DNA of 64,000 bases from Enterococcus dongliensis (GTDB lineage: Bacteria > Bacillota > Bacilli > Lactobacillales > Enterococcaceae), in contig NZ_BJDQ01000011.1 of assembly GCF_005405225.1 (NCBI RefSeq), positions 1 to 64,000 of the forward strand. The letters run 5' to 3'. The notes beneath the pieces are model-generated. The model ran no database searches. It was not told the origin of the DNA and saw only the letters and a program-made list of their open reading frames with translations. Made by a program: the position numbers and the translations under genes. Below, piece by piece: positions 1-64,000 of the stretch; the stretch's first letter is position 1, and each line of letters opens with the position of its first letter.

Positions 1-91
1 ACATTCCTTTCAAAAATAGTGTCTAGTCAAATAGCAGTATAGCAGAAAAATTGTCTACTTTATTAGCATACATCCAGTTACACAAACCAAT

Positions 92-3000
92 GTGAAAATT
101 ACTTATGAGATAGAGCCAGGAACAGAAGCGATAAATGACGACTATGGAAATGGTTATTATTATGAGTTTAGTAAAAATGATTTTAATCCCTTTGATATCT
201 CTATTGTTTATGCAGATGGTACACAGACATCTTATACTACAGATAAGCTAATGAATGGACGACTTTACCTACCAGAAGGAAAAGATGGCTCAGATACAGT
301 TAAAGTAATAGCATCGGCAGACGAGCTTTTTGCAGGAAATTCATTAGAATTTAAGTATGGGACCTATCGTCTTTTAGACACGTTGAAGCCTGTTAGTACT
401 GCAAATTATACGGTTCACTTTGAAAGTGATTTGATACAAAAAGATTCTAGTAAAACTTTAAAAGTATCGGATCCAGAAAAGATTCCTCTATCTAGTTCAA
501 TCTTTGGGAGTATGATCTTTTCTAAGGAAATCTATCGCCCTGGAGAGGAATTTACTAACAACTTTTTTCTCACAACTAATTATGCTGCTAATTTAGGAGT
601 GTATTATTTTATTATGCCAGAAGGAATGGACTACACAGACATTGCTTGGTCTCCCGACCCTGTGAGTGATCTTTCAGATCTTCCAGATATCCATAACTAT
701 CTTACGGATTTAGGTTATGTGGGTGAAAATGGTGAAAAAGTCCTTAAAGTGGATTTATCTAGTCTCTATTCTGATAAATTTGTTGCCAATTCAATGATTT
801 TATACATGAATAAAATTAGTTTAACAATGAAAGTCAATGAGGATGCTTTACCAATAAACAAGTTGTTGGATGCAAGAGATGTTTCTTTCCTTGCCGTAAC
901 AGACACATATCCATTATTAGCTGATGAAATACCTGTATATAAACAATTTGGTTCAGAAAAAATTGAAGGTCATAGCAGTCGGGATAGAGGGAGAGCTATT
1001 CCTTATAGTATTGTATTACCAAGTTTTGTTGGAGTGAAAAATGGTATTGACGATCCTATGACTGAAAAACAGGAATTTCTAGCTTTTGATTCTTCAATAC
1101 CCGAAGAAACGACGGCTCATTTTAATTCTGGAAAAACATTCAAAACAGAGGATGATCTAATAGATAGCCATATTCGCTTGACATCAATCAATGGAATGGC
1201 AGGTTCGCTTTCTACAACTCAAAATATTTTAATATTACCTACTATTGAAGCGGGAGATCCTTTTACAATGGTTCTTACTGGTGCCGGAATACTATCAGAT
1301 AATTTAAGTACGGATACCTCAAAGGTACTTTACTCTTCTGACATAGTTACTGTAGATGGAAATAAAATAATTGATACGTCCGATTTTTTGACTGCGAATC
1401 AAGTAACAAATTGGTCAACTATTCGTACCGTTATTTTATCATGTGAAGAGCTCAATGAAGGGGAGTATACATCAGTTATCTTACCGGTTCAAGTTCTTAA
1501 TATCAACCAAGTAGAAAAAGACAGTGAAGCGATGATCAAAACGGATTTTTTATTTAATTCAGCTGGAAAGGTCCTTTCAACAAGTAGCAATTTAAAAGCA
1601 AAAGTGACTGTCAGTGATGCTGTTTTTACGAATGGAATAACCATTATTGACGTAAAAACAAATCAAAGCCCAATTATCATCGACAATAGAGAGCAAGGCT
1701 CTTTAGTTCGAAGCTTAAATACAATGGTGCTTCAAAATATTGATGGGACTATTGATAAAACTGTAGATGAATTATTAACTCATTCAATAGAACAAGCATC
1801 CTTGAAATTTAACCAGACTGTTAATCTGTGGTCAAAGGTATTTTTACCAACATTGCAAAAAATTACCAATCAAAAACCTGAATTTAATGATTTTTCTTAT
1901 GCGGTTGCACCGGAATTTATTGCTCAGTGGAATAAAGATATTGTCTTAGACAAGCAAACTTATGAAAAACTCCCAGAGACATTTGAAATTCCGTTAATCG
2001 CACAAAATGATCAGATTGCTTTACACTATACTGATGGAGATGGTCATGAACTAGCGGAAACAGATTGGTTTAAGCGAGAGCATAATACTCCAATGATGAT
2101 ATCCGATGTAACTGAAAAAATATCTAATGGAACACTGCAAAAGATTATTGTGGATATTAATGAAGGAAAATCCTCTAATCTCTTGGAATCAAAATTTGAG
2201 TCAAATCATGATACTGAATTTGTTTTTGGTGATGTTATACCGGAGGAAAATGGGTATGTAGTTTATGATTTGTTCGATCAAACGATCACAACTGGTCACT
2301 ATTCTATTGATGGAACACGCGTAGGAGGCCAGACGATTTCAATCCCAACGATAGTGAAAGAGATTAAACAGTTGATTTTAGAAAGTGATACAGGAGGGAG
2401 ATATGCAAATCTTAGTGATGAACAATTAACCGAATTAATTCAAAGGACGTATACAAATCTCCTGGATTTAATTTATTCACCATTTTTATTACATCCTGAA
2501 GGTTTTGTGACACAACAGTTAACGAGTGTTGAAGAGAAGCTTGGTTTAAAATTAACTATTTCAGAATATTTCCCTGAAGAGTTTGCAGAAAATCCAGAAG
2601 CTGCATTTACCGAGATGGAACAAGTTATGAAATTCAGATTTTCTCAACTTAGAAACTTTGTTGGGCTACTAAATAGTTATCAGGTTACGTATGTGTATAC
2701 AACTTCTCTAATAGATGAGGGAACAAAACATTACGAAATTACAGTAACCGAATCTGAAGCAAGTAAAGCAAGAGCAGAACTTGAAGTATTAAAAGCAGAG
2801 AATGAAGCCAAAGGAATTCATACAACAGTTCAGTTAAATGTGCTGCCGAATGAAGCACCGTCTAAAATAACTGTAATACCAGAAAAGCCAACAAAACAGA
2901 AAGAAACAACATCGGTACCTGAGCCAGTCAGGAATACGGTAACTCTAAAAAAAGATAATCTAGTGCTGCTTGTTGCTCCAGAAAAAGGAGATTCAATGGC

Positions 3001-3157
3001 AATCAAGGATGTGATTGTTCCAATGCAAAATACAACTAATGGGGCATCCAAGTTACCACAAACTGGTGAAACTAAGAGCGCGACAGGCTTTATTACAGGA
3101 TTAGGTATATTGCTAACGTTTGGCTCTGCACTCATTTTCAAGAAAAAACATGAATAG
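92..3157 (+). CDS. LPXTG-anchored surface protein, N-terminus missing
   Basis: Large cell-wall surface protein of about 1021 residues. The C-terminus has the full sortase signal: LPQTG at about residues 988-992, a hydrophobic stretch, then a KKKHE tail. Before it lies a Pro/Lys/Thr-rich spacer (about 925-985). The first residues show no signal peptide and the GTG at 92 has no ribosome site. The frame stays open and protein-like upstream to base 35, where TAG codons at 32-34 and 17-19 close it. The natural 5' end with its secretion signal is therefore probably lost to a frameshift, stop or rearrangement, or lies in another frame beyond the window. As read, the product could not be exported. 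I recognise no ligand-binding domain in the body, so adhesin is only a general guess. Confidence 0.7.
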   Translation: MKITYEIEPGTEAINDDYGNGYYYEFSKNDFNPFDISIVYADGTQTSYTTDKLMNGRLYLPEGKDGSDTVKVIASADELFAGNSLEFKYGTYRLLDTLKPVSTANYTVHFESDLIQKDSSKTLKVSDPEKIPLSSSIFGSMIFSKEIYRPGEEFTNNFFLTTNYAANLGVYYFIMPEGMDYTDIAWSPDPVSDLSDLPDIHNYLTDLGYVGENGEKVLKVDLSSLYSDKFVANSMILYMNKISLTMKVNEDALPINKLLDARDVSFLAVTDTYPLLADEIPVYKQFGSEKIEGHSSRDRGRAIPYSIVLPSFVGVKNGIDDPMTEKQEFLAFDSSIPEETTAHFNSGKTFKTEDDLIDSHIRLTSINGMAGSLSTTQNILILPTIEAGDPFTMVLTGAGILSDNLSTDTSKVLYSSDIVTVDGNKIIDTSDFLTANQVTNWSTIRTVILSCEELNEGEYTSVILPVQVLNINQVEKDSEAMIKTDFLFNSAGKVLSTSSNLKAKVTVSDAVFTNGITIIDVKTNQSPIIIDNREQGSLVRSLNTMVLQNIDGTIDKTVDELLTHSIEQASLKFNQTVNLWSKVFLPTLQKITNQKPEFNDFSYAVAPEFIAQWNKDIVLDKQTYEKLPETFEIPLIAQNDQIALHYTDGDGHELAETDWFKREHNTPMMISDVTEKISNGTLQKIIVDINEGKSSNLLESKFESNHDTEFVFGDVIPEENGYVVYDLFDQTITTGHYSIDGTRVGGQTISIPTIVKEIKQLILESDTGGRYANLSDEQLTELIQRTYTNLLDLIYSPFLLHPEGFVTQQLTSVEEKLGLKLTISEYFPEEFAENPEAAFTEMEQVMKFRFSQLRNFVGLLNSYQVTYVYTTSLIDEGTKHYEITVTESEASKARAELEVLKAENEAKGIHTTVQLNVLPNEAPSKITVIPEKPTKQKETTSVPEPVRNTVTLKKDNLVLLVAPEKGDSMAIKDVIVPMQNTTNGASKLPQTGETKSATGFITGLGILLTFGSALIFKKKHE

Positions 3158-3192
3158 ATTTCTTAAAAAAGTTCATAAATAAATAGAAATTT

Positions 3193-3433
3193 AATAAGAA
3201 CTCTCAAGTTTAGTTAATGAACTCTAGATGTTAGACCAAAAATCTGATTTTGGAGTCAATTCATAGACTACTTGAGAGTTTTTATACGTTAGGTTATAGA
3301 TCGTTTAGTAATTCATAGTATATTTATAATTAGTGAGAGTCTTCGTTACATAAACGTCATCGATTTTAAGAGTTCTTATTTTTTTGAGGAAATTGTAGGC
3401 GTATTATACGGTGGACGCTATAATAAGAACACT
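3193..3433. repeat. Three-copy AATAAGAACTCT repeat around a long imperfect hairpin
   Basis: AATAAGAACTCT at 3193-3204 recurs inverted at 3369-3380 (flanking bases also match with one change) and directly, as AATAAGAACACT, at 3422-3433. Between the first two lies a long imperfect hairpin whose outer arms AACTCTCAAGT (3199-3209) and ACTTGAGAGTT (3270-3280) pair, with inner pairing CCAAAA/TTTTGG around 3236-3252, followed by a short T-run. The hairpin probably terminates the surface-protein transcript. The terminal inverted repeats could alternatively mark a small non-autonomous element of about 190 bases. The rest of the 324-base gap holds only a TATAAT at 3419-3424, a plausible -10 for the next gene. 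Confidence 0.5.
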
Positions 3434-3481
3434 ACATAAATAGTTATGAAGAGAGGTGACTTTCTTCAAAAGAGGTATTTA

Positions 3482-5155
3482 ATGGAACAAAATAAAAAAG
3501 ACCTATCAGTAATAGATCAAGATCTTCCACTGAAGAATAGATTGCCACTGGCGCTTATGGAAAAGATTGAGGGCTATCCGGAAAATAGACGTCGCCCTGT
3601 AAATAAAATCGTTTTTAAAAATGAATATTTTCAATTGACCTATAATACGAAAAATGTTTCGTTTGCGATTTCTTCAAATGGTGATCTCGTGTATTCTGCG
3701 ATTCCTTATGATACAGGAAGAAACTATATCCAACGAGCCGCTATTCAGTATTTGCTGCATCCTGGGGAAATTCGGCAATATATCGAACGTCATCAGTCCA
3801 CCTTAGAGAAATATTTAATGCTAAGTATTTTTCAAGTAACAGGTCATCGAGTGATGGAAGATTCAATTGAGGTCAGTCACGCTTACCAAGCGATTTTACA
3901 AAATCCACTGTTAGAAATACAGATTGCTGGCCGCTTGATGCAACATGATGAGACAGGACCATTATCTGCAAATCTTGCCGGGAAGTTTTTATTTAGCGAA
4001 AATGTAAAAACAGGTATTGCCGGCTACATTTCTGAATATTTGACTTTTGTCATTCAACTGACTAATTCACTGCCTTTAATGATCGATGGTAAGGTGGTAA
4101 CATTATTGGACAAACAAGACTCTTTACTAATTAGTAATGGTTTAACAAGTCATTCAGAGATCGACTCAGCTGTGTCGTTATTGCCTCAAGAAGTACAAAC
4201 TGGTATTAAACAGGGACTTGTGGCTGCAGAGAACATCCCAATGACAAATACTCAACCGCTTTTACGATCAAAATATGGTGATGAATTGGCAAATGTCCGC
4301 AAAAATTATGTGGCTCATAGTGTTGCACCAGCTGAAGCAGAAAAATATTTCAAAAATATCCACTCGATTGAAAATCGGCATTTAATCAATGTAGTCTCGG
4401 ACATTCACACAAAGGATAAGAATCTGCCGTTTGTGAATCGCCACTTTAATATTTTAGCCGGTGATATTTCAGATTCTCATGCTGTGGACAAAGAAATTGA
4501 AGGATTATATGTTATTGGCGGTCATGAGCTGGTCGATGTGTTACCTGAAACGACGGATCACTCAGATAAGCAATGGGATAAATGGCGACCATTTTTCAAC
4601 TATGAGTGGTTCACCACATTGTTGAAAAATCCTGATGAAGCTTGGTACCGACTACCTACAGGTGATCATCCCTTTTATGAAGTAGTCAAAACAGCACTTG
4701 AACCACGGTTTCCTAAAATGAAACTGTTAAATAATGCTAGTTTGATCTATAACAATGTTCGTTATATCGGTTTGACGATTCCTGTAGCATTAACAAAGAG
4801 AAAACAAATGCAGCAACGATTTATTTTAGCTGCGCTGGAAAAATTATTAGGAGAAGATACTGCTATTCCAACTGTGATTGTCTCGCATGCACCGTTGTTT
4901 AATGAATTGAGCCTTCTATCTGAGTCAAGTAGTGCCTATAACAAAGCATACGTCTGTGATGAACCAAAGATTGAACAGTTATTCCAGCAATACAATATTA
5001 TTGGTGCAATTCACGGACATCATCATATTCCGGCATCGTCAAGACGATTCAACAAAGTCCAATTTGCTGGAAAAAAAATATTTGTTGTTTGCTCAATTTA
5101 TTCAAAAGTGAACACTGGTTTTGAATTAATGAGTTTATTAAATGAACAAGGTTGA
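3482..5155 (+). CDS. Calcineurin-like metallophosphoesterase
   Basis: Cytosolic protein of about 557 residues whose C-terminal half is a calcineurin-type phosphoesterase. The metal-binding signatures appear in order: SDIH, LAGDISDS, a GGHE block in the place of GNHE, SHAP, and GHHH near the end. Such enzymes use a two-metal centre on phosphomonoesters or diesters; the substrate here is unknown. The first 280 or so residues resemble nothing I recognise and may be a substrate or regulatory domain. I chose ATG 3482, with AGAGG six bases upstream, over the in-frame ATG at 3446, which lacks a ribosome site. The gene is monocistronic and closed by a strong bidirectional terminator. Confidence 0.75.
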   Translation: MEQNKKDLSVIDQDLPLKNRLPLALMEKIEGYPENRRRPVNKIVFKNEYFQLTYNTKNVSFAISSNGDLVYSAIPYDTGRNYIQRAAIQYLLHPGEIRQYIERHQSTLEKYLMLSIFQVTGHRVMEDSIEVSHAYQAILQNPLLEIQIAGRLMQHDETGPLSANLAGKFLFSENVKTGIAGYISEYLTFVIQLTNSLPLMIDGKVVTLLDKQDSLLISNGLTSHSEIDSAVSLLPQEVQTGIKQGLVAAENIPMTNTQPLLRSKYGDELANVRKNYVAHSVAPAEAEKYFKNIHSIENRHLINVVSDIHTKDKNLPFVNRHFNILAGDISDSHAVDKEIEGLYVIGGHELVDVLPETTDHSDKQWDKWRPFFNYEWFTTLLKNPDEAWYRLPTGDHPFYEVVKTALEPRFPKMKLLNNASLIYNNVRYIGLTIPVALTKRKQMQQRFILAALEKLLGEDTAIPTVIVSHAPLFNELSLLSESSSAYNKAYVCDEPKIEQLFQQYNIIGAIHGHHHIPASSRRFNKVQFAGKKIFVVCSIYSKVNTGFELMSLLNEQG

Positions 5156-5201
5156 TTAGAAAACTGATTTAATGATACAAGTAGCTGCTAAGTTGGAACG
5201 A

Positions 5202-5241
5202 AAAACCCCCTCATCGTCATTTTTAACGGTGAGGGGGTTTT
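5202..5241. terminator. Bidirectional terminator
   Basis: AAAACCCCCTCA pairs with TGAGGGGGTTTT, with extra CGT/ACG pairing in the middle. It has A-runs on one side and T-runs on the other, and serves the phosphoesterase and the convergent unknown gene. Confidence 0.9.
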
Positions 5242-5244
5242 GTT

Positions 5245-5883
5245 TTAAGCTAAGACAGCAGCAATCATGTCAGGCAATTCTTTTTTCATGACACGTTTAG
5301 TAGCTAAAGCATCAGTATACGTGATTGTTTGATCAGCTGTGATTGTTGCTAATAATTGACGCTCTTTTTTTGGTGGGTTATAAAAGACCTCGATTGCTTT
5401 GTCGGTATCTGACCATTCAGCAGAATAATTCGCTTTTGTTTTTAGCGCTTGGTTCAAAGCTTCTGCTTGTGTAGCTGTTACGGCTTTATCAGTCGGTTCT
5501 TTGACAACATCGGCTAAGATATCTTGTGCAAGTTCCGCTGCTTTGTCAGTTGTCTCATCGACAGGTTCCGTTGTTTTAAAACTTTCTGACCACAAGTTGT
5601 AAATACTATTGGTTAGTTGATTCAACGTATTTGTTTGTGGTTTTTGGATGTGGGCATCGACCAAGTCTTTGAATGAGTGGTCCTGCTCGGCACTTTGAAT
5701 ATGACGAGTCTTGCCATCCGGTGTTGTTTCCTCAAGATGGATGCGATGAGTATCTGCTTTGTCGAAATAGATTTTTACATCGCTGTGGATATGGTTTGCA
5801 AGAGTTTCTTCCACTTGAGCAAAAGTTTTGTTGATTTGTTTGTTACGATTTTTGATTGATTTTTTGATACTTTTCAAATTCAC
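5245..5883 (-). CDS. Conserved-type hypothetical cytosolic protein
   Basis: I do not recognise this 212-residue protein. It has no signal peptide or membrane segment. The N-terminus is strongly basic (repeated KSIKKSIKNRNK-like residues), the middle is acidic and rich in Thr, Asp and Glu, and a helical Ala-rich stretch covers about 105-150. It starts with GTG at 5883, and the ribosome site (AGAAAG, about 17 bases away) is weak, so the start is uncertain. It stands alone, converging on the phosphoesterase gene through a shared terminator. Nothing in the context gives a function. Confidence 0.6.
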   Translation of the reverse strand: MNLKSIKKSIKNRNKQINKTFAQVEETLANHIHSDVKIYFDKADTHRIHLEETTPDGKTRHIQSAEQDHSFKDLVDAHIQKPQTNTLNQLTNSIYNLWSESFKTTEPVDETTDKAAELAQDILADVVKEPTDKAVTATQAEALNQALKTKANYSAEWSDTDKAIEVFYNPPKKERQLLATITADQTITYTDALATKRVMKKELPDMIAAVLA

Positions 5884-6005
5884 GAGTATAATTCAGTCGC
5901 TTTCTTTTAAGAGTTGTACTAATCCGTTTGTATTATAGCATACTTCGTTAAAAGTGCAGTAATAATACAAAAAAAGGCGGAGATTTCTCTCCACCAATTC
6001 TTTTT

Positions 6006-6707
6006 TTAACGTAAATCATCCAAAAATTCAGTTTTTTCAGGATTAATCTCGTCGCGCATTTTAATAATCTTAGCAGGAGTCCCAGCAACAACAGCACCAG
6101 CCGGGACATCTTTGGTCACGACAGCACCAGCTGCGATGACTGCCTCTTTTCCGACATGTACGCCTTCTAAAATCACTGCGTTAGCACCAACTAAAACATT
6201 GTCTTCTACAATGACTGGTGAGGCACTAGGCGGTTCTAACACACCAGCTAACACGGCACCTGCACCAATGTGGGCATGTTTGCCAACAGTCGCACGTGCG
6301 CCTAAAATAGCGCCCATGTCGATCATCGTATTTTCTCCGATTGAAGCGCCAATATTGATGATAGCGCCCATCATAATTACTGCTTTTTCGCCAATCGCTA
6401 CTCGTTCACGAATCAGTGCCCCTGGTTCGATGCGTGCATTGATGGTTGAAATATCCAGCATCGGAATAGCAGAATTTCTACGATCGTTTTCCACATGAAC
6501 AGCGCGAATCTTTGCTTGTTGTTCAGTCAAGACTTCTTGGACTGCCTGACTTTCTCCAATCAAGATCCAAGTCTCAGCTTGACCAAAAAATTGAACATTT
6601 TCTTTGCTGATATCAGTTAAATCTCCTTGGACATAAGCTTTAACCGGTGTGGTTTTCTCAGCATTTTTAATATATTTTGCAATCTCATAAGGATCAGTTA
6701 AAGTCAT
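6006..6707 (-). CDS. dapD: Tetrahydrodipicolinate N-acetyltransferase
   Basis: Acetyl-CoA-dependent acetylation of tetrahydrodipicolinate, the step committing the acetylated branch of diaminopimelate/lysine synthesis (also named dapH). The N-terminal third is the alpha/beta region typical of this enzyme. From about residue 85 there is a long series of hexapeptide repeats ([48 protein letters not shown]) forming a left-handed beta helix. ATG 6707 has GGGAG eight bases upstream and gives 233 residues; the in-frame ATG at 6722 has no ribosome site and overlaps that GGGAG. It is the last gene of the leftward dapA-dapB-dapD operon, after a gap of about 156 bases. Confidence 0.93.
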
Positions 6708-6863
6708 TGAATATACTCCCATCTCGTACTAAAATGCTTCATATTTCAAAATAGGAAAAATGAAGACTGATTTGGCTACCAATACCATCCACTGTAAATG
6801 AAACAGCTTGGTAGGGGTTAGGATTCATTTGCATTCTTGGCCAGTGTTAAATTTTTTGAAACA

Positions 6864-7619
6864 TTAGCTCTCGTCAATTAATTTTTCCATGTCATATAAA
6901 CCAATTGTTTTTTTGCTGATATATTTAGCTGCTTTGACTGCGCCGCTAGCAAAAATATTACGTGACAAGGCTAGGTGATTCAATTCAATCACTTCATCTG
7001 GCCCGGCGTAAATGACGGTATGTTCGCCGGGAATCGTTCCTCCACGAACAGCGTGGATTCCCAACTCTGATAATGGATTTTCTAAATCATTTCCATGACG
7101 GCCATAGACATATGTTTTTTCTGTTTGAACAGCATCATTGACTGCATCAGCTAACAATAGCGCTGTACCGCTAGGGGCATCTTTTTTCTGATTATGGTGT
7201 TTTTCAACGATTTCAATATTGAATTCTTCTTCTAAAACAGGAGTGATCTCACGAATCGCTTTCGCTAACAAATTGATTCCTAAAGACATATTGGCGGAAA
7301 AGAAGACGGCTGTTTGCGTAGCAGCGCTTTTCATCTGTTCTTGTATGTCATTTGTCAAGCCAGTCGTAGCGATAACAACGGGAAGTTTTCTATCGGCGCA
7401 GTAATCTAAAACTGCTGGTACAGCAGAATAATGAGAAAAGTCGATAACCACATCGGCGTTGATTTGACACGCTGTGATGGTTTGATAAGTAGGGAAATCT
7501 GCTTCAAAAACATCACGATCAATCCCGGCAACAATTTGCATTTCAGACTGCTGAGAAATCATTGTCTGTAATACTTGACCCATTCGTCCATTGGCACCAC
7601 TCAAGATGATATCGATCAT
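6864..7619 (-). CDS. dapB: 4-hydroxy-tetrahydrodipicolinate reductase
   Basis: NAD(P)H-dependent reduction of the DapA product in the lysine/diaminopimelate pathway. At 251 residues it has the usual length. The N-terminal Rossmann motif is SGANGRMGQ at about 8-16, and the catalytic block EKHHNQKKDAPSGTA at about 158-172 holds the paired histidines and the lysine. The start codon overlaps the dapA stop as ATGA at 7616-7619, so the two are translationally coupled. No separate promoter is seen. Confidence 0.96.
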   Translation of the reverse strand: MIDIILSGANGRMGQVLQTMISQQSEMQIVAGIDRDVFEADFPTYQTITACQINADVVIDFSHYSAVPAVLDYCADRKLPVVIATTGLTNDIQEQMKSAATQTAVFFSANMSLGINLLAKAIREITPVLEEEFNIEIVEKHHNQKKDAPSGTALLLADAVNDAVQTEKTYVYGRHGNDLENPLSELGIHAVRGGTIPGEHTVIYAGPDEVIELNHLALSRNIFASGAVKAAKYISKKTIGLYDMEKLIDES

Positions 7620-8506
7620 TTTGAGACCTCCAAACCATAAGCCGTCATTTCTTTTTTCAGACGTTCTACCGTCTCTGCTTTAGCCGTATAAAGAGGTAGC
7701 CGGAAATTTGGCTGAATCTTGCCTAATAAGCCAACAGCAGTTTTGACTGGGATAGGATTTACTTCGCTGAAGATTGTATGGATTAGTGGTAACTGAGCAA
7801 GTTGTAGTTTTTTCGCTAGTTGGAAATCACCATCTAGCAATGCTTGAGTCAATTCGTGGGTTTGTCGTGGTGCAATGTTGGCAATCGTTGAGATTGCTCC
7901 TCGTCCACCGAGCGCCATGATTGGCAATACTTGATCATCATTTCCGGAATAAATCGCAAAATCATCAGGTGTGATACGAGCAATTTCAGCGATTTGTGAG
8001 ATATCACCGCTCGCTTCTTTTATAGCGACGATATTAGGAATCTCACTTAGTCTTTTGACCATTTGAGGCGTAATGTTCATATTCGTACGTGAAGCAACAG
8101 AATATAAAATAATCGGTAGTTTCACACTTTGGGCGATTTTTTGGAAATGTAAAAAAAGACCTTCGTCTGACGTTTTATTGTAGTAAGGAGTTACGATCAA
8201 TAGAGCATCAGCACCAACTCTTTCGGCTCCAGTCGATAATTCGATGGCGTGGCGGGTATCGTTTACACCTGTTCCAGCAATTACTGGGATTCGTCCGTTC
8301 ACCTTTTTGACAACTGCCTCGATTACAGCAATGTGTTCATCGTTGGTCAAGGTGGAGGCTTCGCCGGTCGTTCCACAAGCGATGATTGCATCGGTTCCTT
8401 CGTTGATCTGCCATTCAACAAGCTCCTCTAACTTCTTGTAATTTACGGAACCATCGGCTTCCATTGGAGTAACTAAAGCGACACCGGATCCTTCAAATAT
8501 TTTCAA
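7616..8506 (-). CDS. dapA: 4-hydroxy-tetrahydrodipicolinate synthase
   Basis: Condenses pyruvate with aspartate semialdehyde, the entry step to diaminopimelate and lysine. TIM-barrel aldolase with CGTTGE and the Schiff-base lysine in VAIKEASGD. I chose the TTG at 8506, with AGGAG nine bases upstream. This gives 296 residues and puts the catalytic lysine at 163, as usual; the longer frame from ATG 8542 has no ribosome site. Oddly, the normal YNVPxRT block, which holds the catalytic tyrosine and an arginine, reads YSVASRT. Tyr and Arg remain but Asn and Pro are replaced. First gene of dapA-dapB-dapD, driven by the promoter at 8567-8595. Confidence 0.92.
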   Translation of the reverse strand: MKIFEGSGVALVTPMEADGSVNYKKLEELVEWQINEGTDAIIACGTTGEASTLTNDEHIAVIEAVVKKVNGRIPVIAGTGVNDTRHAIELSTGAERVGADALLIVTPYYNKTSDEGLFLHFQKIAQSVKLPIILYSVASRTNMNITPQMVKRLSEIPNIVAIKEASGDISQIAEIARITPDDFAIYSGNDDQVLPIMALGGRGAISTIANIAPRQTHELTQALLDGDFQLAKKLQLAQLPLIHTIFSEVNPIPVKTAVGLLGKIQPNFRLPLYTAKAETVERLKKEMTAYGLEVSK

Positions 8507-8837
8507 GGGAGACAACTCCTTCATTATTTTTTCAAAGCTCATCTAAAACTAAGCTTTAATAGTGAAATTATAGCCTAATTATGAGTGAATGCCAACGTAA
8601 ATCTCATGAAAAATTTAATCGTCTAAGTTTAAAGAGAAGGATGAAAAAAATTGTATAAAATTATTTATTTGAAAACTCCAGAATTAAAAACAAAAATAAC
8701 TGAGTAACTGAATAAAAATCCTCCAAAAATAAATTAATGACCAAAGAAGCAATTTATACTATAATATGAGAAACTATCAATGGTTTTTTAATCTAATGAA
8801 CATTATTCTGAGTATATTTATGGAAACGAGTGAGAGA
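8507..8837. other. Divergent intergenic region between the two dap operons
   Basis: About 330 bases separate the leftward dapA start from the rightward deacetylase start. They hold the leftward promoter and, for the rightward operon, overlapping candidates TATACT (8755-8760) and TATAAT (8760-8765) without a clear -35. I find no lysine riboswitch, T-box or obvious shared palindrome; the rest is AT-rich and featureless to me. Confidence 0.5.
8567..8595 (-). promoter_or_regulatory. Promoter of dapA-dapB-dapD
   Basis: Read leftward: TTGGCA (8590-8595), 17-base spacer, TATAAT (8567-8572), a near-consensus vegetative promoter. Transcription should start near 8560, about 54 bases before the TTG start. 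No lysine-riboswitch-like structure lies between. Confidence 0.8.
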
Positions 8838-9992
8838 ATGATTGATGCAGAAGTCAAAGAATTAGAAGAATTAGTAACTACGATGCGCCGTGAATTGCAC
8901 CAGATCCCTGAATTAGGCTTGCAAGAAAAACAGACGGCAGCATACATCCGGCAAAAGTTAAGTACTTTTGGAATCAACGAGACTTATGAAGTTCTTGGGA
9001 CTGGTACGATTGCGGTTCTACGAGGAACAAAACTTGGAAAGACACTAGCATTTCGTTCAGATATAGATGCGTTACCCGTGACAGAACAAACGGGATATAG
9101 TTTTGCTTCGAAAACACTAGGGAAAATGCATGCATGCGGTCATGACGGTCATATGGCAACATTATTAGGTTTTATTGCATACTTACATAAGCACCCTGAA
9201 AAAATTCAGGGGACACTTGTTTTTGTATTTCAGCCAGCTGAAGAAGGACCAGGCGGGGCAGAATTAATCATGAAAACAGGAATCTTACAAAAATTAGGTG
9301 TTGAGGAGATTGTAGGCTTGCATGTATTTCCTGATTTGCCAGCCGGGAAAATCGCTTGTCGTCCTGGAGCGATGATGGCGCGTAATGCGGAAGTGACGAT
9401 TACAATCAAAGGAGTCAGTACACATGGTGCGCAGCCGCAACTAGGCGAAGATGCAATCGTTGCTGCTGGGGGAGTGATCACTGGGCTAAATAGTATTTTA
9501 GCAAGAAATATTGGTCCATTAGACAATGTCGTGTTGACTTTCGGGACAATCCATGGCGGCGAAGCAATGAATATCGTTGCCAAAGAAGTTGTTTTGCACG
9601 GGACGATGCGCGCATTTGATGATGCAGTTTATGATGAAGTCGTTCGACGAATTGATCTATTGGCTAGCGAGATTGCAAAAGGTTATGGTTGTGAAGCAGA
9701 AGTAGTCTTTAATCATATGTATCGTGTAGTCAATAATGATCCAAAAATGGTGAGAACATTGGAAAAAGTTGCGGCTGATTACTATGAAGAAACCTTGCCC
9801 TATTTGATTGCGGAAGACTTTTCGATGTATCAGCAAGAGATTCCTGGGATGTTTTTCTTTCTTGGTATTCGTGATGAAGCAAAAGGGTATACGTATCCAT
9901 TGCATAGCAGCAAGATGAAATTTGATGAAGTGAACTTATTGTTGGGAATCCAGACATACGTAAACTTAATCGCTGGATTGAATGAAATTTAA
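8838..9992 (+). CDS. N-acetyldiaminopimelate deacetylase (M20 family)
   Basis: Metal-dependent amidohydrolase that removes the acetyl group from N-acetyl-L,L-diaminopimelate. M20 signatures: HACGHDGH and QPAEEGPGG for metal and catalysis, THGAQP in the lid/dimer domain, and HSSKMKFDE near the end. Its position before lysA and dapF, and opposite dapD, fixes the substrate better than the family alone. The start is uncertain. ATG 8766 overlaps the candidate -10 and is rejected; ATG 8838 gives 384 residues, near the family's usual 375-380, and ATG 8820 is also possible. The acetyl-DAP aminotransferase needed between dapD and this step is not in the window. Confidence 0.85.
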   Translation: MIDAEVKELEELVTTMRRELHQIPELGLQEKQTAAYIRQKLSTFGINETYEVLGTGTIAVLRGTKLGKTLAFRSDIDALPVTEQTGYSFASKTLGKMHACGHDGHMATLLGFIAYLHKHPEKIQGTLVFVFQPAEEGPGGAELIMKTGILQKLGVEEIVGLHVFPDLPAGKIACRPGAMMARNAEVTITIKGVSTHGAQPQLGEDAIVAAGGVITGLNSILARNIGPLDNVVLTFGTIHGGEAMNIVAKEVVLHGTMRAFDDAVYDEVVRRIDLLASEIAKGYGCEAEVVFNHMYRVVNNDPKMVRTLEKVAADYYEETLPYLIAEDFSMYQQEIPGMFFFLGIRDEAKGYTYPLHSSKMKFDEVNLLLGIQTYVNLIAGLNEI

Positions 9993-10007
9993 CTTAGGAG
10001 GCTTACA

Positions 10008-11306
10008 ATGGAATTTGAAACAAAAAATGGGCATTTGATGTGGGATGGCTGTGATACAGTCACGTTAGCTGAAAAATTTGGTACACCGTTATATGTCTTT
10101 TCACAAACAATGATCGAAGAAAAATGCCAAGAATTGAAACGAGATTTTGTCGATAAATATGAAAATGTTCGAGTTGCCTTTGCCAGTAAAGCTTTTTCAA
10201 CCTTGGCAATGTTAAAAATTATTCAAAAACAAGGATTTTCCCTTGATGTCGTTTCTGATGGCGAACTATATACGGCGATTAAAGCTGCGTTCCCAGGAGA
10301 GCATATTGAAATGAACGGCAATAATAAATCGCTTGAAGAACTAGAAATGGCTCTAGATTATGGTGTCGGTCGAATAATTGTCGACAGTTTACAAGAAGTT
10401 GATTTGATTGCAGGAATTGCCAAAGAGAAACATAAAGTAGTAGATATTTTATTTCGGATAACACCTGAAGTTAATGTTCAGACTCATTCTTTCATTTCAA
10501 CTGGTCAAAAAGATTCAAAATTTGGGATTCCAATTGATGAGTCGATTTTATTTCCTCAGATTCAACATGCAATTGAGAGACCAGAAGTAAACTTCTTAGG
10601 ATTTCATTTCCATGTAGGCAGTCAATTATTTGATAATCAATCCCATTTGGCAGCAGTGGAGATTGCCTTAGATTTAGTGAAGATGGTACGAGAACGTTTT
10701 GATTATACGATAAAGGAACTAAATTTTGGTGGCGGTTTTGGTGTGCGGTATACTGAAGCAGATCGGCCCAAACCGTTTAGTTATTTCACAGATCCAATGA
10801 TGGAAAAAGTTTTGGCTTTTTGTCAAAAAGAACATTTTCCGCAACCAGCAGTGGTCATCGAACCAGGGCGCAGCATTGTAGCAGAAGCAGGAATCAGCCT
10901 CCACAGAATTGGAGCAATCAAAGAACTTCCAGGTTTACGAAAATATGTTAGTATTGACGGCGGCATGACGGATAATATCCGTCCCGGACTTTACGAAGCA
11001 AAATATACCGGTGTTTTGGCTAATAAAGCGGAGTCTGCACCAGCTGAGAAAGTAACAGTCTCTGGTAAGGCTTGTGAGAGTACCGACATCTTAGTCAAAG
11101 ACATTGAATTACCAACAGTTGAAACTGGCGATCTCTTTGCCACGTTTTCAACGGGTGCATATGGGTATTCCATGGCGAGCAACTATAATAAGCTGGCAAT
11201 CCCTGCAGTTGTGCTGACAAAAGAGGGACAGGCAGAAATTATCGTAAAACGGCAAACGTTGGATCAAATCATCCAAAATGAAGTCGTTCCTGATTTTCTA
11301 AAATAG
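10008..11306 (+). CDS. lysA: Diaminopimelate decarboxylase
   Basis: PLP enzyme that converts meso-diaminopimelate to L-lysine, needed for protein and, in enterococci, for the stem-peptide lysine of peptidoglycan. The alanine-racemase-fold barrel carries the PLP lysine in FASKAFS (K61), HFHVGSQ, the GGGFG phosphate-binding loop, EPGRS, and ACEST with the C-terminal catalytic cysteine. It is 432 residues long, the normal size. TAGGAGG lies seven bases before the ATG. The gene follows the deacetylase by 15 bases and precedes dapF by 24, so the three form one operon. Confidence 0.96.
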   Translation: MEFETKNGHLMWDGCDTVTLAEKFGTPLYVFSQTMIEEKCQELKRDFVDKYENVRVAFASKAFSTLAMLKIIQKQGFSLDVVSDGELYTAIKAAFPGEHIEMNGNNKSLEELEMALDYGVGRIIVDSLQEVDLIAGIAKEKHKVVDILFRITPEVNVQTHSFISTGQKDSKFGIPIDESILFPQIQHAIERPEVNFLGFHFHVGSQLFDNQSHLAAVEIALDLVKMVRERFDYTIKELNFGGGFGVRYTEADRPKPFSYFTDPMMEKVLAFCQKEHFPQPAVVIEPGRSIVAEAGISLHRIGAIKELPGLRKYVSIDGGMTDNIRPGLYEAKYTGVLANKAESAPAEKVTVSGKACESTDILVKDIELPTVETGDLFATFSTGAYGYSMASNYNKLAIPAVVLTKEGQAEIIVKRQTLDQIIQNEVVPDFLK

Positions 11307-11330
11307 AAACAAATGAAATGAGGTTAGCAA

Positions 11331-12155
11331 ATGAGAGTACCATTTTATAAAATACAAGGTGCTGGAAATGATTTTATCTTGATAGACAATCGAGAATTGA
11401 ATTTTTCTAGTGAACAATTAACAAAATTTACTGCACGGGTCTGCTCGCGGCGTGTTTCAGTGGGTGCAGATACATTGATTGCTATTGAGACGGCTCGTGA
11501 TAACGGAGATTTTTATGCACGTTTTTTTAATGCAGATGGTTCTGAAGCAGAAATGTGTGGGAATGGTGCGCGTTGTGTCGCACGCTGGGCTTATGAAACA
11601 GGCATCACAAAAGATAAAATGGTCATTGAAACAATTGCCGGTAATGTACCGGCAGAACGGTTAGATAGTCGAACATATCGGGTACAATTAAATTCACCGA
11701 CTGTTTTTGAAGCAAATAAAACGATTCAAGTAGCAGGCAAAGAAGTGACAGTAGATTATGTTGAATTAGGGAATCCAGGAATCCCTCATCTAGTTGTTCA
11801 CATTCCAGATCTTGCGATGACCGAATTAGCATCGATTTTTGACTTTGCGAGAAAATTACGCAATCATCCTGCTTTTAAAAAAGGGACCAATGTAAACTTC
11901 TATGACATTTTATCTGATCAAACAGTCGTTGAACGTACGTATGAACGTGGGGTAGAAGACTTCACGTTAGCTTGTGGTACTGGGACCGGATCAACTGCAT
12001 ATGTATTGACCAAAAAAGGATTAGTCAAAAATGATCCTGTGGTGATTGAAGTATTAGGAGGACAACTTCAAGTAAATGTCATAAATGAAGAGCTTTACTT
12101 AATCGGTGATACGAATTTAATCATCCAGGGTACGATCTTAGATGAAGATTTATAA
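11331..12155 (+). CDS. dapF: Diaminopimelate epimerase
   Basis: Interconverts L,L- and meso-diaminopimelate by a two-cysteine proton-transfer mechanism without cofactor. Both catalytic cysteines are present: C76 in EMCGNGARC and C215 in LACGTGTG. The start motif GAGNDFILID is intact. It is 274 residues, the usual length. The last gene of the rightward operon; the enzyme logically precedes lysA, but the gene order is reversed. Confidence 0.96.
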   Translation: MRVPFYKIQGAGNDFILIDNRELNFSSEQLTKFTARVCSRRVSVGADTLIAIETARDNGDFYARFFNADGSEAEMCGNGARCVARWAYETGITKDKMVIETIAGNVPAERLDSRTYRVQLNSPTVFEANKTIQVAGKEVTVDYVELGNPGIPHLVVHIPDLAMTELASIFDFARKLRNHPAFKKGTNVNFYDILSDQTVVERTYERGVEDFTLACGTGTGSTAYVLTKKGLVKNDPVVIEVLGGQLQVNVINEELYLIGDTNLIIQGTILDEDL

Positions 12156-12198
12156 AACAGCTATTAATCAAGTGAAATCTGAGATTCTATTGTAATCA

Positions 12199-12235
12199 AA
12201 GAGTGTGACGCTTATGCGTCACCTCTTTTTTTGTA
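12199..12235 (+). terminator. Terminator of the lysA-dapF operon
   Basis: AAGAGTGTGACGC and GCGTCACCTCTT form a GC-rich stem around TTAT, followed by seven T. Confidence 0.9.
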
Positions 12236-12605
12236 TTCAGTGATTGATTTAAGCTTCAGTTTTTGATAGACAATGACCATTATAGCCGTTTGTTGATGGA
12301 TTTTTTTGCTCTATTCCTAGAAAAGTCGACAGATGAAGATTTTTAGCTATTTTTATTAATAAAAACGGTTATTTCAGTTATAAAAATTGGAAAAAGATGG
12401 TAAAATTATGAAAAGAATCAAAATAACACACGTAATAATGATGTATTCTTTTGTTTGTATCTTAGTTCATAAGAGGGTGAATCAATGGATTAGAAAGGAT
12501 GGAATAGAGGGAAAGGCCAGCTTTGACTTGAATCTAATAGAATTAAAAAATCTCAGTTAGGGTGCACCGAAAAAGAGAAAATTTTAGTAAATCTATACAT
12601 TTTTT
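12236..12605. other. Gene-poor leader region of the secreted amidase
   Basis: About 370 AT-rich bases. A possible promoter TTATAA-17-TAAAAT ends near 12406. A 50-codon frame (12408-12560) begins just after it but has only a poor ribosome site and no recognisable product, so I do not call it. If the promoter is real, the following gene has a leader of about 200 bases. Confidence 0.3.
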
Positions 12606-12616
12606 GGAGGAAATTA

Positions 12617-14074
12617 ATGGAAAAGAAACGTTTTAAGATGTACAAAAAGAAAAAAACATGGGTTGTAGCACCGATAGTATTTTTGGGTATATTAGGTGCC
12701 GCTGCGTTCTCAACAGATAAAAATACTGCATATGCAGCGGAAACTATGAATGATCAAACTGTGCAGGTGGTTGAACAAGCCTCAGCGGCAATAGAATCTT
12801 CTGAGAGCAGTATCCAAGTTGCAGGAGAAAATTCAAGTGTAAGTTCCGAAGCATCAGTGACACAAAGTAGTGATCAAGCAGTCACTGCATCAGGGCAAGA
12901 AACGGGTGAACCGCTAGTTACAGTCGATGCTGCTCAATCAGAATCAAGTGAACCATTAAATGAAGCGACAGTGGCAACTACTTCATCGGACGAGTCGACA
13001 GATGATACTACAAGTGAGCGAACTATCAAAGATACTACCAGTGAGAGCAACGACACTGCGGAACAAGAAACACTAGTTACGGAAACAACTACTGAATCCA
13101 ATGAGGATACAACAGTTAGTAAGGTACCGATGATAGCTAAGTCGCTTACTCAAAGTAAAACAAGCAGCACAGTTACAGTGAAAAAAGCAAAAGCATTCGC
13201 GGTAAAATCAAGTTTGGCTGTTAAGGCCGCACCTAAAGCAGCGCCTAAGCCAGTTAGTGTTCCTAAGATATCCATTTTTCGTGTATATAATCCCAATTCA
13301 GGGGAACACTTGCACACAATGAATTCGTATGAAAAAGATCATCTCGTGCGATTGGGTTGGCGCTATGAAGGGATAAGTATGGTTGTTTCTAATACTGGGA
13401 AACAATTGCTTAGAATTTATAATCCCAATTCAGGGGAACATCATTTTACCTTAAACAGCAATGAGATCACTATGTTAAAGCGTGCTGGATGGCGTTATGA
13501 AGGTGTCGCTTGGTTGACACCAACGAGTGGTGTAGCAATGTACCGCGTATTTAATCCAAATGCTAGAGGTGCCGGTTCACATCATTACACTATGAATGTA
13601 AGTGAACGAAACAAATTACTTAACGTAGGTTGGAGAAATGAAGGCGTTGCTTGGTATACATTAGGAACAAAAAGCAGACAAGAAGTGATGCTAGATTGGT
13701 TCTATGCACGCAAAGGAAAAGTTACTTATTCAATGGCGAATAGAAATGGTCCAAACTCTTACGACTGTTCAAGCGCTGTCTTTTATTCATTAATCGAAGC
13801 AGGATATTTATCACCAAATACTTGGATAGGAAATACAGATACTTTGTTCTCCTATGAAGGAAAATTGTTTAAAGCTATCTCTAGAAATGAAGTAAGACGA
13901 GGAGATGTCTTCGTTGCTGGTGAAAAAGGAAGTTCTGGGGGAGCCTTTGGACATACCGGTGTTGCTACAAGCGGCAATACAATCATTCACTGTAATTATA
14001 AGGATAATGGAATTTCAGAAACAGTGATTTTGAACCGAACAGGAGATCCTTGTTACTGGTTCAGATTTATCTAA
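12617..14074 (+). CDS. Secreted peptidoglycan amidase/endopeptidase with cell-surface repeats
   Basis: Exported protein of 485 residues. A signal peptide with a Lys-rich n-region and cleavage near AYA-AE (about residue 41) is followed by a Ser/Thr/Glu-rich linker (42-180). Three repeats of the FRVYNPNSGEHLHT...GWRYEG type (DUF5648-like) follow at about 218-350, then a C-terminal catalytic domain. That domain matches phage-lysin Amidase_5/NlpC-P60 enzymes such as Pal: ARKGKVTYSM, YDCSS with C384, GHTG histidine and IIHCNY. It probably cuts peptidoglycan stem peptides or amide bonds, for remodelling or against neighbours. GGAGG stands six bases before the ATG. No LPXTG is present, so retention would rest on the repeats. 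Confidence 0.88.
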   Translation: MEKKRFKMYKKKKTWVVAPIVFLGILGAAAFSTDKNTAYAAETMNDQTVQVVEQASAAIESSESSIQVAGENSSVSSEASVTQSSDQAVTASGQETGEPLVTVDAAQSESSEPLNEATVATTSSDESTDDTTSERTIKDTTSESNDTAEQETLVTETTTESNEDTTVSKVPMIAKSLTQSKTSSTVTVKKAKAFAVKSSLAVKAAPKAAPKPVSVPKISIFRVYNPNSGEHLHTMNSYEKDHLVRLGWRYEGISMVVSNTGKQLLRIYNPNSGEHHFTLNSNEITMLKRAGWRYEGVAWLTPTSGVAMYRVFNPNARGAGSHHYTMNVSERNKLLNVGWRNEGVAWYTLGTKSRQEVMLDWFYARKGKVTYSMANRNGPNSYDCSSAVFYSLIEAGYLSPNTWIGNTDTLFSYEGKLFKAISRNEVRRGDVFVAGEKGSSGGAFGHTGVATSGNTIIHCNYKDNGISETVILNRTGDPCYWFRFI

Positions 14075-14130
14075 ACAGATTCTTAAAAACGCACTGAGAT
14101 TACAGATACATCCTATTGGAGGCTAATGAA

Positions 14131-15267
14131 ATGAAAAGCAATCGATTAAAATTATTTATTGCAACATTATTAGTAGCCGGTGGAACATTCGTCCTTGCTG
14201 ATAAGGCAGAAGCTTCCACCTTATATCGTGCTTATAATCCCAATACTGGGGAGCATTTATATACTCAAAATCACAATGAAATTCCGGTTATTGTTTCTCA
14301 TGGCTGGAAAAATGAAGGAACTGCATGGGAAGCACCTAATAATGGCGCGCTTGTTTACAGAATGTTCAACCCTAATAATGGTGGGGATCATTTTTATACA
14401 TTAAATTCAAATGAACGAGATCATTTGAAAAAAGTCGGCTGGCGTTACGAAGGAATCTCTTGGCATTCCGGTGGTTCTATCCCAGTCTATCGCCTGTATA
14501 ATCCAAACGCAAAATCAGGTACCCATCATTACACGATACTGACTAATGAACGAGATCATTTGAAAAAAATTGGTTGGCGTTACGAAGGCGTTGCTTTTTA
14601 TGCCAATGGTCACTCTGCATCTTCTTCTAGTGTAAAGCCTAGACATGTAGATGTTAATGTGACCGGTGTTGGCGGGAAAGAACAAAGTATTCCAGGATCT
14701 TATCGTTTGCTGTATTCGAATAAACCTTTTGATCAGGCTCAGTTATCAAACGTTGCAACAGTTGATTTCTCAGCAGATGTTACCTTGACAGGAAATTCAA
14801 ATGATTATGAAACCCAATTTGTCATTGCTGGAAATGGAGAGGGTAGTGGACAAATAGGCGTAGAATTACACTATCAAGCAGGTTCAGATGCTAATTTCGC
14901 ACAAGGTTGGATTAACACAACAAATATCAATTTTCCAGCTGGAGCGGGAACGGCTGGCCAACAATATTATTCTGTAAATACAAATGCGCCAAGAGTAGCT
15001 AAAGGCCAACAAGTCCATCTTCAAGTGAAATATTTTGCTTCAGGTTATATGCAAACATTTGTGGGTGGAAAATTAGTCGGTCAATATAAAACAAAATTGG
15101 TTCCCGGAAGCAATGCGTATATCTTACATGATAGTACTAGAGGGACAGTGAAAATAAGAAACTTAAAAGTATTTAAAAACGGAACAGATGTTACTCGAGA
15201 AGGACAAGTTCCTTTTAAAGCTACGTCGTTTGATTTTTCAAATGGATCTATTTCTGGAGCGTACTAA
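14131..15267 (+). CDS. Secreted repeat protein with lectin-like C-terminal domain
   Basis: Exported protein of 378 residues without a catalytic motif I can name. The signal peptide ends near KAEAS. Three YRxYNPNxGEHLYT...GWxxEG repeats (about 30-165) closely match those of the preceding amidase. The C-terminal 200 residues look like a beta-sandwich, possibly LamG/concanavalin-type, with DFSADVTLTG and KIRNLKVFKNGTDVT. I chose ATG 14131 because TTGGAGG lies eight bases upstream; the frame's first TTG at 14116 is inside that ribosome site. Only about 56 bases follow the amidase gene, so the two probably form an operon and share a wall-binding repeat. Confidence 0.75.
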   Translation: MKSNRLKLFIATLLVAGGTFVLADKAEASTLYRAYNPNTGEHLYTQNHNEIPVIVSHGWKNEGTAWEAPNNGALVYRMFNPNNGGDHFYTLNSNERDHLKKVGWRYEGISWHSGGSIPVYRLYNPNAKSGTHHYTILTNERDHLKKIGWRYEGVAFYANGHSASSSSVKPRHVDVNVTGVGGKEQSIPGSYRLLYSNKPFDQAQLSNVATVDFSADVTLTGNSNDYETQFVIAGNGEGSGQIGVELHYQAGSDANFAQGWINTTNINFPAGAGTAGQQYYSVNTNAPRVAKGQQVHLQVKYFASGYMQTFVGGKLVGQYKTKLVPGSNAYILHDSTRGTVKIRNLKVFKNGTDVTREGQVPFKATSFDFSNGSISGAY

Positions 15268-15274
15268 ACTAGCT

Positions 15275-15320
15275 AAATAAATAAGAAGCAATTCCAACTG
15301 GAATTGCTTCTTATTTATTT
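15275..15320. terminator. Bidirectional terminator with 21-bp perfect stem
   Basis: A perfect 21-bp stem around AACT, AT-rich at the base and ending in TTATTTATTT. It separates the secreted-protein operon from the convergent GyrI-like gene. Confidence 0.9.
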
Positions 15321-15321
15321 T

Positions 15322-15798
15322 TTAATTGTTTAAAGGAATTCTCAATTCAACTTCAGCATCTTTGGGATTCCCGTTTAATAATGCTTCGACAACAAAGGTA
15401 TCTTCTTTATATAAGTCAGGATTTTCTGGTACAATCTCTCCGAAAAAAGTTCGAATCAATTGGTCGAAAAGTTGACGGCTAGGTCCGCCAGTTGCTTTTA
15501 AAACAATATATTCACCTGCGGGAAGGATGCGTTCTTCAGCTTTGGGATCATTTGTCGTAGTATTGGCACCAGCAAAGTATTCTAAGTAATCTTCTTTCGC
15601 TTCACTTAGAGCATAGCCAATCTTATCCGTACTTTCGGCCATCAAAGCAGGAAACTTTCCGCTCGTTGCTAATGAGAGAAAATGGTGGCTCTTTTTTTCT
15701 GAAACCTCGCTGATATTTTTTATTGTAGGCAGCGGCAAAACTGCAGCATAACCTGTAATCACTGTTTCGTTAAAAGTTTTAATTTCATAATTAGTCAT
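15322..15798 (-). CDS. GyrI-like small-molecule-binding protein
   Basis: Stand-alone 158-residue GyrI/AraC effector-binding-like domain with no DNA-binding part. Typical features are the start YEIKTFNETVITGYAA, a central YALSEAKEDYLEYFAGA strand pair and the LPAGEYIVLKATGGPS block before the C-terminal helix. Such proteins bind hydrophobic or cationic small molecules and may sequester or hydrolyse them. It is divergent from a WYL regulator across 90 bases holding a palindrome, which suggests that the regulator controls it. Confidence 0.7.
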   Translation of the reverse strand: MTNYEIKTFNETVITGYAAVLPLPTIKNISEVSEKKSHHFLSLATSGKFPALMAESTDKIGYALSEAKEDYLEYFAGANTTTNDPKAEERILPAGEYIVLKATGGPSRQLFDQLIRTFFGEIVPENPDLYKEDTFVVEALLNGNPKDAEVELRIPLNN

Positions 15799-15847
15799 TT
15801 TTTTTGCCTTCTTTCTGTTAGGATGGGTATACTATAACTGATTAAAC

Positions 15848-15865
15848 ATGACAACTAGCTGTCAT
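15848..15865. promoter_or_regulatory. Candidate operator between GyrI-like gene and WYL regulator
   Basis: Inverted repeat ATGACA-N6-TGTCAT. Read leftward, TTGTCA inside it sits 17 bases before TATACC and can serve as the -35 of the GyrI-like gene, so a protein bound here would block or modulate that promoter. The rightward start lies 25 bases further on. Confidence 0.55.
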
Positions 15866-15888
15866 ATATTATAAAAAAGAGGAAATCT

Positions 15889-16803
15889 ATGCGTATCGAA
15901 CGACTGATCAGCATGATCATGATTTTATTAAAACAGGAAATTGTTTCTACTCAGGAATTTGCGGAGCGTTTTGGTGTTTCCAAACGAACGATCCTGCGAG
16001 ATGTAGAGACATTGAGTCTAGCCAATATTCCAATCTATACTCAAAGAGGGCGTAACGGCGGGATTGGATTGTTGCCGAATTATAAAGTTTATAAAAAATT
16101 ATTGACTGCTCAAGATATTCAAAATTTATTGATTGCTCTAGCTGGAGTTCAGCAGTTGATTGAAAGCCCGGAAATTCAAGCAACTATTTTAAAAATTCAA
16201 GCGTTGCAAGACGAACAAATTTCTCAAGAGTCTTTATCCATTCAGCATATAGGATGGCTTGGTTCAGCGGAGTTAAAAAAATTAGCTGAAGAATTGAGTC
16301 AGGCAATCAAAAATCATCGATTGGTTACATTTGATTATTTTGATCGGAAAGGTCGGCTCAGCCAGCGGACAATCGAACCCTATCACTTGACTTACAAAGG
16401 AGAGCGGTGGTATCTGCAGGCGTTTAGTTTAGAGCGTCAAGATTGGCGGATTTTTCGGCTTTCACGTATGACCCATTATGAAATCAGGGATCAGATATTT
16501 ATCCCACGAGCCTTTCAACCACGAACCTTGACTCTTGATGCAACGATTCATCCAGTTTTTGCTACGCTTACATTAAAAGCAGATCAACAGATTCGGGATG
16601 TGCTAGTCGAACGCTTTGGCAAGAAATCACTAACACCAATTGATCAAGAGAGATTTTTGATAGATGTCCGACTACCGCAAAATGAAGATTCTTTTCGTTT
16701 TTTACTTTCTCTAGGAAGACACGCACAAATTGTTCAAAGTGACAGCTCCTTTTTTGATGCTTTTAAAAAGTACCTTCAAACTGTTGGTGCGATGTATACG
16801 TAA
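15889..16803 (+). CDS. WYL-domain transcriptional regulator (YafY family)
   Basis: DNA-binding regulator of 304 residues. The N-terminal winged helix (about 1-60) contains STQEFAERFGVSKRTILRDVETL. A WYL domain follows at about 140-210, with the variant WYLQAF and the basic strand RIFRLSRM, and a C-terminal WCX-like extension ends the protein. WYL domains sense nucleic acid or nucleotide-like ligands in many relatives; the ligand here is unknown. AGAGG precedes the ATG. It shares a 90-base divergent promoter region with the GyrI-like gene, its most likely target. Confidence 0.88.
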   Translation: MRIERLISMIMILLKQEIVSTQEFAERFGVSKRTILRDVETLSLANIPIYTQRGRNGGIGLLPNYKVYKKLLTAQDIQNLLIALAGVQQLIESPEIQATILKIQALQDEQISQESLSIQHIGWLGSAELKKLAEELSQAIKNHRLVTFDYFDRKGRLSQRTIEPYHLTYKGERWYLQAFSLERQDWRIFRLSRMTHYEIRDQIFIPRAFQPRTLTLDATIHPVFATLTLKADQQIRDVLVERFGKKSLTPIDQERFLIDVRLPQNEDSFRFLLSLGRHAQIVQSDSSFFDAFKKYLQTVGAMYT

Positions 16804-16878
16804 AAAATCAAAATATTCATTGCAAGCTCTTCTAAAGAGGGAGGGCAGTATTTTAGAATAGAAATGGGAATATGTAAA

Positions 16879-16923
16879 AAGCGTCTACAGATAATTTTTC
16901 AATATCTGTAGACGCTTCTGTTT
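16879..16923. terminator. Terminator after WYL regulator
   Basis: AAGCGTCTACAGATA and TATCTGTAGACGCTT form a 15-bp stem with a 9-base loop, followed by CTGTTTTATTT. Confidence 0.85.
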
Positions 16924-17017
16924 TATTTGTGAGCACAAGTTCCTGTTTCGTGTCACTGAACATTTTTATAGCAGTTGTTTTCTAATGTAGTTTCATGGGG
17001 AAGGGTACTACATCAAA

Positions 17018-17245
17018 CTATGCTTCTTTTACTTTTGTTGATTGAACGCCATAACCTAATTTTTCAACAACAGCAGATAATTGTTCTGGACTAACTTCTT
17101 CTGGATTGAAATTTGCCTTAATCTTGCTGGCGTTAAATAAAACTTTTGTATCACTGACACCAGGTTGTTGAGAAACAGCATGCTCAATTTTTTGCATACA
17201 GCTTGGACAAGATAGCGTATCTAATTGCATAATAATCTTTTTCAT
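17018..17245 (-). CDS. copZ: CopZ-like heavy-metal-associated domain protein
   Basis: Small cytosolic metallochaperone, 75 residues, with one heavy-metal-associated domain. The metal-binding CPSC sits near residues 13-16 in place of the more usual CxxC of GMTCxxC; the fold pattern continues to LGYGVQ. I chose ATG 17245, with AAGGAAG at good distance, over the longer frame. It lies downstream of the metal ATPase but has its own promoter with an exact FNR-type box (17301-17314), so it can be made independently. Copper is the usual cargo of this family; the copper assignment is inference, and no CopY-type box is seen. Confidence 0.8.
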   Translation of the reverse strand: MKKIIMQLDTLSCPSCMQKIEHAVSQQPGVSDTKVLFNASKIKANFNPEEVSPEQLSAVVEKLGYGVQSTKVKEA

Positions 17246-17272
17246 AATGATTCTTCCTTTCTTCTTTTGTCT

Positions 17273-17314
17273 ATTATAAGGCGTAACTCGTGGGAAAAAA
17301 TTGATTTTTATCAA
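17273..17314 (-). promoter_or_regulatory. FNR-type box and promoter of the CopZ-like gene
   Basis: Exact palindrome TTGAT-N4-ATCAA at 17301-17314. Read leftward it is followed by six T and, after 22 bases in total, TATAAT (17273-17278). The box centre is about 41.5 bases from the expected start near 17266, the class II activator position for FNR-family proteins. The normal -35 is not recognisable, fitting activator dependence. Confidence 0.75.
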
Positions 17315-17321
17315 GTTTTCT

Positions 17322-19187
17322 CTATTTTTTGTGTCCAAAATACAGTAGACGCATAGCATTAAAAATTACTACCAAAATACTTGCTTCATGAACGAACATA
17401 CCACTAGCCATGTAGATAAAGCCGGCAAACAAACCAATGAGTAAGAATAAAACGACACCAATCGCAATCACAACGTTTTCACGAGTATTCAGCACAGTTT
17501 TCTTAGCTAAACGGTAAGCGTGAACCAAGGCTTCAAAGCTTGATTGCATCAAGACAACATCACTGGTCTCAATAGCAACATCGGTTCCTGATCCCATAGC
17601 GATTCCAATATCTGCAGTAGCTAAAGAAGGAGAATCATTGATTCCATCTCCAACAAAGGCAACACGGCGACCTTGATCTTGGAATTTTTTGACAAATTGT
17701 ACTTTTTCATCTGGTAATAACTCAGCGTGAACTTCATCGATTCCTAAAACATTAGCTACATATTCAGCAGTGATTTGGTTATCACCTGTCAACATCACCA
17801 AGTGTTTTGCACCAGCTTGTTTCAAACGAGCGAGTTGTTCTGCAACTTCTGGGCGAATGATATCGGAGACACCAATGATTTGAGTGATTTTTTTATCGAT
17901 CACTACAATGATAATAGAGCTGCCGTTTTTTTGTAATTGGAGCAGATCTTGTTCTTGTTGCGGTGTCAATGAAAGATTATGGGTCGCAATCAATTTAGCA
18001 TTACCAGCACAAACTTCATGACCATCAATTTCAGCTACAATTCCTTGACCTTTAATGGTCTGGTTGTTTTGGATTGTTAATTGTTGAAAGGTCAGTTTTT
18101 TTTCAGTGGCGTAATTAATTACGGCACGACCAAGCGGGTGATCAGATAACATTTCTAAGCGGGCAACTAAGGCTAAACTCAGTTTTTCATCTGTCGTATA
18201 ATTTTTGATAGTAGAAACAGCAGTCGTACCTTTCGTTAATGTACCGGTTTTATCAAAGACGAAAGTATCGATTTTAGAAAAAGTATCCATCGCTTCGCCG
18301 CCTTTGACTAAAATCCCGCGTTTTGCCCCATTACCAATACCTGCAACATTCGAAACAGGTGCCCCAATAACTAAAGCCCCAGGGCAACCAAGCACTAAAA
18401 CGGTGATAGCTAAACGAAAGTCACGACTTATCAAACCGACAATCAACGCAATGAATAATACAGCAGGCGTATAGTATTGTGAAAAGCGGTCGATAAATTT
18501 TTCAGCATGTGATTTGGTATCTTGTGCTTCTTCGACCAATTCAATGATTTTTGCAAAGGTCGTATCGTCACCGACTTTGGTTGCTTCGATTTTCAAAAAA
18601 CCATCGGCTAAGATCGTTCCAGAGAAAACTTCATCGCCAGTCGTCTTCACGACTTGTTTAGATTCGCCCGTGACCGCGGCTTCATCTGCATAACCTTTAC
18701 CATCAACAACTTGTCCATCGACGGGAATTGCACCGCCAGTTTTTACTAAAACGACATCGCCTTCTTCCACATCGTCGATTGTTACTTCTTCAGTCGTACC
18801 ATCTGCTTGTAGGACACTAGCAGTAGTGGGAGCCATCTCTGTTAGCGCTTTGATGGATTCTCTTGTTTTAGTCAACGTTTTTTGTTCTAAGTAACTCCCA
18901 AACAAAAATAAGAAAGTGACAATGGCCGATTCATTGTATTCACCAATGATGAATGCACCGATTACAGCGATGGTAACTAATAAATCAATCGAGATGACTT
19001 TGACTTTGACTGCTTGATACGCATGAATCGCAATTGGAATCACAGCGATGATAGAAGCTACAGCCAATGCTATTTTGTATAAAAGGATGACACCAGCAAT
19101 TTTCCCAACAAATCCTAAGGCAATCAAAATGGCTGATAAAACAGTAATGTGGTTACTATGATCTTGGATCCACTTTTGAACTTTCAT
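17322..19187 (-). CDS. Heavy-metal P1B-type ATPase with CPG motif
   Basis: Membrane pump of 621 residues that couples ATP hydrolysis to metal-ion export. Core motifs: TGES (173-176), the transmembrane metal site CPG (268-270), DKTGT (312-316), HP (350-351), GDGINDSP (513-520), and a final helix with HEAS...NAMRLL. No N-terminal metal-binding domain is present; the separate CopZ-like protein may fill that role. CPG in place of CPC or CPH makes the ion hard to assign; Cu, Cd and Zn remain possible. AGAGG precedes the ATG. Its promoter carries an FNR-type box. Confidence 0.88.
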   Translation of the reverse strand: MKVQKWIQDHSNHITVLSAILIALGFVGKIAGVILLYKIALAVASIIAVIPIAIHAYQAVKVKVISIDLLVTIAVIGAFIIGEYNESAIVTFLFLFGSYLEQKTLTKTRESIKALTEMAPTTASVLQADGTTEEVTIDDVEEGDVVLVKTGGAIPVDGQVVDGKGYADEAAVTGESKQVVKTTGDEVFSGTILADGFLKIEATKVGDDTTFAKIIELVEEAQDTKSHAEKFIDRFSQYYTPAVLFIALIVGLISRDFRLAITVLVLGCPGALVIGAPVSNVAGIGNGAKRGILVKGGEAMDTFSKIDTFVFDKTGTLTKGTTAVSTIKNYTTDEKLSLALVARLEMLSDHPLGRAVINYATEKKLTFQQLTIQNNQTIKGQGIVAEIDGHEVCAGNAKLIATHNLSLTPQQEQDLLQLQKNGSSIIIVVIDKKITQIIGVSDIIRPEVAEQLARLKQAGAKHLVMLTGDNQITAEYVANVLGIDEVHAELLPDEKVQFVKKFQDQGRRVAFVGDGINDSPSLATADIGIAMGSGTDVAIETSDVVLMQSSFEALVHAYRLAKKTVLNTRENVVIAIGVVLFLLIGLFAGFIYMASGMFVHEASILVVIFNAMRLLYFGHKK

Positions 19188-19224
19188 TTTTTTTCCTCTT
19201 TTCTCTTTCGTTCTTACAAGACAT

Positions 19225-19266
19225 AGTATAGGGCGGTTCTATTGATAAAAAATTGACCAATATCAA
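19225..19266 (-). promoter_or_regulatory. FNR-type box and promoter of the metal ATPase
   Basis: Read leftward: TTGATATTGGTCAA (19253-19266; one mismatch to TTGAT-N4-ATCAA), six T, 22 bases in total, then TATACT (19225-19230). The architecture is identical to that before the CopZ-like gene. Confidence 0.7.
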
Positions 19267-19472
19267 GTTTGGTAAAAAATCAGCAAAACTACTCTTGTTT
19301 TAATTGAATACTATAAAAGAGATTGATAAATAAGAAGAACATTGAGCTGTTTGCGCACACTTCATGAAGGTCGTCACTACAGTTTAATAAAAAACTTGTT
19401 GGAGCAACATTTTAAGTTAATAAAGTAGAGAATGATAATTCTGATGAACCTGTATATTTGAGGAAACAAGTG

Positions 19473-19871
19473 ATGCGAAAAAAGACTATAAATACGCATG
19501 ATCAGATGAAGTTCCGGAAGAAGAAAGAGGTAGTCATAAAAAAAGTAGAACGAACTTCTGCAGCACTAAACTCTGAAACACCAGGTGAATTTGATATTAA
19601 TAGGCTAAAATATGGTACTTACTATTTACATGAAACAGTCGCACCAGATGGTTATGTAGTACCAAATTCTGATTTTGCTTTTACCGTTGAGGAAGGACTA
19701 GTTGTATTTCCTGATTTGAGAGGAGGACGGTATCGTCTGCAAAGTAAAGCGGTCAATTTATTCATCTACGTGAAGAGTATCAAAGCCAAACAATTTGATC
19801 TTAAGTTGAAACAAAAGGGAACGTTTGTCTTGATTAATGAAGACGGCTACCGCTTAATCAAAAAGATTTAA
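19473..19871 (+). pseudogene. Cna-B/SpaA-type surface protein fragment
   Basis: Small basic protein of about 133 residues with no signal peptide, membrane segment or sorting signal. Its middle, GEFDINRLKYGTYYLHETVAPDGY, carries the typical sequence of a Cna-B (prealbumin-like) repeat from Gram-positive adhesins and pilins; what follows is not Cna-like. An isolated internal repeat in the cytosol makes no sense for that family, so I read it as a relic of a deleted surface-protein gene, although GAGGAAA precedes ATG 19473 and it could still be translated. Confidence 0.6.
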
Positions 19872-20056
19872 GCTGAAATTACAGGGGGATTTTTCCAAAA
19901 TGAGTGTCCTTTTAGTCATATAAAGACTAAAGGATCTTAGTATCTATAACTAAAATCAATGGATAGTCATTGGAAATTAGCATTAGTCAAAACCATTACT
20001 GTACAGGTATAGTTAGTATACTGAACAATAAGTAGTTGAAGACGGAGGAGATCAAA

Positions 20057-20986
20057 ATGGGAAAAATTTATCAATCAATTTCAGAACTAATTGGAGAAAC
20101 ACCCATTGTAAAATTAAACAAACTGGTACCAGAAAATAGCGGAGAGGTTTATGTAAAACTAGAATTTTTCAATCCTGGTGGCAGTGTAAAAGATCGAATC
20201 GCGTTAAACATGATCGAGGCTGCTGAGAAAAATGGAGAATTAAAACCGGGGAATACAATTGTAGAAGCTACTAGCGGGAATACCGGTGTAGGCTTGGCGA
20301 TGGTAGGTGCGGCAAAAGGCTATCCAGTCATCATTGTAATGCCAGATACGATGAGTACTGAGCGAAGAAAACTTATCCAAGCATATGGAGCAACATTGGT
20401 GTTGACGCCTGGAGCTGATGGAATGAAAGGAGCAATCGCTAAAGCAACAGAATTAGCTAGTCAAGATGGCTTCTTCATGCCTTTACAATTCAATAATCCA
20501 GCCAATGTGGTAGCACACCGTGAAACAACTGCCAAAGAGATTCAAGAAGTTTTTGGAAATACAGGGATTGATGCATTTGTTGCAGGTGTCGGTACCGGCG
20601 GAACAATCACAGGTACCGGACAAGAATTAAAACGAACATATCCTAATTTAAAAGTTTATGCAGTAGAACCAGAAGAATCTGCTGTTTTAAGAGGTGGCGC
20701 ACATTCTCCACATAAAATCCAAGGAATCGGAGCAGGCTTTGTCCCAGAGATATTAGATACAACTATTTACGATCAGATTCTTCCTGTATCTAGTGACGTA
20801 GCATTGCAAACAGCGAGAGAAGTTGCTGCAAAAGAAGGAATCTTAGTAGGAATCTCTGCCGGTGCAGCTATTCAGGCAGCTATTCAAGTAGCTAAAGAAT
20901 TAGGTCCAGATAAAAAAGTAGTGGCGATTGTTCCAGATAACGGGGAACGTTACTTGTCTACAACCTTGTATCAATTTGAGCAATAA
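20057..20986 (+). CDS. cysK: Cysteine synthase A (O-acetylserine sulfhydrylase)
   Basis: PLP enzyme joining O-acetylserine with sulfide to give cysteine. PLP lysine K45 in NPGGSVKDR, substrate loop TSGNTG, phosphate-binding GTGGT, and C-terminal [11 protein letters not shown]. It has 309 residues, the usual length. ATG 20057 follows GGAGGAG by six bases. The leader has a short stem (CCTTTTAGTC/GACTAAAGG at 19908-19933) and TATACT about 40 bases before the start; a control element cannot be named. Monocistronic, with a strong terminator. Confidence 0.95.
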
Positions 20987-21006
20987 ACTTTCTTTTATTG
21001 AATTTT

Positions 21007-21037
21007 AGCCCAATCAGCATTGCTGATTGGGCTTTTT
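21007..21037 (+). terminator. Terminator of cysK
   Basis: AGCCCAATCAGCA pairs with TGCTGATTGGGCT, followed by six T. Confidence 0.9.
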
Positions 21038-21065
21038 TAGATTTAGCAGATGGGTTGTTTTGAAA

Positions 21066-22472
21066 TCAAAAAGTTGTGGGATACCGTGTGGTAAGGATGA
21101 CGATTGTTGCAACTAATACTAGGAACAATAAACCTGAGACAATCATGTTTATTTTCACTGGTTTTATATTCAAGAGTTTTTCTTTACTAGAGAATAAAGG
21201 AATAATCGATAAGCTGACTGGGATAAAATAGCGTCCCTGGACACCTTCAATGGCATCTGTTCGACCAACCTTGTTCCAAATTTGATATAAAGCAAAGAAG
21301 GTCAAAAATGTGTAAGCAACCAGCATAGTTATTAAGATCACGCGTTGATGAATAGCTAAGGTCGATTTTTCCTCTTGCACAAGAGCGGCTAAAACAAAGC
21401 TAATAATGTACACTATGATCCAATGCAATCCTAATGGAGTATCTAATAATCCAAATTTACCGACAAAAGAATAAATAATGTCATCGCCTTTTATCCCAAA
21501 TAAATAATTTTCGTGAAAATTATCAAAAAAGATTGCTGGTTTTTTTAAGAACAAGGCTAATTGTTTACCAGGGTTGGCAAAATCACGATAGAGCGTCTGT
21601 TGATCAATCATGAGTTTATTCCAAGTAACATAAAAGAAGATACTGGCTATAAAAATCGCAATGCCCCAGACAGCTTTTCGTTTAGGATTAAATGATTTGT
21701 TAGGTATCAAAAAGAAAAGCAGTCCTAATGTAATCAGAGTTGGTTTCATTAAGACTAAAACAACCATTAAAAATCCACTGAATAAAAGCATCGGATTAGA
21801 AATTGTCTGTTTTTTGATCAGGCTTAAGAGCCAAGCAATAAATAAAAAGCTGACAGCGATGATCATACCATCCCCAGATGTTGATGAGGCTAAGAATAAA
21901 GCCATAGGATTAAGTGCTAAAACAGTGGCACCTAATTTTGAAAAGGGAAATTTCCAAATCGCGAAAGAGACGATTACGATATATGTGATCAAATTAAAAT
22001 AGCGTGCCGCATAGTACTGGTCAATTATAGGTTTTCCTAGTACTTTTCCAAAGGAGATTCCGATGATTTGAGGAAGATAACTAAAAAAATGATAGTTTGT
22101 GATTCCACCAGTAGGAACCCACTCACGTCCTTCTTTGTTAGCTTTCTTGTTATGGATATAATGATAGGGAGGCTTTTCATACTTTCCAGCTTTATCCAGA
22201 CTATATGAATTCATACTTTTTATTTCTTTTGGGAGTTTGAATCCAAAAGTATTCCAATTTTTTTTATTTGTTCTTGTCTTTTCGTGGGACTCATCTGAAA
22301 AAGATTTCGGTTGAATTTTGAATTCAGAAAAAGCAACAGCTTTAGCGAAATGCCCTACTTCATCGGGTGCTTGTAAGGGAGGGACAGTCTTGATCATTAG
22401 TAGCCCAAAGACTAGTGCTAGTACTAAAAATAGTTTATTTGGAAAAGGTATTTTTTTTAGTCGCGCAATCAT
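21066..22472 (-). CDS. DUF2142 polytopic membrane protein
   Basis: Integral membrane protein of about 469 residues with roughly ten to twelve hydrophobic segments. The N-terminal APDEVGHFAKA motif after the first helix is the DUF2142 hallmark. Relatives resemble GT-C glycosyltransferases that use lipid-linked sugars, with the Asp/Glu of this loop as likely catalytic base; that function is inference. An extracytoplasmic loop of about 90 residues follows the first helix. I chose ATG 22472 with GGAG eight bases upstream; the longer frame begins with TTG and lacks a ribosome site. Confidence 0.8.
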   Translation of the reverse strand: MIARLKKIPFPNKLFLVLALVFGLLMIKTVPPLQAPDEVGHFAKAVAFSEFKIQPKSFSDESHEKTRTNKKNWNTFGFKLPKEIKSMNSYSLDKAGKYEKPPYHYIHNKKANKEGREWVPTGGITNYHFFSYLPQIIGISFGKVLGKPIIDQYYAARYFNLITYIVIVSFAIWKFPFSKLGATVLALNPMALFLASSTSGDGMIIAVSFLFIAWLLSLIKKQTISNPMLLFSGFLMVVLVLMKPTLITLGLLFFLIPNKSFNPKRKAVWGIAIFIASIFFYVTWNKLMIDQQTLYRDFANPGKQLALFLKKPAIFFDNFHENYLFGIKGDDIIYSFVGKFGLLDTPLGLHWIIVYIISFVLAALVQEEKSTLAIHQRVILITMLVAYTFLTFFALYQIWNKVGRTDAIEGVQGRYFIPVSLSIIPLFSSKEKLLNIKPVKINMIVSGLLFLVLVATIVILTTRYPTTF

Positions 22473-22669
22473 TCTGAAATCTCCAGCTAATATTTTTTCG
22501 ATTAGAATCTCTCCTAACTTGATACTCAATCATCTAATTATACCTATTATTTTATAGAAATAAAACCGAATAAGTCATTTATTTAAACGACTACTTATAC
22601 AGTTCATAATGTATTTGATTCTCTGCTGATCAGAGCTACTTTCAATATGATACAATCGACATTATTGGA

Positions 22670-22710
22670 CTGATATTTATCAAGTAGCCATAGAAAATCC
22701 TGTGTATGAT
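22670..22710 (+). promoter_or_regulatory. Possible degenerate FNR-type box before the AraC-family gene
   Basis: CTGATATTTATCAA (one mismatch to TTGAT-N4-ATCAA) lies 21 bases before TATGAT (22705-22710). The T-run seen in the three stronger sites is absent and the spacing differs by one, so this is a weaker call. Confidence 0.35.
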
Positions 22711-22733
22711 TACTATATAAATGAGGTGAGGAA

Positions 22734-23597
22734 ATGATTCAAGATTTGAATCGATTGATGGATTATATTGAAGAACACTTAACCCAAGAAATTTCATTGG
22801 CCGAAGCGGCTAAAACGATTGGGATATCGGAATATCATTTAAAACGGACGTTTTCTTTTATCGCGGGGCTATCCTTGATTGACTATATCAAAATTCGTCG
22901 TCTAGCGCTGGCAAATGAGGAGCTAGTCCGCGGTGAATCAGTGACAGATATTGCCTTTAAGTATCGATACCAATCAGTAGAAGGTTTCTCACGAGCTTTT
23001 CGTGAATGGTCGGGATATTTACCATCAGAGGTCATTAAAAATCGTCAACAAAAATCTTTTCCTCGACGCTCATTTTATATAGATGTTAAAGGAGGAGTTT
23101 CAATGGATTTTAAAATTGAAGAAAAAGATGCGTTCAATTTGGTAGGTGTTTCTAAGCGAGTACCGATCCAATTTGAAGGAGTGAACAATGCGATTCAAGA
23201 ATTGGCACAATCGATTACAGAAAAACAAAAGACTGAAATGCATGAGTTAGGTGATTTATACCCAAAAAAAGTTATCAATGCATCTTATACTTTTGATGAG
23301 GAACGAATGGAAGAAAAAGGGGAATTGACTCATTTTATCGGTTTTGCTACGACCCAAGAAAATCAGTTCGCTGATTTGACACAATTAAAGATAGCCAAAC
23401 AAACGTGGGCGGTCTTTCCTAATAAAGGACCATTTCCACAAACATTGCAAGATACTTGGGGGAAAATTTATTCAGAATGGTTGCCATCTTCTGACTATGA
23501 ACTCGTTCAAGCACCAGAAATCTCATTTACCAATTTTAGCGACGGTTTAGAAAATTGTTATAGCGAGATTTGGTTAGCCGTAAAAAAGAAGAATTAG
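22734..23597 (+). CDS. AraC-family regulator with GyrI-like ligand domain
   Basis: Transcription regulator of 287 residues. Two AraC helix-turn-helix motifs fill residues 1-105 (SLAEAAKTIGISEYHLKRTF; VTDIAFKYRYQSVEGFSRAFREWSG). From about 120 to the end is a GyrI-like effector-binding domain (FNLVGVSKRVPIQ; WAVFPNKGPFPQTLQDTWGKI). This order is typical of Rob/BmrR-like sensors of drugs or lipophilic cations. GAGGTGAGG precedes the ATG. Its target is unclear; no transporter adjoins it. Confidence 0.88.
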   Translation: MIQDLNRLMDYIEEHLTQEISLAEAAKTIGISEYHLKRTFSFIAGLSLIDYIKIRRLALANEELVRGESVTDIAFKYRYQSVEGFSRAFREWSGYLPSEVIKNRQQKSFPRRSFYIDVKGGVSMDFKIEEKDAFNLVGVSKRVPIQFEGVNNAIQELAQSITEKQKTEMHELGDLYPKKVINASYTFDEERMEEKGELTHFIGFATTQENQFADLTQLKIAKQTWAVFPNKGPFPQTLQDTWGKIYSEWLPSSDYELVQAPEISFTNFSDGLENCYSEIWLAVKKKN

Positions 23598-23640
23598 TTG
23601 ATTCGTAAAGACTATTTAATAAAAAATAAATGGATGAAAC

Positions 23641-23682
23641 TTGATAACTATCAATTTTTTTAGAAATGATTCGTTCTATACT
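23641..23682 (+). promoter_or_regulatory. FNR-type box and promoter of the Ric-like gene
   Basis: Exact palindrome TTGAT-AACT-ATCAA at 23641-23654, a T7 run, 22 bases in total, then TATACT (23677-23682). The geometry is the same as at the metal ATPase and CopZ-like promoters. Start expected near 23689. Confidence 0.75.
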
Positions 23683-23738
23683 TTGAACTGTAGAGAAGAA
23701 AAACTTCTCAGCAGTTGAATGAGAAAGAAGGAACGGAC

Positions 23739-24029
23739 ATGTCAAAAATTAGTAGCTATTTAAATGAAAATCGAGAAAAACTAGCCCTTTATACCACAGC
23801 GATTACCCGTGCACACGGAGCAAATCATCCAGAGGTATTTGAAGTGAAAAAAATTTACGATACTATTTGGGATCAGCTGCAAAATGAAGGATCGGAAGTA
23901 AACTTAGACACGGAATTCGAACAGTTACGAGAAACTACGAATAACTATGAGATTCCTTCTGATGTTTGTCAAACATTCGAAGCAACCTATACAATGCTAG
24001 CCGAAGCCGATCAATTAAATCAAAAATGA
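23739..24029 (+). CDS. Short Ric/YtfE/ScdA-like protein
   Basis: Cytosolic protein of 96 residues resembling part of the di-iron Ric (YtfE/ScdA) family that repairs Fe-S clusters damaged by nitric oxide or oxidants. AHGANHPEVFEVKKIYDTI matches the His-x3-His-Pro-Glu helix of that family, and LRETTNNYEIPSDVCQTFEATY matches its TNNY-P-C-TF-A-Y block. It stops just before the place where the family carries the final DLHxHxHLEN metal-ligand helix, so it cannot form the normal site alone. ATG 23739 has AAGGA at good spacing; the frame's TTG at 23715 is less likely. Confidence 0.65.
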   Translation: MSKISSYLNENREKLALYTTAITRAHGANHPEVFEVKKIYDTIWDQLQNEGSEVNLDTEFEQLRETTNNYEIPSDVCQTFEATYTMLAEADQLNQK

Positions 24030-24032
24030 GTG

Positions 24033-24063
24033 AAATACAGCCTATGTAGGCTGTATTTTTTTG
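24033..24063 (+). terminator. Terminator of the Ric-like gene
   Basis: AAATACAGCCTA/TAGGCTGTATTT stem followed by a T-run. Confidence 0.85.
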
Positions 24064-24088
24064 TAATTAATAAGTGAATAGGGATAGT

Positions 24089-24973
24089 TTATCTGCTTTG
24101 TCCTTCAGTTAATTGTATTAACTGCTTAAGAAAAAGTGAGGCAGCGTTTGAAAAGATTTGTTTCTTTTTCCAAATAAGACGGATTTTTGAGGTGAGAGCG
24201 GGCGACAGTGGGACAAAGGTCAGACCGCTGTTGTTTGTATTAATGATTCCGTCGATACAAAAAGCGAGACTAGTTCCTTCTTTGACCAATAAAGAGGCAT
24301 TATAAAGCAAATTGTAACTGCCGACTACATGAAAATTGCTTAAACTTTCGCCTAACCAGTCAGACAGTTGATTATTAACCAGTGTTTGACTAGAAATCAG
24401 CAACGCTTGATTTTTTAGATCTTGGGGAGTTACGGCCGTTTTTTTTGCTAGCTCATGATGATTATTGACTAAGATTCCCCAACAATCTGAGACCGGCAGG
24501 GAAATGTATTCATATTTTTGTTTTTCAACTGGATCGATTACTAGACCAAAATCTAAAAGTCCTTTATCGATTTTATTTTTTACGTCATCGGCATTGCCGC
24601 TATACAGATGAACATTGATGTCGGGGTAGGTTTTCATTAGGTCATTTAATACAGTAGCCAAAACCTGGAAGGCTTGAGATTCGCCGCCGCCGATGAGAAT
24701 GTCTCCACCGATGACTTCATTTTTCTTAAGATTTGCAGTCGTTGTATCGACTAATGCTAGGATTTCTTTTCCACGATTTTGTAAATAGACACCGTCTTCA
24801 GTCAGTGAGATTTCACGATTTCCTCGAATAAAAAGTTGGACACCTAATTCTTCTTCCAAATCTTTTAATTGTTTCGACAAGGTGGGCTGAGAAAGATGCA
24901 AGACTTCAGCTGCTTTGCTAATAGTTTTTTCTTGAGCCACTGTTAAAAAGTAATTTAATACGCGTAAATCCAT
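24089..24973 (-). CDS. LysR-family transcriptional regulator
   Basis: Regulator of about 295 residues. N-terminal winged helix (1-60) with NYFLTVAQEKTISKAAEVLHLSQPTLSKQLKDLEEELG, followed by a periplasmic-binding-like effector domain from about 90. Two adjacent ATG codons exist; the inner one (24973) lies five bases from AGGAGG and is preferred. It is divergent from the acetyltransferase-SDR pair, the usual arrangement of a LysR protein and its target. The effector is unknown. Confidence 0.92.
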   Translation of the reverse strand: MDLRVLNYFLTVAQEKTISKAAEVLHLSQPTLSKQLKDLEEELGVQLFIRGNREISLTEDGVYLQNRGKEILALVDTTTANLKKNEVIGGDILIGGGESQAFQVLATVLNDLMKTYPDINVHLYSGNADDVKNKIDKGLLDFGLVIDPVEKQKYEYISLPVSDCWGILVNNHHELAKKTAVTPQDLKNQALLISSQTLVNNQLSDWLGESLSNFHVVGSYNLLYNASLLVKEGTSLAFCIDGIINTNNSGLTFVPLSPALTSKIRLIWKKKQIFSNAASLFLKQLIQLTEGQSR

Positions 24974-25033
24974 CATATCCTCCTATAACTAAAAACGATA
25001 GCTAACTATTCTATATAAGTATTTTTTATTGTA

Positions 25034-25051
25034 AGTATAACGAAGTATACT
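25034..25051 (+). promoter_or_regulatory. Candidate LysR operator overlapping the -10
   Basis: AGTATA-N6-TATACT inverted repeat whose right arm TATACT (25046-25051) can act as the -10 for the acetyltransferase gene. AAGTAT also recurs three times between 25017 and 25050. No good -35 is present, as often in LysR-activated promoters. Confidence 0.45.
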
Positions 25052-25080
25052 GGAATCATCAAATAAAGGAGGTTGATAAG

Positions 25081-25647
25081 TTGGCTAAACAGGAATTACT
25101 TGAAAAAATTCAGGGCATTGAAATCTTGCCTGGTTCTGCTATCTATGATGAGATTCATTTATTAAAAGCCAATAATGAACAACTGCTGATGAAAATGAAT
25201 GGAGAATATCATAGTCCTAAAGAAATACGAATGTATTTGGAGGAAATCACAGGGAAAATACTTGATGAATCTGTGGAGGTTTCGCAACCGTTTTATACAG
25301 ATTTTGGCAAACATACCTCATTTGGCAAACATATTTTTATTAATCAGAACGTTACATTTGTTGATTTAGGCGGGATTGAAATCGAAGATCATGTATTAAT
25401 CGGTCCGATGTGTCGGATTATCACAGTAAATCATCTTGTGGATCCAAAAAAAAGGCGTGGGCTATCTGTGGCAGCCGTTAAAATCAAAGAAAATGCTTGG
25501 TTAGGTGCTAACGTTACGATTCTCCCCGGAGTAACTGTAGGTAAAAATGCAATTGTTGCCGCAGATGCGACGGTTACTAAAGATGTACCAGATAATGTGA
25601 TTGTAGCTGGTTCGCCAGCTACAATCATCAAAGAAATAAGTTACTAG
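25081..25647 (+). CDS. Maltose/galactoside-type O-acetyltransferase
   Basis: Acetyl-CoA-dependent acetyltransferase of 188 residues, left-handed beta-helix type. The order is N-terminal helical segment, hexapeptide repeats (FINQNVTFVDLGGIEIEDHVLIGP), the loop with catalytic histidine ITVNHLVDP, then IKENAWLGANVTILPGVTVGKNAIVAADATVTKDVP. The substrate (sugar or small alcohol) cannot be told. It starts at TTG 25081 with AGGAGG eight bases upstream. It leads a pair with the SDR gene 29 bases downstream and is probably controlled by the divergent LysR protein. Confidence 0.87.
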   Translation: MAKQELLEKIQGIEILPGSAIYDEIHLLKANNEQLLMKMNGEYHSPKEIRMYLEEITGKILDESVEVSQPFYTDFGKHTSFGKHIFINQNVTFVDLGGIEIEDHVLIGPMCRIITVNHLVDPKKRRGLSVAAVKIKENAWLGANVTILPGVTVGKNAIVAADATVTKDVPDNVIVAGSPATIIKEISY

Positions 25648-25676
25648 ATAAATCACTAGTAGAAATGAGGAAAAAA

Positions 25677-26417
25677 ATGACTGAACTTTCAAATAAAGTA
25701 ATGATTATTATGGGGGCTTCTTCTGGTATCGGGGAAGCAACGGCAAAATTATTAGCTAGTAAAGGGGTAAAACTCGTTTTGGCAGCACGAAGAGAGGAAC
25801 GTATCAAAACTTTAGCAGATAGTCTAGGAGACCAGGTTTTTTATCAAAAAGCTGATGTAACTGATCGACAACAAGTACAAAAAGTAATTGATTTGACGAT
25901 TGAAAAATTTGGACGAATCGATGTAATGTACAATAATGCTGGTATTATGCCACAAGGAAATCTGGCCAAGTTGGAATATGCTAGCTGGCAAAAAATGCTC
26001 GATATTAATATTATGGGCGTATTAAATGGAATCGGAGCGGTCTTACCTATTATGCAAAAACAACAGTCGGGTTTGATTATTTCAACAGATTCCGTTGCTG
26101 GACATGTTGTTTATCCAGGGTCTGCTGTTTATAATGGAACCAAATATGCCGTGCGGGCAATCATGGAAGGATTGCGTCAAGAAGAATTATCCAACGGTAT
26201 CCGCTCTACGATTATCTCGCCAGGAATGGTATCTTCAGAGTTATTTGATACTGTAGGGGATGCAACGACTGAAATGGCATTAAGAGAAACTGCTGGAAAA
26301 GCAGGATTCAGCTTGGCCTCAGCAGATGTCGCTCAAGCGGTATTGTATGCAATTGAACAACCAGAACACGTAACAATCAGTGAAGTCTTGTTGCGTCCAG
26401 CCAAACAAAGTATTTAA
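25677..26417 (+). CDS. Short-chain dehydrogenase/reductase
   Basis: NAD(P)H-dependent classical SDR of about 246 residues. Cofactor motif MGASSGIGE near the N-terminus, NNAG at about 85, catalytic Ser in STDSVAG, and YNGTKYA with catalytic Tyr and Lys. The basic AARREER after the second strand suggests NADPH. ATG 25677 has GAGG at suitable distance. It follows the acetyltransferase in the same transcript; the substrate is not deducible. Confidence 0.9.
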   Translation: MTELSNKVMIIMGASSGIGEATAKLLASKGVKLVLAARREERIKTLADSLGDQVFYQKADVTDRQQVQKVIDLTIEKFGRIDVMYNNAGIMPQGNLAKLEYASWQKMLDINIMGVLNGIGAVLPIMQKQQSGLIISTDSVAGHVVYPGSAVYNGTKYAVRAIMEGLRQEELSNGIRSTIISPGMVSSELFDTVGDATTEMALRETAGKAGFSLASADVAQAVLYAIEQPEHVTISEVLLRPAKQSI

Positions 26418-26512
26418 ACTAAAATATAGTTAGACTAATCGTTTTTCTAGTAATAAAATTGAATGAAAGGTAAAGGAGTAACTACCATACTAGCAGGTAC
26501 TCGTTACATTTT

Positions 26513-26526
26513 GTACAAGCGCTTTC
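26513..26526 (+). promoter_or_regulatory. Candidate cre site upstream of VOC gene
   Basis: TACAAGCGCTTTCT resembles catabolite-responsive elements bound by CcpA. A possible promoter TTGCTT-17-CATAAT lies just downstream. The match is partial. Confidence 0.4.
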
Positions 26527-26583
26527 TTTGCTTTATCTTCACGATTCTTGCATAATGAATGAAAATTCAAGGGGGTGAACAAA

Positions 26584-26985
26584 TTGTCAACGACGGTATT
26601 TGTTAATTTTCCTGTGAAAGACGTACAAGCTTCGACTGAATTTTATGAAAAACTAGGATTTAAGAAGAATCAAGAATTCTCCGATGAACATGCCAGTTCT
26701 ATGGTATGGGATGACGCTTTTTCGATTATGGTACTAGATCATGAGTTTTATCGTCAGTTTCTTAGAAATAAAGAAATTACGGATACAACAAGCCAAAGTG
26801 GTGTACTGACCGCCTTTTTAGTAGAAAATGCTGATGTAGTAAAAAAAATTGCAGAAGCAGCCAAAGCAAATGGTGGTGACTATTTTTCTGTTGATATGGG
26901 AATCCCAGAAGAGCAAATGTTTAGTTTGGAAGTATTAGATCCAGACGGCAATCAACTTGAACCAATCTGGATGAAAACATCTTAA
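26584..26985 (+). CDS. VOC-family (glyoxalase-like) protein
   Basis: Vicinal-oxygen-chelate fold protein of about 134 residues with the beta-alpha-beta-beta-beta pattern: VFVNFPVKDVQASTEFYEKLGF at the start and FSLEVLDPDGNQLEPIWM at the end, where the last Glu is a normal metal ligand. It resembles the PhnB/glyoxalase-like group; no substrate can be assigned. I prefer TTG 26584, six bases after AAGGGGGTG, over the GTG at 26575 inside that site. Confidence 0.82.
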   Translation: MSTTVFVNFPVKDVQASTEFYEKLGFKKNQEFSDEHASSMVWDDAFSIMVLDHEFYRQFLRNKEITDTTSQSGVLTAFLVENADVVKKIAEAAKANGGDYFSVDMGIPEEQMFSLEVLDPDGNQLEPIWMKTS

Positions 26986-26986
26986 T

Positions 26987-27021
26987 AAAAAGACCACGAT
27001 GTTAACATCGTGGTCTTTTTT
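26987..27021 (+). terminator. Terminator of the VOC gene
   Basis: AAAAAGACCACGATG/CATCGTGGTCTTTTTT around TTAA. Confidence 0.92.
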
Positions 27022-27111
27022 GACTATCCTACAACAAAAATTTATTAAAATAATGGAGTAGAACTAATTTTCTTGGTCAAATGACGGCAATCTACTATTT
27101 TTTTGTTTTAA

Positions 27112-27127
27112 TTATAATTATTATAAA
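27112..27127 (+). promoter_or_regulatory. PerR box over the pfeT promoter
   Basis: TTATAATTATTATAA at 27112-27126 is an exact match to the PerR consensus TTATAAT-N-ATTATAA known from Bacillus. It covers the spacer and -10 of a candidate promoter (TTTTTT, 17 bases, TATAAA at 27122-27127), so PerR would block transcription until peroxide oxidises it. Confidence 0.8.
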
Positions 27128-27190
27128 AACAAAAGGGCGTTTTCCAGCTGTTAATGATTATCTTTCTCGTTTAGGTACTATCATTTTCAA

Positions 27191-27215
27191 TTAGATTATG
27201 TGAGTGCTAATCTAA
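27191..27215 (+). repeat. Perfect inverted repeat in the pfeT leader
   Basis: TTAGATTA-N9-TAATCTAA, 8-bp perfect arms, 28 bases before the start codon and about 65 bases downstream of the PerR box. It could be a second operator or an RNA hairpin; it has no T-run. Confidence 0.5.
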
Positions 27216-27242
27216 TAATGAAGAAAAATGGAGGCGAAAGAG

Positions 27243-29039
27243 ATGAGTAATATAAGAAAACTCTTATTAACAGTGATGGTTGGAATCGTGGCATTGATTT
27301 TTGAATTTGGATTCCATCAAAGTCAGTGGGCCTTTTGGTTGGTTTCGATTATTGGTGGTATCATGACGATTTCTATGCTGATCGGTATGATCAAAACATT
27401 ACGCTCTGGAAAATATGGAATAGATATTTTAGCGGTTACAGCTATCTTAGCTACATTATTAGTAGGTGATTATTGGGCGAGCCTAGTCGTTTTGATTATG
27501 TTGACAGGTGGTGATAGTTTAGAAGATTATGCTAGTCATCAAGCGAGTCGAGAATTGCGATCACTTTTAGATAACTCACCGCAGGTTGCTCATCGAATCG
27601 ATGGAGAAAAAATCAGTGAGTTAGCTGTTGATGAAGTTCAAGTAGATGATCTAGTCTTGATTAAACCCGGTGAATTAGTTCCAGTCGACGGTCGAATCAT
27701 TGCGGGTGAATCGTTTGTAGATGAGTCTTCGCTAACAGGAGAATCCAAGCCGATTGAAAAGAGGATCAATGATGAGTTGATGTCTGGTTCGGTCAATGGT
27801 GATGCAGCACTTCGCATGAAGGTGACAAAAGCTGCAAAGGATAGTCAATACCAAACTTTGGTAAAATTAGTAAAAGAATCTGAAGCCAAACCTGCTCACT
27901 TTGTTCGATTAGCGGATCGTTATGCGGTTCCTTTTACGATCACAGCTTATGTAATTGGAGGAGTCGCTTGGTTTGTTTCAAAAGATCCTGTTCGTTTTGC
28001 TGAAGTTTTAGTCGTAGCTTCTCCTTGTCCGTTGATTTTAGCAGCACCAGTTGCCTTAGTTGCGGGAATGAGTCGTTCAAGCCGGAATGGAATTGTGGTT
28101 AAAACTGGAACCACCATTGAGAAACTTGCTCGTGCAAAAAGTATAGCTTTTGATAAAACTGGAACTTTGACCAAAGGCAGTCTTTCAGTTAAAGAGATCC
28201 ATATTGAATCGACTGATTTTTCTAAAGAAGAGTTGATTACCTATGCAGCAAGTGCTGAACAAGAATCTAGTCATATTTTAGCTCGTTCCTTAGTCGCTTA
28301 TGGAAAAGCCAATAAAATTGCGCTATTTCCAGTAAGTGATTTAGAAGAAATCACTGGTCAAGGAATCCAAGCACAAGTCAATGGTAAAATGATTCGGGTC
28401 GGCAAAGCTGCTTTTGCTGGTTCCGCGCATGAATTAAGTAATGAGAAAACAGCTGTCTATGTCTCACTCGCTGATCAATACATCGGCTACATCACGTTTA
28501 CAGATATTGTTCGCGAAGAATCAGCAGAGACGATTACAGAACTAAATAGCTTAGGAATCAAAAAAACGATCATGCTGACTGGTGATCATCAATCTATTGC
28601 GAATCAAATCGCAAATCAAGTAGGGATTTCAGAAGTCCACGCGGATTGTTTGCCGGAAGAAAAAATAACTGTTTTAAAAACATTAGTAGAAGAAGATCGT
28701 CCAGTCGTTATGGTTGGAGATGGAGTCAATGATGCACCAGCTTTGGCGGTTGCAGATATTGGAATCGCGATGGGAGCTCATGGTTCAACAGCGGCTAGTG
28801 AAAGTGCAGATGCAGTAATTTTAAAAGATGATTTAAGCCGCGTTTCAGCGGCAATTCGATTATCCCAAGATACCATGCGAATCGCTCGTCAATCAGTATT
28901 GATTGGATTGATTATTTGTGTGATTTTGATGTTAATCGCAAGTACGGGCGTAATTCCAGCATTATTAGGTGCGGCTTTACAAGAAGTAATCGATACTGTT
29001 TCAATCTTATCTGCTTTACGAGCACGAAAAGATAAATAA
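27243..29039 (+). CDS. pfeT: P1B4-type Fe(II) efflux ATPase (PfeT-like)
   Basis: Membrane metal pump of about 598 residues. It has TGES, the transmembrane SPC motif (about 260-262) in VASPCPLILAAP, DKTGT (about 304-308) and GDGVNDAPA. No N-terminal metal-binding domain is present, and the last helix reads LQEVIDTVSILSALRA. SPC plus the missing domain marks the P1B4 group (Fe/Co/Zn). The exact PerR box upstream is the arrangement of Bacillus PfeT (formerly ZosA), which exports ferrous iron during peroxide stress; the iron assignment rests on that parallel. ATG 27243 follows GGAGG by eight bases. Confidence 0.87.
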   Translation: MSNIRKLLLTVMVGIVALIFEFGFHQSQWAFWLVSIIGGIMTISMLIGMIKTLRSGKYGIDILAVTAILATLLVGDYWASLVVLIMLTGGDSLEDYASHQASRELRSLLDNSPQVAHRIDGEKISELAVDEVQVDDLVLIKPGELVPVDGRIIAGESFVDESSLTGESKPIEKRINDELMSGSVNGDAALRMKVTKAAKDSQYQTLVKLVKESEAKPAHFVRLADRYAVPFTITAYVIGGVAWFVSKDPVRFAEVLVVASPCPLILAAPVALVAGMSRSSRNGIVVKTGTTIEKLARAKSIAFDKTGTLTKGSLSVKEIHIESTDFSKEELITYAASAEQESSHILARSLVAYGKANKIALFPVSDLEEITGQGIQAQVNGKMIRVGKAAFAGSAHELSNEKTAVYVSLADQYIGYITFTDIVREESAETITELNSLGIKKTIMLTGDHQSIANQIANQVGISEVHADCLPEEKITVLKTLVEEDRPVVMVGDGVNDAPALAVADIGIAMGAHGSTAASESADAVILKDDLSRVSAAIRLSQDTMRIARQSVLIGLIICVILMLIASTGVIPALLGAALQEVIDTVSILSALRARKDK

Positions 29040-29047
29040 AAATTATG

Positions 29048-29074
29048 AATCCGCAAAATTTTGCGGATTTTTTT
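29048..29074 (+). terminator. Terminator of pfeT
   Basis: AATCCGCAAAATTTTGCGGATT palindrome followed by T-run. Confidence 0.88.
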
Positions 29075-29182
29075 ATTGTAAAAAATTATGTTCGATAAAT
29101 AAAATAACTGAAAAACATAACAAAGAAGCAACGAATCAGCAAAATAATGTTAGTTATCCTACTTATTCAAGTAACAATACTT

Positions 29183-29196
29183 TGAAAGCGCTTTTT
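29183..29196 (+). promoter_or_regulatory. Candidate cre site of the glycerol operon
   Basis: TGAAAGCGCTTTTT matches the core of CcpA-binding cre sites. It overlaps the likely -35 (TTGAAA 29182-29187, 18 bases before TACACT), so glucose would repress glp genes. Confidence 0.6.
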
Positions 29197-29347
29197 CGCT
29201 ATGATACACTATTTTTATAAGTTTGATTGATTATTTTTGGGTAGTTTTAAAAAACTTACCGACCATACGTAAAATTAACCAACTCAGTATTGGAGTAATT
29301 TTTCAATTTTGGAAATAAATCAATTTGAAAGAATGAGGTGTTTACGC

Positions 29348-31162
29348 ATGTTTTCTTTTCGAGAACGAACAAAACTGATTCAAAAATTGAGTGATCAGAC
29401 CTTTGATTTAGTAATCATTGGCGGAGGGATCACAGGAGCAGGAGTGGCGCTACAAGCTGCAGCTTCCGGTCTGTCTGTGGCGTTAGTGGAGATGCAGGAT
29501 TTTGCTGAAGGAACCTCTTCGCGATCAACTAAACTGGTCCATGGCGGGATTCGGTATCTCAAGACATTTGATGTTGAAGTCGTTTCAGATACGGTGGGTG
29601 AACGAGCGATTATTCAAAAAATCGCTCCGCATATTCCTAAAGCAGATCCAATGATTTTACCGATCTTTGATGAGCCTGGCTCAACTTTTAATCTGTTCTC
29701 TGTCAAGATAGCGATGGATCTTTACGATCATTTAGCAGGAATTACAGGCGGACGTTATGCAAATTATATGTTGAGTAAGGCAGAAATTCTAGAACGAGAG
29801 CCGCAACTTGAATCAGAAGGATTATTAGGCGGCGGTGTTTACTTGGATTATCGCAACAACGACGCGCGCTTAGTGATTGAAAATATCAAACAAGCAGTGG
29901 CTGATGGGGCTATCGCAGTTAGTCGGATGAAAGTAGAAGAAATACTCCATGATGAAGAAGGACAGGTATCTGGAGTAAGAGCGACGGATTTATTAAATGA
30001 TCAAACGATAACAATCAATAGTCGCTTGTTGATCAATACCGCTGGCCCATGGTCAGATATTGTTAAAAAACTAGATCAAAAAATCGATCACAAGCCGCAT
30101 ATGCGTCCGACTAAAGGCGTACACTTAGTTGTAGATGGGGAGAAACTAAAAGTTCCTCAGCCAACCTATTTCGATACTGGAGAAAATGATGGACGGATGA
30201 TTTTTGTCATCCCGCGAGAGAATAAGACGTATTTTGGGACAACAGATACGGATTATCAAGGGGATTATGACCATCCAAGGGTGGAAAAAGAAGATGTTGA
30301 TTATTTATTGAAAATCGTGAATCGTCGTTATCCAGAGGTTGATCTAACGATTCATGATATCGAAGCTGCTTGGGCAGGGCTGAGACCACTAATCAGCGAT
30401 GCTTCCGGTGATTATAACGGAACGAAAAAAGAAAAAATTAGTGACGCTAATTTTGAAAAAATCATTCAAGCAGCAAAAGATTACGCTAATGGGAAGCAAT
30501 CACGTCCTAAAGTAGAAAAAACGATTGTTGCAGCAGCAAAAGAAGAGCCTGACGACAATCCATCAGCCGTTTCTCGCGGTAGCGATTTGACTGTCGCTGA
30601 AGATGGTTTGTTGATACTATCTGGTGGGAAACTAACAGATTACCGATTAATGGCTGCTGGGGCAATGAAAAAGATTATTTCTTTATTGCCTGATCAAAAT
30701 TTTCAGCTGATTGATTCGGAAAATTATCCGGTTTCCGGTGGACGATTCGACCCAGAAAAAGTGGAAGAAGAATTAGAAAAAATTACCTTAGAAGGTGAAA
30801 AACAAGGATTGAGTACGGAAGATAGCCAATATATCGCTGAACTTTACGGCTCGAATGCGCCAAAAGTTTTTGCACTGAAGGATCAAGGATCGTTTAAGGG
30901 ATTAACGTTAGCAGAATCGATGGCATTACGTTACGCCATGGATGCTGAGATGACGCTGACACCAGTTGATTATCTGTTGCGCCGAACCAATTACATGTTA
31001 TTTATCAGCCATCGTTTGATGGAAATTAAAGATGCTGTTGTCGATGCAATGGCTGAATATTTTGCTTGGAATCTAACAATGAAAGAGGCATATCAAACAG
31101 AGTTAGACCAACAAATCAGAGAAACACAATTAATGGATTTAAAAAAGCAACAAAAATTATAA
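29348..31162 (+). CDS. glpO: Alpha-glycerophosphate oxidase
   Basis: FAD enzyme oxidising glycerol-3-phosphate to dihydroxyacetone phosphate with O2, giving H2O2. The N-terminal dinucleotide motif is VIIGGGITGAG, followed by EGTSSRSTKLVHGGIRYL, the family signature. About residues 355-405 hold a charged insertion (KKEKISDANFEK...VEKTIVAAAKEE) that distinguishes the lactic-acid-bacterial oxidase from GlpD dehydrogenases. ATG 29348 after GAGGTG gives 604 residues, near the known length; the longer frame is less likely. First gene of glpO-glpK-glpF; in many enterococci glpK comes first. Confidence 0.94.
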   Translation: MFSFRERTKLIQKLSDQTFDLVIIGGGITGAGVALQAAASGLSVALVEMQDFAEGTSSRSTKLVHGGIRYLKTFDVEVVSDTVGERAIIQKIAPHIPKADPMILPIFDEPGSTFNLFSVKIAMDLYDHLAGITGGRYANYMLSKAEILEREPQLESEGLLGGGVYLDYRNNDARLVIENIKQAVADGAIAVSRMKVEEILHDEEGQVSGVRATDLLNDQTITINSRLLINTAGPWSDIVKKLDQKIDHKPHMRPTKGVHLVVDGEKLKVPQPTYFDTGENDGRMIFVIPRENKTYFGTTDTDYQGDYDHPRVEKEDVDYLLKIVNRRYPEVDLTIHDIEAAWAGLRPLISDASGDYNGTKKEKISDANFEKIIQAAKDYANGKQSRPKVEKTIVAAAKEEPDDNPSAVSRGSDLTVAEDGLLILSGGKLTDYRLMAAGAMKKIISLLPDQNFQLIDSENYPVSGGRFDPEKVEEELEKITLEGEKQGLSTEDSQYIAELYGSNAPKVFALKDQGSFKGLTLAESMALRYAMDAEMTLTPVDYLLRRTNYMLFISHRLMEIKDAVVDAMAEYFAWNLTMKEAYQTELDQQIRETQLMDLKKQQKL

Positions 31163-32698
<1,536 letters not shown>

Positions 32699-32763
32699 TC
32701 CGTTTTAATATTCTATAAAAAAGCTAGTACTGTAATAGCTAGGAAAATAAGGAGGAGTGTTCC

Positions 32764-33486
32764 ATGGATACAAGCATGTCAACACAGATAATTGGAGAGA
32801 TCATTGGAACGATGATCTTAGTATTGCTAGGTGACGGTGTTGTAGCAGGAGTTAGCTTACGTAAGACAAAAGCCGAAGGAGCCGGCTGGATTGCTATTAC
32901 ACTAGGCTGGGGAGCAGCAGTTACGATTGGTGCTTATGCGGCAGGATATATGTCATTTGCACATCTGAATCCAGCGGTTACAATTGGGATGGCCATTGCT
33001 GGGAAAATTGGCTGGGACATGGTAGTTCCTTATATCTTGGGACAGATGATTGGAGCGATTATCGGTGCAGTCTTAGTATTTATTCATTACTATCCACATT
33101 GGAAAGAAACAAAAGAACCAGCGACGATTCTTGGCGTATATTCAACAGGTCCGGCAATTCGTAGTTTAGGTGCAAACTTGATCAGTGAGATCATCGGAAC
33201 TTTCGTCTTGGTCTTTGCGTTGTTGGCATTTGGAATGAGTAAATTCGGTGATGGATTAAATCCAATTGCAGTTGGTATTTTGATTTTAGTAATCGGGCTC
33301 TCACTGGGTGGAACCACAGGGTATGCGATTAATCCTGCTCGAGATCTTGGTCCACGAATCGCTCATGCATTTTTACCGATTCCTAATAAAGGGGATTCCG
33401 ATTGGGGATATTCTTGGGTACCAGTAGTTGGTCCGATTATTGGAGGAATTTTAGCAGCCTGGTTATTTATGGCATTACCAATGTAA
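32764..33486 (+). CDS. glpF: Glycerol facilitator (aquaglyceroporin)
   Basis: Channel of 240 residues with six membrane helices for passive glycerol entry. Both half-helix motifs are present: LNPAVT (about 67-72) and INPARDLGPR (about 187-196), the Asp after NPAR being typical of glycerol-permeable members. GGAGG precedes the ATG. It follows glpK by 65 bases. A weak hairpin follows the gene. Confidence 0.95.
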   Translation: MDTSMSTQIIGEIIGTMILVLLGDGVVAGVSLRKTKAEGAGWIAITLGWGAAVTIGAYAAGYMSFAHLNPAVTIGMAIAGKIGWDMVVPYILGQMIGAIIGAVLVFIHYYPHWKETKEPATILGVYSTGPAIRSLGANLISEIIGTFVLVFALLAFGMSKFGDGLNPIAVGILILVIGLSLGGTTGYAINPARDLGPRIAHAFLPIPNKGDSDWGYSWVPVVGPIIGGILAAWLFMALPM

Positions 33487-33493
33487 TTTTTCA

Positions 33494-33530
33494 AGGGTAA
33501 TAGGATGTTTCTATTACCCTGTTCTATTTT
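33494..33530 (+). terminator. Weak terminator or processing hairpin between glpF and dhaK
   Basis: AGGGTAATAG/CTATTACCCT stem with a 7-base loop and an interrupted T-run (GTTCTATTTTT). It may lower rather than stop read-through into the dha genes. Confidence 0.55.
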
Positions 33531-33570
33531 TATCCAAAAAATTCATTGCAAGAATTAGGAGGAATCGTAA

Positions 33571-34554
33571 GTGAAAAAAATTATCAATGATCCTAAAAAT
33601 GTCGTAGAAGAGATGGTTAGCGGATTGGTGGGAGCTTACCCAGATTATGTGAAACAAGTTCCTGAAACTTTAGTGGTCACTCGCAGTGATACATACGACC
33701 AAGTCGCATTAGTCAGTGGGGGTGGAAGCGGACATGAGCCATCACATGCTGGTTTTGTTGGTGAGGGGATGTTAAGTGCTGCTGTGTGCGGTCAAGTTTT
33801 CACTTCGCCAACTCCAGATCAAATTCATGAAGCCATCAAGGCGACTGATAAAGGAAAAGGAACGTTATTGATTATAAAAAATTATTCTGGCGATGTCATG
33901 AATTTTGATATGGCAAAAGATTTAGCTGAAATGGATGATATTCAAGTAGATTCTGTTTTAGTAGATGACGATATTGCAGTAGAAGATAGTACGTATACTC
34001 AAGGGCGACGTGGTGTTGCCGGGACAGTTTTGGTTCATAAAATTTTAGGCGGCATGGCAAAAGAAGGAAAATCAGTTTCTGAATTAGCCAGTTATGGCAA
34101 AGACTTAGTAAAAGATATTAAAACCGTCGGAATCGCATTATCCGGAGCGACCGTCCCTGAAGTTGGCAAACCAGGTTTTACCTTAGCTGAAGATGAGATG
34201 GAGTTCGGTGTAGGAATACATGGTGAACCCGGTTATCGACGTGAAAAGATTAAGCCAGCTCATGATATTGCTCAAGAGATTATTGGGAAATTAAAAGCAG
34301 AGTTTGATTGGCAAGCAGGGGATAAATACGGCTTGTTTGTCAATGGAATGGGGGCGACGCCGTTGATGGAATTATTTATTCTGTTCAATGACACGCAACA
34401 GCTTCTTGCTGATGAAGGATTAGAAATTACTTTCACCAAAGTAGGAAACTATATGACATCTCTTGAAATGGCAGGCGCATCAATTACGATGATCAAATTA
34501 GATGAAGAACGTTTACGGTTGTTAAATGAACCAGTTCATACAATTGCTTGGTAA
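33571..34554 (+). CDS. dhaK: PTS-dependent dihydroxyacetone kinase, substrate subunit
   Basis: Binds dihydroxyacetone covalently and passes it for phosphorylation by DhaL. Motif SGGGSGHEPSHAGF at about 49-62 and H217 in GVGIHGEPG, the histidine that forms the hemiaminal with substrate. 327 residues, normal for DhaK. AGGAGG is eight bases before the start. First of three dha genes placed directly after glpF. Confidence 0.95.
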   Translation: MKKIINDPKNVVEEMVSGLVGAYPDYVKQVPETLVVTRSDTYDQVALVSGGGSGHEPSHAGFVGEGMLSAAVCGQVFTSPTPDQIHEAIKATDKGKGTLLIIKNYSGDVMNFDMAKDLAEMDDIQVDSVLVDDDIAVEDSTYTQGRRGVAGTVLVHKILGGMAKEGKSVSELASYGKDLVKDIKTVGIALSGATVPEVGKPGFTLAEDEMEFGVGIHGEPGYRREKIKPAHDIAQEIIGKLKAEFDWQAGDKYGLFVNGMGATPLMELFILFNDTQQLLADEGLEITFTKVGNYMTSLEMAGASITMIKLDEERLRLLNEPVHTIAW

Positions 34555-34659
34555 TGAAATAAAAAATTGATTGTTTTGATGAGAGAAATTATTTGACTAA
34601 TGGAATTACATTGATTGAGATCAGATATCCAATCAAATGAGTGTTCAAGGAGGTCCACT

Positions 34660-35238
34660 ATGTTTACACCAGAAAATTTGCGAAAAACCTTAGAATTATT
34701 CAATGAAAAAGTCCAAATTAAGAAAGAATATTTGAGTGAATTAGATACACCGATTGGGGATGGAGATCATGGAAACAACATGGCTCGCGGGATGACTGCG
34801 GTAATGGCTGCAGATCTATCAGGTGATTTGCCGGATGTATTCAAAGCTGCAGCAATGGCCTTGATCAGTAAAGTAGGCGGCGCATCTGGCCCGCTTTATG
34901 GAACGGCTATGATGGAGATGATGAAAGCCAGCAAAGATTCAAGTGATCCAGAATTATTGTTAAAGGCTGCGATTGCTGGGATTGAAAAACGAGGAAATTC
35001 TAAAGCTGGTGAAAAAACTATGTTAGATTTATGGGTACCAGCCGTAGAGAATTTAAATAATGGGACCTTGAATCCCGCAACGATTGAAATATTAGTTGAA
35101 AAAACGAAAAATATCAAAGCAACTAAAGGTAGAGCCTCATATGTCGGTGATCGCTCGATTGGCCATATTGATCCTGGTGCGATGTCATCAGCTTATTTCT
35201 TTGAATCAATGATTGAGGCAGGTGTATTTGATGAGTAG
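34660..35238 (+). CDS. dhaL: Dihydroxyacetone kinase, ADP-binding subunit
   Basis: Holds a tightly bound ADP that is rephosphorylated by DhaM and gives the phosphate to dihydroxyacetone on DhaK. The aspartates that bind Mg-ADP are in LDTPIGDGDHGNNM; GGASGPLYGTA follows as the nucleotide loop. ATG 34660 with AGGAGG seven bases upstream gives 192 residues; the longer frame lacks a ribosome site. It overlaps dhaM by eight bases. Confidence 0.95.
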   Translation: MFTPENLRKTLELFNEKVQIKKEYLSELDTPIGDGDHGNNMARGMTAVMAADLSGDLPDVFKAAAMALISKVGGASGPLYGTAMMEMMKASKDSSDPELLLKAAIAGIEKRGNSKAGEKTMLDLWVPAVENLNNGTLNPATIEILVEKTKNIKATKGRASYVGDRSIGHIDPGAMSSAYFFESMIEAGVFDE

Positions 35239-35599
35239 AGGTGTAGTATTAGTTTCTCATACTAAAGAAATACCAGACGGATTGAAACGATTGATTGGTG
35301 AAATTGCCAAAGATGTTCCTATTACAACTGCTGGAGGTCTGGAAGATGGTGGGATTGGAACTTCTATGGAGCGAATCTCACAAGCAATTGAAGAAAATCC
35401 TGCCGATGAATTGTTAGCTTTTTATGATCTCGGTAGTGCTAAAATGAATCTAGAAATGGCAATTGAAATGACGGATAAAAAACTAACACTGTTTGATACT
35501 GCATTGGTCGAAAGTGCATATACTGCTTGTGCGTTACTAGCTGCAGATGCTGCAGAAACGGAAATAGAAAAACAGCTGGCTGAATTGAAAATAAAATAA
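35231..35599 (+). CDS. dhaM: Dihydroxyacetone kinase phosphotransferase subunit
   Basis: EIIA-mannose-like phosphocarrier that moves phosphate from HPr to DhaL. H10 in VVLVSHTKEI is the phosphorylated residue, and GGLEDGGIGTS follows. At 122 residues it is the short single-domain form, without the HPr and EI-like domains of the E. coli protein. ATG 35231 lies inside the end of dhaL, implying coupled translation. Confidence 0.93.
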   Translation: MSRGVVLVSHTKEIPDGLKRLIGEIAKDVPITTAGGLEDGGIGTSMERISQAIEENPADELLAFYDLGSAKMNLEMAIEMTDKKLTLFDTALVESAYTACALLAADAAETEIEKQLAELKIK

Positions 35600-35607
35600 T
35601 GGATTTG

Positions 35608-35639
35608 AAAAGGATCAATTTTGGATTGATCCTTTTTTT
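35608..35639 (+). terminator. Terminator of dhaKLM
   Basis: AAAAGGATCAA/TTGATCCTTTT with T-run. Confidence 0.9.
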
Positions 35640-35789
35640 CATGGATATGATTAGATTGTTTATGCAAATAGAATTAAAATTTTCTGGAATTATTACAGAT
35701 TATATTGAAATTAATTTAAAATTAACCTTTTATCATTTAATAGCTTCTGTTATAATTGTCATCACATCTTAAAGAAGGAGCGAATGAGT

Positions 35790-36872
35790 ATGACAATTTA
35801 TAATTTTTCCGCAGGTCCCGCAGTATTACCGAAAGCTGTATTGGAGACCGCACAATCCGAAATGCTTGATTATAAAAGCAGCGGCATGTCGGTGATGGAG
35901 TTGAGTCATCGTTCCTCCTTGTTTGAAGAGATTATCCAAACAGCTGAGAACTTGTTACGAGAACTGATGGCTATTCCTGACAACTACAAAGTTTTATTTT
36001 TACAAGGCGGTGCAAGTTTACAATTCACAATGGTGCCGTTGAACTTGGCTCAAGGGAAAAAAGCTTTATATGTCAATACAGGATCTTGGTCTAAAAAGGC
36101 GATTAGTGCAGCGAAAGCGTTGGATAATGTAGAGGTCGAAGTAATTGCCTCGAGTGAAGATAAAAATTTTACCTATATCCCAGAGATACCTAAAACAATC
36201 GATCAGAATGCAGCTTATGTGCATATTACAACGAACAATACGATAGAAGGAACCGCTTTCGAAAAGATTCCTTCATTTGGCAAAGTACCCGTGGTCGCAG
36301 ACATGTCTTCTAATATTTTAGCGAATGATTACAAAGTGGAAGATTTTGGGTTGATCTACGCTGGTGCTCAAAAAAATATTGGTCCAGCTGGACTGACTGT
36401 AGTAATTGTTCGTGAAGATTTACTCAATAAAAAGGCGATTTTTGCGCCGATGTTAGATTATGCTTTGCAAGCAAAAAATAATTCTTTGTACAATACACCG
36501 CCGACTTATGGAATCTATATTGCGAAATTGGTCTTTGAATGGGTGAAAGCTCAAGGTGGTGTTGCGGGAATCACAGCAGAAGATCGGAAGAAAGCACAAT
36601 TACTCTATGATGCGATTGAAAATTCACATTTGTTCAAAAGTCCGGTAGAAAAGAAAAGTCGCTCCATTACAAATATTCCATTTATTACTGGTGATGAAGA
36701 TTTAGATAAAGCGTTTAATCAAGCAGCGTTAGCCCAAGGGTTTGAAAATTTAAAAGGGCATCGCTCGGTTGGTGGAATGCGGGCAAGTCTTTATAATGCT
36801 TTTCCCATTGAAGGAGTGGAAGCATTAATAGCGTTTATGGAAAAATTTGAGAAGGAAAATGGAGGAGAATAG
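35790..36872 (+). CDS. serC: Phosphoserine aminotransferase
   Basis: PLP enzyme making phosphoserine from 3-phosphohydroxypyruvate. [10 protein letters not shown] at the start, [10 protein letters not shown], the PLP lysine in [12 protein letters not shown] (about 196) and the phosphate-binding [15 protein letters not shown] near the end. About 360 residues as usual. ATG 35790 is nine bases from AAGGAG; ATG 35784 is only three away. A TATAAT at 35751-35756 is the likely -10. First gene of serC-serA-DUF1015. Confidence 0.95.
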
Positions 36873-38060
36873 ATGTTTCAAATCAAAACATTCAACGCGA
36901 TCGCTCCTGAAGGAATGGCGCGTTTTGATCAAGAAAATTATCGTATCAACGAAAGTGAAGAGCCAGACGGTATTATTTTGCGAAGTCAAAAATTACATGA
37001 TTATGATTTCCCTAAATCTGTCTTAGGAATCGCCCGTGCCGGTGCTGGCACGAATAATATTCCAGTCAAAAAATGTACAGAAAAAGGAATCGTCGTTTTC
37101 AATACACCCGGAGCGAACGCTAATGCCGTTAAAGAATTAGTAATCGCCAGTTTGTTGTTATCTGTTCGACCAATGGTCCAAGGAATCAGCTGGGTACAAA
37201 CATTAACTGGTACAAATGTTGACGAACAAGCAGAAGCTCAAAAAGCACAATTTGCTGGAACAGAACTAGAAGGAAAAAAATTGGGTGTGATTGGATTAGG
37301 TTCAATCGGTGCGATGGTAGCAAATGATGCATATCGTCTTGGAATGGAAGTCACCGGTTATGATCCATACGTTTCAGTAGATACTGCTTGGAGTATCTCT
37401 CGACGAGTAAAACGCGCAAAGGATCTGAAAGAAGTTTTAACAAACTGTGATTTTGTAACGATACATGTGCCCTTAACTGATCAGACTCGCCATTTGATCA
37501 GCACAGAAGAATTATTATTAATGAAAAAAACAGCACGACTAATGAACTTTGCTCGTGGTGAGATCGTTGATACAGCAGCAGTTGTTAAGGCTGTAAACGA
37601 AGATCGCATTGCTGGGTTTACGACTGATTTTGCTGAGGAAAAATTACTTCACAATGACAAAATCACAGTCTTGCCACATTTAGGTGCTTCAACTGAAGAA
37701 GCTGAAGTCAATTGTGCTAAAATGGCCGCTCGTGGCTTAAAACGCTTCTTAGAAACCGGAGTTATCAAACGTTCAGTGAATTTTCCTAATGTTGAAATGG
37801 CTTTTGAATCGCCTTATCGAATCACGATTATCAATCATAATATTCCCAATATGTTAGGATTGATTGCTTCTGAGATTGCTACTTTAAAAGTCAATATTGA
37901 TAATATGGTGAATCGAGGGCAAGATGATTATGCGTATACGTTAGTAGATATTGCAGAAACTGATCCTGAAAAAATCGCAGCAATTGCTGAAAAATTAGCT
38001 GAAAATGAAGGAATTATTCGGGTTCGAGTGATCAAACGAGATGAGGAGAGTGAATTTTAA
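36873..38060 (+). CDS. serA: D-3-phosphoglycerate dehydrogenase
   Basis: NAD-dependent first step of serine synthesis. RAGAGTNNIP substrate region at about 54-63, Rossmann motif GVIGLGSIGAMVAN, HVPLTDQT, NFARGEIVD with catalytic Arg, and LPHLGASTEEAE with catalytic His. A C-terminal ACT-like domain (about 317-395, ITIINHNIPNMLGLIASEIA) should give feedback control by serine. 395 residues. The ATG directly abuts the serC stop, with GGAGG inside the end of serC. Confidence 0.95.
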   Translation: MFQIKTFNAIAPEGMARFDQENYRINESEEPDGIILRSQKLHDYDFPKSVLGIARAGAGTNNIPVKKCTEKGIVVFNTPGANANAVKELVIASLLLSVRPMVQGISWVQTLTGTNVDEQAEAQKAQFAGTELEGKKLGVIGLGSIGAMVANDAYRLGMEVTGYDPYVSVDTAWSISRRVKRAKDLKEVLTNCDFVTIHVPLTDQTRHLISTEELLLMKKTARLMNFARGEIVDTAAVVKAVNEDRIAGFTTDFAEEKLLHNDKITVLPHLGASTEEAEVNCAKMAARGLKRFLETGVIKRSVNFPNVEMAFESPYRITIINHNIPNMLGLIASEIATLKVNIDNMVNRGQDDYAYTLVDIAETDPEKIAAIAEKLAENEGIIRVRVIKRDEESEF

Positions 38061-39286
38061 TGGTTCAAGTACATCCGTTTAAAAGTATTCGCCCGAAAGC
38101 AGAATTAGCAGATAAAGTTGCGGCCTTGCCCTATGATGTGGTGAATTCGCAAGAAGCACGCGATCTAGCGGCAGCTAATCCTTACAGCTATTTTCATATC
38201 GACAAAGCAGAAATCGATTTACCTACAGACCTTTCTCCGTATGATGAAAAGGTCTACCAACAAGCGGCAGAAAATTTAGCGGCATTTTTAGAAAAAGGCT
38301 GGCTATTTAAAGAAACAGAAGCCTGTTTTTATTTGTATGAACTAGTGATGGCAGGGCGCAGTCAAACTGGAATTGTTGCTTGCACGTCAATTAGTGATTA
38401 CATTGATGAAAAGATTAAAAAGCACGAATTTACTCGTCATGAAAAAGAGATTGATCGGATGAACCATATCCGAACTTGTGATGCAAATACTAGTCCGATT
38501 TTCTTAAGCTATCGTCCACAGACTGCGATTCAGACAACGATTAAAAAATGGCAGAAAGATCATGTCCCTGTTTATGATTTTGTTAGTTACCATGAAGTGA
38601 CTCATCGTGTGTGGGTGATTGATCAAGCTGATACAATTGAAGAACTGACTAATCTGTTCACTGAAGTAGATGCTTTATACATTGCTGATGGGCACCATCG
38701 AACCGAGTCTGCGGTAAAGATTGGTTTAGAAAAAAGACAAACTGGTAAACAAAATCCTGAGACAGAACAATTTTTATCGATTATTTTTCCTGAAGATGAA
38801 TTGGCAATCTGGGAATACAATCGTGTCTTGAAGACAACTCCGCCAGCTGATTTTATGGCTCGTTTAGCTGAAAATTATCAAGTGACTAAAACAGACTTGA
38901 AAAAACCAGCAAAAGCCGGTGATTGCCAGTTGTACGATGGCTCGGCTTGGTACACAATGAGGATCAAACCAGAGAAAGTCCCCAATGATCCGGTGGAAAA
39001 ACTAGATGTCGCACTACTCCAAAAGTTCGTACTAGAAGATATTTTTGGAATCGATGATATTCGGACAGATAAACGGATTGATTTTGTCGGAGGAATCCGC
39101 GGCACAACTGAACTAGAAAAATTAGTAGATTCTGGTGAATGGAAATTAGCTTTTTCCATGTATCCGACGCAGATGACCGATTTGTTAGATGTTGCGGATG
39201 CTAAAAAAATCATGCCGCCAAAATCAACATGGTTTGAACCAAAACTGTTGAGTGGGTTATTTTTACATGATTTGGAAACAAAATAA
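38060..39286 (+). CDS. DUF1015-family protein, serine-pathway neighbour
   Basis: Cytosolic protein of 408 residues of the DUF1015 family. Conserved features: ALPYDVVNSQEA near the start, KKHEFTRHEKEIDR at about 120-134 and IADGHHRTESA at about 208-218. The ATG shares a base with the serA stop, so it is tightly coupled to serC-serA. DGHHR resembles the nucleotide-binding motif of ParB/Srx-fold free-serine kinases, and no serB phosphatase is present; a role in the phosphoserine-serine step is attractive but unproven. Confidence 0.82.
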   Translation: MVQVHPFKSIRPKAELADKVAALPYDVVNSQEARDLAAANPYSYFHIDKAEIDLPTDLSPYDEKVYQQAAENLAAFLEKGWLFKETEACFYLYELVMAGRSQTGIVACTSISDYIDEKIKKHEFTRHEKEIDRMNHIRTCDANTSPIFLSYRPQTAIQTTIKKWQKDHVPVYDFVSYHEVTHRVWVIDQADTIEELTNLFTEVDALYIADGHHRTESAVKIGLEKRQTGKQNPETEQFLSIIFPEDELAIWEYNRVLKTTPPADFMARLAENYQVTKTDLKKPAKAGDCQLYDGSAWYTMRIKPEKVPNDPVEKLDVALLQKFVLEDIFGIDDIRTDKRIDFVGGIRGTTELEKLVDSGEWKLAFSMYPTQMTDLLDVADAKKIMPPKSTWFEPKLLSGLFLHDLETK

Positions 39287-39290
39287 AGAG

Positions 39291-39318
39291 ACTGCGGCAA
39301 ATTTGTCGCAGTTTTTTT
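39291..39318 (+). terminator. Terminator of the ser operon
   Basis: ACTGCGGCAAATTTGTCGCAGT self-pairs with one G-T pair, then seven T. Confidence 0.88.
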
Positions 39319-39398
39319 AATTTATAAGTTTGTGAATGTAACGCTCTTGGTATCTTTGACGGTAGTGATTTGAGCACGATCAACCTATTTCCTACCCT

Positions 39399-39448
39399 CA
39401 GTTTCGATCCATTAAATTTCTTCGTCAGTTTCAGTTTTTATCCATTAG
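39399..39448. repeat. 17-base direct repeat, period 33, upstream of metC-like gene
   Basis: CAGTTTCGATCCATTAA (39399) and CAGTTTTTATCCATTAG (39432) match at 14 of 17 bases, three helical turns apart. This suggests two binding sites for one regulator on the same DNA face. No downstream start lies nearby other than the lyase gene. Confidence 0.4.
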
Positions 39449-39506
39449 AAAGTCCCTAGAATTCCTGATAATAAGCTAAATTTCTTATGGGAATTTCTCC
39501 AAAAAG

Positions 39507-39520
39507 AACGAAAGCGCTTT
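39507..39520 (+). promoter_or_regulatory. Candidate cre site before metC-like gene
   Basis: The stretch CGAAAGCGCTTTAA has the AAGCGCTT core of CcpA sites, about 49 bases before the gene start. Confidence 0.45.
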
Positions 39521-39568
39521 AAATGATGGTAAGCTAAGCTTGTGAAAAACAATTAAGGAGGATCTGGG

Positions 39569-40723
39569 ATGAAAGATAAAACAAAATTAATTCATGGATA
39601 CCCTGCGTTTGATGAAGCGACCGGCGCATCTTCAATTCCGATTTATCAATGTTCGACCTTTAAGCAAGCCTCTATCAAAGATGGACAGCCTTATACATAT
39701 TCTCGTTTTGGCAATCCAACACGAACGGCGTTAGAAGAGGCTGTCGCCGCACTGGAAAATGGAAACTACGCAACAGCATTTGCTTCTGGGATGGGAGCGA
39801 TCTCAGCAGTTTTGCTGAGTTTCAATCAAGGAGACCATTTAGTTATGTGCAAAAGTATCTATGGCGGGACGTTTCAATTGGTGAATGAGGTCATGGAGCG
39901 TTTTGGAATCGAAGTGACTTTTGTCGATGAAACGAAGCTGGAAGAATGGGAACAGGCGATTCGACCAAATACTCGCGGACTCTACTTAGAAACACCATCT
40001 AATCCATTGTTGTCAGTGACCGATATTGCGGGTGTCGTCGCAATTGCAAAAGATCATCAGTTAGTAACGATGATGGATAATACATTCATGACCCCTCAAT
40101 TTCAAAAACCATTATCTCTCGGTATCGACGTCGTGATCCACAGTGCGACCAAGTTTATCAATGGTCACAGTGATGTCGTGGCTGGGCTGGTCGTGACAAA
40201 TAATGAAAAGTGGCATCAGCAAATCAAACTGCAACAAAAAGTGCTAGGCGGTATTTTAGGGGTTGAAGACTGCTGGTTAACGATGCGCGGTTTAAAAACA
40301 ATGGCCTTGCGGATGGAGCAAAGTGCTCGTAGTGCAGAAAAAATCAGCCAAATGTTAGAAGAGCATCCTGCTGTTCAACGTGTCCATTACCCAGGACTGC
40401 CAAGTCATCCCGGGTATCAAGTTCATCAACGTCAGGCTTCTTCTGGTGGTGCGGTGTTGTCATTTGAATTAGTAGATCAAGAAGCTGTCTATACTTTTGC
40501 TGAAGCACTAAAAATCCCGATTGCAGCCGTAAGTCTTGGCGGTGTAGAATCGATTTTGTCTTATCCAGTTACTATGAGTCATGCTTGTGTACCAAAAGAA
40601 GAACGAGAAAAACAAGGCGTGACTGATGGCTTGCTTCGTTTGTCTGTGGGGATTGAAGACACAGAGGATTTGATAGCTGATTTGCTTCAGGCGTTAGCTA
40701 AAGTTCAATTAACTGTGAAATAA
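39569..40723 (+). CDS. metC: Cys/Met metabolism PLP lyase (cystathionine lyase type)
   Basis: PLP-dependent trans-sulfuration enzyme of 384 residues. YSRFGNPTR, AFASGMGAISA, the Tyr loop KSIYGGT, PLP lysine K195 in HSATKFINGHSD, and SLGGVESILSYPVTMSH near the end. Beta-lyase (MetC), gamma-lyase and methionine gamma-lyase cannot be separated safely by eye, so the symbol is tentative. AGGAGG stands before the ATG. Single gene, with a cre-like site and direct repeats upstream. Confidence 0.85.
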   Translation: MKDKTKLIHGYPAFDEATGASSIPIYQCSTFKQASIKDGQPYTYSRFGNPTRTALEEAVAALENGNYATAFASGMGAISAVLLSFNQGDHLVMCKSIYGGTFQLVNEVMERFGIEVTFVDETKLEEWEQAIRPNTRGLYLETPSNPLLSVTDIAGVVAIAKDHQLVTMMDNTFMTPQFQKPLSLGIDVVIHSATKFINGHSDVVAGLVVTNNEKWHQQIKLQQKVLGGILGVEDCWLTMRGLKTMALRMEQSARSAEKISQMLEEHPAVQRVHYPGLPSHPGYQVHQRQASSGGAVLSFELVDQEAVYTFAEALKIPIAAVSLGGVESILSYPVTMSHACVPKEEREKQGVTDGLLRLSVGIEDTEDLIADLLQALAKVQLTVK

Positions 40724-40895
40724 GCACGTTGGATTTTTTCAACGTGTTTTTTTTGTTAACAAATTAGTATTAAGAAAATCAAGTACGGAAGATTACCAAA
40801 GAATAGACAGCTGCTTTCTTTTTTTTGGAAAAACTAATACCGTAAAATGAACGAGTTCGGTATAATGGAGGCATCTCTTAGAGGAAGTGACCATC

Positions 40896-41354
40896 ATGAT
40901 CGAAAATTTATTGCGTCCAGAAGTACTGTTTTCAAATGCGCTTGTTTGTTTAGTTACTTTTTTACTGACTCGCTGGGCGCTTAAGCGAAAAAAGGCGCCC
41001 CAACAGACAGAAGCAGTCGTTCAAATCCCAAAACAAACAAAGGACGGACAGGCTGTACTGGAAACATCTTTAACTACTCTGCAATCGTACAAAAACAATC
41101 TCAATAAGTATGGCTATACTTATTTTCAAGAGACGACACCGATTGTGATTCAACAATTACAAGCCGAAGCCGATAGTTTAATTCCAGGAAACACCAACCA
41201 AATAATTATTGAACTATTGCAGAATAATTATGAAAAACTAGCTGCTTTTCAGCAAGAAGAAGTGATAGATACTAAAAAACAAGAACTAGAAGTATTGAAT
41301 CACGTCAATAAAACAATTATTATTTGGCGAAATTTGCTAAAAGAAAGTCGGTGA
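40896..41354 (+). CDS. Membrane-anchored hypothetical protein
   Basis: I do not recognise this 152-residue protein. One hydrophobic helix (about 8-25, NALVCLVTFLLTRWAL) followed by KRKK predicts an N-terminal anchor with the rest in the cytosol. The remainder is hydrophilic and helical with conserved-looking aromatic residues (NLNKYGYTYFQET). ATG 40896 follows AGAGGAAG by about eight bases; GTG 40887 is too close. It overlaps the YbaK-like gene by four bases (GTGA), so the two are coupled. Confidence 0.6.
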   Translation: MIENLLRPEVLFSNALVCLVTFLLTRWALKRKKAPQQTEAVVQIPKQTKDGQAVLETSLTTLQSYKNNLNKYGYTYFQETTPIVIQQLQAEADSLIPGNTNQIIIELLQNNYEKLAAFQQEEVIDTKKQELEVLNHVNKTIIIWRNLLKESR

Positions 41355-41866
41355 TTAAAATTTCGAAAGCAACTGAGACAGAGGTCTATCAATTATTAGA
41401 AAAATGGCAGATTTCTTATGAACGAGTGGTTCATCGGGCAGTATTTACAGTAGCAGAGATTGATTTTTCAATTGCTGGCAGTGACGTGAAAAACCTATTA
41501 CTGAAAAGTAAGAAGACGAAGAACTATTACTTTGTGATTTGTCCAGGTGAAAAACGAGTAGCTATTAAAGCTCTGGCAGATTTATTAAACGAGCGTCACT
41601 TATCCTTTGCTTCAGAAGCAGAACTTTTTGAGTTGCTTGGGTTAGAAAAAGGTTCAGTGACACCATTAGCTTTGCCTCATGATTCAGCACGTCAAATCAA
41701 TTTAATCATTGACACAGCCATCGATCAAACAAAAAAGATTGGGTTTCATCCGAATATCAATACAGCAACAGTCGTGATTTCATTTGATGATTTTAAACGA
41801 TTTTTAGCGAACCTAACTATTGAACCAATGTATTTGGCCATTCCAGAAAAACCGCTCGAAGCATAA
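41351..41866 (+). CDS. YbaK/ProX-type aminoacyl-tRNA editing protein
   Basis: Cytosolic protein of 171 residues resembling YbaK/ProX trans-editing deacylases that clear mischarged tRNA. The family course is visible: HRAVFTVAEIDF, the KNLLLKSKKTKNYYFVICPGEKR block with the conserved lysine, GLEKGSVTPLALPHD with the GxVTP loop, and NTATVVISFDDFKRFL at the end. GTG 41351 overlaps the preceding stop, the natural coupled start. The amino acid removed (Ala from tRNA-Pro in ProX types) is inference. Confidence 0.85.
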   Translation: MIKISKATETEVYQLLEKWQISYERVVHRAVFTVAEIDFSIAGSDVKNLLLKSKKTKNYYFVICPGEKRVAIKALADLLNERHLSFASEAELFELLGLEKGSVTPLALPHDSARQINLIIDTAIDQTKKIGFHPNINTATVVISFDDFKRFLANLTIEPMYLAIPEKPLEA

Positions 41867-41883
41867 GCCTCGAGCGGTTTTTT
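41851..41883. terminator. Bidirectional terminator overlapping the YbaK-like stop
   Basis: ACCGCTCGA/TCGAGCGGT with the stop codon in the loop and T-runs on both strands. Confidence 0.88.
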
Positions 41884-41887
41884 GGTA

Positions 41888-43618
41888 TCAATGTAGATGC
41901 AAGCGGCGCCGAATACTGTCAACTTTTGAGCCTAGTAATTTATCAGCCATTCGTGTTTTTAAGGCTAAAATCATATAAGTCAGCCCGCCGGATGCAGCGA
42001 CAATCAAAATAATAATCATAGATTGCATTTTCGAATCTGAGCTTAAGATCATTTCACAACCTAATTTGACTATAAAAGCTACAGCCCCCATGACAAGCGA
42101 CATCATAGTGACTTTTGCGATCGACGCAAAAGTTTGCCTAAATGGAAACTGTGATAAGACATGGATTCGATCCAATAAAAACATGTTGGCCACTAACAAT
42201 CCAATAAAAGTCGCGATTAACGGACCGTAGGCTTTGAACATAAAGATCAATGGAAATTGCGTCAATACTTTCACTAGCACACCAATTCCTAAAAAAGAAA
42301 CAGCTTGCATGTTTCCATCTAAACCTTGCAACATTGTCGAACAAACCATAAGTAAGCCCATCATGACTCCTACTACACAAGATGCTGCCAATAACTCTGC
42401 CCCAAGAGGATTGGGACGATAGAACAAAGTGTTTAGTGGATAAGCTAGAACGATCATTCCAACTGTTGCGGGCATCATAACAAAGAACAGTAATTGGATA
42501 TTATTTGTCACTAATTTTGCTAATCCTTTTTGGTCTTTTTTTGTGAACCGTTCTGTGATTAGTGGGAGTCCCGCAGTTGCCATCGCTGTACCAAGAGCGA
42601 TGACTACCATAGTCAATTTATCTGGATTGGCAGAAATCAAAGCGAATAATTCTGCATTTTTTGCAGCAGAATAATCTGTCACAAGCGACATGATTTTTTC
42701 AAAAGAATATTGATCGATCAGTTTAAAAATACTGATGCCGCTACCTACGATAATGAAGGGGATTGCTTGGGCAATCATTTGTAAAACAAGCTGGCGCCCA
42801 GAAAACGTAATTTGATTGTTACTTTCTTTGACCAATTCCCTAAATGCGGAGCGTTCCTTGAAGAGGGAGAATAGTAAGACTGCCATGGCAAAAGCAACTC
42901 CGATAAAAGCCGCAAAGGTTGAATAGACGACTGCGGTCTTATAGCTGCCATTGTTGATACGCATAATAATGAAAGCCGACGCTAGCATATAGCAGACGCG
43001 TGCAATTTGCTCGACAATCTGTGAAATCGCATAAGGTTTCATGTTATTGTTTCCTTGGAAAAATCCGCGGATGACGCTCATCGCTGGGAAAATCAATAAC
43101 ACAACACTCAAGGAACGCATAACAGGTACGAGGTCTGGATTTCCTTGAGATAAATACGGAGCGCCTAAAAACATGACTCCTGCAAAAAGGATTCCTCCAA
43201 TAGTCATTAGTCGCATCGTATAGAACAATAATTTCTTACTTAACCCATATTCATTCATTGAATTATAACGAGCAGTTTGTTTGGCGACTGCAGCCGGGAT
43301 CCCAGCTGTTGAAATCATCAAAAATAAGGCATAGACATTGTAACCTTTTGTATATAAATAGTTGGCTGCTTCACCATGAGGCTGCATCCACATATACCAA
43401 GGAATAACGTAGACTGCTCCTAATAATCGCGAAAAAATATTGCCGACAGTCAACCAGGCGGTACTTTGTACCATTTTTTCTTGCGTACTTTGTGTTTTTG
43501 GTACTGCCGCGGCTGTTTCTTTCTGTTTTTTTAAGGGTGGTGCAACCGCTTGGGCATGGTAACGAGCCATGCGTGAAGGAGTATCGGACAACTCATTTTC
43601 GTGTCTAATCTTAGTCAT
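41888..43618 (-). CDS. Lipid-linked oligosaccharide flippase (MOP/MurJ-like)
   Basis: Integral membrane protein of about 577 residues with about 14 hydrophobic helices, MOP superfamily. A hydrophilic N-terminal cytosolic segment of about 45 residues (with KKQKETAA) precedes the first helix. YVIPWYMWM, STAGIPAAVAKQTARYN and FFQGNNNMKPYAISQIVEQ are typical of SpoVB/MurJ-type polysaccharide transporters. It could flip lipid II or a wall polysaccharide precursor. ATG 43618 is preferred over the in-frame TTG 43627. Monocistronic. Confidence 0.85.
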   Translation of the reverse strand: MTKIRHENELSDTPSRMARYHAQAVAPPLKKQKETAAAVPKTQSTQEKMVQSTAWLTVGNIFSRLLGAVYVIPWYMWMQPHGEAANYLYTKGYNVYALFLMISTAGIPAAVAKQTARYNSMNEYGLSKKLLFYTMRLMTIGGILFAGVMFLGAPYLSQGNPDLVPVMRSLSVVLLIFPAMSVIRGFFQGNNNMKPYAISQIVEQIARVCYMLASAFIIMRINNGSYKTAVVYSTFAAFIGVAFAMAVLLFSLFKERSAFRELVKESNNQITFSGRQLVLQMIAQAIPFIIVGSGISIFKLIDQYSFEKIMSLVTDYSAAKNAELFALISANPDKLTMVVIALGTAMATAGLPLITERFTKKDQKGLAKLVTNNIQLLFFVMMPATVGMIVLAYPLNTLFYRPNPLGAELLAASCVVGVMMGLLMVCSTMLQGLDGNMQAVSFLGIGVLVKVLTQFPLIFMFKAYGPLIATFIGLLVANMFLLDRIHVLSQFPFRQTFASIAKVTMMSLVMGAVAFIVKLGCEMILSSDSKMQSMIIILIVAASGGLTYMILALKTRMADKLLGSKVDSIRRRLHLH

Positions 43619-43695
43619 ATAAACCAACTTTCTACAACAGTATCCTCCATATTTTACCTGTTCTTGCTAACACTTACAATCCTGTCTGATGATCT

Positions 43696-44391
43696 TTAAG
43701 ATTTAGGTAAAAAAGGAATGATATGATCAGCTAGGCTTTCTATGTTCCGTGTTTGGATGTAGACAGTGCCGCGGCCATGAAATTCATTGACGACGCCTTC
43801 ACCAGTTTTGAAACCAAAGGTCCCGGAAGCTACTTTGATTTGATAATCTAATGAGCTGCTCCAAGCAATCACGTGTTGGTTGTCGATAGTGACTGGTTGA
43901 CTGCCATCAAGTTCAATTTTTTCAATATCACCAAAAGCCGAAACCAAAATCTGGCCATTTCCTGATGTTTCCATGATAAATAAGCCGCCGGTTCCGCCTA
44001 ATAAGGCTCCGGAAAGTTTTTGACGCTTCATTTGGAAATTTACTTGTTCTTCACTGGCAAGAAAAGCGCCAGTGTTCAAGCACCAGTTTTCAGCAGCAAT
44101 GTCTAGCGGAAATATTTTTCCAGGGACAGCAGGTGCAATAGCAATCATAGCATTGTCTGTATGCGCGGTAGCCGTGCTGATAAAAAAGCTCTCGCCACTA
44201 GTTACAGAACGACCCAAAGCACTCAATGCACCACCGAGTCCTTTTTTGCCATTTGAGTTCATATGTCCTTCTAATTCAATCTCACCGACTTGATAAACCA
44301 TAGCTCCTGGTTCGATTCGTAATTTCTCCTCTTGTTTTAGATAAATCTTTGCAATCGGTGCAAAGGTACTGTCTGATAATTCATATTTCAT
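43696..44391 (-). CDS. AIM24/TIGR00266-family protein
   Basis: Beta-rich protein of about 232 residues of the TIGR00266/AIM24 family, whose biochemical role is unknown. Seen here: LRIEPGAMVYQVG, the Gly-rich GLGGALSALGRSVTSGESFFIS loop, GGLFIMETSGNGQILVSAFG, and GTFGFKTGEGVVNEFHGRGTVYIQTRN. No signal peptide. ATG 44391 with GAGAGGAG eight bases upstream is chosen over the first ATG. Confidence 0.85.
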   Translation of the reverse strand: MKYELSDSTFAPIAKIYLKQEEKLRIEPGAMVYQVGEIELEGHMNSNGKKGLGGALSALGRSVTSGESFFISTATAHTDNAMIAIAPAVPGKIFPLDIAAENWCLNTGAFLASEEQVNFQMKRQKLSGALLGGTGGLFIMETSGNGQILVSAFGDIEKIELDGSQPVTIDNQHVIAWSSSLDYQIKVASGTFGFKTGEGVVNEFHGRGTVYIQTRNIESLADHIIPFLPKS

Positions 44392-44495
44392 AAGTAAGAC
44401 TCCTCTCAAATTCATCTGTTAAATTATACCATTTTTCCTATCTTTTCTGTGAATTTTTGTTAGGATTGTTAAAGGGAAGTAGGGAGGAAAAAAGT

Positions 44496-45275
44496 ATGAA
44501 AATTTTAGCTTTTGAACATGTTCAACTTATTCGTCAACAAACTGTACTCTTACAAGATATCAATTGGCATATCAACTCTGGTGAAGACTGGGCAATCTTA
44601 GGATTAAATGGTGCCGGCAAGAGTTTGATGTTAAATATGATCTCAGGAAATTTATGGCCGTCAAAAGGGCGTCTCACTGTTTTAGGGGAAGTGTTCGGAG
44701 AAACGTCTATTCCTGACTTAACAAAACGAATCGGCTGGGTAAGTCAATCTTTACAAGAAAAAATCCATCGTGAAGAACAGTCTGAATATATCGTTTTATC
44801 AGGGAAATTTGCTAGTATCGGTATCTATCAAATGTATTCAGAAACCGAATTAGCCGAAGCCAAACAACTTTTATGTTCACTTGGTGCAGAGAAATTAATT
44901 GGAAAAACTTTTCAAATTCTATCTCAAGGAGAAAAACAGATTGTTCTGATTGCTCGTGCATTGATGGCAAAACCAGAATTATTGATTTTAGATGAACCAT
45001 GTAATGGAATGGATCTGTTTGCCAGAGAAGACTTGTTGGCACGTATCCAGAAAATGAAACAAGCTGCGGACGCGCCTAGCTTGTTATATGTGACACATCA
45101 TACGGAGGAGATTTTACCGTTTATCAATCATCTATTAATGATTCGAAAAGGGCAGGTCTTTAAACAAGGTCATCGAGAAGAGTTACTAAAAGAAAACATA
45201 TTGAATGAATTTTATCAACGACCAATTGCCATCCACAAAATGAGTGAGAATCGTTTGATGGTTATTCCTAAATAA
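44496..45275 (+). CDS. Orphan ABC transporter ATPase (YlmA-like)
   Basis: ATP-binding subunit of about 259 residues. Walker A GLNGAGKS, Q-loop VSQS, a shifted signature LSQGEKQ instead of LSGGQ, Walker B LLILDEP, and the switch histidine in VTHHTEE. No permease gene is adjacent, so its partner is elsewhere or it works alone on another target. ATG 44496 follows GGGAGG by eight bases. Confidence 0.9.
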   Translation: MKILAFEHVQLIRQQTVLLQDINWHINSGEDWAILGLNGAGKSLMLNMISGNLWPSKGRLTVLGEVFGETSIPDLTKRIGWVSQSLQEKIHREEQSEYIVLSGKFASIGIYQMYSETELAEAKQLLCSLGAEKLIGKTFQILSQGEKQIVLIARALMAKPELLILDEPCNGMDLFAREDLLARIQKMKQAADAPSLLYVTHHTEEILPFINHLLMIRKGQVFKQGHREELLKENILNEFYQRPIAIHKMSENRLMVIPK

Positions 45276-45329
45276 AAAGTTCGTGCTTTATTAAACACTA
45301 AAAAAATCGCAAAAGAAATAATATAAAAT

Positions 45330-45365
45330 AAAAAGACTGTGATGAATTCATAGTCTTTTTATTTT
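45330..45365. terminator. Bidirectional terminator
   Basis: AAAAAGACTGTGA/TTCATAGTCTTTTT stem between convergent ABC and pepF genes. Confidence 0.85.
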
Positions 45366-45409
45366 GATAGCTTGTTTAATCAGTTTTTAAATAAGATAAT
45401 TTTAAAGAA

Positions 45410-47110
45410 TTAAACTAAATTTGTTTCGGGGATGTTACTTAGATAATGATCAACTACTGATAGCAGTTCAGTCATTTTTGTTCGTTCAAAAGGAGATGCA
45501 AGATGGCCTAACGCTACGGTTTCTAAAAATGTTTTGCTCCCACCAATGCGGCAAATTGTTAAATAGTCTTTCCAAGCAGTAGAATCTTTATCGACAATCG
45601 TTCGCTTCCAAAATTGCAGAGCGCAGACTTGTGCTAAGGTGTAGTCGATGTAATAAAAAGGGACTTCAAAAATATGGCCTTGTCGGTACCAATAAATACC
45701 GCGTTCTAAGGCTTCTGAAGCTTGATAATCCCGTTCAGGACAATATTGTTTCTCTAATTTTCGCCAACAAATTTTCCGTTGAGCCGAGGTCCACGCTGGA
45801 TGACGATAGATTTCTTCTTGGAAATGATCAACTAAAGCGCCGTAAGGTAAAAATTGTAAGGCACTGCTTAAATGAGCAAATGTATATTTTTGATGATCTG
45901 CTCCAAAAAACTTATTCATCCACGGCCAAGTGAGAAATTCCATACTCATCGAATGAATCTCAGCAGTGTCAGAAGTTGGGAAAACCAATTCAGGTTCTTT
46001 GATCCAGCGAGAGAGGTAACTTTGGAATGCGTGTCCGGTCTCGTGAGTCAAGACGTCGACGTCATCTGAAGTTCCATTAAAATTTGCGAAAATAAAAGGC
46101 ATTTGAACAGTATCGATAAACTCACAATAACCACCACTTTGTTTGCCAGGACGACTAGCCAAATCCATTAATTCTTGGTGAATCATCTGATCAAAAAAGT
46201 TTCCTGTTTCATTCGACAATTCGTGGTACATGTCTCGGGCTTGTTGGATTAATTTTTCACCAGTTTCCTGTGGTTGAGGATTGCCATTAGGATAAACAAG
46301 GGGCAGATCATAATGTAAGAGTTTTTCAACTCCTAGCCGAGTCTTTTGTCGCTGATAAAGCTTTTGATTGATTGGGACGACTTCTTCTAAAATGAAGCGC
46401 CGAAATTCATGGAGTTGCTTTCGGTTATAGCCCCAACGATTCATCAAACGATCACCGTAGTCGACATAATTTTCAAAGCCTAATTTTTGAGCTTGTTGGT
46501 GGCGTAAATGGACCAACTGATCAAAATACTCATCAAATTCTTGCTCATGAGTGGTAAAGAATTGCTCATAGACTGCTTGAGCTGCTCTACGAATAGCACG
46601 ATCAGGAGCCGTAAAAAAAGCAGACAACTCTGATAGAGTATAGTTAGTGCCATTAAATGCCAGTTCAGCCGAAGCAATCAATTGCGTATAGCGGCTGATG
46701 ACTTCATTTTCTTGTTGCTTCAGTTCAATAACTGAGTCATCTAATAAACGTAATTGATCTTCTGCAAAAAGGAAAAGTGTTGCCGGAAATTCATTTTCTA
46801 GTTGTGTACGAAAAGAAGAGGCTAGCAGACTTTCGTAGAATCGATTATGAATTTGATCAACTAACGGTCCATGCTGATCCCAAAAATCATTTTCCTTTTG
46901 ATAAAAATAGTTTTTGGTATCAATCGAATGTCGAATGTACGCAAGCTTCATGTTTTTAGCCATTTCACTGCGTAACTGATTCAGCTCCTGCAGCGCCTCT
47001 TTCGCGTCTTGATAATTATTAGCTGTGATAAATCGCTGATTGGTGTGAGTGAACACTGTTTTATATTGTGATAAATCAGGACGCTGATAAGAAATATCAG
47101 AAAAAATCAT
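45410..47110 (-). CDS. pepF: M3-family oligoendopeptidase
   Basis: Zinc metallopeptidase of 566 residues that degrades intracellular oligopeptides. The zinc motif HETGH is at 356-360 and the third ligand Glu in SDTAEIHSMSMEFL; the C-terminal half is the helical thimet-like cavity, ending with YIDYTLAQVCALQFW. An M3 family peptidase, likely PepF/PepB-like; exact specificity is not readable. AGGAGG precedes the start. Single gene. Confidence 0.9.
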   Translation of the reverse strand: MIFSDISYQRPDLSQYKTVFTHTNQRFITANNYQDAKEALQELNQLRSEMAKNMKLAYIRHSIDTKNYFYQKENDFWDQHGPLVDQIHNRFYESLLASSFRTQLENEFPATLFLFAEDQLRLLDDSVIELKQQENEVISRYTQLIASAELAFNGTNYTLSELSAFFTAPDRAIRRAAQAVYEQFFTTHEQEFDEYFDQLVHLRHQQAQKLGFENYVDYGDRLMNRWGYNRKQLHEFRRFILEEVVPINQKLYQRQKTRLGVEKLLHYDLPLVYPNGNPQPQETGEKLIQQARDMYHELSNETGNFFDQMIHQELMDLASRPGKQSGGYCEFIDTVQMPFIFANFNGTSDDVDVLTHETGHAFQSYLSRWIKEPELVFPTSDTAEIHSMSMEFLTWPWMNKFFGADHQKYTFAHLSSALQFLPYGALVDHFQEEIYRHPAWTSAQRKICWRKLEKQYCPERDYQASEALERGIYWYRQGHIFEVPFYYIDYTLAQVCALQFWKRTIVDKDSTAWKDYLTICRIGGSKTFLETVALGHLASPFERTKMTELLSVVDHYLSNIPETNLV

Positions 47111-47151
47111 AAGTAGACCTCCTATAATAAAAGAATCAGTTTTATTATAAC

Positions 47152-47181
47152 AAAAAACCTGTCAGCCTACTGCCGACAGGT
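47152..47181 (-). terminator. Terminator of alanine dehydrogenase
   Basis: Read leftward: ACCTGTC/GACAGGT stem followed by TTTTTTG. Confidence 0.8.
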
Positions 47182-47197
47182 CCTTCCTGTTGTATGT

Positions 47198-48319
47198 TTA
47201 GTTGCTTTTTAATAGTTCATCAATTGAAGTGTACGGCATAGCTAAATCTTTAGCTACTGGTTCGATCGTAAGTTTGCCATTATAGGTATTAACACCACGA
47301 CGAAGAGCTAAGTTGTCTTTTAATAAGAGTTCTAATGGAGTATTAGCTAAGAGATTTGCATAAGCCATCGTACTATTACTCAAGGCATAAGTGGCTGTCT
47401 GCGGTACAGCACCAGGCATATTTGCTACAGCATAATGAACAACGCCTTCTTTGACATAAGTTGGATCGTCATGGGTCGTTACGCGGTCTTCTGTTTCAAA
47501 GATACCGCCTTGATCAATCGCGACATCGACGATTACACCGTGGTCAGGCATGTTGGCTACCATTTCTTTAGTAACTAATGTTGGTGCTTTGTGACCTGGG
47601 ATCAATACAGCACCAATCACTAAGTCAGCTGTTTTTAAGCACTCTTGGATATTGAAGCTGTTTGACATCATCGTCTGAACGCTATTACCAAAGATGATAT
47701 CTAATTCTTTTAAGCGTGGAACACTCACATCTAAAAGAGTAACATTTGCCCCTAAACCTACAGCTAGTTTCGCCGCATTCAAGCCAACAACACCGCCGCC
47801 GATAACGACAACATTTCCACGACGTACACCAGGAACACCAGAAAGCAAGATTCCTTTGCCGCCTTTAATCCGTTCTAGAAAGTTTGCTCCGATCTGTGCT
47901 GCCATTCGACCAGCAATCTCACTCATTGGAGCAAGTAATGGTAGTGTATTATCAGCTGGTTGAACATTTTCATAAGCAATCGCTGTTACACCGCTGTTTA
48001 CTAAAGCCTCGGTCAACGGGCGATTTGCCGCTAGATGTAAATAGGTAAATAATAATAATCCTTTACGGAAATAACGATATTCTTCTGGAAGGGGTTCTTT
48101 GACTTTCATGACCATTTCAGCCGCCCAAACATCTGCAGCGTTGTCTATGATAGTAGCACCTGCAGCAACATATTCTTCGTCTGAAATTGTGGAACCTTTA
48201 CCGGCATCTTTCTCAACTAATACTTGATGACCACGATTGGTTAAATCAAATACACCAGATGGGGGAAGGGCGACACGGTTTTCGTTGTTCTTAATCTCTT
48301 TTGGAATTCCAATAATCAT
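47198..48319 (-). CDS. ald: Alanine dehydrogenase
   Basis: NAD-dependent interconversion of L-alanine with pyruvate and ammonium. [17 protein letters not shown] at the start, [11 protein letters not shown] with the catalytic Lys, YLHLAANR with the catalytic His, [18 protein letters not shown] as nucleotide loop, and [16 protein letters not shown]. The internal ATG 48319, eight bases after AAGGAG, gives 374 residues, the family length; the longer frame is rejected. Confidence 0.96.
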
Positions 48320-48373
48320 TTGACACACTCCTTCTTGACTAATTGTGCACGAAAAGAATTCGCTTACAAGATA

Positions 48374-48401
48374 ATTGTACAAGACTTTCACACAATTTCA
48401 A
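48374..48401 (-). promoter_or_regulatory. Promoter of ald
   Basis: Read leftward: TTGAAA (48396-48401), 16 bases, TACAAT (48374-48379); start about 48 bases before the ATG. Confidence 0.65.
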
Positions 48402-48546
48402 ATAAGAATTTAAAAAGTTTTTCATGCTGATGGCCAGTGAGAAACAAATGAAACCCTTTACATTTTTTAATTTTTTGATTGTTAAAAACTCGCTGGGGAA
48501 ATCTCTTGCAAAAAGATTATTATTTTTATAATGATAAATAAAATAT

Positions 48547-48575
48547 TTGCGAAAATAACAGTTACTAGCGATAAT
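48547..48575 (+). promoter_or_regulatory. Promoter of the small membrane protein gene
   Basis: TTGCGA (48547-48552), 17 bases, GATAAT (48570-48575). Confidence 0.55.
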
Positions 48576-48607
48576 ATGGAAGAAGGAAAATAAGGAGCGA
48601 AACTACT

Positions 48608-48997
48608 ATGCCGGATAATCAACGGATTGATCTACTAAAAGAACAAGTCAGCTTTTTAGAAGCACGCTTGACTCGTTATGAAGAATTGCTACATGGTTCA
48701 ACGCTAAAACGAATGCTGTTTGGCGGCGGGCGAAGAACCAAATTAAGTCTTTTGGAAATTTTGATCGCTTTGATCGTGCTGTTATATACGCTAGTTAAAA
48801 TAGAAGTAAGTCTGATCTTTGCGGTGATCATTATTTTATCACTAGTCATTATTTTATTTTCTGCACTTCAGTTGAATGTCATTCGTAAGAAAAATGGGAA
48901 AGAAAAATATCAACGGATGATCGATAGTTTAATGGCAGAAAAAGCTTCGATGGACAAGGAATTAGATCGATTAATCGCCCAAAAAGGACTTGAGTAA
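48608..48997 (+). CDS. Small membrane protein with flanking coiled coils
   Basis: Unrecognised 129-residue protein. An N-terminal heptad-like helix (LLKEQVSFLEARLTRYEELL) comes first, then basic GGGRRTK, two hydrophobic helices (about 48-62 and 67-90), and a charged C-terminal helix (EKYQRMIDSLMAEKASMDKEL). Both ends should be cytosolic, with a helical hairpin in the membrane. AAGGAG lies before the ATG. It stands alone between ald and the Mga-like genes, and its role is unknown. Confidence 0.65.
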   Translation: MPDNQRIDLLKEQVSFLEARLTRYEELLHGSTLKRMLFGGGRRTKLSLLEILIALIVLLYTLVKIEVSLIFAVIIILSLVIILFSALQLNVIRKKNGKEKYQRMIDSLMAEKASMDKELDRLIAQKGLE

Positions 48998-49015
48998 AAT
49001 GCTCAAGTCCTTTTT
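48981..49015. terminator. Bidirectional terminator with 14-bp stem
   Basis: AAAAAGGACTTGAG/CTCAAGTCCTTTTT; the stop codon of the membrane protein is in the loop. Confidence 0.9.
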
Positions 49016-49028
49016 ACTTTGATCGTTG

Positions 49029-50525
49029 CTACCCTCGTTTACTTATTTGATCTACTAGTTGTTGGATTTTATTTAATGATTGGATACTAGGGCATAGCTC
49101 CACTGCAATAATTGGTGTCTGACAATTAAGAACATCAAAAGTAGATGTACTGATAACAATGTCGTATTCTTCAAAAACTGCTAAATAACTTCGTTCATGT
49201 AGTTGTTGGACGCTCATTTGTTGAATTTCATAGTTTCCTCGAATAGAAAAACGTAACAGTTCCGTTAATAAACTTTCTTGCATTTTAGAATCCGTTGCGA
49301 CGACTAATAAAGTGACTGGCTTTTCTGACTGTTTCATCCCATTCAAGCAGGTAGGGACTGTCGCGACGATCTGATAAATGTAATTGTCAATAAATTCAGG
49401 AGAGTCAAAAAGTTGGTAGTCCTCAGTGAACGTAAGGACTAAATTACGAAGCTGATAAACACAATGAGCATGAAAAGTTTCTAACAGTCTTAGACAATCT
49501 TTTTTTCGATCCTGCAATATACTAATAAATTCCTTCGTTCCGGCATGGAACAAGTGTTGGTTGATCAAGATAATCACCAGCTGTTCTTTTTGGTCATCCG
49601 TTAAAGGCCGAATTAACATCTGACTTAACTTTTCAGCTAATTCATAATGTGTCTCGTAATGATAGGCTAATGAATAATTTGTTTTTAGACTGTTCTTTTT
49701 TTGTGTCTTACCTAGTAAAAATAGATCGGAATAAAGCAGCCAGAAGCTGTCTTTCATGATATCTTCTGAATAGAGAATTTGCAGTTCTTTTCGCAAATAA
49801 AGCCCAAAACGAGTGAGCGTATCTTGATCTGGAGAGATGATACTGGTTGATTTTAATAAGCGTGAACTGATTCGATGTCCATTAGCGCTTCGGATAAGAC
49901 TGATGTAAAAAGATAGACTTAAACGATTATACTGAGCCAGTGATACAGAAAGCTGATTGTTTTCGATCATTGAATGGAGGACGTCATCACCAAATTGAAA
50001 AAAATCAGAACTGAATCGAGTGTCCTTACGAGTGATTTTTTTCTCCGATAAATACAAAAAGAATAAATGTCGAATGGCTACTTCGTTACCTGTTAATCGA
50101 AATGGTCGACGTTGGATGGTCAGTTTCCAATGGCTGAGTGCATCTTGTAAATCTTTCATGGCAACTTGGATTGTAGTCAAACTACAGAAAAATTTTTGAG
50201 AAAGTTCGGATAAACTATAACATTCTTCAAATAAAATAGCTTCCAAGACTTTAAATGCTACAGATTGATTGATCAGTGTCGAATAGAGAACATCCATCGT
50301 AGCGTTATCTTTTAGTTCCAACTGATACAGACTATTCCTTCGAACAATCTGGTAGTAATCACTTTGAGTATTGATGGAGCGAATATCATTTAAAAGAGCT
50401 GGCGGTGTACAACCGATAATATTCGCCAGTTCTTCACTGGAACGGGCACATTGAGAATAATAAAGTGTTTCAATCAAGTGTAATTGTCGTTGACTGTCTC
50501 GTTTCAATAGACGACGTAAATTCAT
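49029..50525 (-). CDS. Mga-like transcriptional regulator, copy 2
   Basis: Regulator of 498 residues of the Mga/PRD-like group. The N-terminus has a helix-turn-helix (SSEELANIIGCTPPALLNDIRSI) and a second winged helix at about 70-130 (YSLSELSQKFFCSLTTIQVAMKDL), followed by a long helical part and a C-terminal EIIB-like end (VTLLVVATDSKMQESLLTELL; YDIVISTSTF). ATG 50525 follows AAAGGAAAG and lies one base after the stop of its paralogue; the longer frame is rejected. Targets are unknown. Confidence 0.85.
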   Translation of the reverse strand: MNLRRLLKRDSQRQLHLIETLYYSQCARSSEELANIIGCTPPALLNDIRSINTQSDYYQIVRRNSLYQLELKDNATMDVLYSTLINQSVAFKVLEAILFEECYSLSELSQKFFCSLTTIQVAMKDLQDALSHWKLTIQRRPFRLTGNEVAIRHLFFLYLSEKKITRKDTRFSSDFFQFGDDVLHSMIENNQLSVSLAQYNRLSLSFYISLIRSANGHRISSRLLKSTSIISPDQDTLTRFGLYLRKELQILYSEDIMKDSFWLLYSDLFLLGKTQKKNSLKTNYSLAYHYETHYELAEKLSQMLIRPLTDDQKEQLVIILINQHLFHAGTKEFISILQDRKKDCLRLLETFHAHCVYQLRNLVLTFTEDYQLFDSPEFIDNYIYQIVATVPTCLNGMKQSEKPVTLLVVATDSKMQESLLTELLRFSIRGNYEIQQMSVQQLHERSYLAVFEEYDIVISTSTFDVLNCQTPIIAVELCPSIQSLNKIQQLVDQISKRG

Positions 50526-50526
50526 T

Positions 50527-52023
50527 TTATCTTTCCTTTCGGGCTGGAAGTGTTTCAAATTGATTGATGAATCGTTGAATCTGGACAAGTTCTTTTGTTG
50601 TCGGATAAGTATTGACTGCAATGATTGGCTTGGCCAGCTTTTCAGTAACAGTTTTATTTGTAATGATCAGATCGTAGGCTTGTGCTAAACTGGTTAGTTT
50701 ATTTTGTAAGAGTGTAGCAGCATCGAGTACTTCATAGTTGACGACTCCTTTGATAGAATCGGCAAAAAGTGAAGACCAGAAACGTTGCTGAGGTGCAAAA
50801 GTATCTGGCAACAAGAGCACATTGACAGCTTTATTCGTACCAACTAAACGCGGCAATAAGTTATCTATCGTAGTAATGAGGCAATTGAGATAAAGCGGGA
50901 CTAGTGACTTTTGTTGACGAGGATTTAAAAAGTCACTAACGATCTTTTTGAGTGTATGAACTTCTCGACTATATGTTTTTTCAATCACTGTCACCATCAT
51001 TTTATCGATTTCTTGAATGATTGCAATTGGTTGTTTATTAGGAAAGTAGCAAAATAACTGATTCCCTAAAAATCTTAATGTTTCAGTAATCTCTATTTGT
51101 GAAAGAGGTTCAGTCAACAAATAACTAATTTTTTCCAATAGTTGCTGATGCTGAACATAAAAACGTGCGAATGACTTATTTTCTTGCTGTGCAAGAATCT
51201 GTTGTTGCTCGTTTACAATCAACTGATGTGAAAACAGAGGCCACAAACAATCTTTTAAGTGAAGCATGGTAAATTCCAAAGCTGTTTCACGTTTGATCGC
51301 AGTTACCATTTGATCAAATTCGGCAGTTTTGGGAATACTCATCCCGGATTCCAATAAAGGCTGTTTCAAAAAATGACCTCTTTTTTGCCGATACAAGGCG
51401 ATTAAAAAACTGTGCAGCAATTGAGAATGGACAGCTAAATCATTTGTGTGATCATTTTCTACTAAAAGTTGTTGGATAAACTGATCCAGTGAAGCTATTA
51501 ATGTCTGTGAAAATCCGTAATCTGCAACGTTTTTTTGAGACTCTTTGAAGAAAAGAAAAAAGAATCGACGAATCAAGCTTTCCTCTCCCACAACACGCAA
51601 AGGTCGATGACAAACAGAAAATCCCCAAACCCGTAATAAGTGCTTACTGCTTTGTAAATAACGCTGCATGTTTGAAAAACTACAATTTAAGTGAAGAGCC
51701 GCAGCTTGGATACTATAATTTTTTTCAAAAAAAAGACTCTCGATTGTTTGAAATTCCAAACCGCTGTGTAAAAAGTATGCATAGACCGTGTCGATCGTAG
51801 CATGAGACTCAAAGTTAATGGTATAAAGTCCGTTAGTTTTAGTGATTCTAAATGGTAGGTTTGCTTCATTTAGAAAATGAATGTCGCTAATCAGTGTAGG
51901 TCGCGAGCAAGCTAACACGGCCATCAATTGTTCAGAAGAAAGAGCGTCTGTTGCATAGTATAGTTTCTCTACTAATTGTAAGCACCTGATTGTTTCTCTT
52001 TTCATTAATGCTCTAAGGTTCAT
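50527..52023 (-). CDS. Mga-like transcriptional regulator, copy 1
   Basis: 498 residues, the same length as its downstream neighbour, which it matches along its whole course: MNLRALMKRETIRCLQLVEKLYY against MNLRRLLKRDSQRQLHLIETLYY, then the same helix-turn-helix (SSEQLMAVLACSRPTLISDIHFL), wing, and C-terminal EIIB-like part (NVLLLPDTFAPQQRFWSSLF; YDLIITNKTV). The pair is an old tandem duplication read from one promoter. AAGGAG precedes the ATG. No surface-protein or PTS operon adjoins to suggest a target. Confidence 0.87.
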   Translation of the reverse strand: MNLRALMKRETIRCLQLVEKLYYATDALSSEQLMAVLACSRPTLISDIHFLNEANLPFRITKTNGLYTINFESHATIDTVYAYFLHSGLEFQTIESLFFEKNYSIQAAALHLNCSFSNMQRYLQSSKHLLRVWGFSVCHRPLRVVGEESLIRRFFFLFFKESQKNVADYGFSQTLIASLDQFIQQLLVENDHTNDLAVHSQLLHSFLIALYRQKRGHFLKQPLLESGMSIPKTAEFDQMVTAIKRETALEFTMLHLKDCLWPLFSHQLIVNEQQQILAQQENKSFARFYVQHQQLLEKISYLLTEPLSQIEITETLRFLGNQLFCYFPNKQPIAIIQEIDKMMVTVIEKTYSREVHTLKKIVSDFLNPRQQKSLVPLYLNCLITTIDNLLPRLVGTNKAVNVLLLPDTFAPQQRFWSSLFADSIKGVVNYEVLDAATLLQNKLTSLAQAYDLIITNKTVTEKLAKPIIAVNTYPTTKELVQIQRFINQFETLPARKER

Positions 52024-52053
52024 CGTTAAGGCTCCTTAATTAATTTTTTATTT

Positions 52054-52082
52054 AATATAATGTTCAAGAAGGGATGAGACAA
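52054..52082 (-). promoter_or_regulatory. Promoter of the Mga-like pair
   Basis: Read leftward: TTGTCT (52077-52082), 17 bases, TATATT (52054-52059). Confidence 0.6.
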
Positions 52083-52276
52083 GCATCAGTGGCTATAATT
52101 CTTCTTTTCCATGTTATTTAACTAATGATAGATATGATGAATTATAAGCTAAGGAGTTTATTTAATAAGGATAGTGGCAAAGAATCCTAGAAATGTTTCC
52201 ATAATTTATTTATTTTTTTATTTTCAATAAATAAAAACGAAAGAATTGAAAAATAGGGGAAAAAGAGTGTTAACTG

Positions 52277-52305
52277 TTGCCTTTCTCCGCAATAACGAAT
52301 AAAAT
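52277..52305 (+). promoter_or_regulatory. Promoter of HU gene
   Basis: TTGCCT (52277-52282), 17 bases, TAAAAT (52300-52305). Confidence 0.6.
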
Positions 52306-52346
52306 TGTTTTGAAATACATTAAAAAGATAGTGGAGGCTATATATT

Positions 52347-52622
52347 ATGATTAATAAACAAAGCTTAGTTGAGAAAGTAGCAGAAAAAACTGGATTGACA
52401 AAGAAAGACGCAGCATCTGCTGTAGATGCTTTATTTGAAGGAATTCAATCATCATTGAAAGATGGCGAAAAAGTTCAAGTAATCGGTTTTGGGAATTTTG
52501 AAGTACGCGAACGTGCCGCTCGTAAAGGTCGTAATCCTCAAACTGGTGAAGAAATCACCATCGCAGCCAGCAAATCTCCAGCATTTAAAGCCGGTAAACA
52601 ATTAAAAGATGCCGTAAAATAA
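52347..52622 (+). CDS. hup: HU-family DNA-binding protein
   Basis: Nucleoid protein of 91 residues that bends DNA as a dimer. It shows the whole HU pattern: [46 protein letters not shown] in the DNA-binding arm, and [14 protein letters not shown] at the end. GGAGG precedes the ATG; a GC-rich terminator follows. Confidence 0.97.
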
Positions 52623-52631
52623 TTACCATTG

Positions 52632-52657
52632 CCTGCTCGCATGAGCGGGTTTTTTTA
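52632..52657 (+). terminator. Terminator of HU gene
   Basis: CCTGCTC/GAGCGGG around GCAT, then T-run. Confidence 0.85.
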
Positions 52658-52775
52658 TTTTTAATCGATCTAAATAATAAAAAGAATTTAAAAAAGTGCT
52701 GTAATTTAAATTTTTCTTGTGTCTTCTGCAAAAAGAGAGTATATCTTTAAACAGTGAAAAATTTGGAGGAGACAC

Positions 52776-52951
52776 ATGTTTGATTTTTTACCACACTCAG
52801 TTTTACAAATGAGCACGATCTTTTTATCGATTGTCATTGAAGCAATTCCCTTAATTTAATGATGATGAAGCGGAGTTTCCACGGAAAGTTCATTGTTCAA
52901 TTGATCGCTTTAATCAGTTTGATCGTAACGATTTATGCATTAGTGATATAG
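52776..52951 (+). pseudogene. UPF0718/YcgR-type permease remnant
   Basis: GGAGG and ATG 52776 begin a typical start of the DUF318/UPF0718 permease family: MFDFLPHSVLQMSTIFLSIV, then EAIP, where intact members continue through a long membrane domain. Here the frame ends at TAA 52857. About 20 bases later another frame (52868-52951) reads a hydrophobic end, KFIVQLIALISLIVTIYALVI, stopping just before the partner gene with its own ribosome site. The two ends fit an internal deletion of perhaps 700-800 bases. The partner TIGR03943 gene follows directly. Confidence 0.72.
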
Positions 52952-52960
52952 GAGGGCTTC

Positions 52961-53794
52961 ATGATACGTTTTCTAATTTTATCAGGTTATTTTGAATTAA
53001 TGATGTACTTGCAAGTTTCGAGTAGGCTCGATCAATACATCAATGTCCATTATCGCTATTTGATCTTTCTGACGATGTTTCTATCGTTAATTCTTGCGCT
53101 AGTTCAGTTAAAAATTTGGACAGAAGGAGAGAAGCATGGGGAAAAGATGCATGCTGGACACGATCATGGAATGACAAGACCCTATCAACGAGGGATTGCC
53201 TATTTATTACTCATTCTGCCGATCATCATTGGTACCTTGTTCCCAACGATTAGCTTGGATACGACGATTGTTGAAGCAAAGGGCTTTAGTTTTCCGGTGA
53301 GTAAAGAATCAGTCGGGGATCCGGAGATGAATACACAATATTTAAAACCGGATACGAGTATTTATTATAATAAAAGTGATTATAATGATCAGATGACTAA
53401 ATTAATGAAAAAATATGAAACTGATCAGAAATTAGAAGTGACAGATGAAAATTATCTGGAAATGATGGAATTGATTTATAATTACCCCAATACTTTTGTT
53501 GGGAAAAAGATTTCTTTTAATGGCTTTGTTTATGAAACAAATGCGCATAATCAAAAGTATGATTTCCTCTTTCGTTTTGGGATTATTCACTGTGTCGCTG
53601 ATTCAGGGGTCTTTGGCTTGATGACCAATTTACCCGCGGATACATCAGTAAAAAACAATCAATGGTTACACATTGAAGGAACAATCACGCTAGATTACTT
53701 CGAACCTTTCCGTCGACAAATCCCATCTGTTGCAGTAGATCATGTACAGACAATAAACTCGCCAAAAAATCAATACGTCTATCGAGCGTTTTAA
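52961..53794 (+). CDS. TIGR03943 (YcgQ/DUF1980) family protein
   Basis: Membrane protein of 277 residues, partner of UPF0718 permeases in many Firmicutes. Two N-terminal helices (about 1-18, 30-52), a His-rich cytosolic or loop stretch (MHAGHDHGM at about 65-73), a third helix (82-100), then an extracytoplasmic domain with LIYNYPNTFVGKKISFNGFVY, FRFGIIHCVADSGVFGLM and LHIEGTI. The Cys and His suggest metal handling. AGGAGG lies before the ATG. Its permease is destroyed just upstream, so it may be a non-functional orphan. Confidence 0.85.
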   Translation: MIRFLILSGYFELMMYLQVSSRLDQYINVHYRYLIFLTMFLSLILALVQLKIWTEGEKHGEKMHAGHDHGMTRPYQRGIAYLLLILPIIIGTLFPTISLDTTIVEAKGFSFPVSKESVGDPEMNTQYLKPDTSIYYNKSDYNDQMTKLMKKYETDQKLEVTDENYLEMMELIYNYPNTFVGKKISFNGFVYETNAHNQKYDFLFRFGIIHCVADSGVFGLMTNLPADTSVKNNQWLHIEGTITLDYFEPFRRQIPSVAVDHVQTINSPKNQYVYRAF

Positions 53795-53802
53795 TAAGAA
53801 AT

Positions 53803-53843
53803 AAAAAAGAGCAGATCAGATAATCCTGATTTGCTCTTTTTTG
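53803..53843. terminator. Bidirectional terminator
   Basis: AAAAAAGAGCAGATCAG/CTGATTTGCTCTTTTTT stem between convergent genes. Confidence 0.92.
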
Positions 53844-53853
53844 TGAGATTTTT

Positions 53854-55014
53854 TTATAACAAATAGGTTCGGTCGAAAGTGATCATCAGCTTTGCTGGAG
53901 CATTTTGAGCGATAAAGCGTGCACTGATTTGGTCTTGTAACTGAGTATTTGTATGTTTTTTTAATTCTTCAGGAACGACCAGATCGAAATAGATGGTCTC
54001 CGGAGTCGTTCCTTTGTCAACACGTAAATCGTGAAAACGCAGTTGTGGGTGAATTTCTTTTAAGATCTTCTTTAATTCTGGAGCGATTCGTTTGAAATCT
54101 GGATCATCTAAAGGATAGGGATCTAAATGACAAACCAAGTCGACTCCTAGATTTTCTTTGACCTCATACTCGATTGCATCGATGACTTCATGAGCATGAG
54201 ACAGGCTCCAATCTTGATCAACTTCGATATGAACTGAAGCAAAGATACTGTTTGGTCCATAGCTATGAATCAATAGATCGTGGTAGCCGATAATATCTGG
54301 GTAATTCTCTAAATGGTTTCGAATCGCGAGAACTTCTGTTTCTGGCGGACGCCCGCCCATCAAATCACTGATAAAACTCATGATCATTTTAATTCCTGAA
54401 TAGATGATATAAAGAGCAATGAAAAAACCGATGTAGCCATCGATTCGCCAACCGCTGATCCATTCGATTATTGCTGAAATCAAAACGGCAATAGTTGTAT
54501 AAACATCATTGATGCTGTCTTGTGCAGTAGCTTTTAAAGTATCTGAATCAATCTCACGGCTTAATTTGCGATACATGTGCGATTGCCAGAATTTCATTAA
54601 AATAGATAAAATCAGTACAATATAAACAATTGGTGAAAGTAAGACGCTACTAGGATGAAGAATTTTGATAAAAGAACTGTCTAAAAAACGTACACCCACG
54701 TAAGTGACTAAAATCGAAATGACAAAACCACTGATATATTCAAATCGTTCATGTCCATAGGGATGTCCTTCATCTGCCGGTTTACCAGCAATTTTAAATC
54801 CTGCCAACGTAATAAAGGAAGAGGCAGTGTCTGACAAATTATTCATTGCATCCGCCATAATCGAAACACTGCCTGAAAGTGAACTAATAAAAAATTTAGC
54901 CAAAAATAAGATCAGATTCGAAACAAGGCCTAAAATTCCTCCTAAGATACCGACACTGGTTCGCTTATTTCCTTTCCAACGTCTAGTAATTTTATTTATT
55001 AAAAAAGTTAACAT
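53854..55014 (-). CDS. Cation diffusion facilitator family transporter
   Basis: Proton-coupled divalent metal exporter of about 386 residues with six helices and a C-terminal cytosolic domain. Metal-site residues appear in SIMADAMNNLSDTASS (helix 2) and DSINDVYTT (helix 5); the loop GKPADEGHPYGHERFEY is conserved in the family. The C-terminal part is longer than in ZitB-type members and resembles the MntE-like branch, so Mn(II), Zn(II) or Fe(II) are candidates. ATG 55014 follows AAGGATG. Confidence 0.88.
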   Translation of the reverse strand: MLTFLINKITRRWKGNKRTSVGILGGILGLVSNLILFLAKFFISSLSGSVSIMADAMNNLSDTASSFITLAGFKIAGKPADEGHPYGHERFEYISGFVISILVTYVGVRFLDSSFIKILHPSSVLLSPIVYIVLILSILMKFWQSHMYRKLSREIDSDTLKATAQDSINDVYTTIAVLISAIIEWISGWRIDGYIGFFIALYIIYSGIKMIMSFISDLMGGRPPETEVLAIRNHLENYPDIIGYHDLLIHSYGPNSIFASVHIEVDQDWSLSHAHEVIDAIEYEVKENLGVDLVCHLDPYPLDDPDFKRIAPELKKILKEIHPQLRFHDLRVDKGTTPETIYFDLVVPEELKKHTNTQLQDQISARFIAQNAPAKLMITFDRTYLL

Positions 55015-55094
55015 AAAAATCATCCTTATCAATCAATTAGTCCTAGTATAACTGAAACAGCAAACAATAAGAAGTTAAATCTATCAGTACAAAC

Positions 55095-55132
55095 AAAAAA
55101 GTAAACCTTTATTATTTGAAGTTTACTTTTTT
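55095..55132. terminator. Orphan terminator-like hairpin between divergent genes
   Basis: AAAAAAGTAAAC/GTTTACTTTTTT with a 14-base loop. It lies upstream of both flanking genes, where no transcript should end. Confidence 0.6.
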
Positions 55133-55249
55133 ACTGATAATCGCATTTTGAAGTTTTTTAATAAAAAATTTGTAATTATCTCAGCCATTTAAAATGTACA
55201 TACTTTATAATCAATTGTGTAAGGGGATTCATAAAGGGGAGGTAGGATG

Positions 55250-55591
55250 ATGGAAAATCAAGTAGATATAACGTTATGGAAAATTCAAACAAATAACGTA
55301 GTTACAGCCTTAGAAGATTTTATTGAAGATTGGAAAATTTCACGAAATAGCGACCTTGATGAATATCTGCGCAGCTATCCAGGCTATTTCAAAAGTGATG
55401 AACCAACTCGTGAAGCGATTCGACTCGTGTTAGGTTATGCCAAAGAACTAATGGATGGACAGAGAGAAACTGTCGGATTTTATGAAAATAAAATTTGGCG
55501 AACAGAAGAAGGTGCGAGCGTGAGGATGACTCATTTTCACGAACGATCAATTTCGAAATTAATGCAAAAAATTCTTAAAAATAGGGAATAA
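55250..55591 (+). CDS. Small hypothetical cytosolic protein
   Basis: Unrecognised protein of about 113 residues, mixed charge, no membrane helix. WKIQTNNVVTALEDFIEDWKIS and DEYLRSYPGYFKSDEPTREAIRLVLGYAKEL look like paired helices; the C-terminus is basic (SISKLMQKILKNRE). Two adjacent ATG codons exist; 55250 sits better from GGGAGG. A terminator follows about 80 bases later. No context for a role. Confidence 0.6.
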   Translation: MENQVDITLWKIQTNNVVTALEDFIEDWKISRNSDLDEYLRSYPGYFKSDEPTREAIRLVLGYAKELMDGQRETVGFYENKIWRTEEGASVRMTHFHERSISKLMQKILKNRE

Positions 55592-55673
55592 ATGAATGCC
55601 AGTTTAATATGGGCTGCTCCTGTACTTACGATTCTTGTAAAAAAGCACACAGCATAAAAATTCTTACGTAAGA

Positions 55674-55711
55674 GATCTACGCGTATCAAAAAAAGATACA
55701 CGTAGATTTTT
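55674..55711 (+). terminator. Terminator after the small unknown gene
   Basis: ATCTACGCGTATC/GATACACGTAGAT with a 7-base A loop and T-run; one mismatch in the stem. Confidence 0.8.
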
Positions 55712-55992
55712 ACGTATATTTATAATAGAAGGAATTTGTTCAAATCAGTGATTCTGGCTCTTAAAATCTACTAAAGTGCCCCTCGATAGCAGTCAATGAG
55801 AACTATTTTTAGTAGCTGATAAAAAATAGACAAGTTCTAATTATGAGTTTTCTCTAATATGGTAATAAAATTGAATTATTTTGAGTTCCAGTTTTTTTTA
55901 GACAGACGGTTAAAACAATGATAAAATAGTAAGTAATTAAGGAAAAACATTATATATGCAAATATATTTAATTTTAGAAATGAGATGCAGAT
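55712..55992. other. Upstream region of the peptidoglycan hydrolase
   Basis: About 280 AT-rich bases without a gene. A plausible promoter TAGACA-17-TAAAAT ends near 55927. I see no WalR-type repeat or other operator. Confidence 0.4.
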
Positions 55993-57945
55993 GTGAAATA
56001 CAATAAAATTATTAGTTTATTAGCAGTTGGCACGCTTTTTGGACCGACTTTATTAACCTCTCAACAAGTCTTGGCGGAAGAAATTAGTACTGTCACTAGC
56101 GAGTCAGCTACAAATGTCCCCGAGACACAACCTTCAGAAGAACCTAGTGCAGAGATTCCTGAGACGCAACCAACTGAACCAGTGCAACCGGAACAGCCTG
56201 TTCAAACGACCTACCAATTACAATCAGCTGGACAGCCATTGGCAAATAATACATTGATCGATGCAAATGGGAATCAAATTGTCTTTCAATATGATTCAAT
56301 TGAAGGATTAGTTGAAGGGACAACCGTTCATTATACTGTAACATTAGCAACGGGATTTGAGCTAAAAGAAGTTAAAATCAGTAATCAAACTGGACCTATT
56401 TTTACGAGTGGAGAGATCAATGGAGCCTTTTCAATGCCAAGCTCAGATGTTTCCATTGAACTTGAAACAACTCCTGTAAAAATAGAAGAAACTCCTGCTC
56501 CAACACCAAAACCTGAAGAAAAACCTGATAGCAATCAGAATAACAGTAATTCTAATAATCAAAACAATCACAATAAAGAGACACCTTCTGGCAACACAAC
56601 TAAGCCAGCAACTCAAAAACCTGAAAAAACGCAGCCAACAGCCAATCAAAATCAAGGAACGGCTCATCAGCCTGCATCAGTTACAGCAAATGATACACGA
56701 GTTCCTTCCAATCAAAAGGCTCCAACTTTTAGTAATGAAGTACAGACAGCAATCGTACAAGAGGCGTATCGTCAGCTTGGTAAACCGTATGTTTGGGGAG
56801 CGAAAGGTCCAAATGCCTTTGACTGTTCAGGACTGGCTTACTTAGTATATGCGAATGCAACAGGTCATTATATCGGTGGTTGGACAGGCGATCAACAATA
56901 TGCTGGCACACAAATTCCTGTTAGTGAAGCACAACCGGGGGATTTATTATTTTGGGGTGCACCAACAAGTGTCACGACTCATGTAGCGATTTATATTGGC
57001 AATGGGCAGTACATTCACGCGCCACAACCGGGAGATGTTGTCAAAATTGGGAATATCAGTAGTTTTACCCCAACATTTGTTGTTCGGGTAAATATCGCTG
57101 GATTACCAAAAGCAACGAGCTCGTTGGCGAATGCTTTCGGAACTTACAGTCCGGATCAACCCTTTATAGTGAATAAAAACCAAACGACTGATCAATTCAT
57201 CAAAAAAATTGGTGAAATATCTCGTGAGATTGGCCAAAAAAATGGAATTTATTCTTCCGTGATGATTGCACAAGCGATATTGGAAAGTGGCTCAGGGAAT
57301 AGTTCATTAGCTAGTGAACCAAATTATAATTTGTTTGGTATTAAAGGAAAATATAAGGGACAAGGAATAACTTTCCAAACTTTAGAACAAGACGATGAGG
57401 GAGCTTCTTTCCAAATTACTTCTGAATTTAGAAAATATCCTTCTTACAAAGAATCATTAGAAGACTATGCTACATTAATCAAAGAAGGTATTTCTGGAAA
57501 TCCAGAATTTTATAAAGCGGCTTGGAAAGATCAAACAAAATCTTATGAAGAAGCGACGAAGTATTTACAAGGACGTTATGCGACCGATAAACAATATGCT
57601 GAGAAATTAAATGCAATCATTAAAGCATATGACTTAACAGAGTATGATCAAGCCAAGCAAGCAAAGAAATCTGTTGGCCCAGAAATCAAGGCGACAAAAT
57701 CGTCTTCAAATCTAAATGATTATATTTTATCAAAATTATTAGCGAGCATCATCAATAATCCGCGTATCCCGCAGGCTATGTCAACAAAGTATTTTGTTAA
57801 TCTTTTCCGTGGTGAAAGTTTGATTGCTCTAGCAGCGACGGCGTTGCCAGCGAAAAAAGAAGTTACAAAACCGTTACCTACGACAGCTTCGATTTATGTT
57901 AGATTGAGTAACGGCTTACTAGCGGTTATTCCACCAATAAAATAA
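55993..57945 (+). CDS. Secreted two-domain peptidoglycan hydrolase (NlpC/P60 + glucosaminidase)
   Basis: Exported wall hydrolase of 650 residues. A signal peptide with cleavage near VLAEE (about 29) is followed by a Glu/Pro/Thr-rich stretch, a small beta domain (about 70-155), and an Asn/Gln/Lys/Pro-rich linker (160-240). NlpC/P60 (about 248-370) has C278 in FDCSG, H330 in TTHVAIY and H342 in YIHAP. A GH73-like N-acetylglucosaminidase (about 405-550) has AQAILESGSGNSSLA, PNYNLFGIKG and YATDKQYAEKLN. It can cut both glycan and peptide bonds, as expected for daughter-cell separation. It starts at GTG with a weak ribosome site. The last 100 residues are unlike the rest and end in LPTTA without a true anchor. 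Confidence 0.9.
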   Translation: MKYNKIISLLAVGTLFGPTLLTSQQVLAEEISTVTSESATNVPETQPSEEPSAEIPETQPTEPVQPEQPVQTTYQLQSAGQPLANNTLIDANGNQIVFQYDSIEGLVEGTTVHYTVTLATGFELKEVKISNQTGPIFTSGEINGAFSMPSSDVSIELETTPVKIEETPAPTPKPEEKPDSNQNNSNSNNQNNHNKETPSGNTTKPATQKPEKTQPTANQNQGTAHQPASVTANDTRVPSNQKAPTFSNEVQTAIVQEAYRQLGKPYVWGAKGPNAFDCSGLAYLVYANATGHYIGGWTGDQQYAGTQIPVSEAQPGDLLFWGAPTSVTTHVAIYIGNGQYIHAPQPGDVVKIGNISSFTPTFVVRVNIAGLPKATSSLANAFGTYSPDQPFIVNKNQTTDQFIKKIGEISREIGQKNGIYSSVMIAQAILESGSGNSSLASEPNYNLFGIKGKYKGQGITFQTLEQDDEGASFQITSEFRKYPSYKESLEDYATLIKEGISGNPEFYKAAWKDQTKSYEEATKYLQGRYATDKQYAEKLNAIIKAYDLTEYDQAKQAKKSVGPEIKATKSSSNLNDYILSKLLASIINNPRIPQAMSTKYFVNLFRGESLIALAATALPAKKEVTKPLPTTASIYVRLSNGLLAVIPPIK

Positions 57946-57947
57946 AT

Positions 57948-57996
57948 AAAAAAGTAAAAACTGCCAGGAAAAATTTGGCGGTTTTTACTTTTTTAT
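57948..57996. terminator. Bidirectional terminator with 19-bp stem
   Basis: Stem AAAAAAGTAAAAACTGCCA against TGGCGGTTTTTACTTTTTT, one G-T pair. A second perfect palindrome CGTTAAAAGAG/CTCTTTTAACG follows at 58021-58044. Confidence 0.9.
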
Positions 57997-58049
57997 TATT
58001 CATTGATAAAAATAGCCGTTCGTTAAAAGAGAGCTCTTTTAACGGATAA

Positions 58050-58484
58050 TTAGGGATTGATATGAAGTTCCATTCCTGGTGAGTTGACGATAGTATCCTT
58101 GACTGGACAAGTTTTTTCAATAAAAGTAACAAATGATTGGATCTCTTCTGGACTATTCTCGGCTTCAATATAATAATTTGTGATGATCTTTGAAAAACCG
58201 ACCTTAACATTTGGTTTGCCTTTTAGTCGATCGGAATCAATCTCGCCTAAAACTTCTACACGCATCTTCTTTAGATCGATGTGTTTGCTTTGATAGAAAA
58301 ACCGAGCGACCATCATTTTACAAGCCCCTAATGAACAGAGCAACGCTTCTAAAGGGTTCATTGCTTCATTTGTACCACCAGAACTTATTGGTTCGTCAAT
58401 CATAAATTCAAAGCCGCGTGCAGAACATTTTAGCTGCAGACCACCTAAAGATTCTACCTCTGCTTTTAATAATTGTTTTACCAT
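58050..58484 (-). CDS. OsmC-family protein
   Basis: Cytosolic thiol-dependent protein of 144 residues, OsmC/Ohr superfamily. Two conserved cysteines are in SLGACKMM and KTCPVKDT; NPLEALL is the usual loop between. It looks closer to the YhfA-like OsmC branch than to Ohr, so organic-peroxide reduction is possible but not certain. GAAGGGA precedes the ATG. Monocistronic. Confidence 0.88.
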   Translation of the reverse strand: MVKQLLKAEVESLGGLQLKCSARGFEFMIDEPISSGGTNEAMNPLEALLCSLGACKMMVARFFYQSKHIDLKKMRVEVLGEIDSDRLKGKPNVKVGFSKIITNYYIEAENSPEEIQSFVTFIEKTCPVKDTIVNSPGMELHINP

Positions 58485-58608
58485 AAAAAATCCCTTCCTC
58501 TCTTAATCAATCATACGATGTTTCTTCAAAAAGTTAAATAACTTGTGCAATTTTTCTCAATAATTTATTTTTTTACTGTATTTTCATTGATAAACCTAGA
58601 AGAATTCG

Positions 58609-58615
58609 ATATGAT
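58609..58615 (+). promoter_or_regulatory. Promoter of the FNT channel gene
   Basis: TTGATA-17-TATGAT with its -10 near 58609-58615 and its -35 about 23 bases upstream; the start codon is about 40 bases further on. Confidence 0.55.
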
Positions 58616-58654
58616 ACCTGTACATCATGACTTTGTCAAGAAGGAAGGAAAAAT

Positions 58655-59512
58655 ATGAAAACGGATTTATTTATGAAAATAGAAGAGACCCCTGCAACTG
58701 AAAGCGAAGGTCATGTGAAAAATCAATCAGCCTTAATGTCTCAGCTAGAATATTCAATCAGTAAAAAAATTGATTTACTTAGTTCTAGTTTGCCTCGTTA
58801 TGCAGTACGTTCGATGTTAGCTGGTTTATTTTTAGCTTTAGGAACAGCGATTGGTTTTTATATTGCTATTCGGATGCATGGCGCACTTCCCGGATTAGAA
58901 AAAGCGACTTATGCATTCATGTTTAGCTGGGGACTAGTGATGATCATCTTTTTGAATGCAGAACTAGGGACTTCTAATATGTTGTACACTACGATTGGTG
59001 TATATAAGAAAAAGATGTCGTTTGCTTTTGCTTTAAAGCTATTACTTATTTGTATCTTTTTTAATTTAATTGGTGGAGTACTTTCCGGATATTTGCTATC
59101 ATTGACTACACCATTTAGTCATTTAGAACCAGATAATTTTATGTTCACAGGCGTCGCTGCTAAATTGACAAAATCAACCAGTCAAATCTTAGTCGAAGGA
59201 ATGTTTGCTAATATCTTGGTGAATATCGCAGTTTTGGCTAGTTTACGAATCAAAGACGATACGGCAAAAGTATTGGTGATCGTTTTTGTTATTTTCATTT
59301 TTTCCTTTTTAGGCTATGAACACGTCATCGCTAATTTTCCTGCCTTTTCATTAACTTATTTCGCAGCTCACGGAACACTTGCTGAGATGACAGCAGGGAA
59401 TGTTCTTCATAATCTATTCTTCACGTTGATTGGGAACTTTATTGGTGGCGGATTAGTTATGGGGCTAGGTTACGCATGGTTGAATAATACCGAATCAAAA
59501 TACGTTGATTAA
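58655..59512 (+). CDS. Formate/nitrite transporter (FNT) family channel
   Basis: Integral membrane channel of 285 residues with six helices, FocA/NirC family. A hydrophilic N-terminal stretch of about 45 residues comes first, then SMLAGLFLALGTAIG, AELGTSNM in the first broken-helix loop and YEHVIANFPAFSL with the conserved pore histidine, and NFIGGGLVMGL at the end. Formate, nitrite, lactate or hydrosulfide are all possible cargo. No pyruvate formate-lyase or nitrite enzyme adjoins it, so the substrate is open. Confidence 0.92.
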   Translation: MKTDLFMKIEETPATESEGHVKNQSALMSQLEYSISKKIDLLSSSLPRYAVRSMLAGLFLALGTAIGFYIAIRMHGALPGLEKATYAFMFSWGLVMIIFLNAELGTSNMLYTTIGVYKKKMSFAFALKLLLICIFFNLIGGVLSGYLLSLTTPFSHLEPDNFMFTGVAAKLTKSTSQILVEGMFANILVNIAVLASLRIKDDTAKVLVIVFVIFIFSFLGYEHVIANFPAFSLTYFAAHGTLAEMTAGNVLHNLFFTLIGNFIGGGLVMGLGYAWLNNTESKYVD

Positions 59513-59530
59513 AAAGTCACGAATCCCAAA

Positions 59531-59567
59531 AACGCTACTTGTTGATTTCAACAAGTAGCGTTTTTTA
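59531..59567. terminator. Bidirectional terminator of the FNT gene
   Basis: AACGCTACTTGTTGA/TCAACAAGTAGCGTT with T-run. Confidence 0.92.
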
Positions 59568-59585
59568 ATAACAAGCTGTGATTGG

Positions 59586-60554
59586 TCATTCCAATAGTTG
59601 TAATAGATCTAGTTGCAAGACGTCATTTATGACGAAGGATGTCTTTTTTCGATAAGCGGAAGCTCCACTTTCAAAAAGAGCAAAAAGATATTCGCCGTCT
59701 ACATAAATTTGTTCTAAATAAGGTGGCGTTGTGATTATTTTTTGTGCTTGGGTGAGATCAGAAAAATCAGTTGTTCGATGAATATCGAAGACAAAAATCT
59801 TACCAGATTGTCTACCCCAAGATTGAGAAAGGAGTAGGAAATTTTTATAAAAAGTTGCGCCTTGGATTTTTTTAGGAATTGCTAATGTCCCGAAAGGAGA
59901 GCTAAGGATCGTGCTTTTTGAAGTATTTAAGTGATTCTCCTCATTTATTAGCTTTTCCGTATGATCGATAGGATAGCAGACGATTTTCCCAAATTCTTTC
60001 AAGGAAAAGAGCGCTGCAACAAGATACTTCCGATTATAGGTTAGAGCTGAAGTGTGCGGTAATTCTTTTAATGCAATTTTTTGTTGGTAAAAAATGGGAG
60101 CAGACCCTTCAATATATTCATCAATCTGTTTTAAATGAATCGCAGCAACTGCGGCAAAAGATCCGACAGTGTTACTCAGCCAAATGGTTTGTTGTAGCGG
60201 ATCATAGGCCAGTCCGCCGACATGGGACAGATCAGGTAAGATGATTGTTTTGATTTTATTGTCAGAGTTTCGATCTAATACATAAATAACAGAATGATGC
60301 CGATGATCATAACAATAAGCAGAGATGAGCAAGTAATGTTCTGTCAAGGTCATTCCCTGTGGTGTCATGGTCAAACAGGCTTCAGCTTTGTTTTTTGTTA
60401 ATGAAACCGTCTTATTTAAGCCCGGGATGGGATATGTTCGTTCTACAGCGGTAAAAAACTTAGGATACATTTGTTTCATTTTTCTTCGATTAGAAAAAGA
60501 AGCAATAACAAAATGGCGCAACCAATTACTTAATTTAAAAAAACAAATATTCAT
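59586..60554 (-). CDS. Beta-propeller-like hypothetical protein
   Basis: 322 residues, no signal peptide or clear membrane helix, though the first 20 residues are hydrophobic and basic. Repeated strand-turn units (LLISAYCYDHRHHSVIYVLD; GGLAYDPLQQTIWLSNT; SALTYNRKYLVAALF; GATFYKNFLLLSQSWG; QIYVDGEYLFALFESGA) suggest a six- or seven-bladed propeller of the YncE or SMP-30 kind. AGGAGG lies before the ATG. I cannot name a function; binding or a lactonase-like role are possibilities. Confidence 0.7.
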   Translation of the reverse strand: MNICFFKLSNWLRHFVIASFSNRRKMKQMYPKFFTAVERTYPIPGLNKTVSLTKNKAEACLTMTPQGMTLTEHYLLISAYCYDHRHHSVIYVLDRNSDNKIKTIILPDLSHVGGLAYDPLQQTIWLSNTVGSFAAVAAIHLKQIDEYIEGSAPIFYQQKIALKELPHTSALTYNRKYLVAALFSLKEFGKIVCYPIDHTEKLINEENHLNTSKSTILSSPFGTLAIPKKIQGATFYKNFLLLSQSWGRQSGKIFVFDIHRTTDFSDLTQAQKIITTPPYLEQIYVDGEYLFALFESGASAYRKKTSFVINDVLQLDLLQLLE

Positions 60555-60680
60555 TGATTTCGCCTCCTATATGTTCATTTTAACAATTTATCGGTTTTGC
60601 GAACAGTTAAAGGACTTTAAAGAAGTATTTATCTGTGAAAAATACTAAGCAACCAATAGAATTTCTCAATAAGATTTCAT

Positions 60681-60709
60681 TTGTTATCTAATTTTTTTAG
60701 CGTTATACT
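60681..60709 (+). promoter_or_regulatory. Promoter of pepD
   Basis: TTGTTA (60681-60686), 17 bases, TATACT (60704-60709). Start expected near 60716, which makes ATG 60719 unlikely as a start codon. Confidence 0.7.
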
Positions 60710-60742
60710 TGAGGTACCATGAAAAGGGAGAGTGTTTCAAGT

Positions 60743-62149
60743 ATGACAAAAAGAGTAAAAGGTTCATGTACCACTGTACTAGTCGGAAAGAAAGCATCAA
60801 TTGATGGCTCAACTATTATTTCAAGGAACGACGATGGACACGAAGCCTTGGATCCACAACGCTTTGTGGTAGTTCAACCAGAAGATCAACCCAAACAGTA
60901 TCAAGCGGTAATCAGCGGTATGAAGATTGAATTACCTGACAATCCATTGCGTTATACATCAACTCCAAACGCTATTTTGACAAATGGAATCTGGCCAGCA
61001 GCAGGGATTAACAGTGAGAATGTTGCCATGTCAGCCACGGAGACGATTACAACGAATCCACGGATTCAAGGACTCGATCCTTATGTAGAAGGCGGAATTG
61101 GGGAAGAAGATATTGTCACTTTGGTATTGCCTTACATTCATAGTGCCAGAGAAGGCGTAGAACGTCTTGGCGCATTACTAAAAGAATATGGAACTTATGA
61201 ACCAAACGGGATTGCCTTTTCCGATCAAGACGAAGTTTGGTGGTTAGAAACGATTGGCGGTCATCATTGGGCGGCTGTCCGTATTCCGGATGATGCTTAT
61301 GTAGTTGCACCAAATCGGATGAATATCGATGAATTTGATTTTGATTCTGCAGATACGCTTTGCTCAGATGATTTACAAACATTAATCGAAGACAATCATT
61401 TGAATCCAGATTTCAATGGTTATAACTTACGCCATATTTTTGGAAGTTCTTCCGTTAAAGATACCGTCTATAACAATCCACGAGCTTGGTATGGTCAAAA
61501 ATACTTTACTCCAGAAGTAGAACAAGATCCAATGGATCAAGATTTACCATTTATTTGTCATGCCAACCGTAAGATATCTATTGAAGATGTCAAATTTGTT
61601 TTAAGTTCTCACTTTGAAAATACTAAGTATGATCCTTATGGTGATGGCACAGAAGCAGAAAAAACGTTGATTCGTCCAATTGGGATTAATCGTAATCATA
61701 ATGTTCACATTTTACAAATCCGTAACCATGTACCTGCTGAAATCGCTGGGGTTCATTGGTTAGCTTACGGTGCAAATACGTTTAATACAGTGGTACCATT
61801 CTATTCAAATGTCAATGACACACCTAACTGCTATAAAAATGCTACAGGGACTTTTGACTTGAATAATATGTACTGGTTAAGCTGTGCAACTGCCTTGCTT
61901 GGTGATACAGATTACAATTTCTATGTAGATTTCCGCAATACCTTTGAATTACAAGCAATGTCGGTATACCATGAGATTCAAAATGAAACGGATAAAGCAA
62001 TCAGTGAACAAGCCGATGTGCAAAAATTCCTAGAAGCTGCAAATGAAAAACTAGCGGATGAATCGCTCAAACGTCAAACCAAGTTATTTGGTGACATGGT
62101 CATCTCTGGATCAGAGCATATGAAATTACGCTACAATTTAAATGACTAA
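60743..62149 (+). CDS. pepD: C69-family dipeptidase
   Basis: N-terminal-nucleophile peptidase of about 468 residues with broad dipeptidase activity. The nucleophile is the cysteine in [15 protein letters not shown] (residue 9 from the chosen start), followed by [11 protein letters not shown], a strong family motif. [26 protein letters not shown] and [13 protein letters not shown] are typical of PepD. ATG 60743 after GGGAGAG fits the mapped promoter better than ATG 60719. No secretion signal, so it acts on imported peptides. Confidence 0.93.
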
Positions 62150-62152
62150 TTA

Positions 62153-62191
62153 AAAAAAAGGACTTTCGTTATAACGGAGGTCCTTTTTTTT
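62153..62191 (+). terminator. Terminator of pepD
   Basis: AAAAAAAGGAC/GTCCTTTTTTT with inner CGTT/AACG pairing, then T-run. Confidence 0.88.
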
Positions 62192-62291
62192 TGAAAAGTT
62201 GTTGGCGATAAAATATATCGCTATAAATATCGCAAATAATATTTTTTATCCCGATTTTTTCTAACTAATCTGACAAAGAACTATGGACAAT

Positions 62292-63587
62292 TTATTTCTT
62301 GTTCTTAGTTGCTTCCTTGATTGTTCCAATCTGATAACCTTCATGATGTTTTAAAAAGATACTTTTTGCGTGAATGATCGTTTGAGAAGTATAAATTCCT
62401 TGATGTCCGGATACAAAATAACTAACAAAAGAAGTAATAATAAAGTAAGGTAAAGCTTTTACATCAAAAAGATCAATTCCTAGCATAATAGTAGTTAACG
62501 GTGCATTTGCAGCACAACCAAAAACCGCAATCAACCCTAAAGCAGCTAAAAAAGCAGGGGAGACTCCGAATAAATTTCCCAAACTGCTGCCTAAGGAAGA
62601 GCCTATCGCAAACAATGGGGTAACTTCTCCACCTTGCAAACCAGCAGCTAAACTCAAAGCTGTAGTCACTAATTTTACAATAGGATCAAGAAATGTCGTC
62701 TTTCCAACAAAGGCATCATCAATCAAAGGAAGGCTTAAACCCATGAATCGTTGTCCCTTAGTAAGCCAAAGGACGATAACAACAATCACCGAAGTAATAA
62801 AAGCTCGCAATAAATAATTTTTAAAGATACTAGTATAAATTTGTTTTAATGAATGCGTTAAAAGGGCAAAAAAATGACCAAAAATACCAAATAGAATAGC
62901 AGCCAATATAACGAGTAAGACCAATTTTATACTAAATACAGGAAGACTGCCCATATCATGAATGTCATGAGTTGTTCCTAGAAGTTTAGAAATATAGTTC
63001 GCTAAATAAGCGGAGAGAAAACAAGGGATCATTGCGGCACGTTCTAAGTTACCAACGAAAGCCATCTCCATTCCAAAAAAACTACCAGCTAAAGGGGTCC
63101 CAAAAATAGAAGAGAAACCTGCGCTGATTCCAGCATGAATCAACCATTTTCGATTATTTTTTTCTAAATGAAAAAAATCAGCCATTTTATTGGCAAAGAC
63201 ACCACCGATTTGGACAGCACTCCCTTCACGGCCAACTGAAGCACCAAACAGATGAGAAAGGATCGTAAAGATAAAAGTGAAGACAGCCATTCGCCCAGGT
63301 ACGATTGCTTCATTTTCGAGACTTTCAATAATTAAATTATTGCCTTTTTGAGCACCTCTCCCAAATTTTTGATAAACGAAAGCTGATACCATTCCTATAA
63401 GAGGAAGATAAAATAATAAATAATAATGACGCTGCCGATAAGCTGTCACAAAATGTAATGCTGCCAGCAGATAATGGGAAATAACCCCCGTCAGTACGCT
63501 GACAAGTAGGATCAAAAAATAAAGTAAGATGAGATCCTTCCACGCCTTTCTTGAATTTTGATAGGACAGTTGATACTTTTCTTTCAT
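62292..63587 (-). CDS. CLC-family anion transporter, probable fluoride exporter
   Basis: Membrane protein of 431 residues with the CLC fold (many helices, internal repeat). GASVGREGSAVQIGG at about 115-129 is the second anion-binding motif with the gating glutamate; GLQGGEVTPLFAIGSSLGSSLG supplies the third. It lacks C-terminal CBS domains. Sequence alone would allow chloride or fluoride, but the fluoride riboswitch in its leader points to F-/H+ antiport of the CLC-F type, protecting against fluoride. AGGAGG lies before the ATG. Confidence 0.85.
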   Translation of the reverse strand: MKEKYQLSYQNSRKAWKDLILLYFLILLVSVLTGVISHYLLAALHFVTAYRQRHYYLLFYLPLIGMVSAFVYQKFGRGAQKGNNLIIESLENEAIVPGRMAVFTFIFTILSHLFGASVGREGSAVQIGGVFANKMADFFHLEKNNRKWLIHAGISAGFSSIFGTPLAGSFFGMEMAFVGNLERAAMIPCFLSAYLANYISKLLGTTHDIHDMGSLPVFSIKLVLLVILAAILFGIFGHFFALLTHSLKQIYTSIFKNYLLRAFITSVIVVIVLWLTKGQRFMGLSLPLIDDAFVGKTTFLDPIVKLVTTALSLAAGLQGGEVTPLFAIGSSLGSSLGNLFGVSPAFLAALGLIAVFGCAANAPLTTIMLGIDLFDVKALPYFIITSFVSYFVSGHQGIYTSQTIIHAKSIFLKHHEGYQIGTIKEATKNKK

Positions 63588-63650
63588 TCCAAGACCTCCT
63601 AATTTATCAAATAAATCATTCTACGGGGAATGTTAAAATAGAATAAACAT

Positions 63651-63747
63651 AAAAAAAGCCAATGATCCCTACAAAATAAATTGTAGAAGTCATCAGCTTG
63701 ATTCGCGGTTTAAGAAAATTCTTAGGGAGACACTCATTCCCGTATTT
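63651..63747 (-). ncRNA. Fluoride riboswitch (crcB motif) with terminator
   Basis: Read leftward from about 63745: ACGGGAATGAGTGTCTCCC (first stem and loop), a central stem around AGAATTTTCTTAAACCGCG, then GCTGATGACTTCTAC (63683-63697), the conserved 3' part of the fluoride aptamer. The same 3' part pairs with TTGTAGGGATCATTGGC (63658-63674), followed by seven T (63651-63657), forming a terminator. Aptamer folding with fluoride would free the transcript, so the switch turns the CLC gene on. Confidence 0.85.
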
Positions 63748-64000
63748 TATTATGATTTAGTTTTACAGTAAAAGTAACTGATTGTCAATAAGAAATATTA
63801 GGATGCCTTTAAAATTTTGGAATGCATCAAGAAACCACTAATTCAAGAATAGTAAGTATCCAGAGAACCATTATTAAAAAAACTTTTATAAATCTTTTAA
63901 AGGTTTCCGGATGATTTTCGCGCTAAATTCAAAGGTTTTTTACCTCGCAAAAAGAACTTTAAAAAGATTCATAATAGTCTTTTTGCTATTCTTGCAATGT
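63748..64000. other. Upstream region at the window end
   Basis: The leftward CLC promoter is probably here (TTGACA at 63784-63789 with TAAAAC 18 bases on, or CATAAT at 63752-63757). Beyond it I see no gene. GCAAAAAGA/TCTTTTTGC (about 63948-63989) forms a long-looped hairpin that could end a transcript from beyond the window. Confidence 0.4.

Follow-up and report, generated by a model that had tools for sequence, protein, structure and literature searches.

A Shared FNR-Type Promoter Probably Joins a Metal-Pump Module, a Predicted Flp Regulator, and a Short Ric-Like Protein in Enterococcus dongliensis

Known Flp Systems and Related Plasmid Islands

FNR of Escherichia coli is an oxygen sensor that holds a [4Fe-4S] cluster with four cysteines. 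It recognizes the operator TTGAT-N4-ATCAA by a recognition helix of the E..SR pattern, and its class II sites are centered at -41.5, the position typical of CRP/FNR activators. FLP of Lactobacillus casei reportedly harbors cysteines at positions 5 and 102 and is said to use the operator CCTGA-N4-TCAGG. In the FlpA and FlpB operons of Lactococcus lactis, the regulator gene reportedly lies behind an HMA gene and a ferritin-like gene; these FNR-like regulators reportedly resemble the one described here in that they do not possess the full Fe-S cysteine set. The L. lactis plasmid pGdh442 shows the order ATPase, HMA, ferritin-like (41.6% identity to the protein of our host genome), and Flp, with promoters of the N22 type (22 bases between palindrome and -10 hexamer) ahead of the ATPase and HMA genes. 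According to an excerpt of PMC5039431, FNR-like proteins of Gram-positive bacteria often have two cysteines, their activation by Fe-S clusters is disputed, and a Flp-type protein of Streptococcus suis controls arginine deiminase genes; a Flp therefore need not be dedicated to metals.

Islands of the order Dps, Crp/Fnr, lgt, HMA, and ATPase are present on plasmids of Listeria and Enterococcus. They are similar to the genes analyzed here in gene kinds, promoters, and CPG-type ATPases, but among the five stretches compared, ric is annotated only in the one from Tetragenococcus. For a Listeria plasmid, Dps, a Crp/Fnr regulator, a prolipoprotein diacylglyceryl transferase, a copper chaperone, and a copper ATPase are tabulated in an excerpt of PMC5663981, and an excerpt of PMC8508797 describes three types of Listeria plasmid ATPases as having unknown substrates.

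The system is a variant of the known Flp operons to which a promoter code, a Ric-derived partner, and the CPG pump type are added. Neither a short Ric-like member, nor a multi-genome promoter code, nor a scattered layout was found in the literature searched, a scope outside which the founding papers on FlpA and FlpB fall. The reading developed in the following sections, which we consider likely, is that a Flp protein acting in the class II position (-41.5) co-activates a module for the handling and export of soft metals, including its own operon and the gene of a short Ric-like protein.

FNR-Type Promoters in the Window and the Host Genome

The window, i.e. the whole 64,000-nucleotide stretch of DNA that was analyzed, contains three promoters of one architecture. 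The gene of the short Ric-like protein (96 aa; 23739-24029 with the stop codon included, plus strand, ATG at 23739) is preceded by the FNR-type palindrome TTGATAACTATCAA (23641-23654, plus strand), a predicted Flp operator, and, 22 bases past it, by the -10 hexamer TATACT (23677-23682, plus strand); TTGATAACTATCAA-N22-TATACT as a whole spans 23641-23682. On the minus strand, TTGATAAAAATCAA (17301-17314) and TATAAT (17273-17278) stand upstream of a copZ-like gene, and TTGATATTGGTCAA (19253-19266) and TATACT (19225-19230) upstream of an ATPase gene. The FNR-type promoter that the initial annotation ascribed to all three genes is thus real in its positions and its N22 geometry, with the ATPase palindrome one base off. 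The same annotation spoke of unlinked transcripts, which is correct for ric versus the ATPase/copZ pair but not within this pair: the two genes are tandem neighbors on the same strand, and copZ may therefore also be transcribed by read-through from the ATPase promoter. If the hexamer is taken as -12 to -7, the palindrome is centered at -41.5; the start sites of all three promoters are putative, as they are placed from the -10 hexamer.

A scan of the entire window with the pattern TTGA[TCA]-N4-[AGT]TCAA, 20-24 bases, TA[TA]NNT returns these three promoters only. It might be argued that the palindrome is a product of chance or a general motif of AT-rich DNA that carries no regulatory meaning, since the palindrome alone (up to two mismatches) is much less special, being modestly over-represented with 129 matches in the window versus 88 expected. 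The combination with a -10 hexamer is a different matter: TTGAY-N4-RTCAA-N22-TATAMT occurs three times in the window and not once in 400 simulated windows of 64 kb (Markov-1, with the dinucleotide frequencies of the window). Moreover, the sites precede related genes, and palindrome and spacing are conserved across genera. A chance origin of the promoter copies, rejected on the simulation and on the exact genome matches described below, retains a virtually negligible probability, in line with the earlier statement that chance hardly explains them. The promoter common to these genes is probably the mark of an actual gene network.

The host genome as searched (1.81 Mb, 74% complete) shows exact matches to TTGAT-N4-ATCAA-N22-TANNNT in three places, ahead of copZ, ric, and a flp operon. 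Behind its exact promoter copy, whose -10 is weak (TAGAAT), this operon encodes three proteins: a second CopZ-like protein of 75 aa, a ferritin-like one of 177 aa, and Flp (219 aa). The 30 best genome places were turned into loci, of which 28 were judged and two near contig ends (L039 and L040) were left out. Four of the 28 precede module genes, namely copZ, ric, the flp operon, and, with one mismatch, the ATPase gene. Of the remaining 24, 23 sit within frames of at least 69 aa. These 23 include the ric palindrome read on the opposite strand (L037) and two places (L018 and L023) with the next gene starting within 75 bases. The frame overlying the copZ site is an over-extended ORF, the one at the ric site an antisense ORF. 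The last of the 28, a site with one mismatch and the hexamer TAAAAT (L027) is intergenic and immediately ahead of a 420-aa frame, which makes it a weak candidate for a possible additional regulon member.

Two further genes, one encoding a DUF1858 protein and one a DUF438-hemerythrin-PAS protein (L041:9545-11103, minus strand), immediately precede the flp operon and have only a half-site before them. This half-site, noticed on visual inspection, departs from the N22 rule and was disregarded; the two genes might encode a gas or redox sensor pair.

Conservation and Gene Order in Relatives

The initial annotation had made its proposal dependent on conservation of the palindromes in orthologues, and they are conserved. 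TTGATAACTATCAA is identical at the ric gene of Enterococcus xiangfangensis (L071), apparently a close relative since it encodes a Ric-like protein 86% identical to that of the window (ATPase and CopZ: 96%), and the palindrome type is kept in other relatives. Within the family, presumably the Enterococcaceae, the short ric-like gene is present in 22 of 105 genomes. These harbor 29 ric places, 16 of them with an upstream palindrome, and all 16 show a -10 (at least 4/6 matches) at exactly N22. The remaining 13 all have an HMA gene directly upstream, an arrangement met in none of the 16, and ric therefore follows copZ there as the downstream partner in a copZ-ric pair.

A broader set consists of 77 named loci, drawn from the 80 best among 325 relatives and originating from Bacillota, two Coriobacteriia-type MAGs, and one Bifidobacterium. 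As a result of this selection, and with 16 loci sharing 91-99.98% identity over at least 3.5 kb with one of them (L093), the locus counts are not independent. Module genes are preceded by 142 palindromes in 68 of the 77 loci (palindromes less than 40 bases from a locus end were skipped, and ties between -10 positions were first given to the spacing nearest 22). The best -10 is found at N22 in 127 of these 142 (98 uniquely, 29 tied with another spacing); among the 170 palindromes elsewhere in this DNA, the same holds for 32 (14 unique, 18 tied). Nine loci, including three from Clostridiales, one from Desulfosporosinus, and one from Acholeplasmataceae, have no palindrome before any module gene. 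The consensus of 116 distinct promoters, in which the spacing is given by construction as they were selected for N22, reads AAAC-TTGAT-N4-RTCAA, a T-rich stretch, and TATACT, the latter being exact in 82. Their -35 regions are poor: at spacers of 16, 17, and 18 bases, only 4, 3, and 0 of the 116 agree with TTGACA in at least 4/6 positions.

With an FNR-type palindrome at -41.5, a -10 hexamer, and a poor -35, the promoters show the anatomy of class II CRP/FNR promoters. A site over the -35 region could obstruct the polymerase, so that Flp at -41.5 would act as a repressor released by metal or oxidant. We regard this as quite improbable because a fixed N22 together with a poor -35 is what an activator requires, and the flp operon itself bears the site, as in positive autoregulation. 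Activation by Flp is the reading pursued here.

Of the 77 loci, 70 encode CopZ within 4.5 kb of ric, 66 the ATPase, and 52 Flp; 47 loci combine all three there, and 71 have at least one of them. No protein cluster other than the four module genes occurs in more than 19 of the 77 loci; ferritin-like genes occur in four. The six loci with no module neighbor of ric are L071, L073, L077, L086, L112, and L119, five of which keep the ric palindrome, just like the window. The window is hence a scattered version of a module that usually forms one cluster, which provides independent evidence for co-regulation. On the sequence level, the predicted co-regulation of the three window genes holds up well.

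The Candidate Regulator Flp

Flp (219 aa) is a member of the Crp/Fnr superfamily according to its matches to PF00027 (E 3.4e-13) and PF13545 (E 7.5e-18), and it is by far the best HTH_Crp_2 match of the host genome (67 bits; next 30). Its recognition helix, TTPETLSR, displays the E..SR pattern and, along with the operator and the -41.5 center, connects the system to E. coli FNR. A second cNMP-domain gene (239 aa, L010) was rejected as the regulator: its HTH match is weaker, and an E..SR helix is absent by eye. At a genome completeness of 74%, a further regulator could have escaped the search.

Unlike E. coli FNR, Flp does not have the four-cysteine [4Fe-4S] set. In an alignment of 59 rows (frames below 190 aa and all beyond the best two per locus left out), the only conserved cysteines are Cys7 (58 of 58 letters) and Cys104 (59 of 59 rows), and no Fe-S cysteine cluster is present. 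This pair agrees with the two-cysteine FLP type (near 5 and 102), and thus nearly with the positions in L. casei FLP, the operator of which differs (CCTGA-N4-TCAGG versus TTGAT-N4-ATCAA). Approximately 22 of the 59 rows, near-identical Bacillus-type copies, possess an additional Cys/His tail (CCHHQHGHAEC-like).

Flp and the promoters co-occur. Across the 105 family genomes, the strict promoter pattern was matched 135 times, with 129 of these matches in the 58 genomes with Flp (counted at E 1e-20 or better, which includes paralogues of 32-40% identity) and 6 in the 47 others; a reversed-pattern control yields a single match. Counted per genome, 43 have Flp and pattern, 6 the pattern only, 15 Flp only, and 41 neither (Fisher p 1.3e-10, in a test that ignores kinship). 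Flp is present in all 22 genomes with ric. The 15 and the 6 genomes that have only one of the two count against a perfect fit of Flp with the promoters; in one of the 15 (G040), the ric promoter is present with TACACT, outside the strict pattern.

The ATPase and the CopZ-Like Proteins

P1B-type ATPases of subgroups 1 and 2 carry a CPC motif, those of subgroup 4 an SPC motif. The ATPase of the window (621 aa; 17322-19187, minus strand) has the heavy-metal P1B core, with 577 bits to TIGR01525 (E 4.4e-173; cut-off 346), and neither of these motifs; instead, it has CPG in the helix that corresponds to TM6 and HEAS in the one that corresponds to TM8 (numbered by analogy). A PF00403 search detects no HMA domain in it. 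LGCPG recurs in all 69 related ATPases from the loci (at least 44% identity to the window ATPase; matches below this value are outside the module counts), as well as in all seven plasmid copies; HE-x-S is found in 68 of the 69. Over 67 rows, all of them frames of at least 600 aa, C268, M593, M597, and H600 do not vary. The pump core is clearly homologous to ZntA (4umv), CopA (3rfu), and 7qbz; ZntA and CopA have CPC in place of CPG, and the type is further distinguished from these pumps by HE[AG]S near the C-terminus and the invariant M593 and M597. Among solved structures, Cu and Zn pumps give the best sequence matches, which does not settle the metal. A P1B 'CPG motif' was not found among the literature matches listed.

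The CopZ/MerP-like HMA protein (75 aa; 17018-17245, minus strand; PF00403 E 3.3e-10) has a CPSC metal site, and CPSC is found in 84 of 110 CopZ-like proteins.

Three further observations concern the surroundings of these genes. A second P1B ATPase of the window (27228-29039) has SPC for CPG and showed no FNR-type promoter in the pattern scan. Immediately past the ATPase promoter, a fragment of a SpaA-type prealbumin-like domain (19458-19871) is situated, perhaps a remnant. In E. xiangfangensis, copZ is followed by a ferritin-like gene (L071:2627-3364), in the window by an unrelated opposite-strand frame.

The Short Ric-Like Protein

The 96-aa protein was initially described as resembling the Fe-S repair proteins YtfE/Ric, which is borne out for the fold and fails for the di-iron site. 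Its profile matches ScdA with E 1.4e-11, and its sequence aligns to ScdA as two segments, residues 8-63 with 90-144 and residues 60-91 with 174-205. VIA-align places all 96 residues of the AF2 model (mean pLDDT 97.3) onto ScdA 9j47 with Z 11.0 and rmsd 2.1 (YtfE: Z about 10), a Z that alone is not decisive for helical bundles. The top nine rows are all ScdA/YtfE (Z 9.9-11.0), followed by an unrelated bundle at Z 8.7; the rows under this group were treated as common helical bundles. In Foldseek, the top 12 rows are ScdA/YtfE, the best E being only 2.8e-3. Judged from the model, the overall fold is that of Ric/ScdA/YtfE.

The protein is about half the length of Ric/ScdA/YtfE and has no N-terminal ScdA domain; its 96 residues are aligned over 128 ScdA residues and end at YtfE position 203. 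We take the ligands of the di-iron site to be four His and two Glu, with H204 and E208 as the last ones in YtfE. The short protein has only H26 and H30 as His residues, and both the ligand hairpin and the last ligands are missing; with two His and an end before the last ligands, the classical di-iron site cannot form. TIGR03652 (Ric) scores 45.7 bits against a curated cut-off of 204.7, and a Pfam search gives no match above cut-off. H26, G27, H30, P31, E32, P73, and C77 are invariant in 45 sequences (the window and 44 of the 77 named loci). The ric of L125 was left out of this alignment because its stretch holds a stop codon; in this Streptococcus henryi locus (L125:5975-6244), the stop is in frame within the matched ric stretch. 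An interpretation of ric as a decayed pseudogene was rejected because 22 of the 105 family genomes contain a short, intact frame and seven columns are invariant over 45 rows. The protein may perform other metal or thiol chemistry or serve as a partner beside the CopZ-like proteins.

The initial annotation had predicted a regulon of metal efflux and Fe-S/NO damage repair. Metal efflux stands, now with Flp as the candidate regulator; the repair part is not supported in the form proposed, since the His/Glu ligand set is absent and the Ric cut-off is missed by a wide margin. An oxygen- or NO-responsive FNR regulon in which metal efflux is linked with Ric-based di-iron Fe-S repair would nevertheless account for the fold shared with ScdA/YtfE, the FNR type of the operator, and the DUF1858 and DUF438-hemerythrin-PAS genes adjoining the flp operon. 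A short Tetragenococcus protein even carries the annotation 'iron-sulfur cluster repair di-iron protein, ric', and FlpS of S. suis is reported to sense oxygen (excerpt of PMC5039431). We consider such a regulon unlikely, however. In addition to the ligand set and the score, Flp has no N-terminal cysteine cluster, and no NO-detoxification enzyme is a regular partner in the 77 loci, as only the four module clusters exceed 19 of them. Short genes annotated as 'ric' apparently encode proteins devoid of the di-iron site, which suggests that the label may mislead.

Proposed Mechanism

In the favored model of class II activation, a Flp dimer, encoded elsewhere in the genome, would bind the TTGAT-N4-ATCAA palindromes centered at -41.5 and recruit RNA polymerase to promoters with a good -10 and a poor -35. 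Flp would thereby jointly switch on its own operon, the CopZ-like chaperone of the window, the CPG-type P1B ATPase, and the short Ric-like protein. The CopZ-like chaperones are predicted to deliver a soft metal to the ATPase, which would export it. The ferritin-like protein might take up iron or protect DNA, and the Ric-like protein, lacking a classical di-iron site, could protect metal sites or Fe-S clusters via other chemistry. The signal is most likely perceived via the invariant Cys7 and Cys104 of Flp. Among metal, disulfide, oxygen, and NO sensing, a metal is favored because the module centers on metal carriers and a metal pump.

A more far-reaching version is put forward tentatively and is itself rather doubtful. 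Flp, built on a Crp/Fnr scaffold, would sense soft metals directly by means of Cys7/Cys104 and, in the Bacillus-type copies, the additional tail; the ATPase would define a CPG subgroup of P1B pumps that has not been described before; and the short Ric would be iron-free and work with the CopZ-like proteins via its conserved HG-x2-HPE and P-x-D-x-C ends.

Distribution and Mobility of the Module

The promoter signature is strict enough for finding module members in further genomes, and a widespread, partly mobile metal-pump module is now tied to a predicted regulator. A 4.3 kb cassette of ATPase, CopZ, Ric, CopZ, and Flp is 99.9% identical in Cytobacillus, Paucisalibacillus, and Bacillus (L093, L108, and L092), which over three genera points to recent transfer; the L092 contig holds little else. 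An island of Dps, Flp, (lgt), HMA, and ATPase with four such promoters is present on plasmids of Enterococcus, Listeria, and Carnobacterium, where the module-type promoters stand ahead of the Dps, Flp, HMA, and ATPase genes. A Ligilactobacillus plasmid contains the same kind of Dps-Flp island with an unannotated stretch.

Some copies show peculiar layouts. Repeated CopZ-Ric-CopZ-Flp units occur in Bacillus niameyensis (L084 and L087), and the Tetragenococcus plasmid (L148) has HMA-ric in tandem. On the latter, a DUF6448 gene beside the module (L148:3784-4479) possesses its own N22 promoter of the same type (TTGATGCCGCTCAA). A DUF6448 gene is also located near ric on the Pelobacter plasmid pPRO1 (L152).
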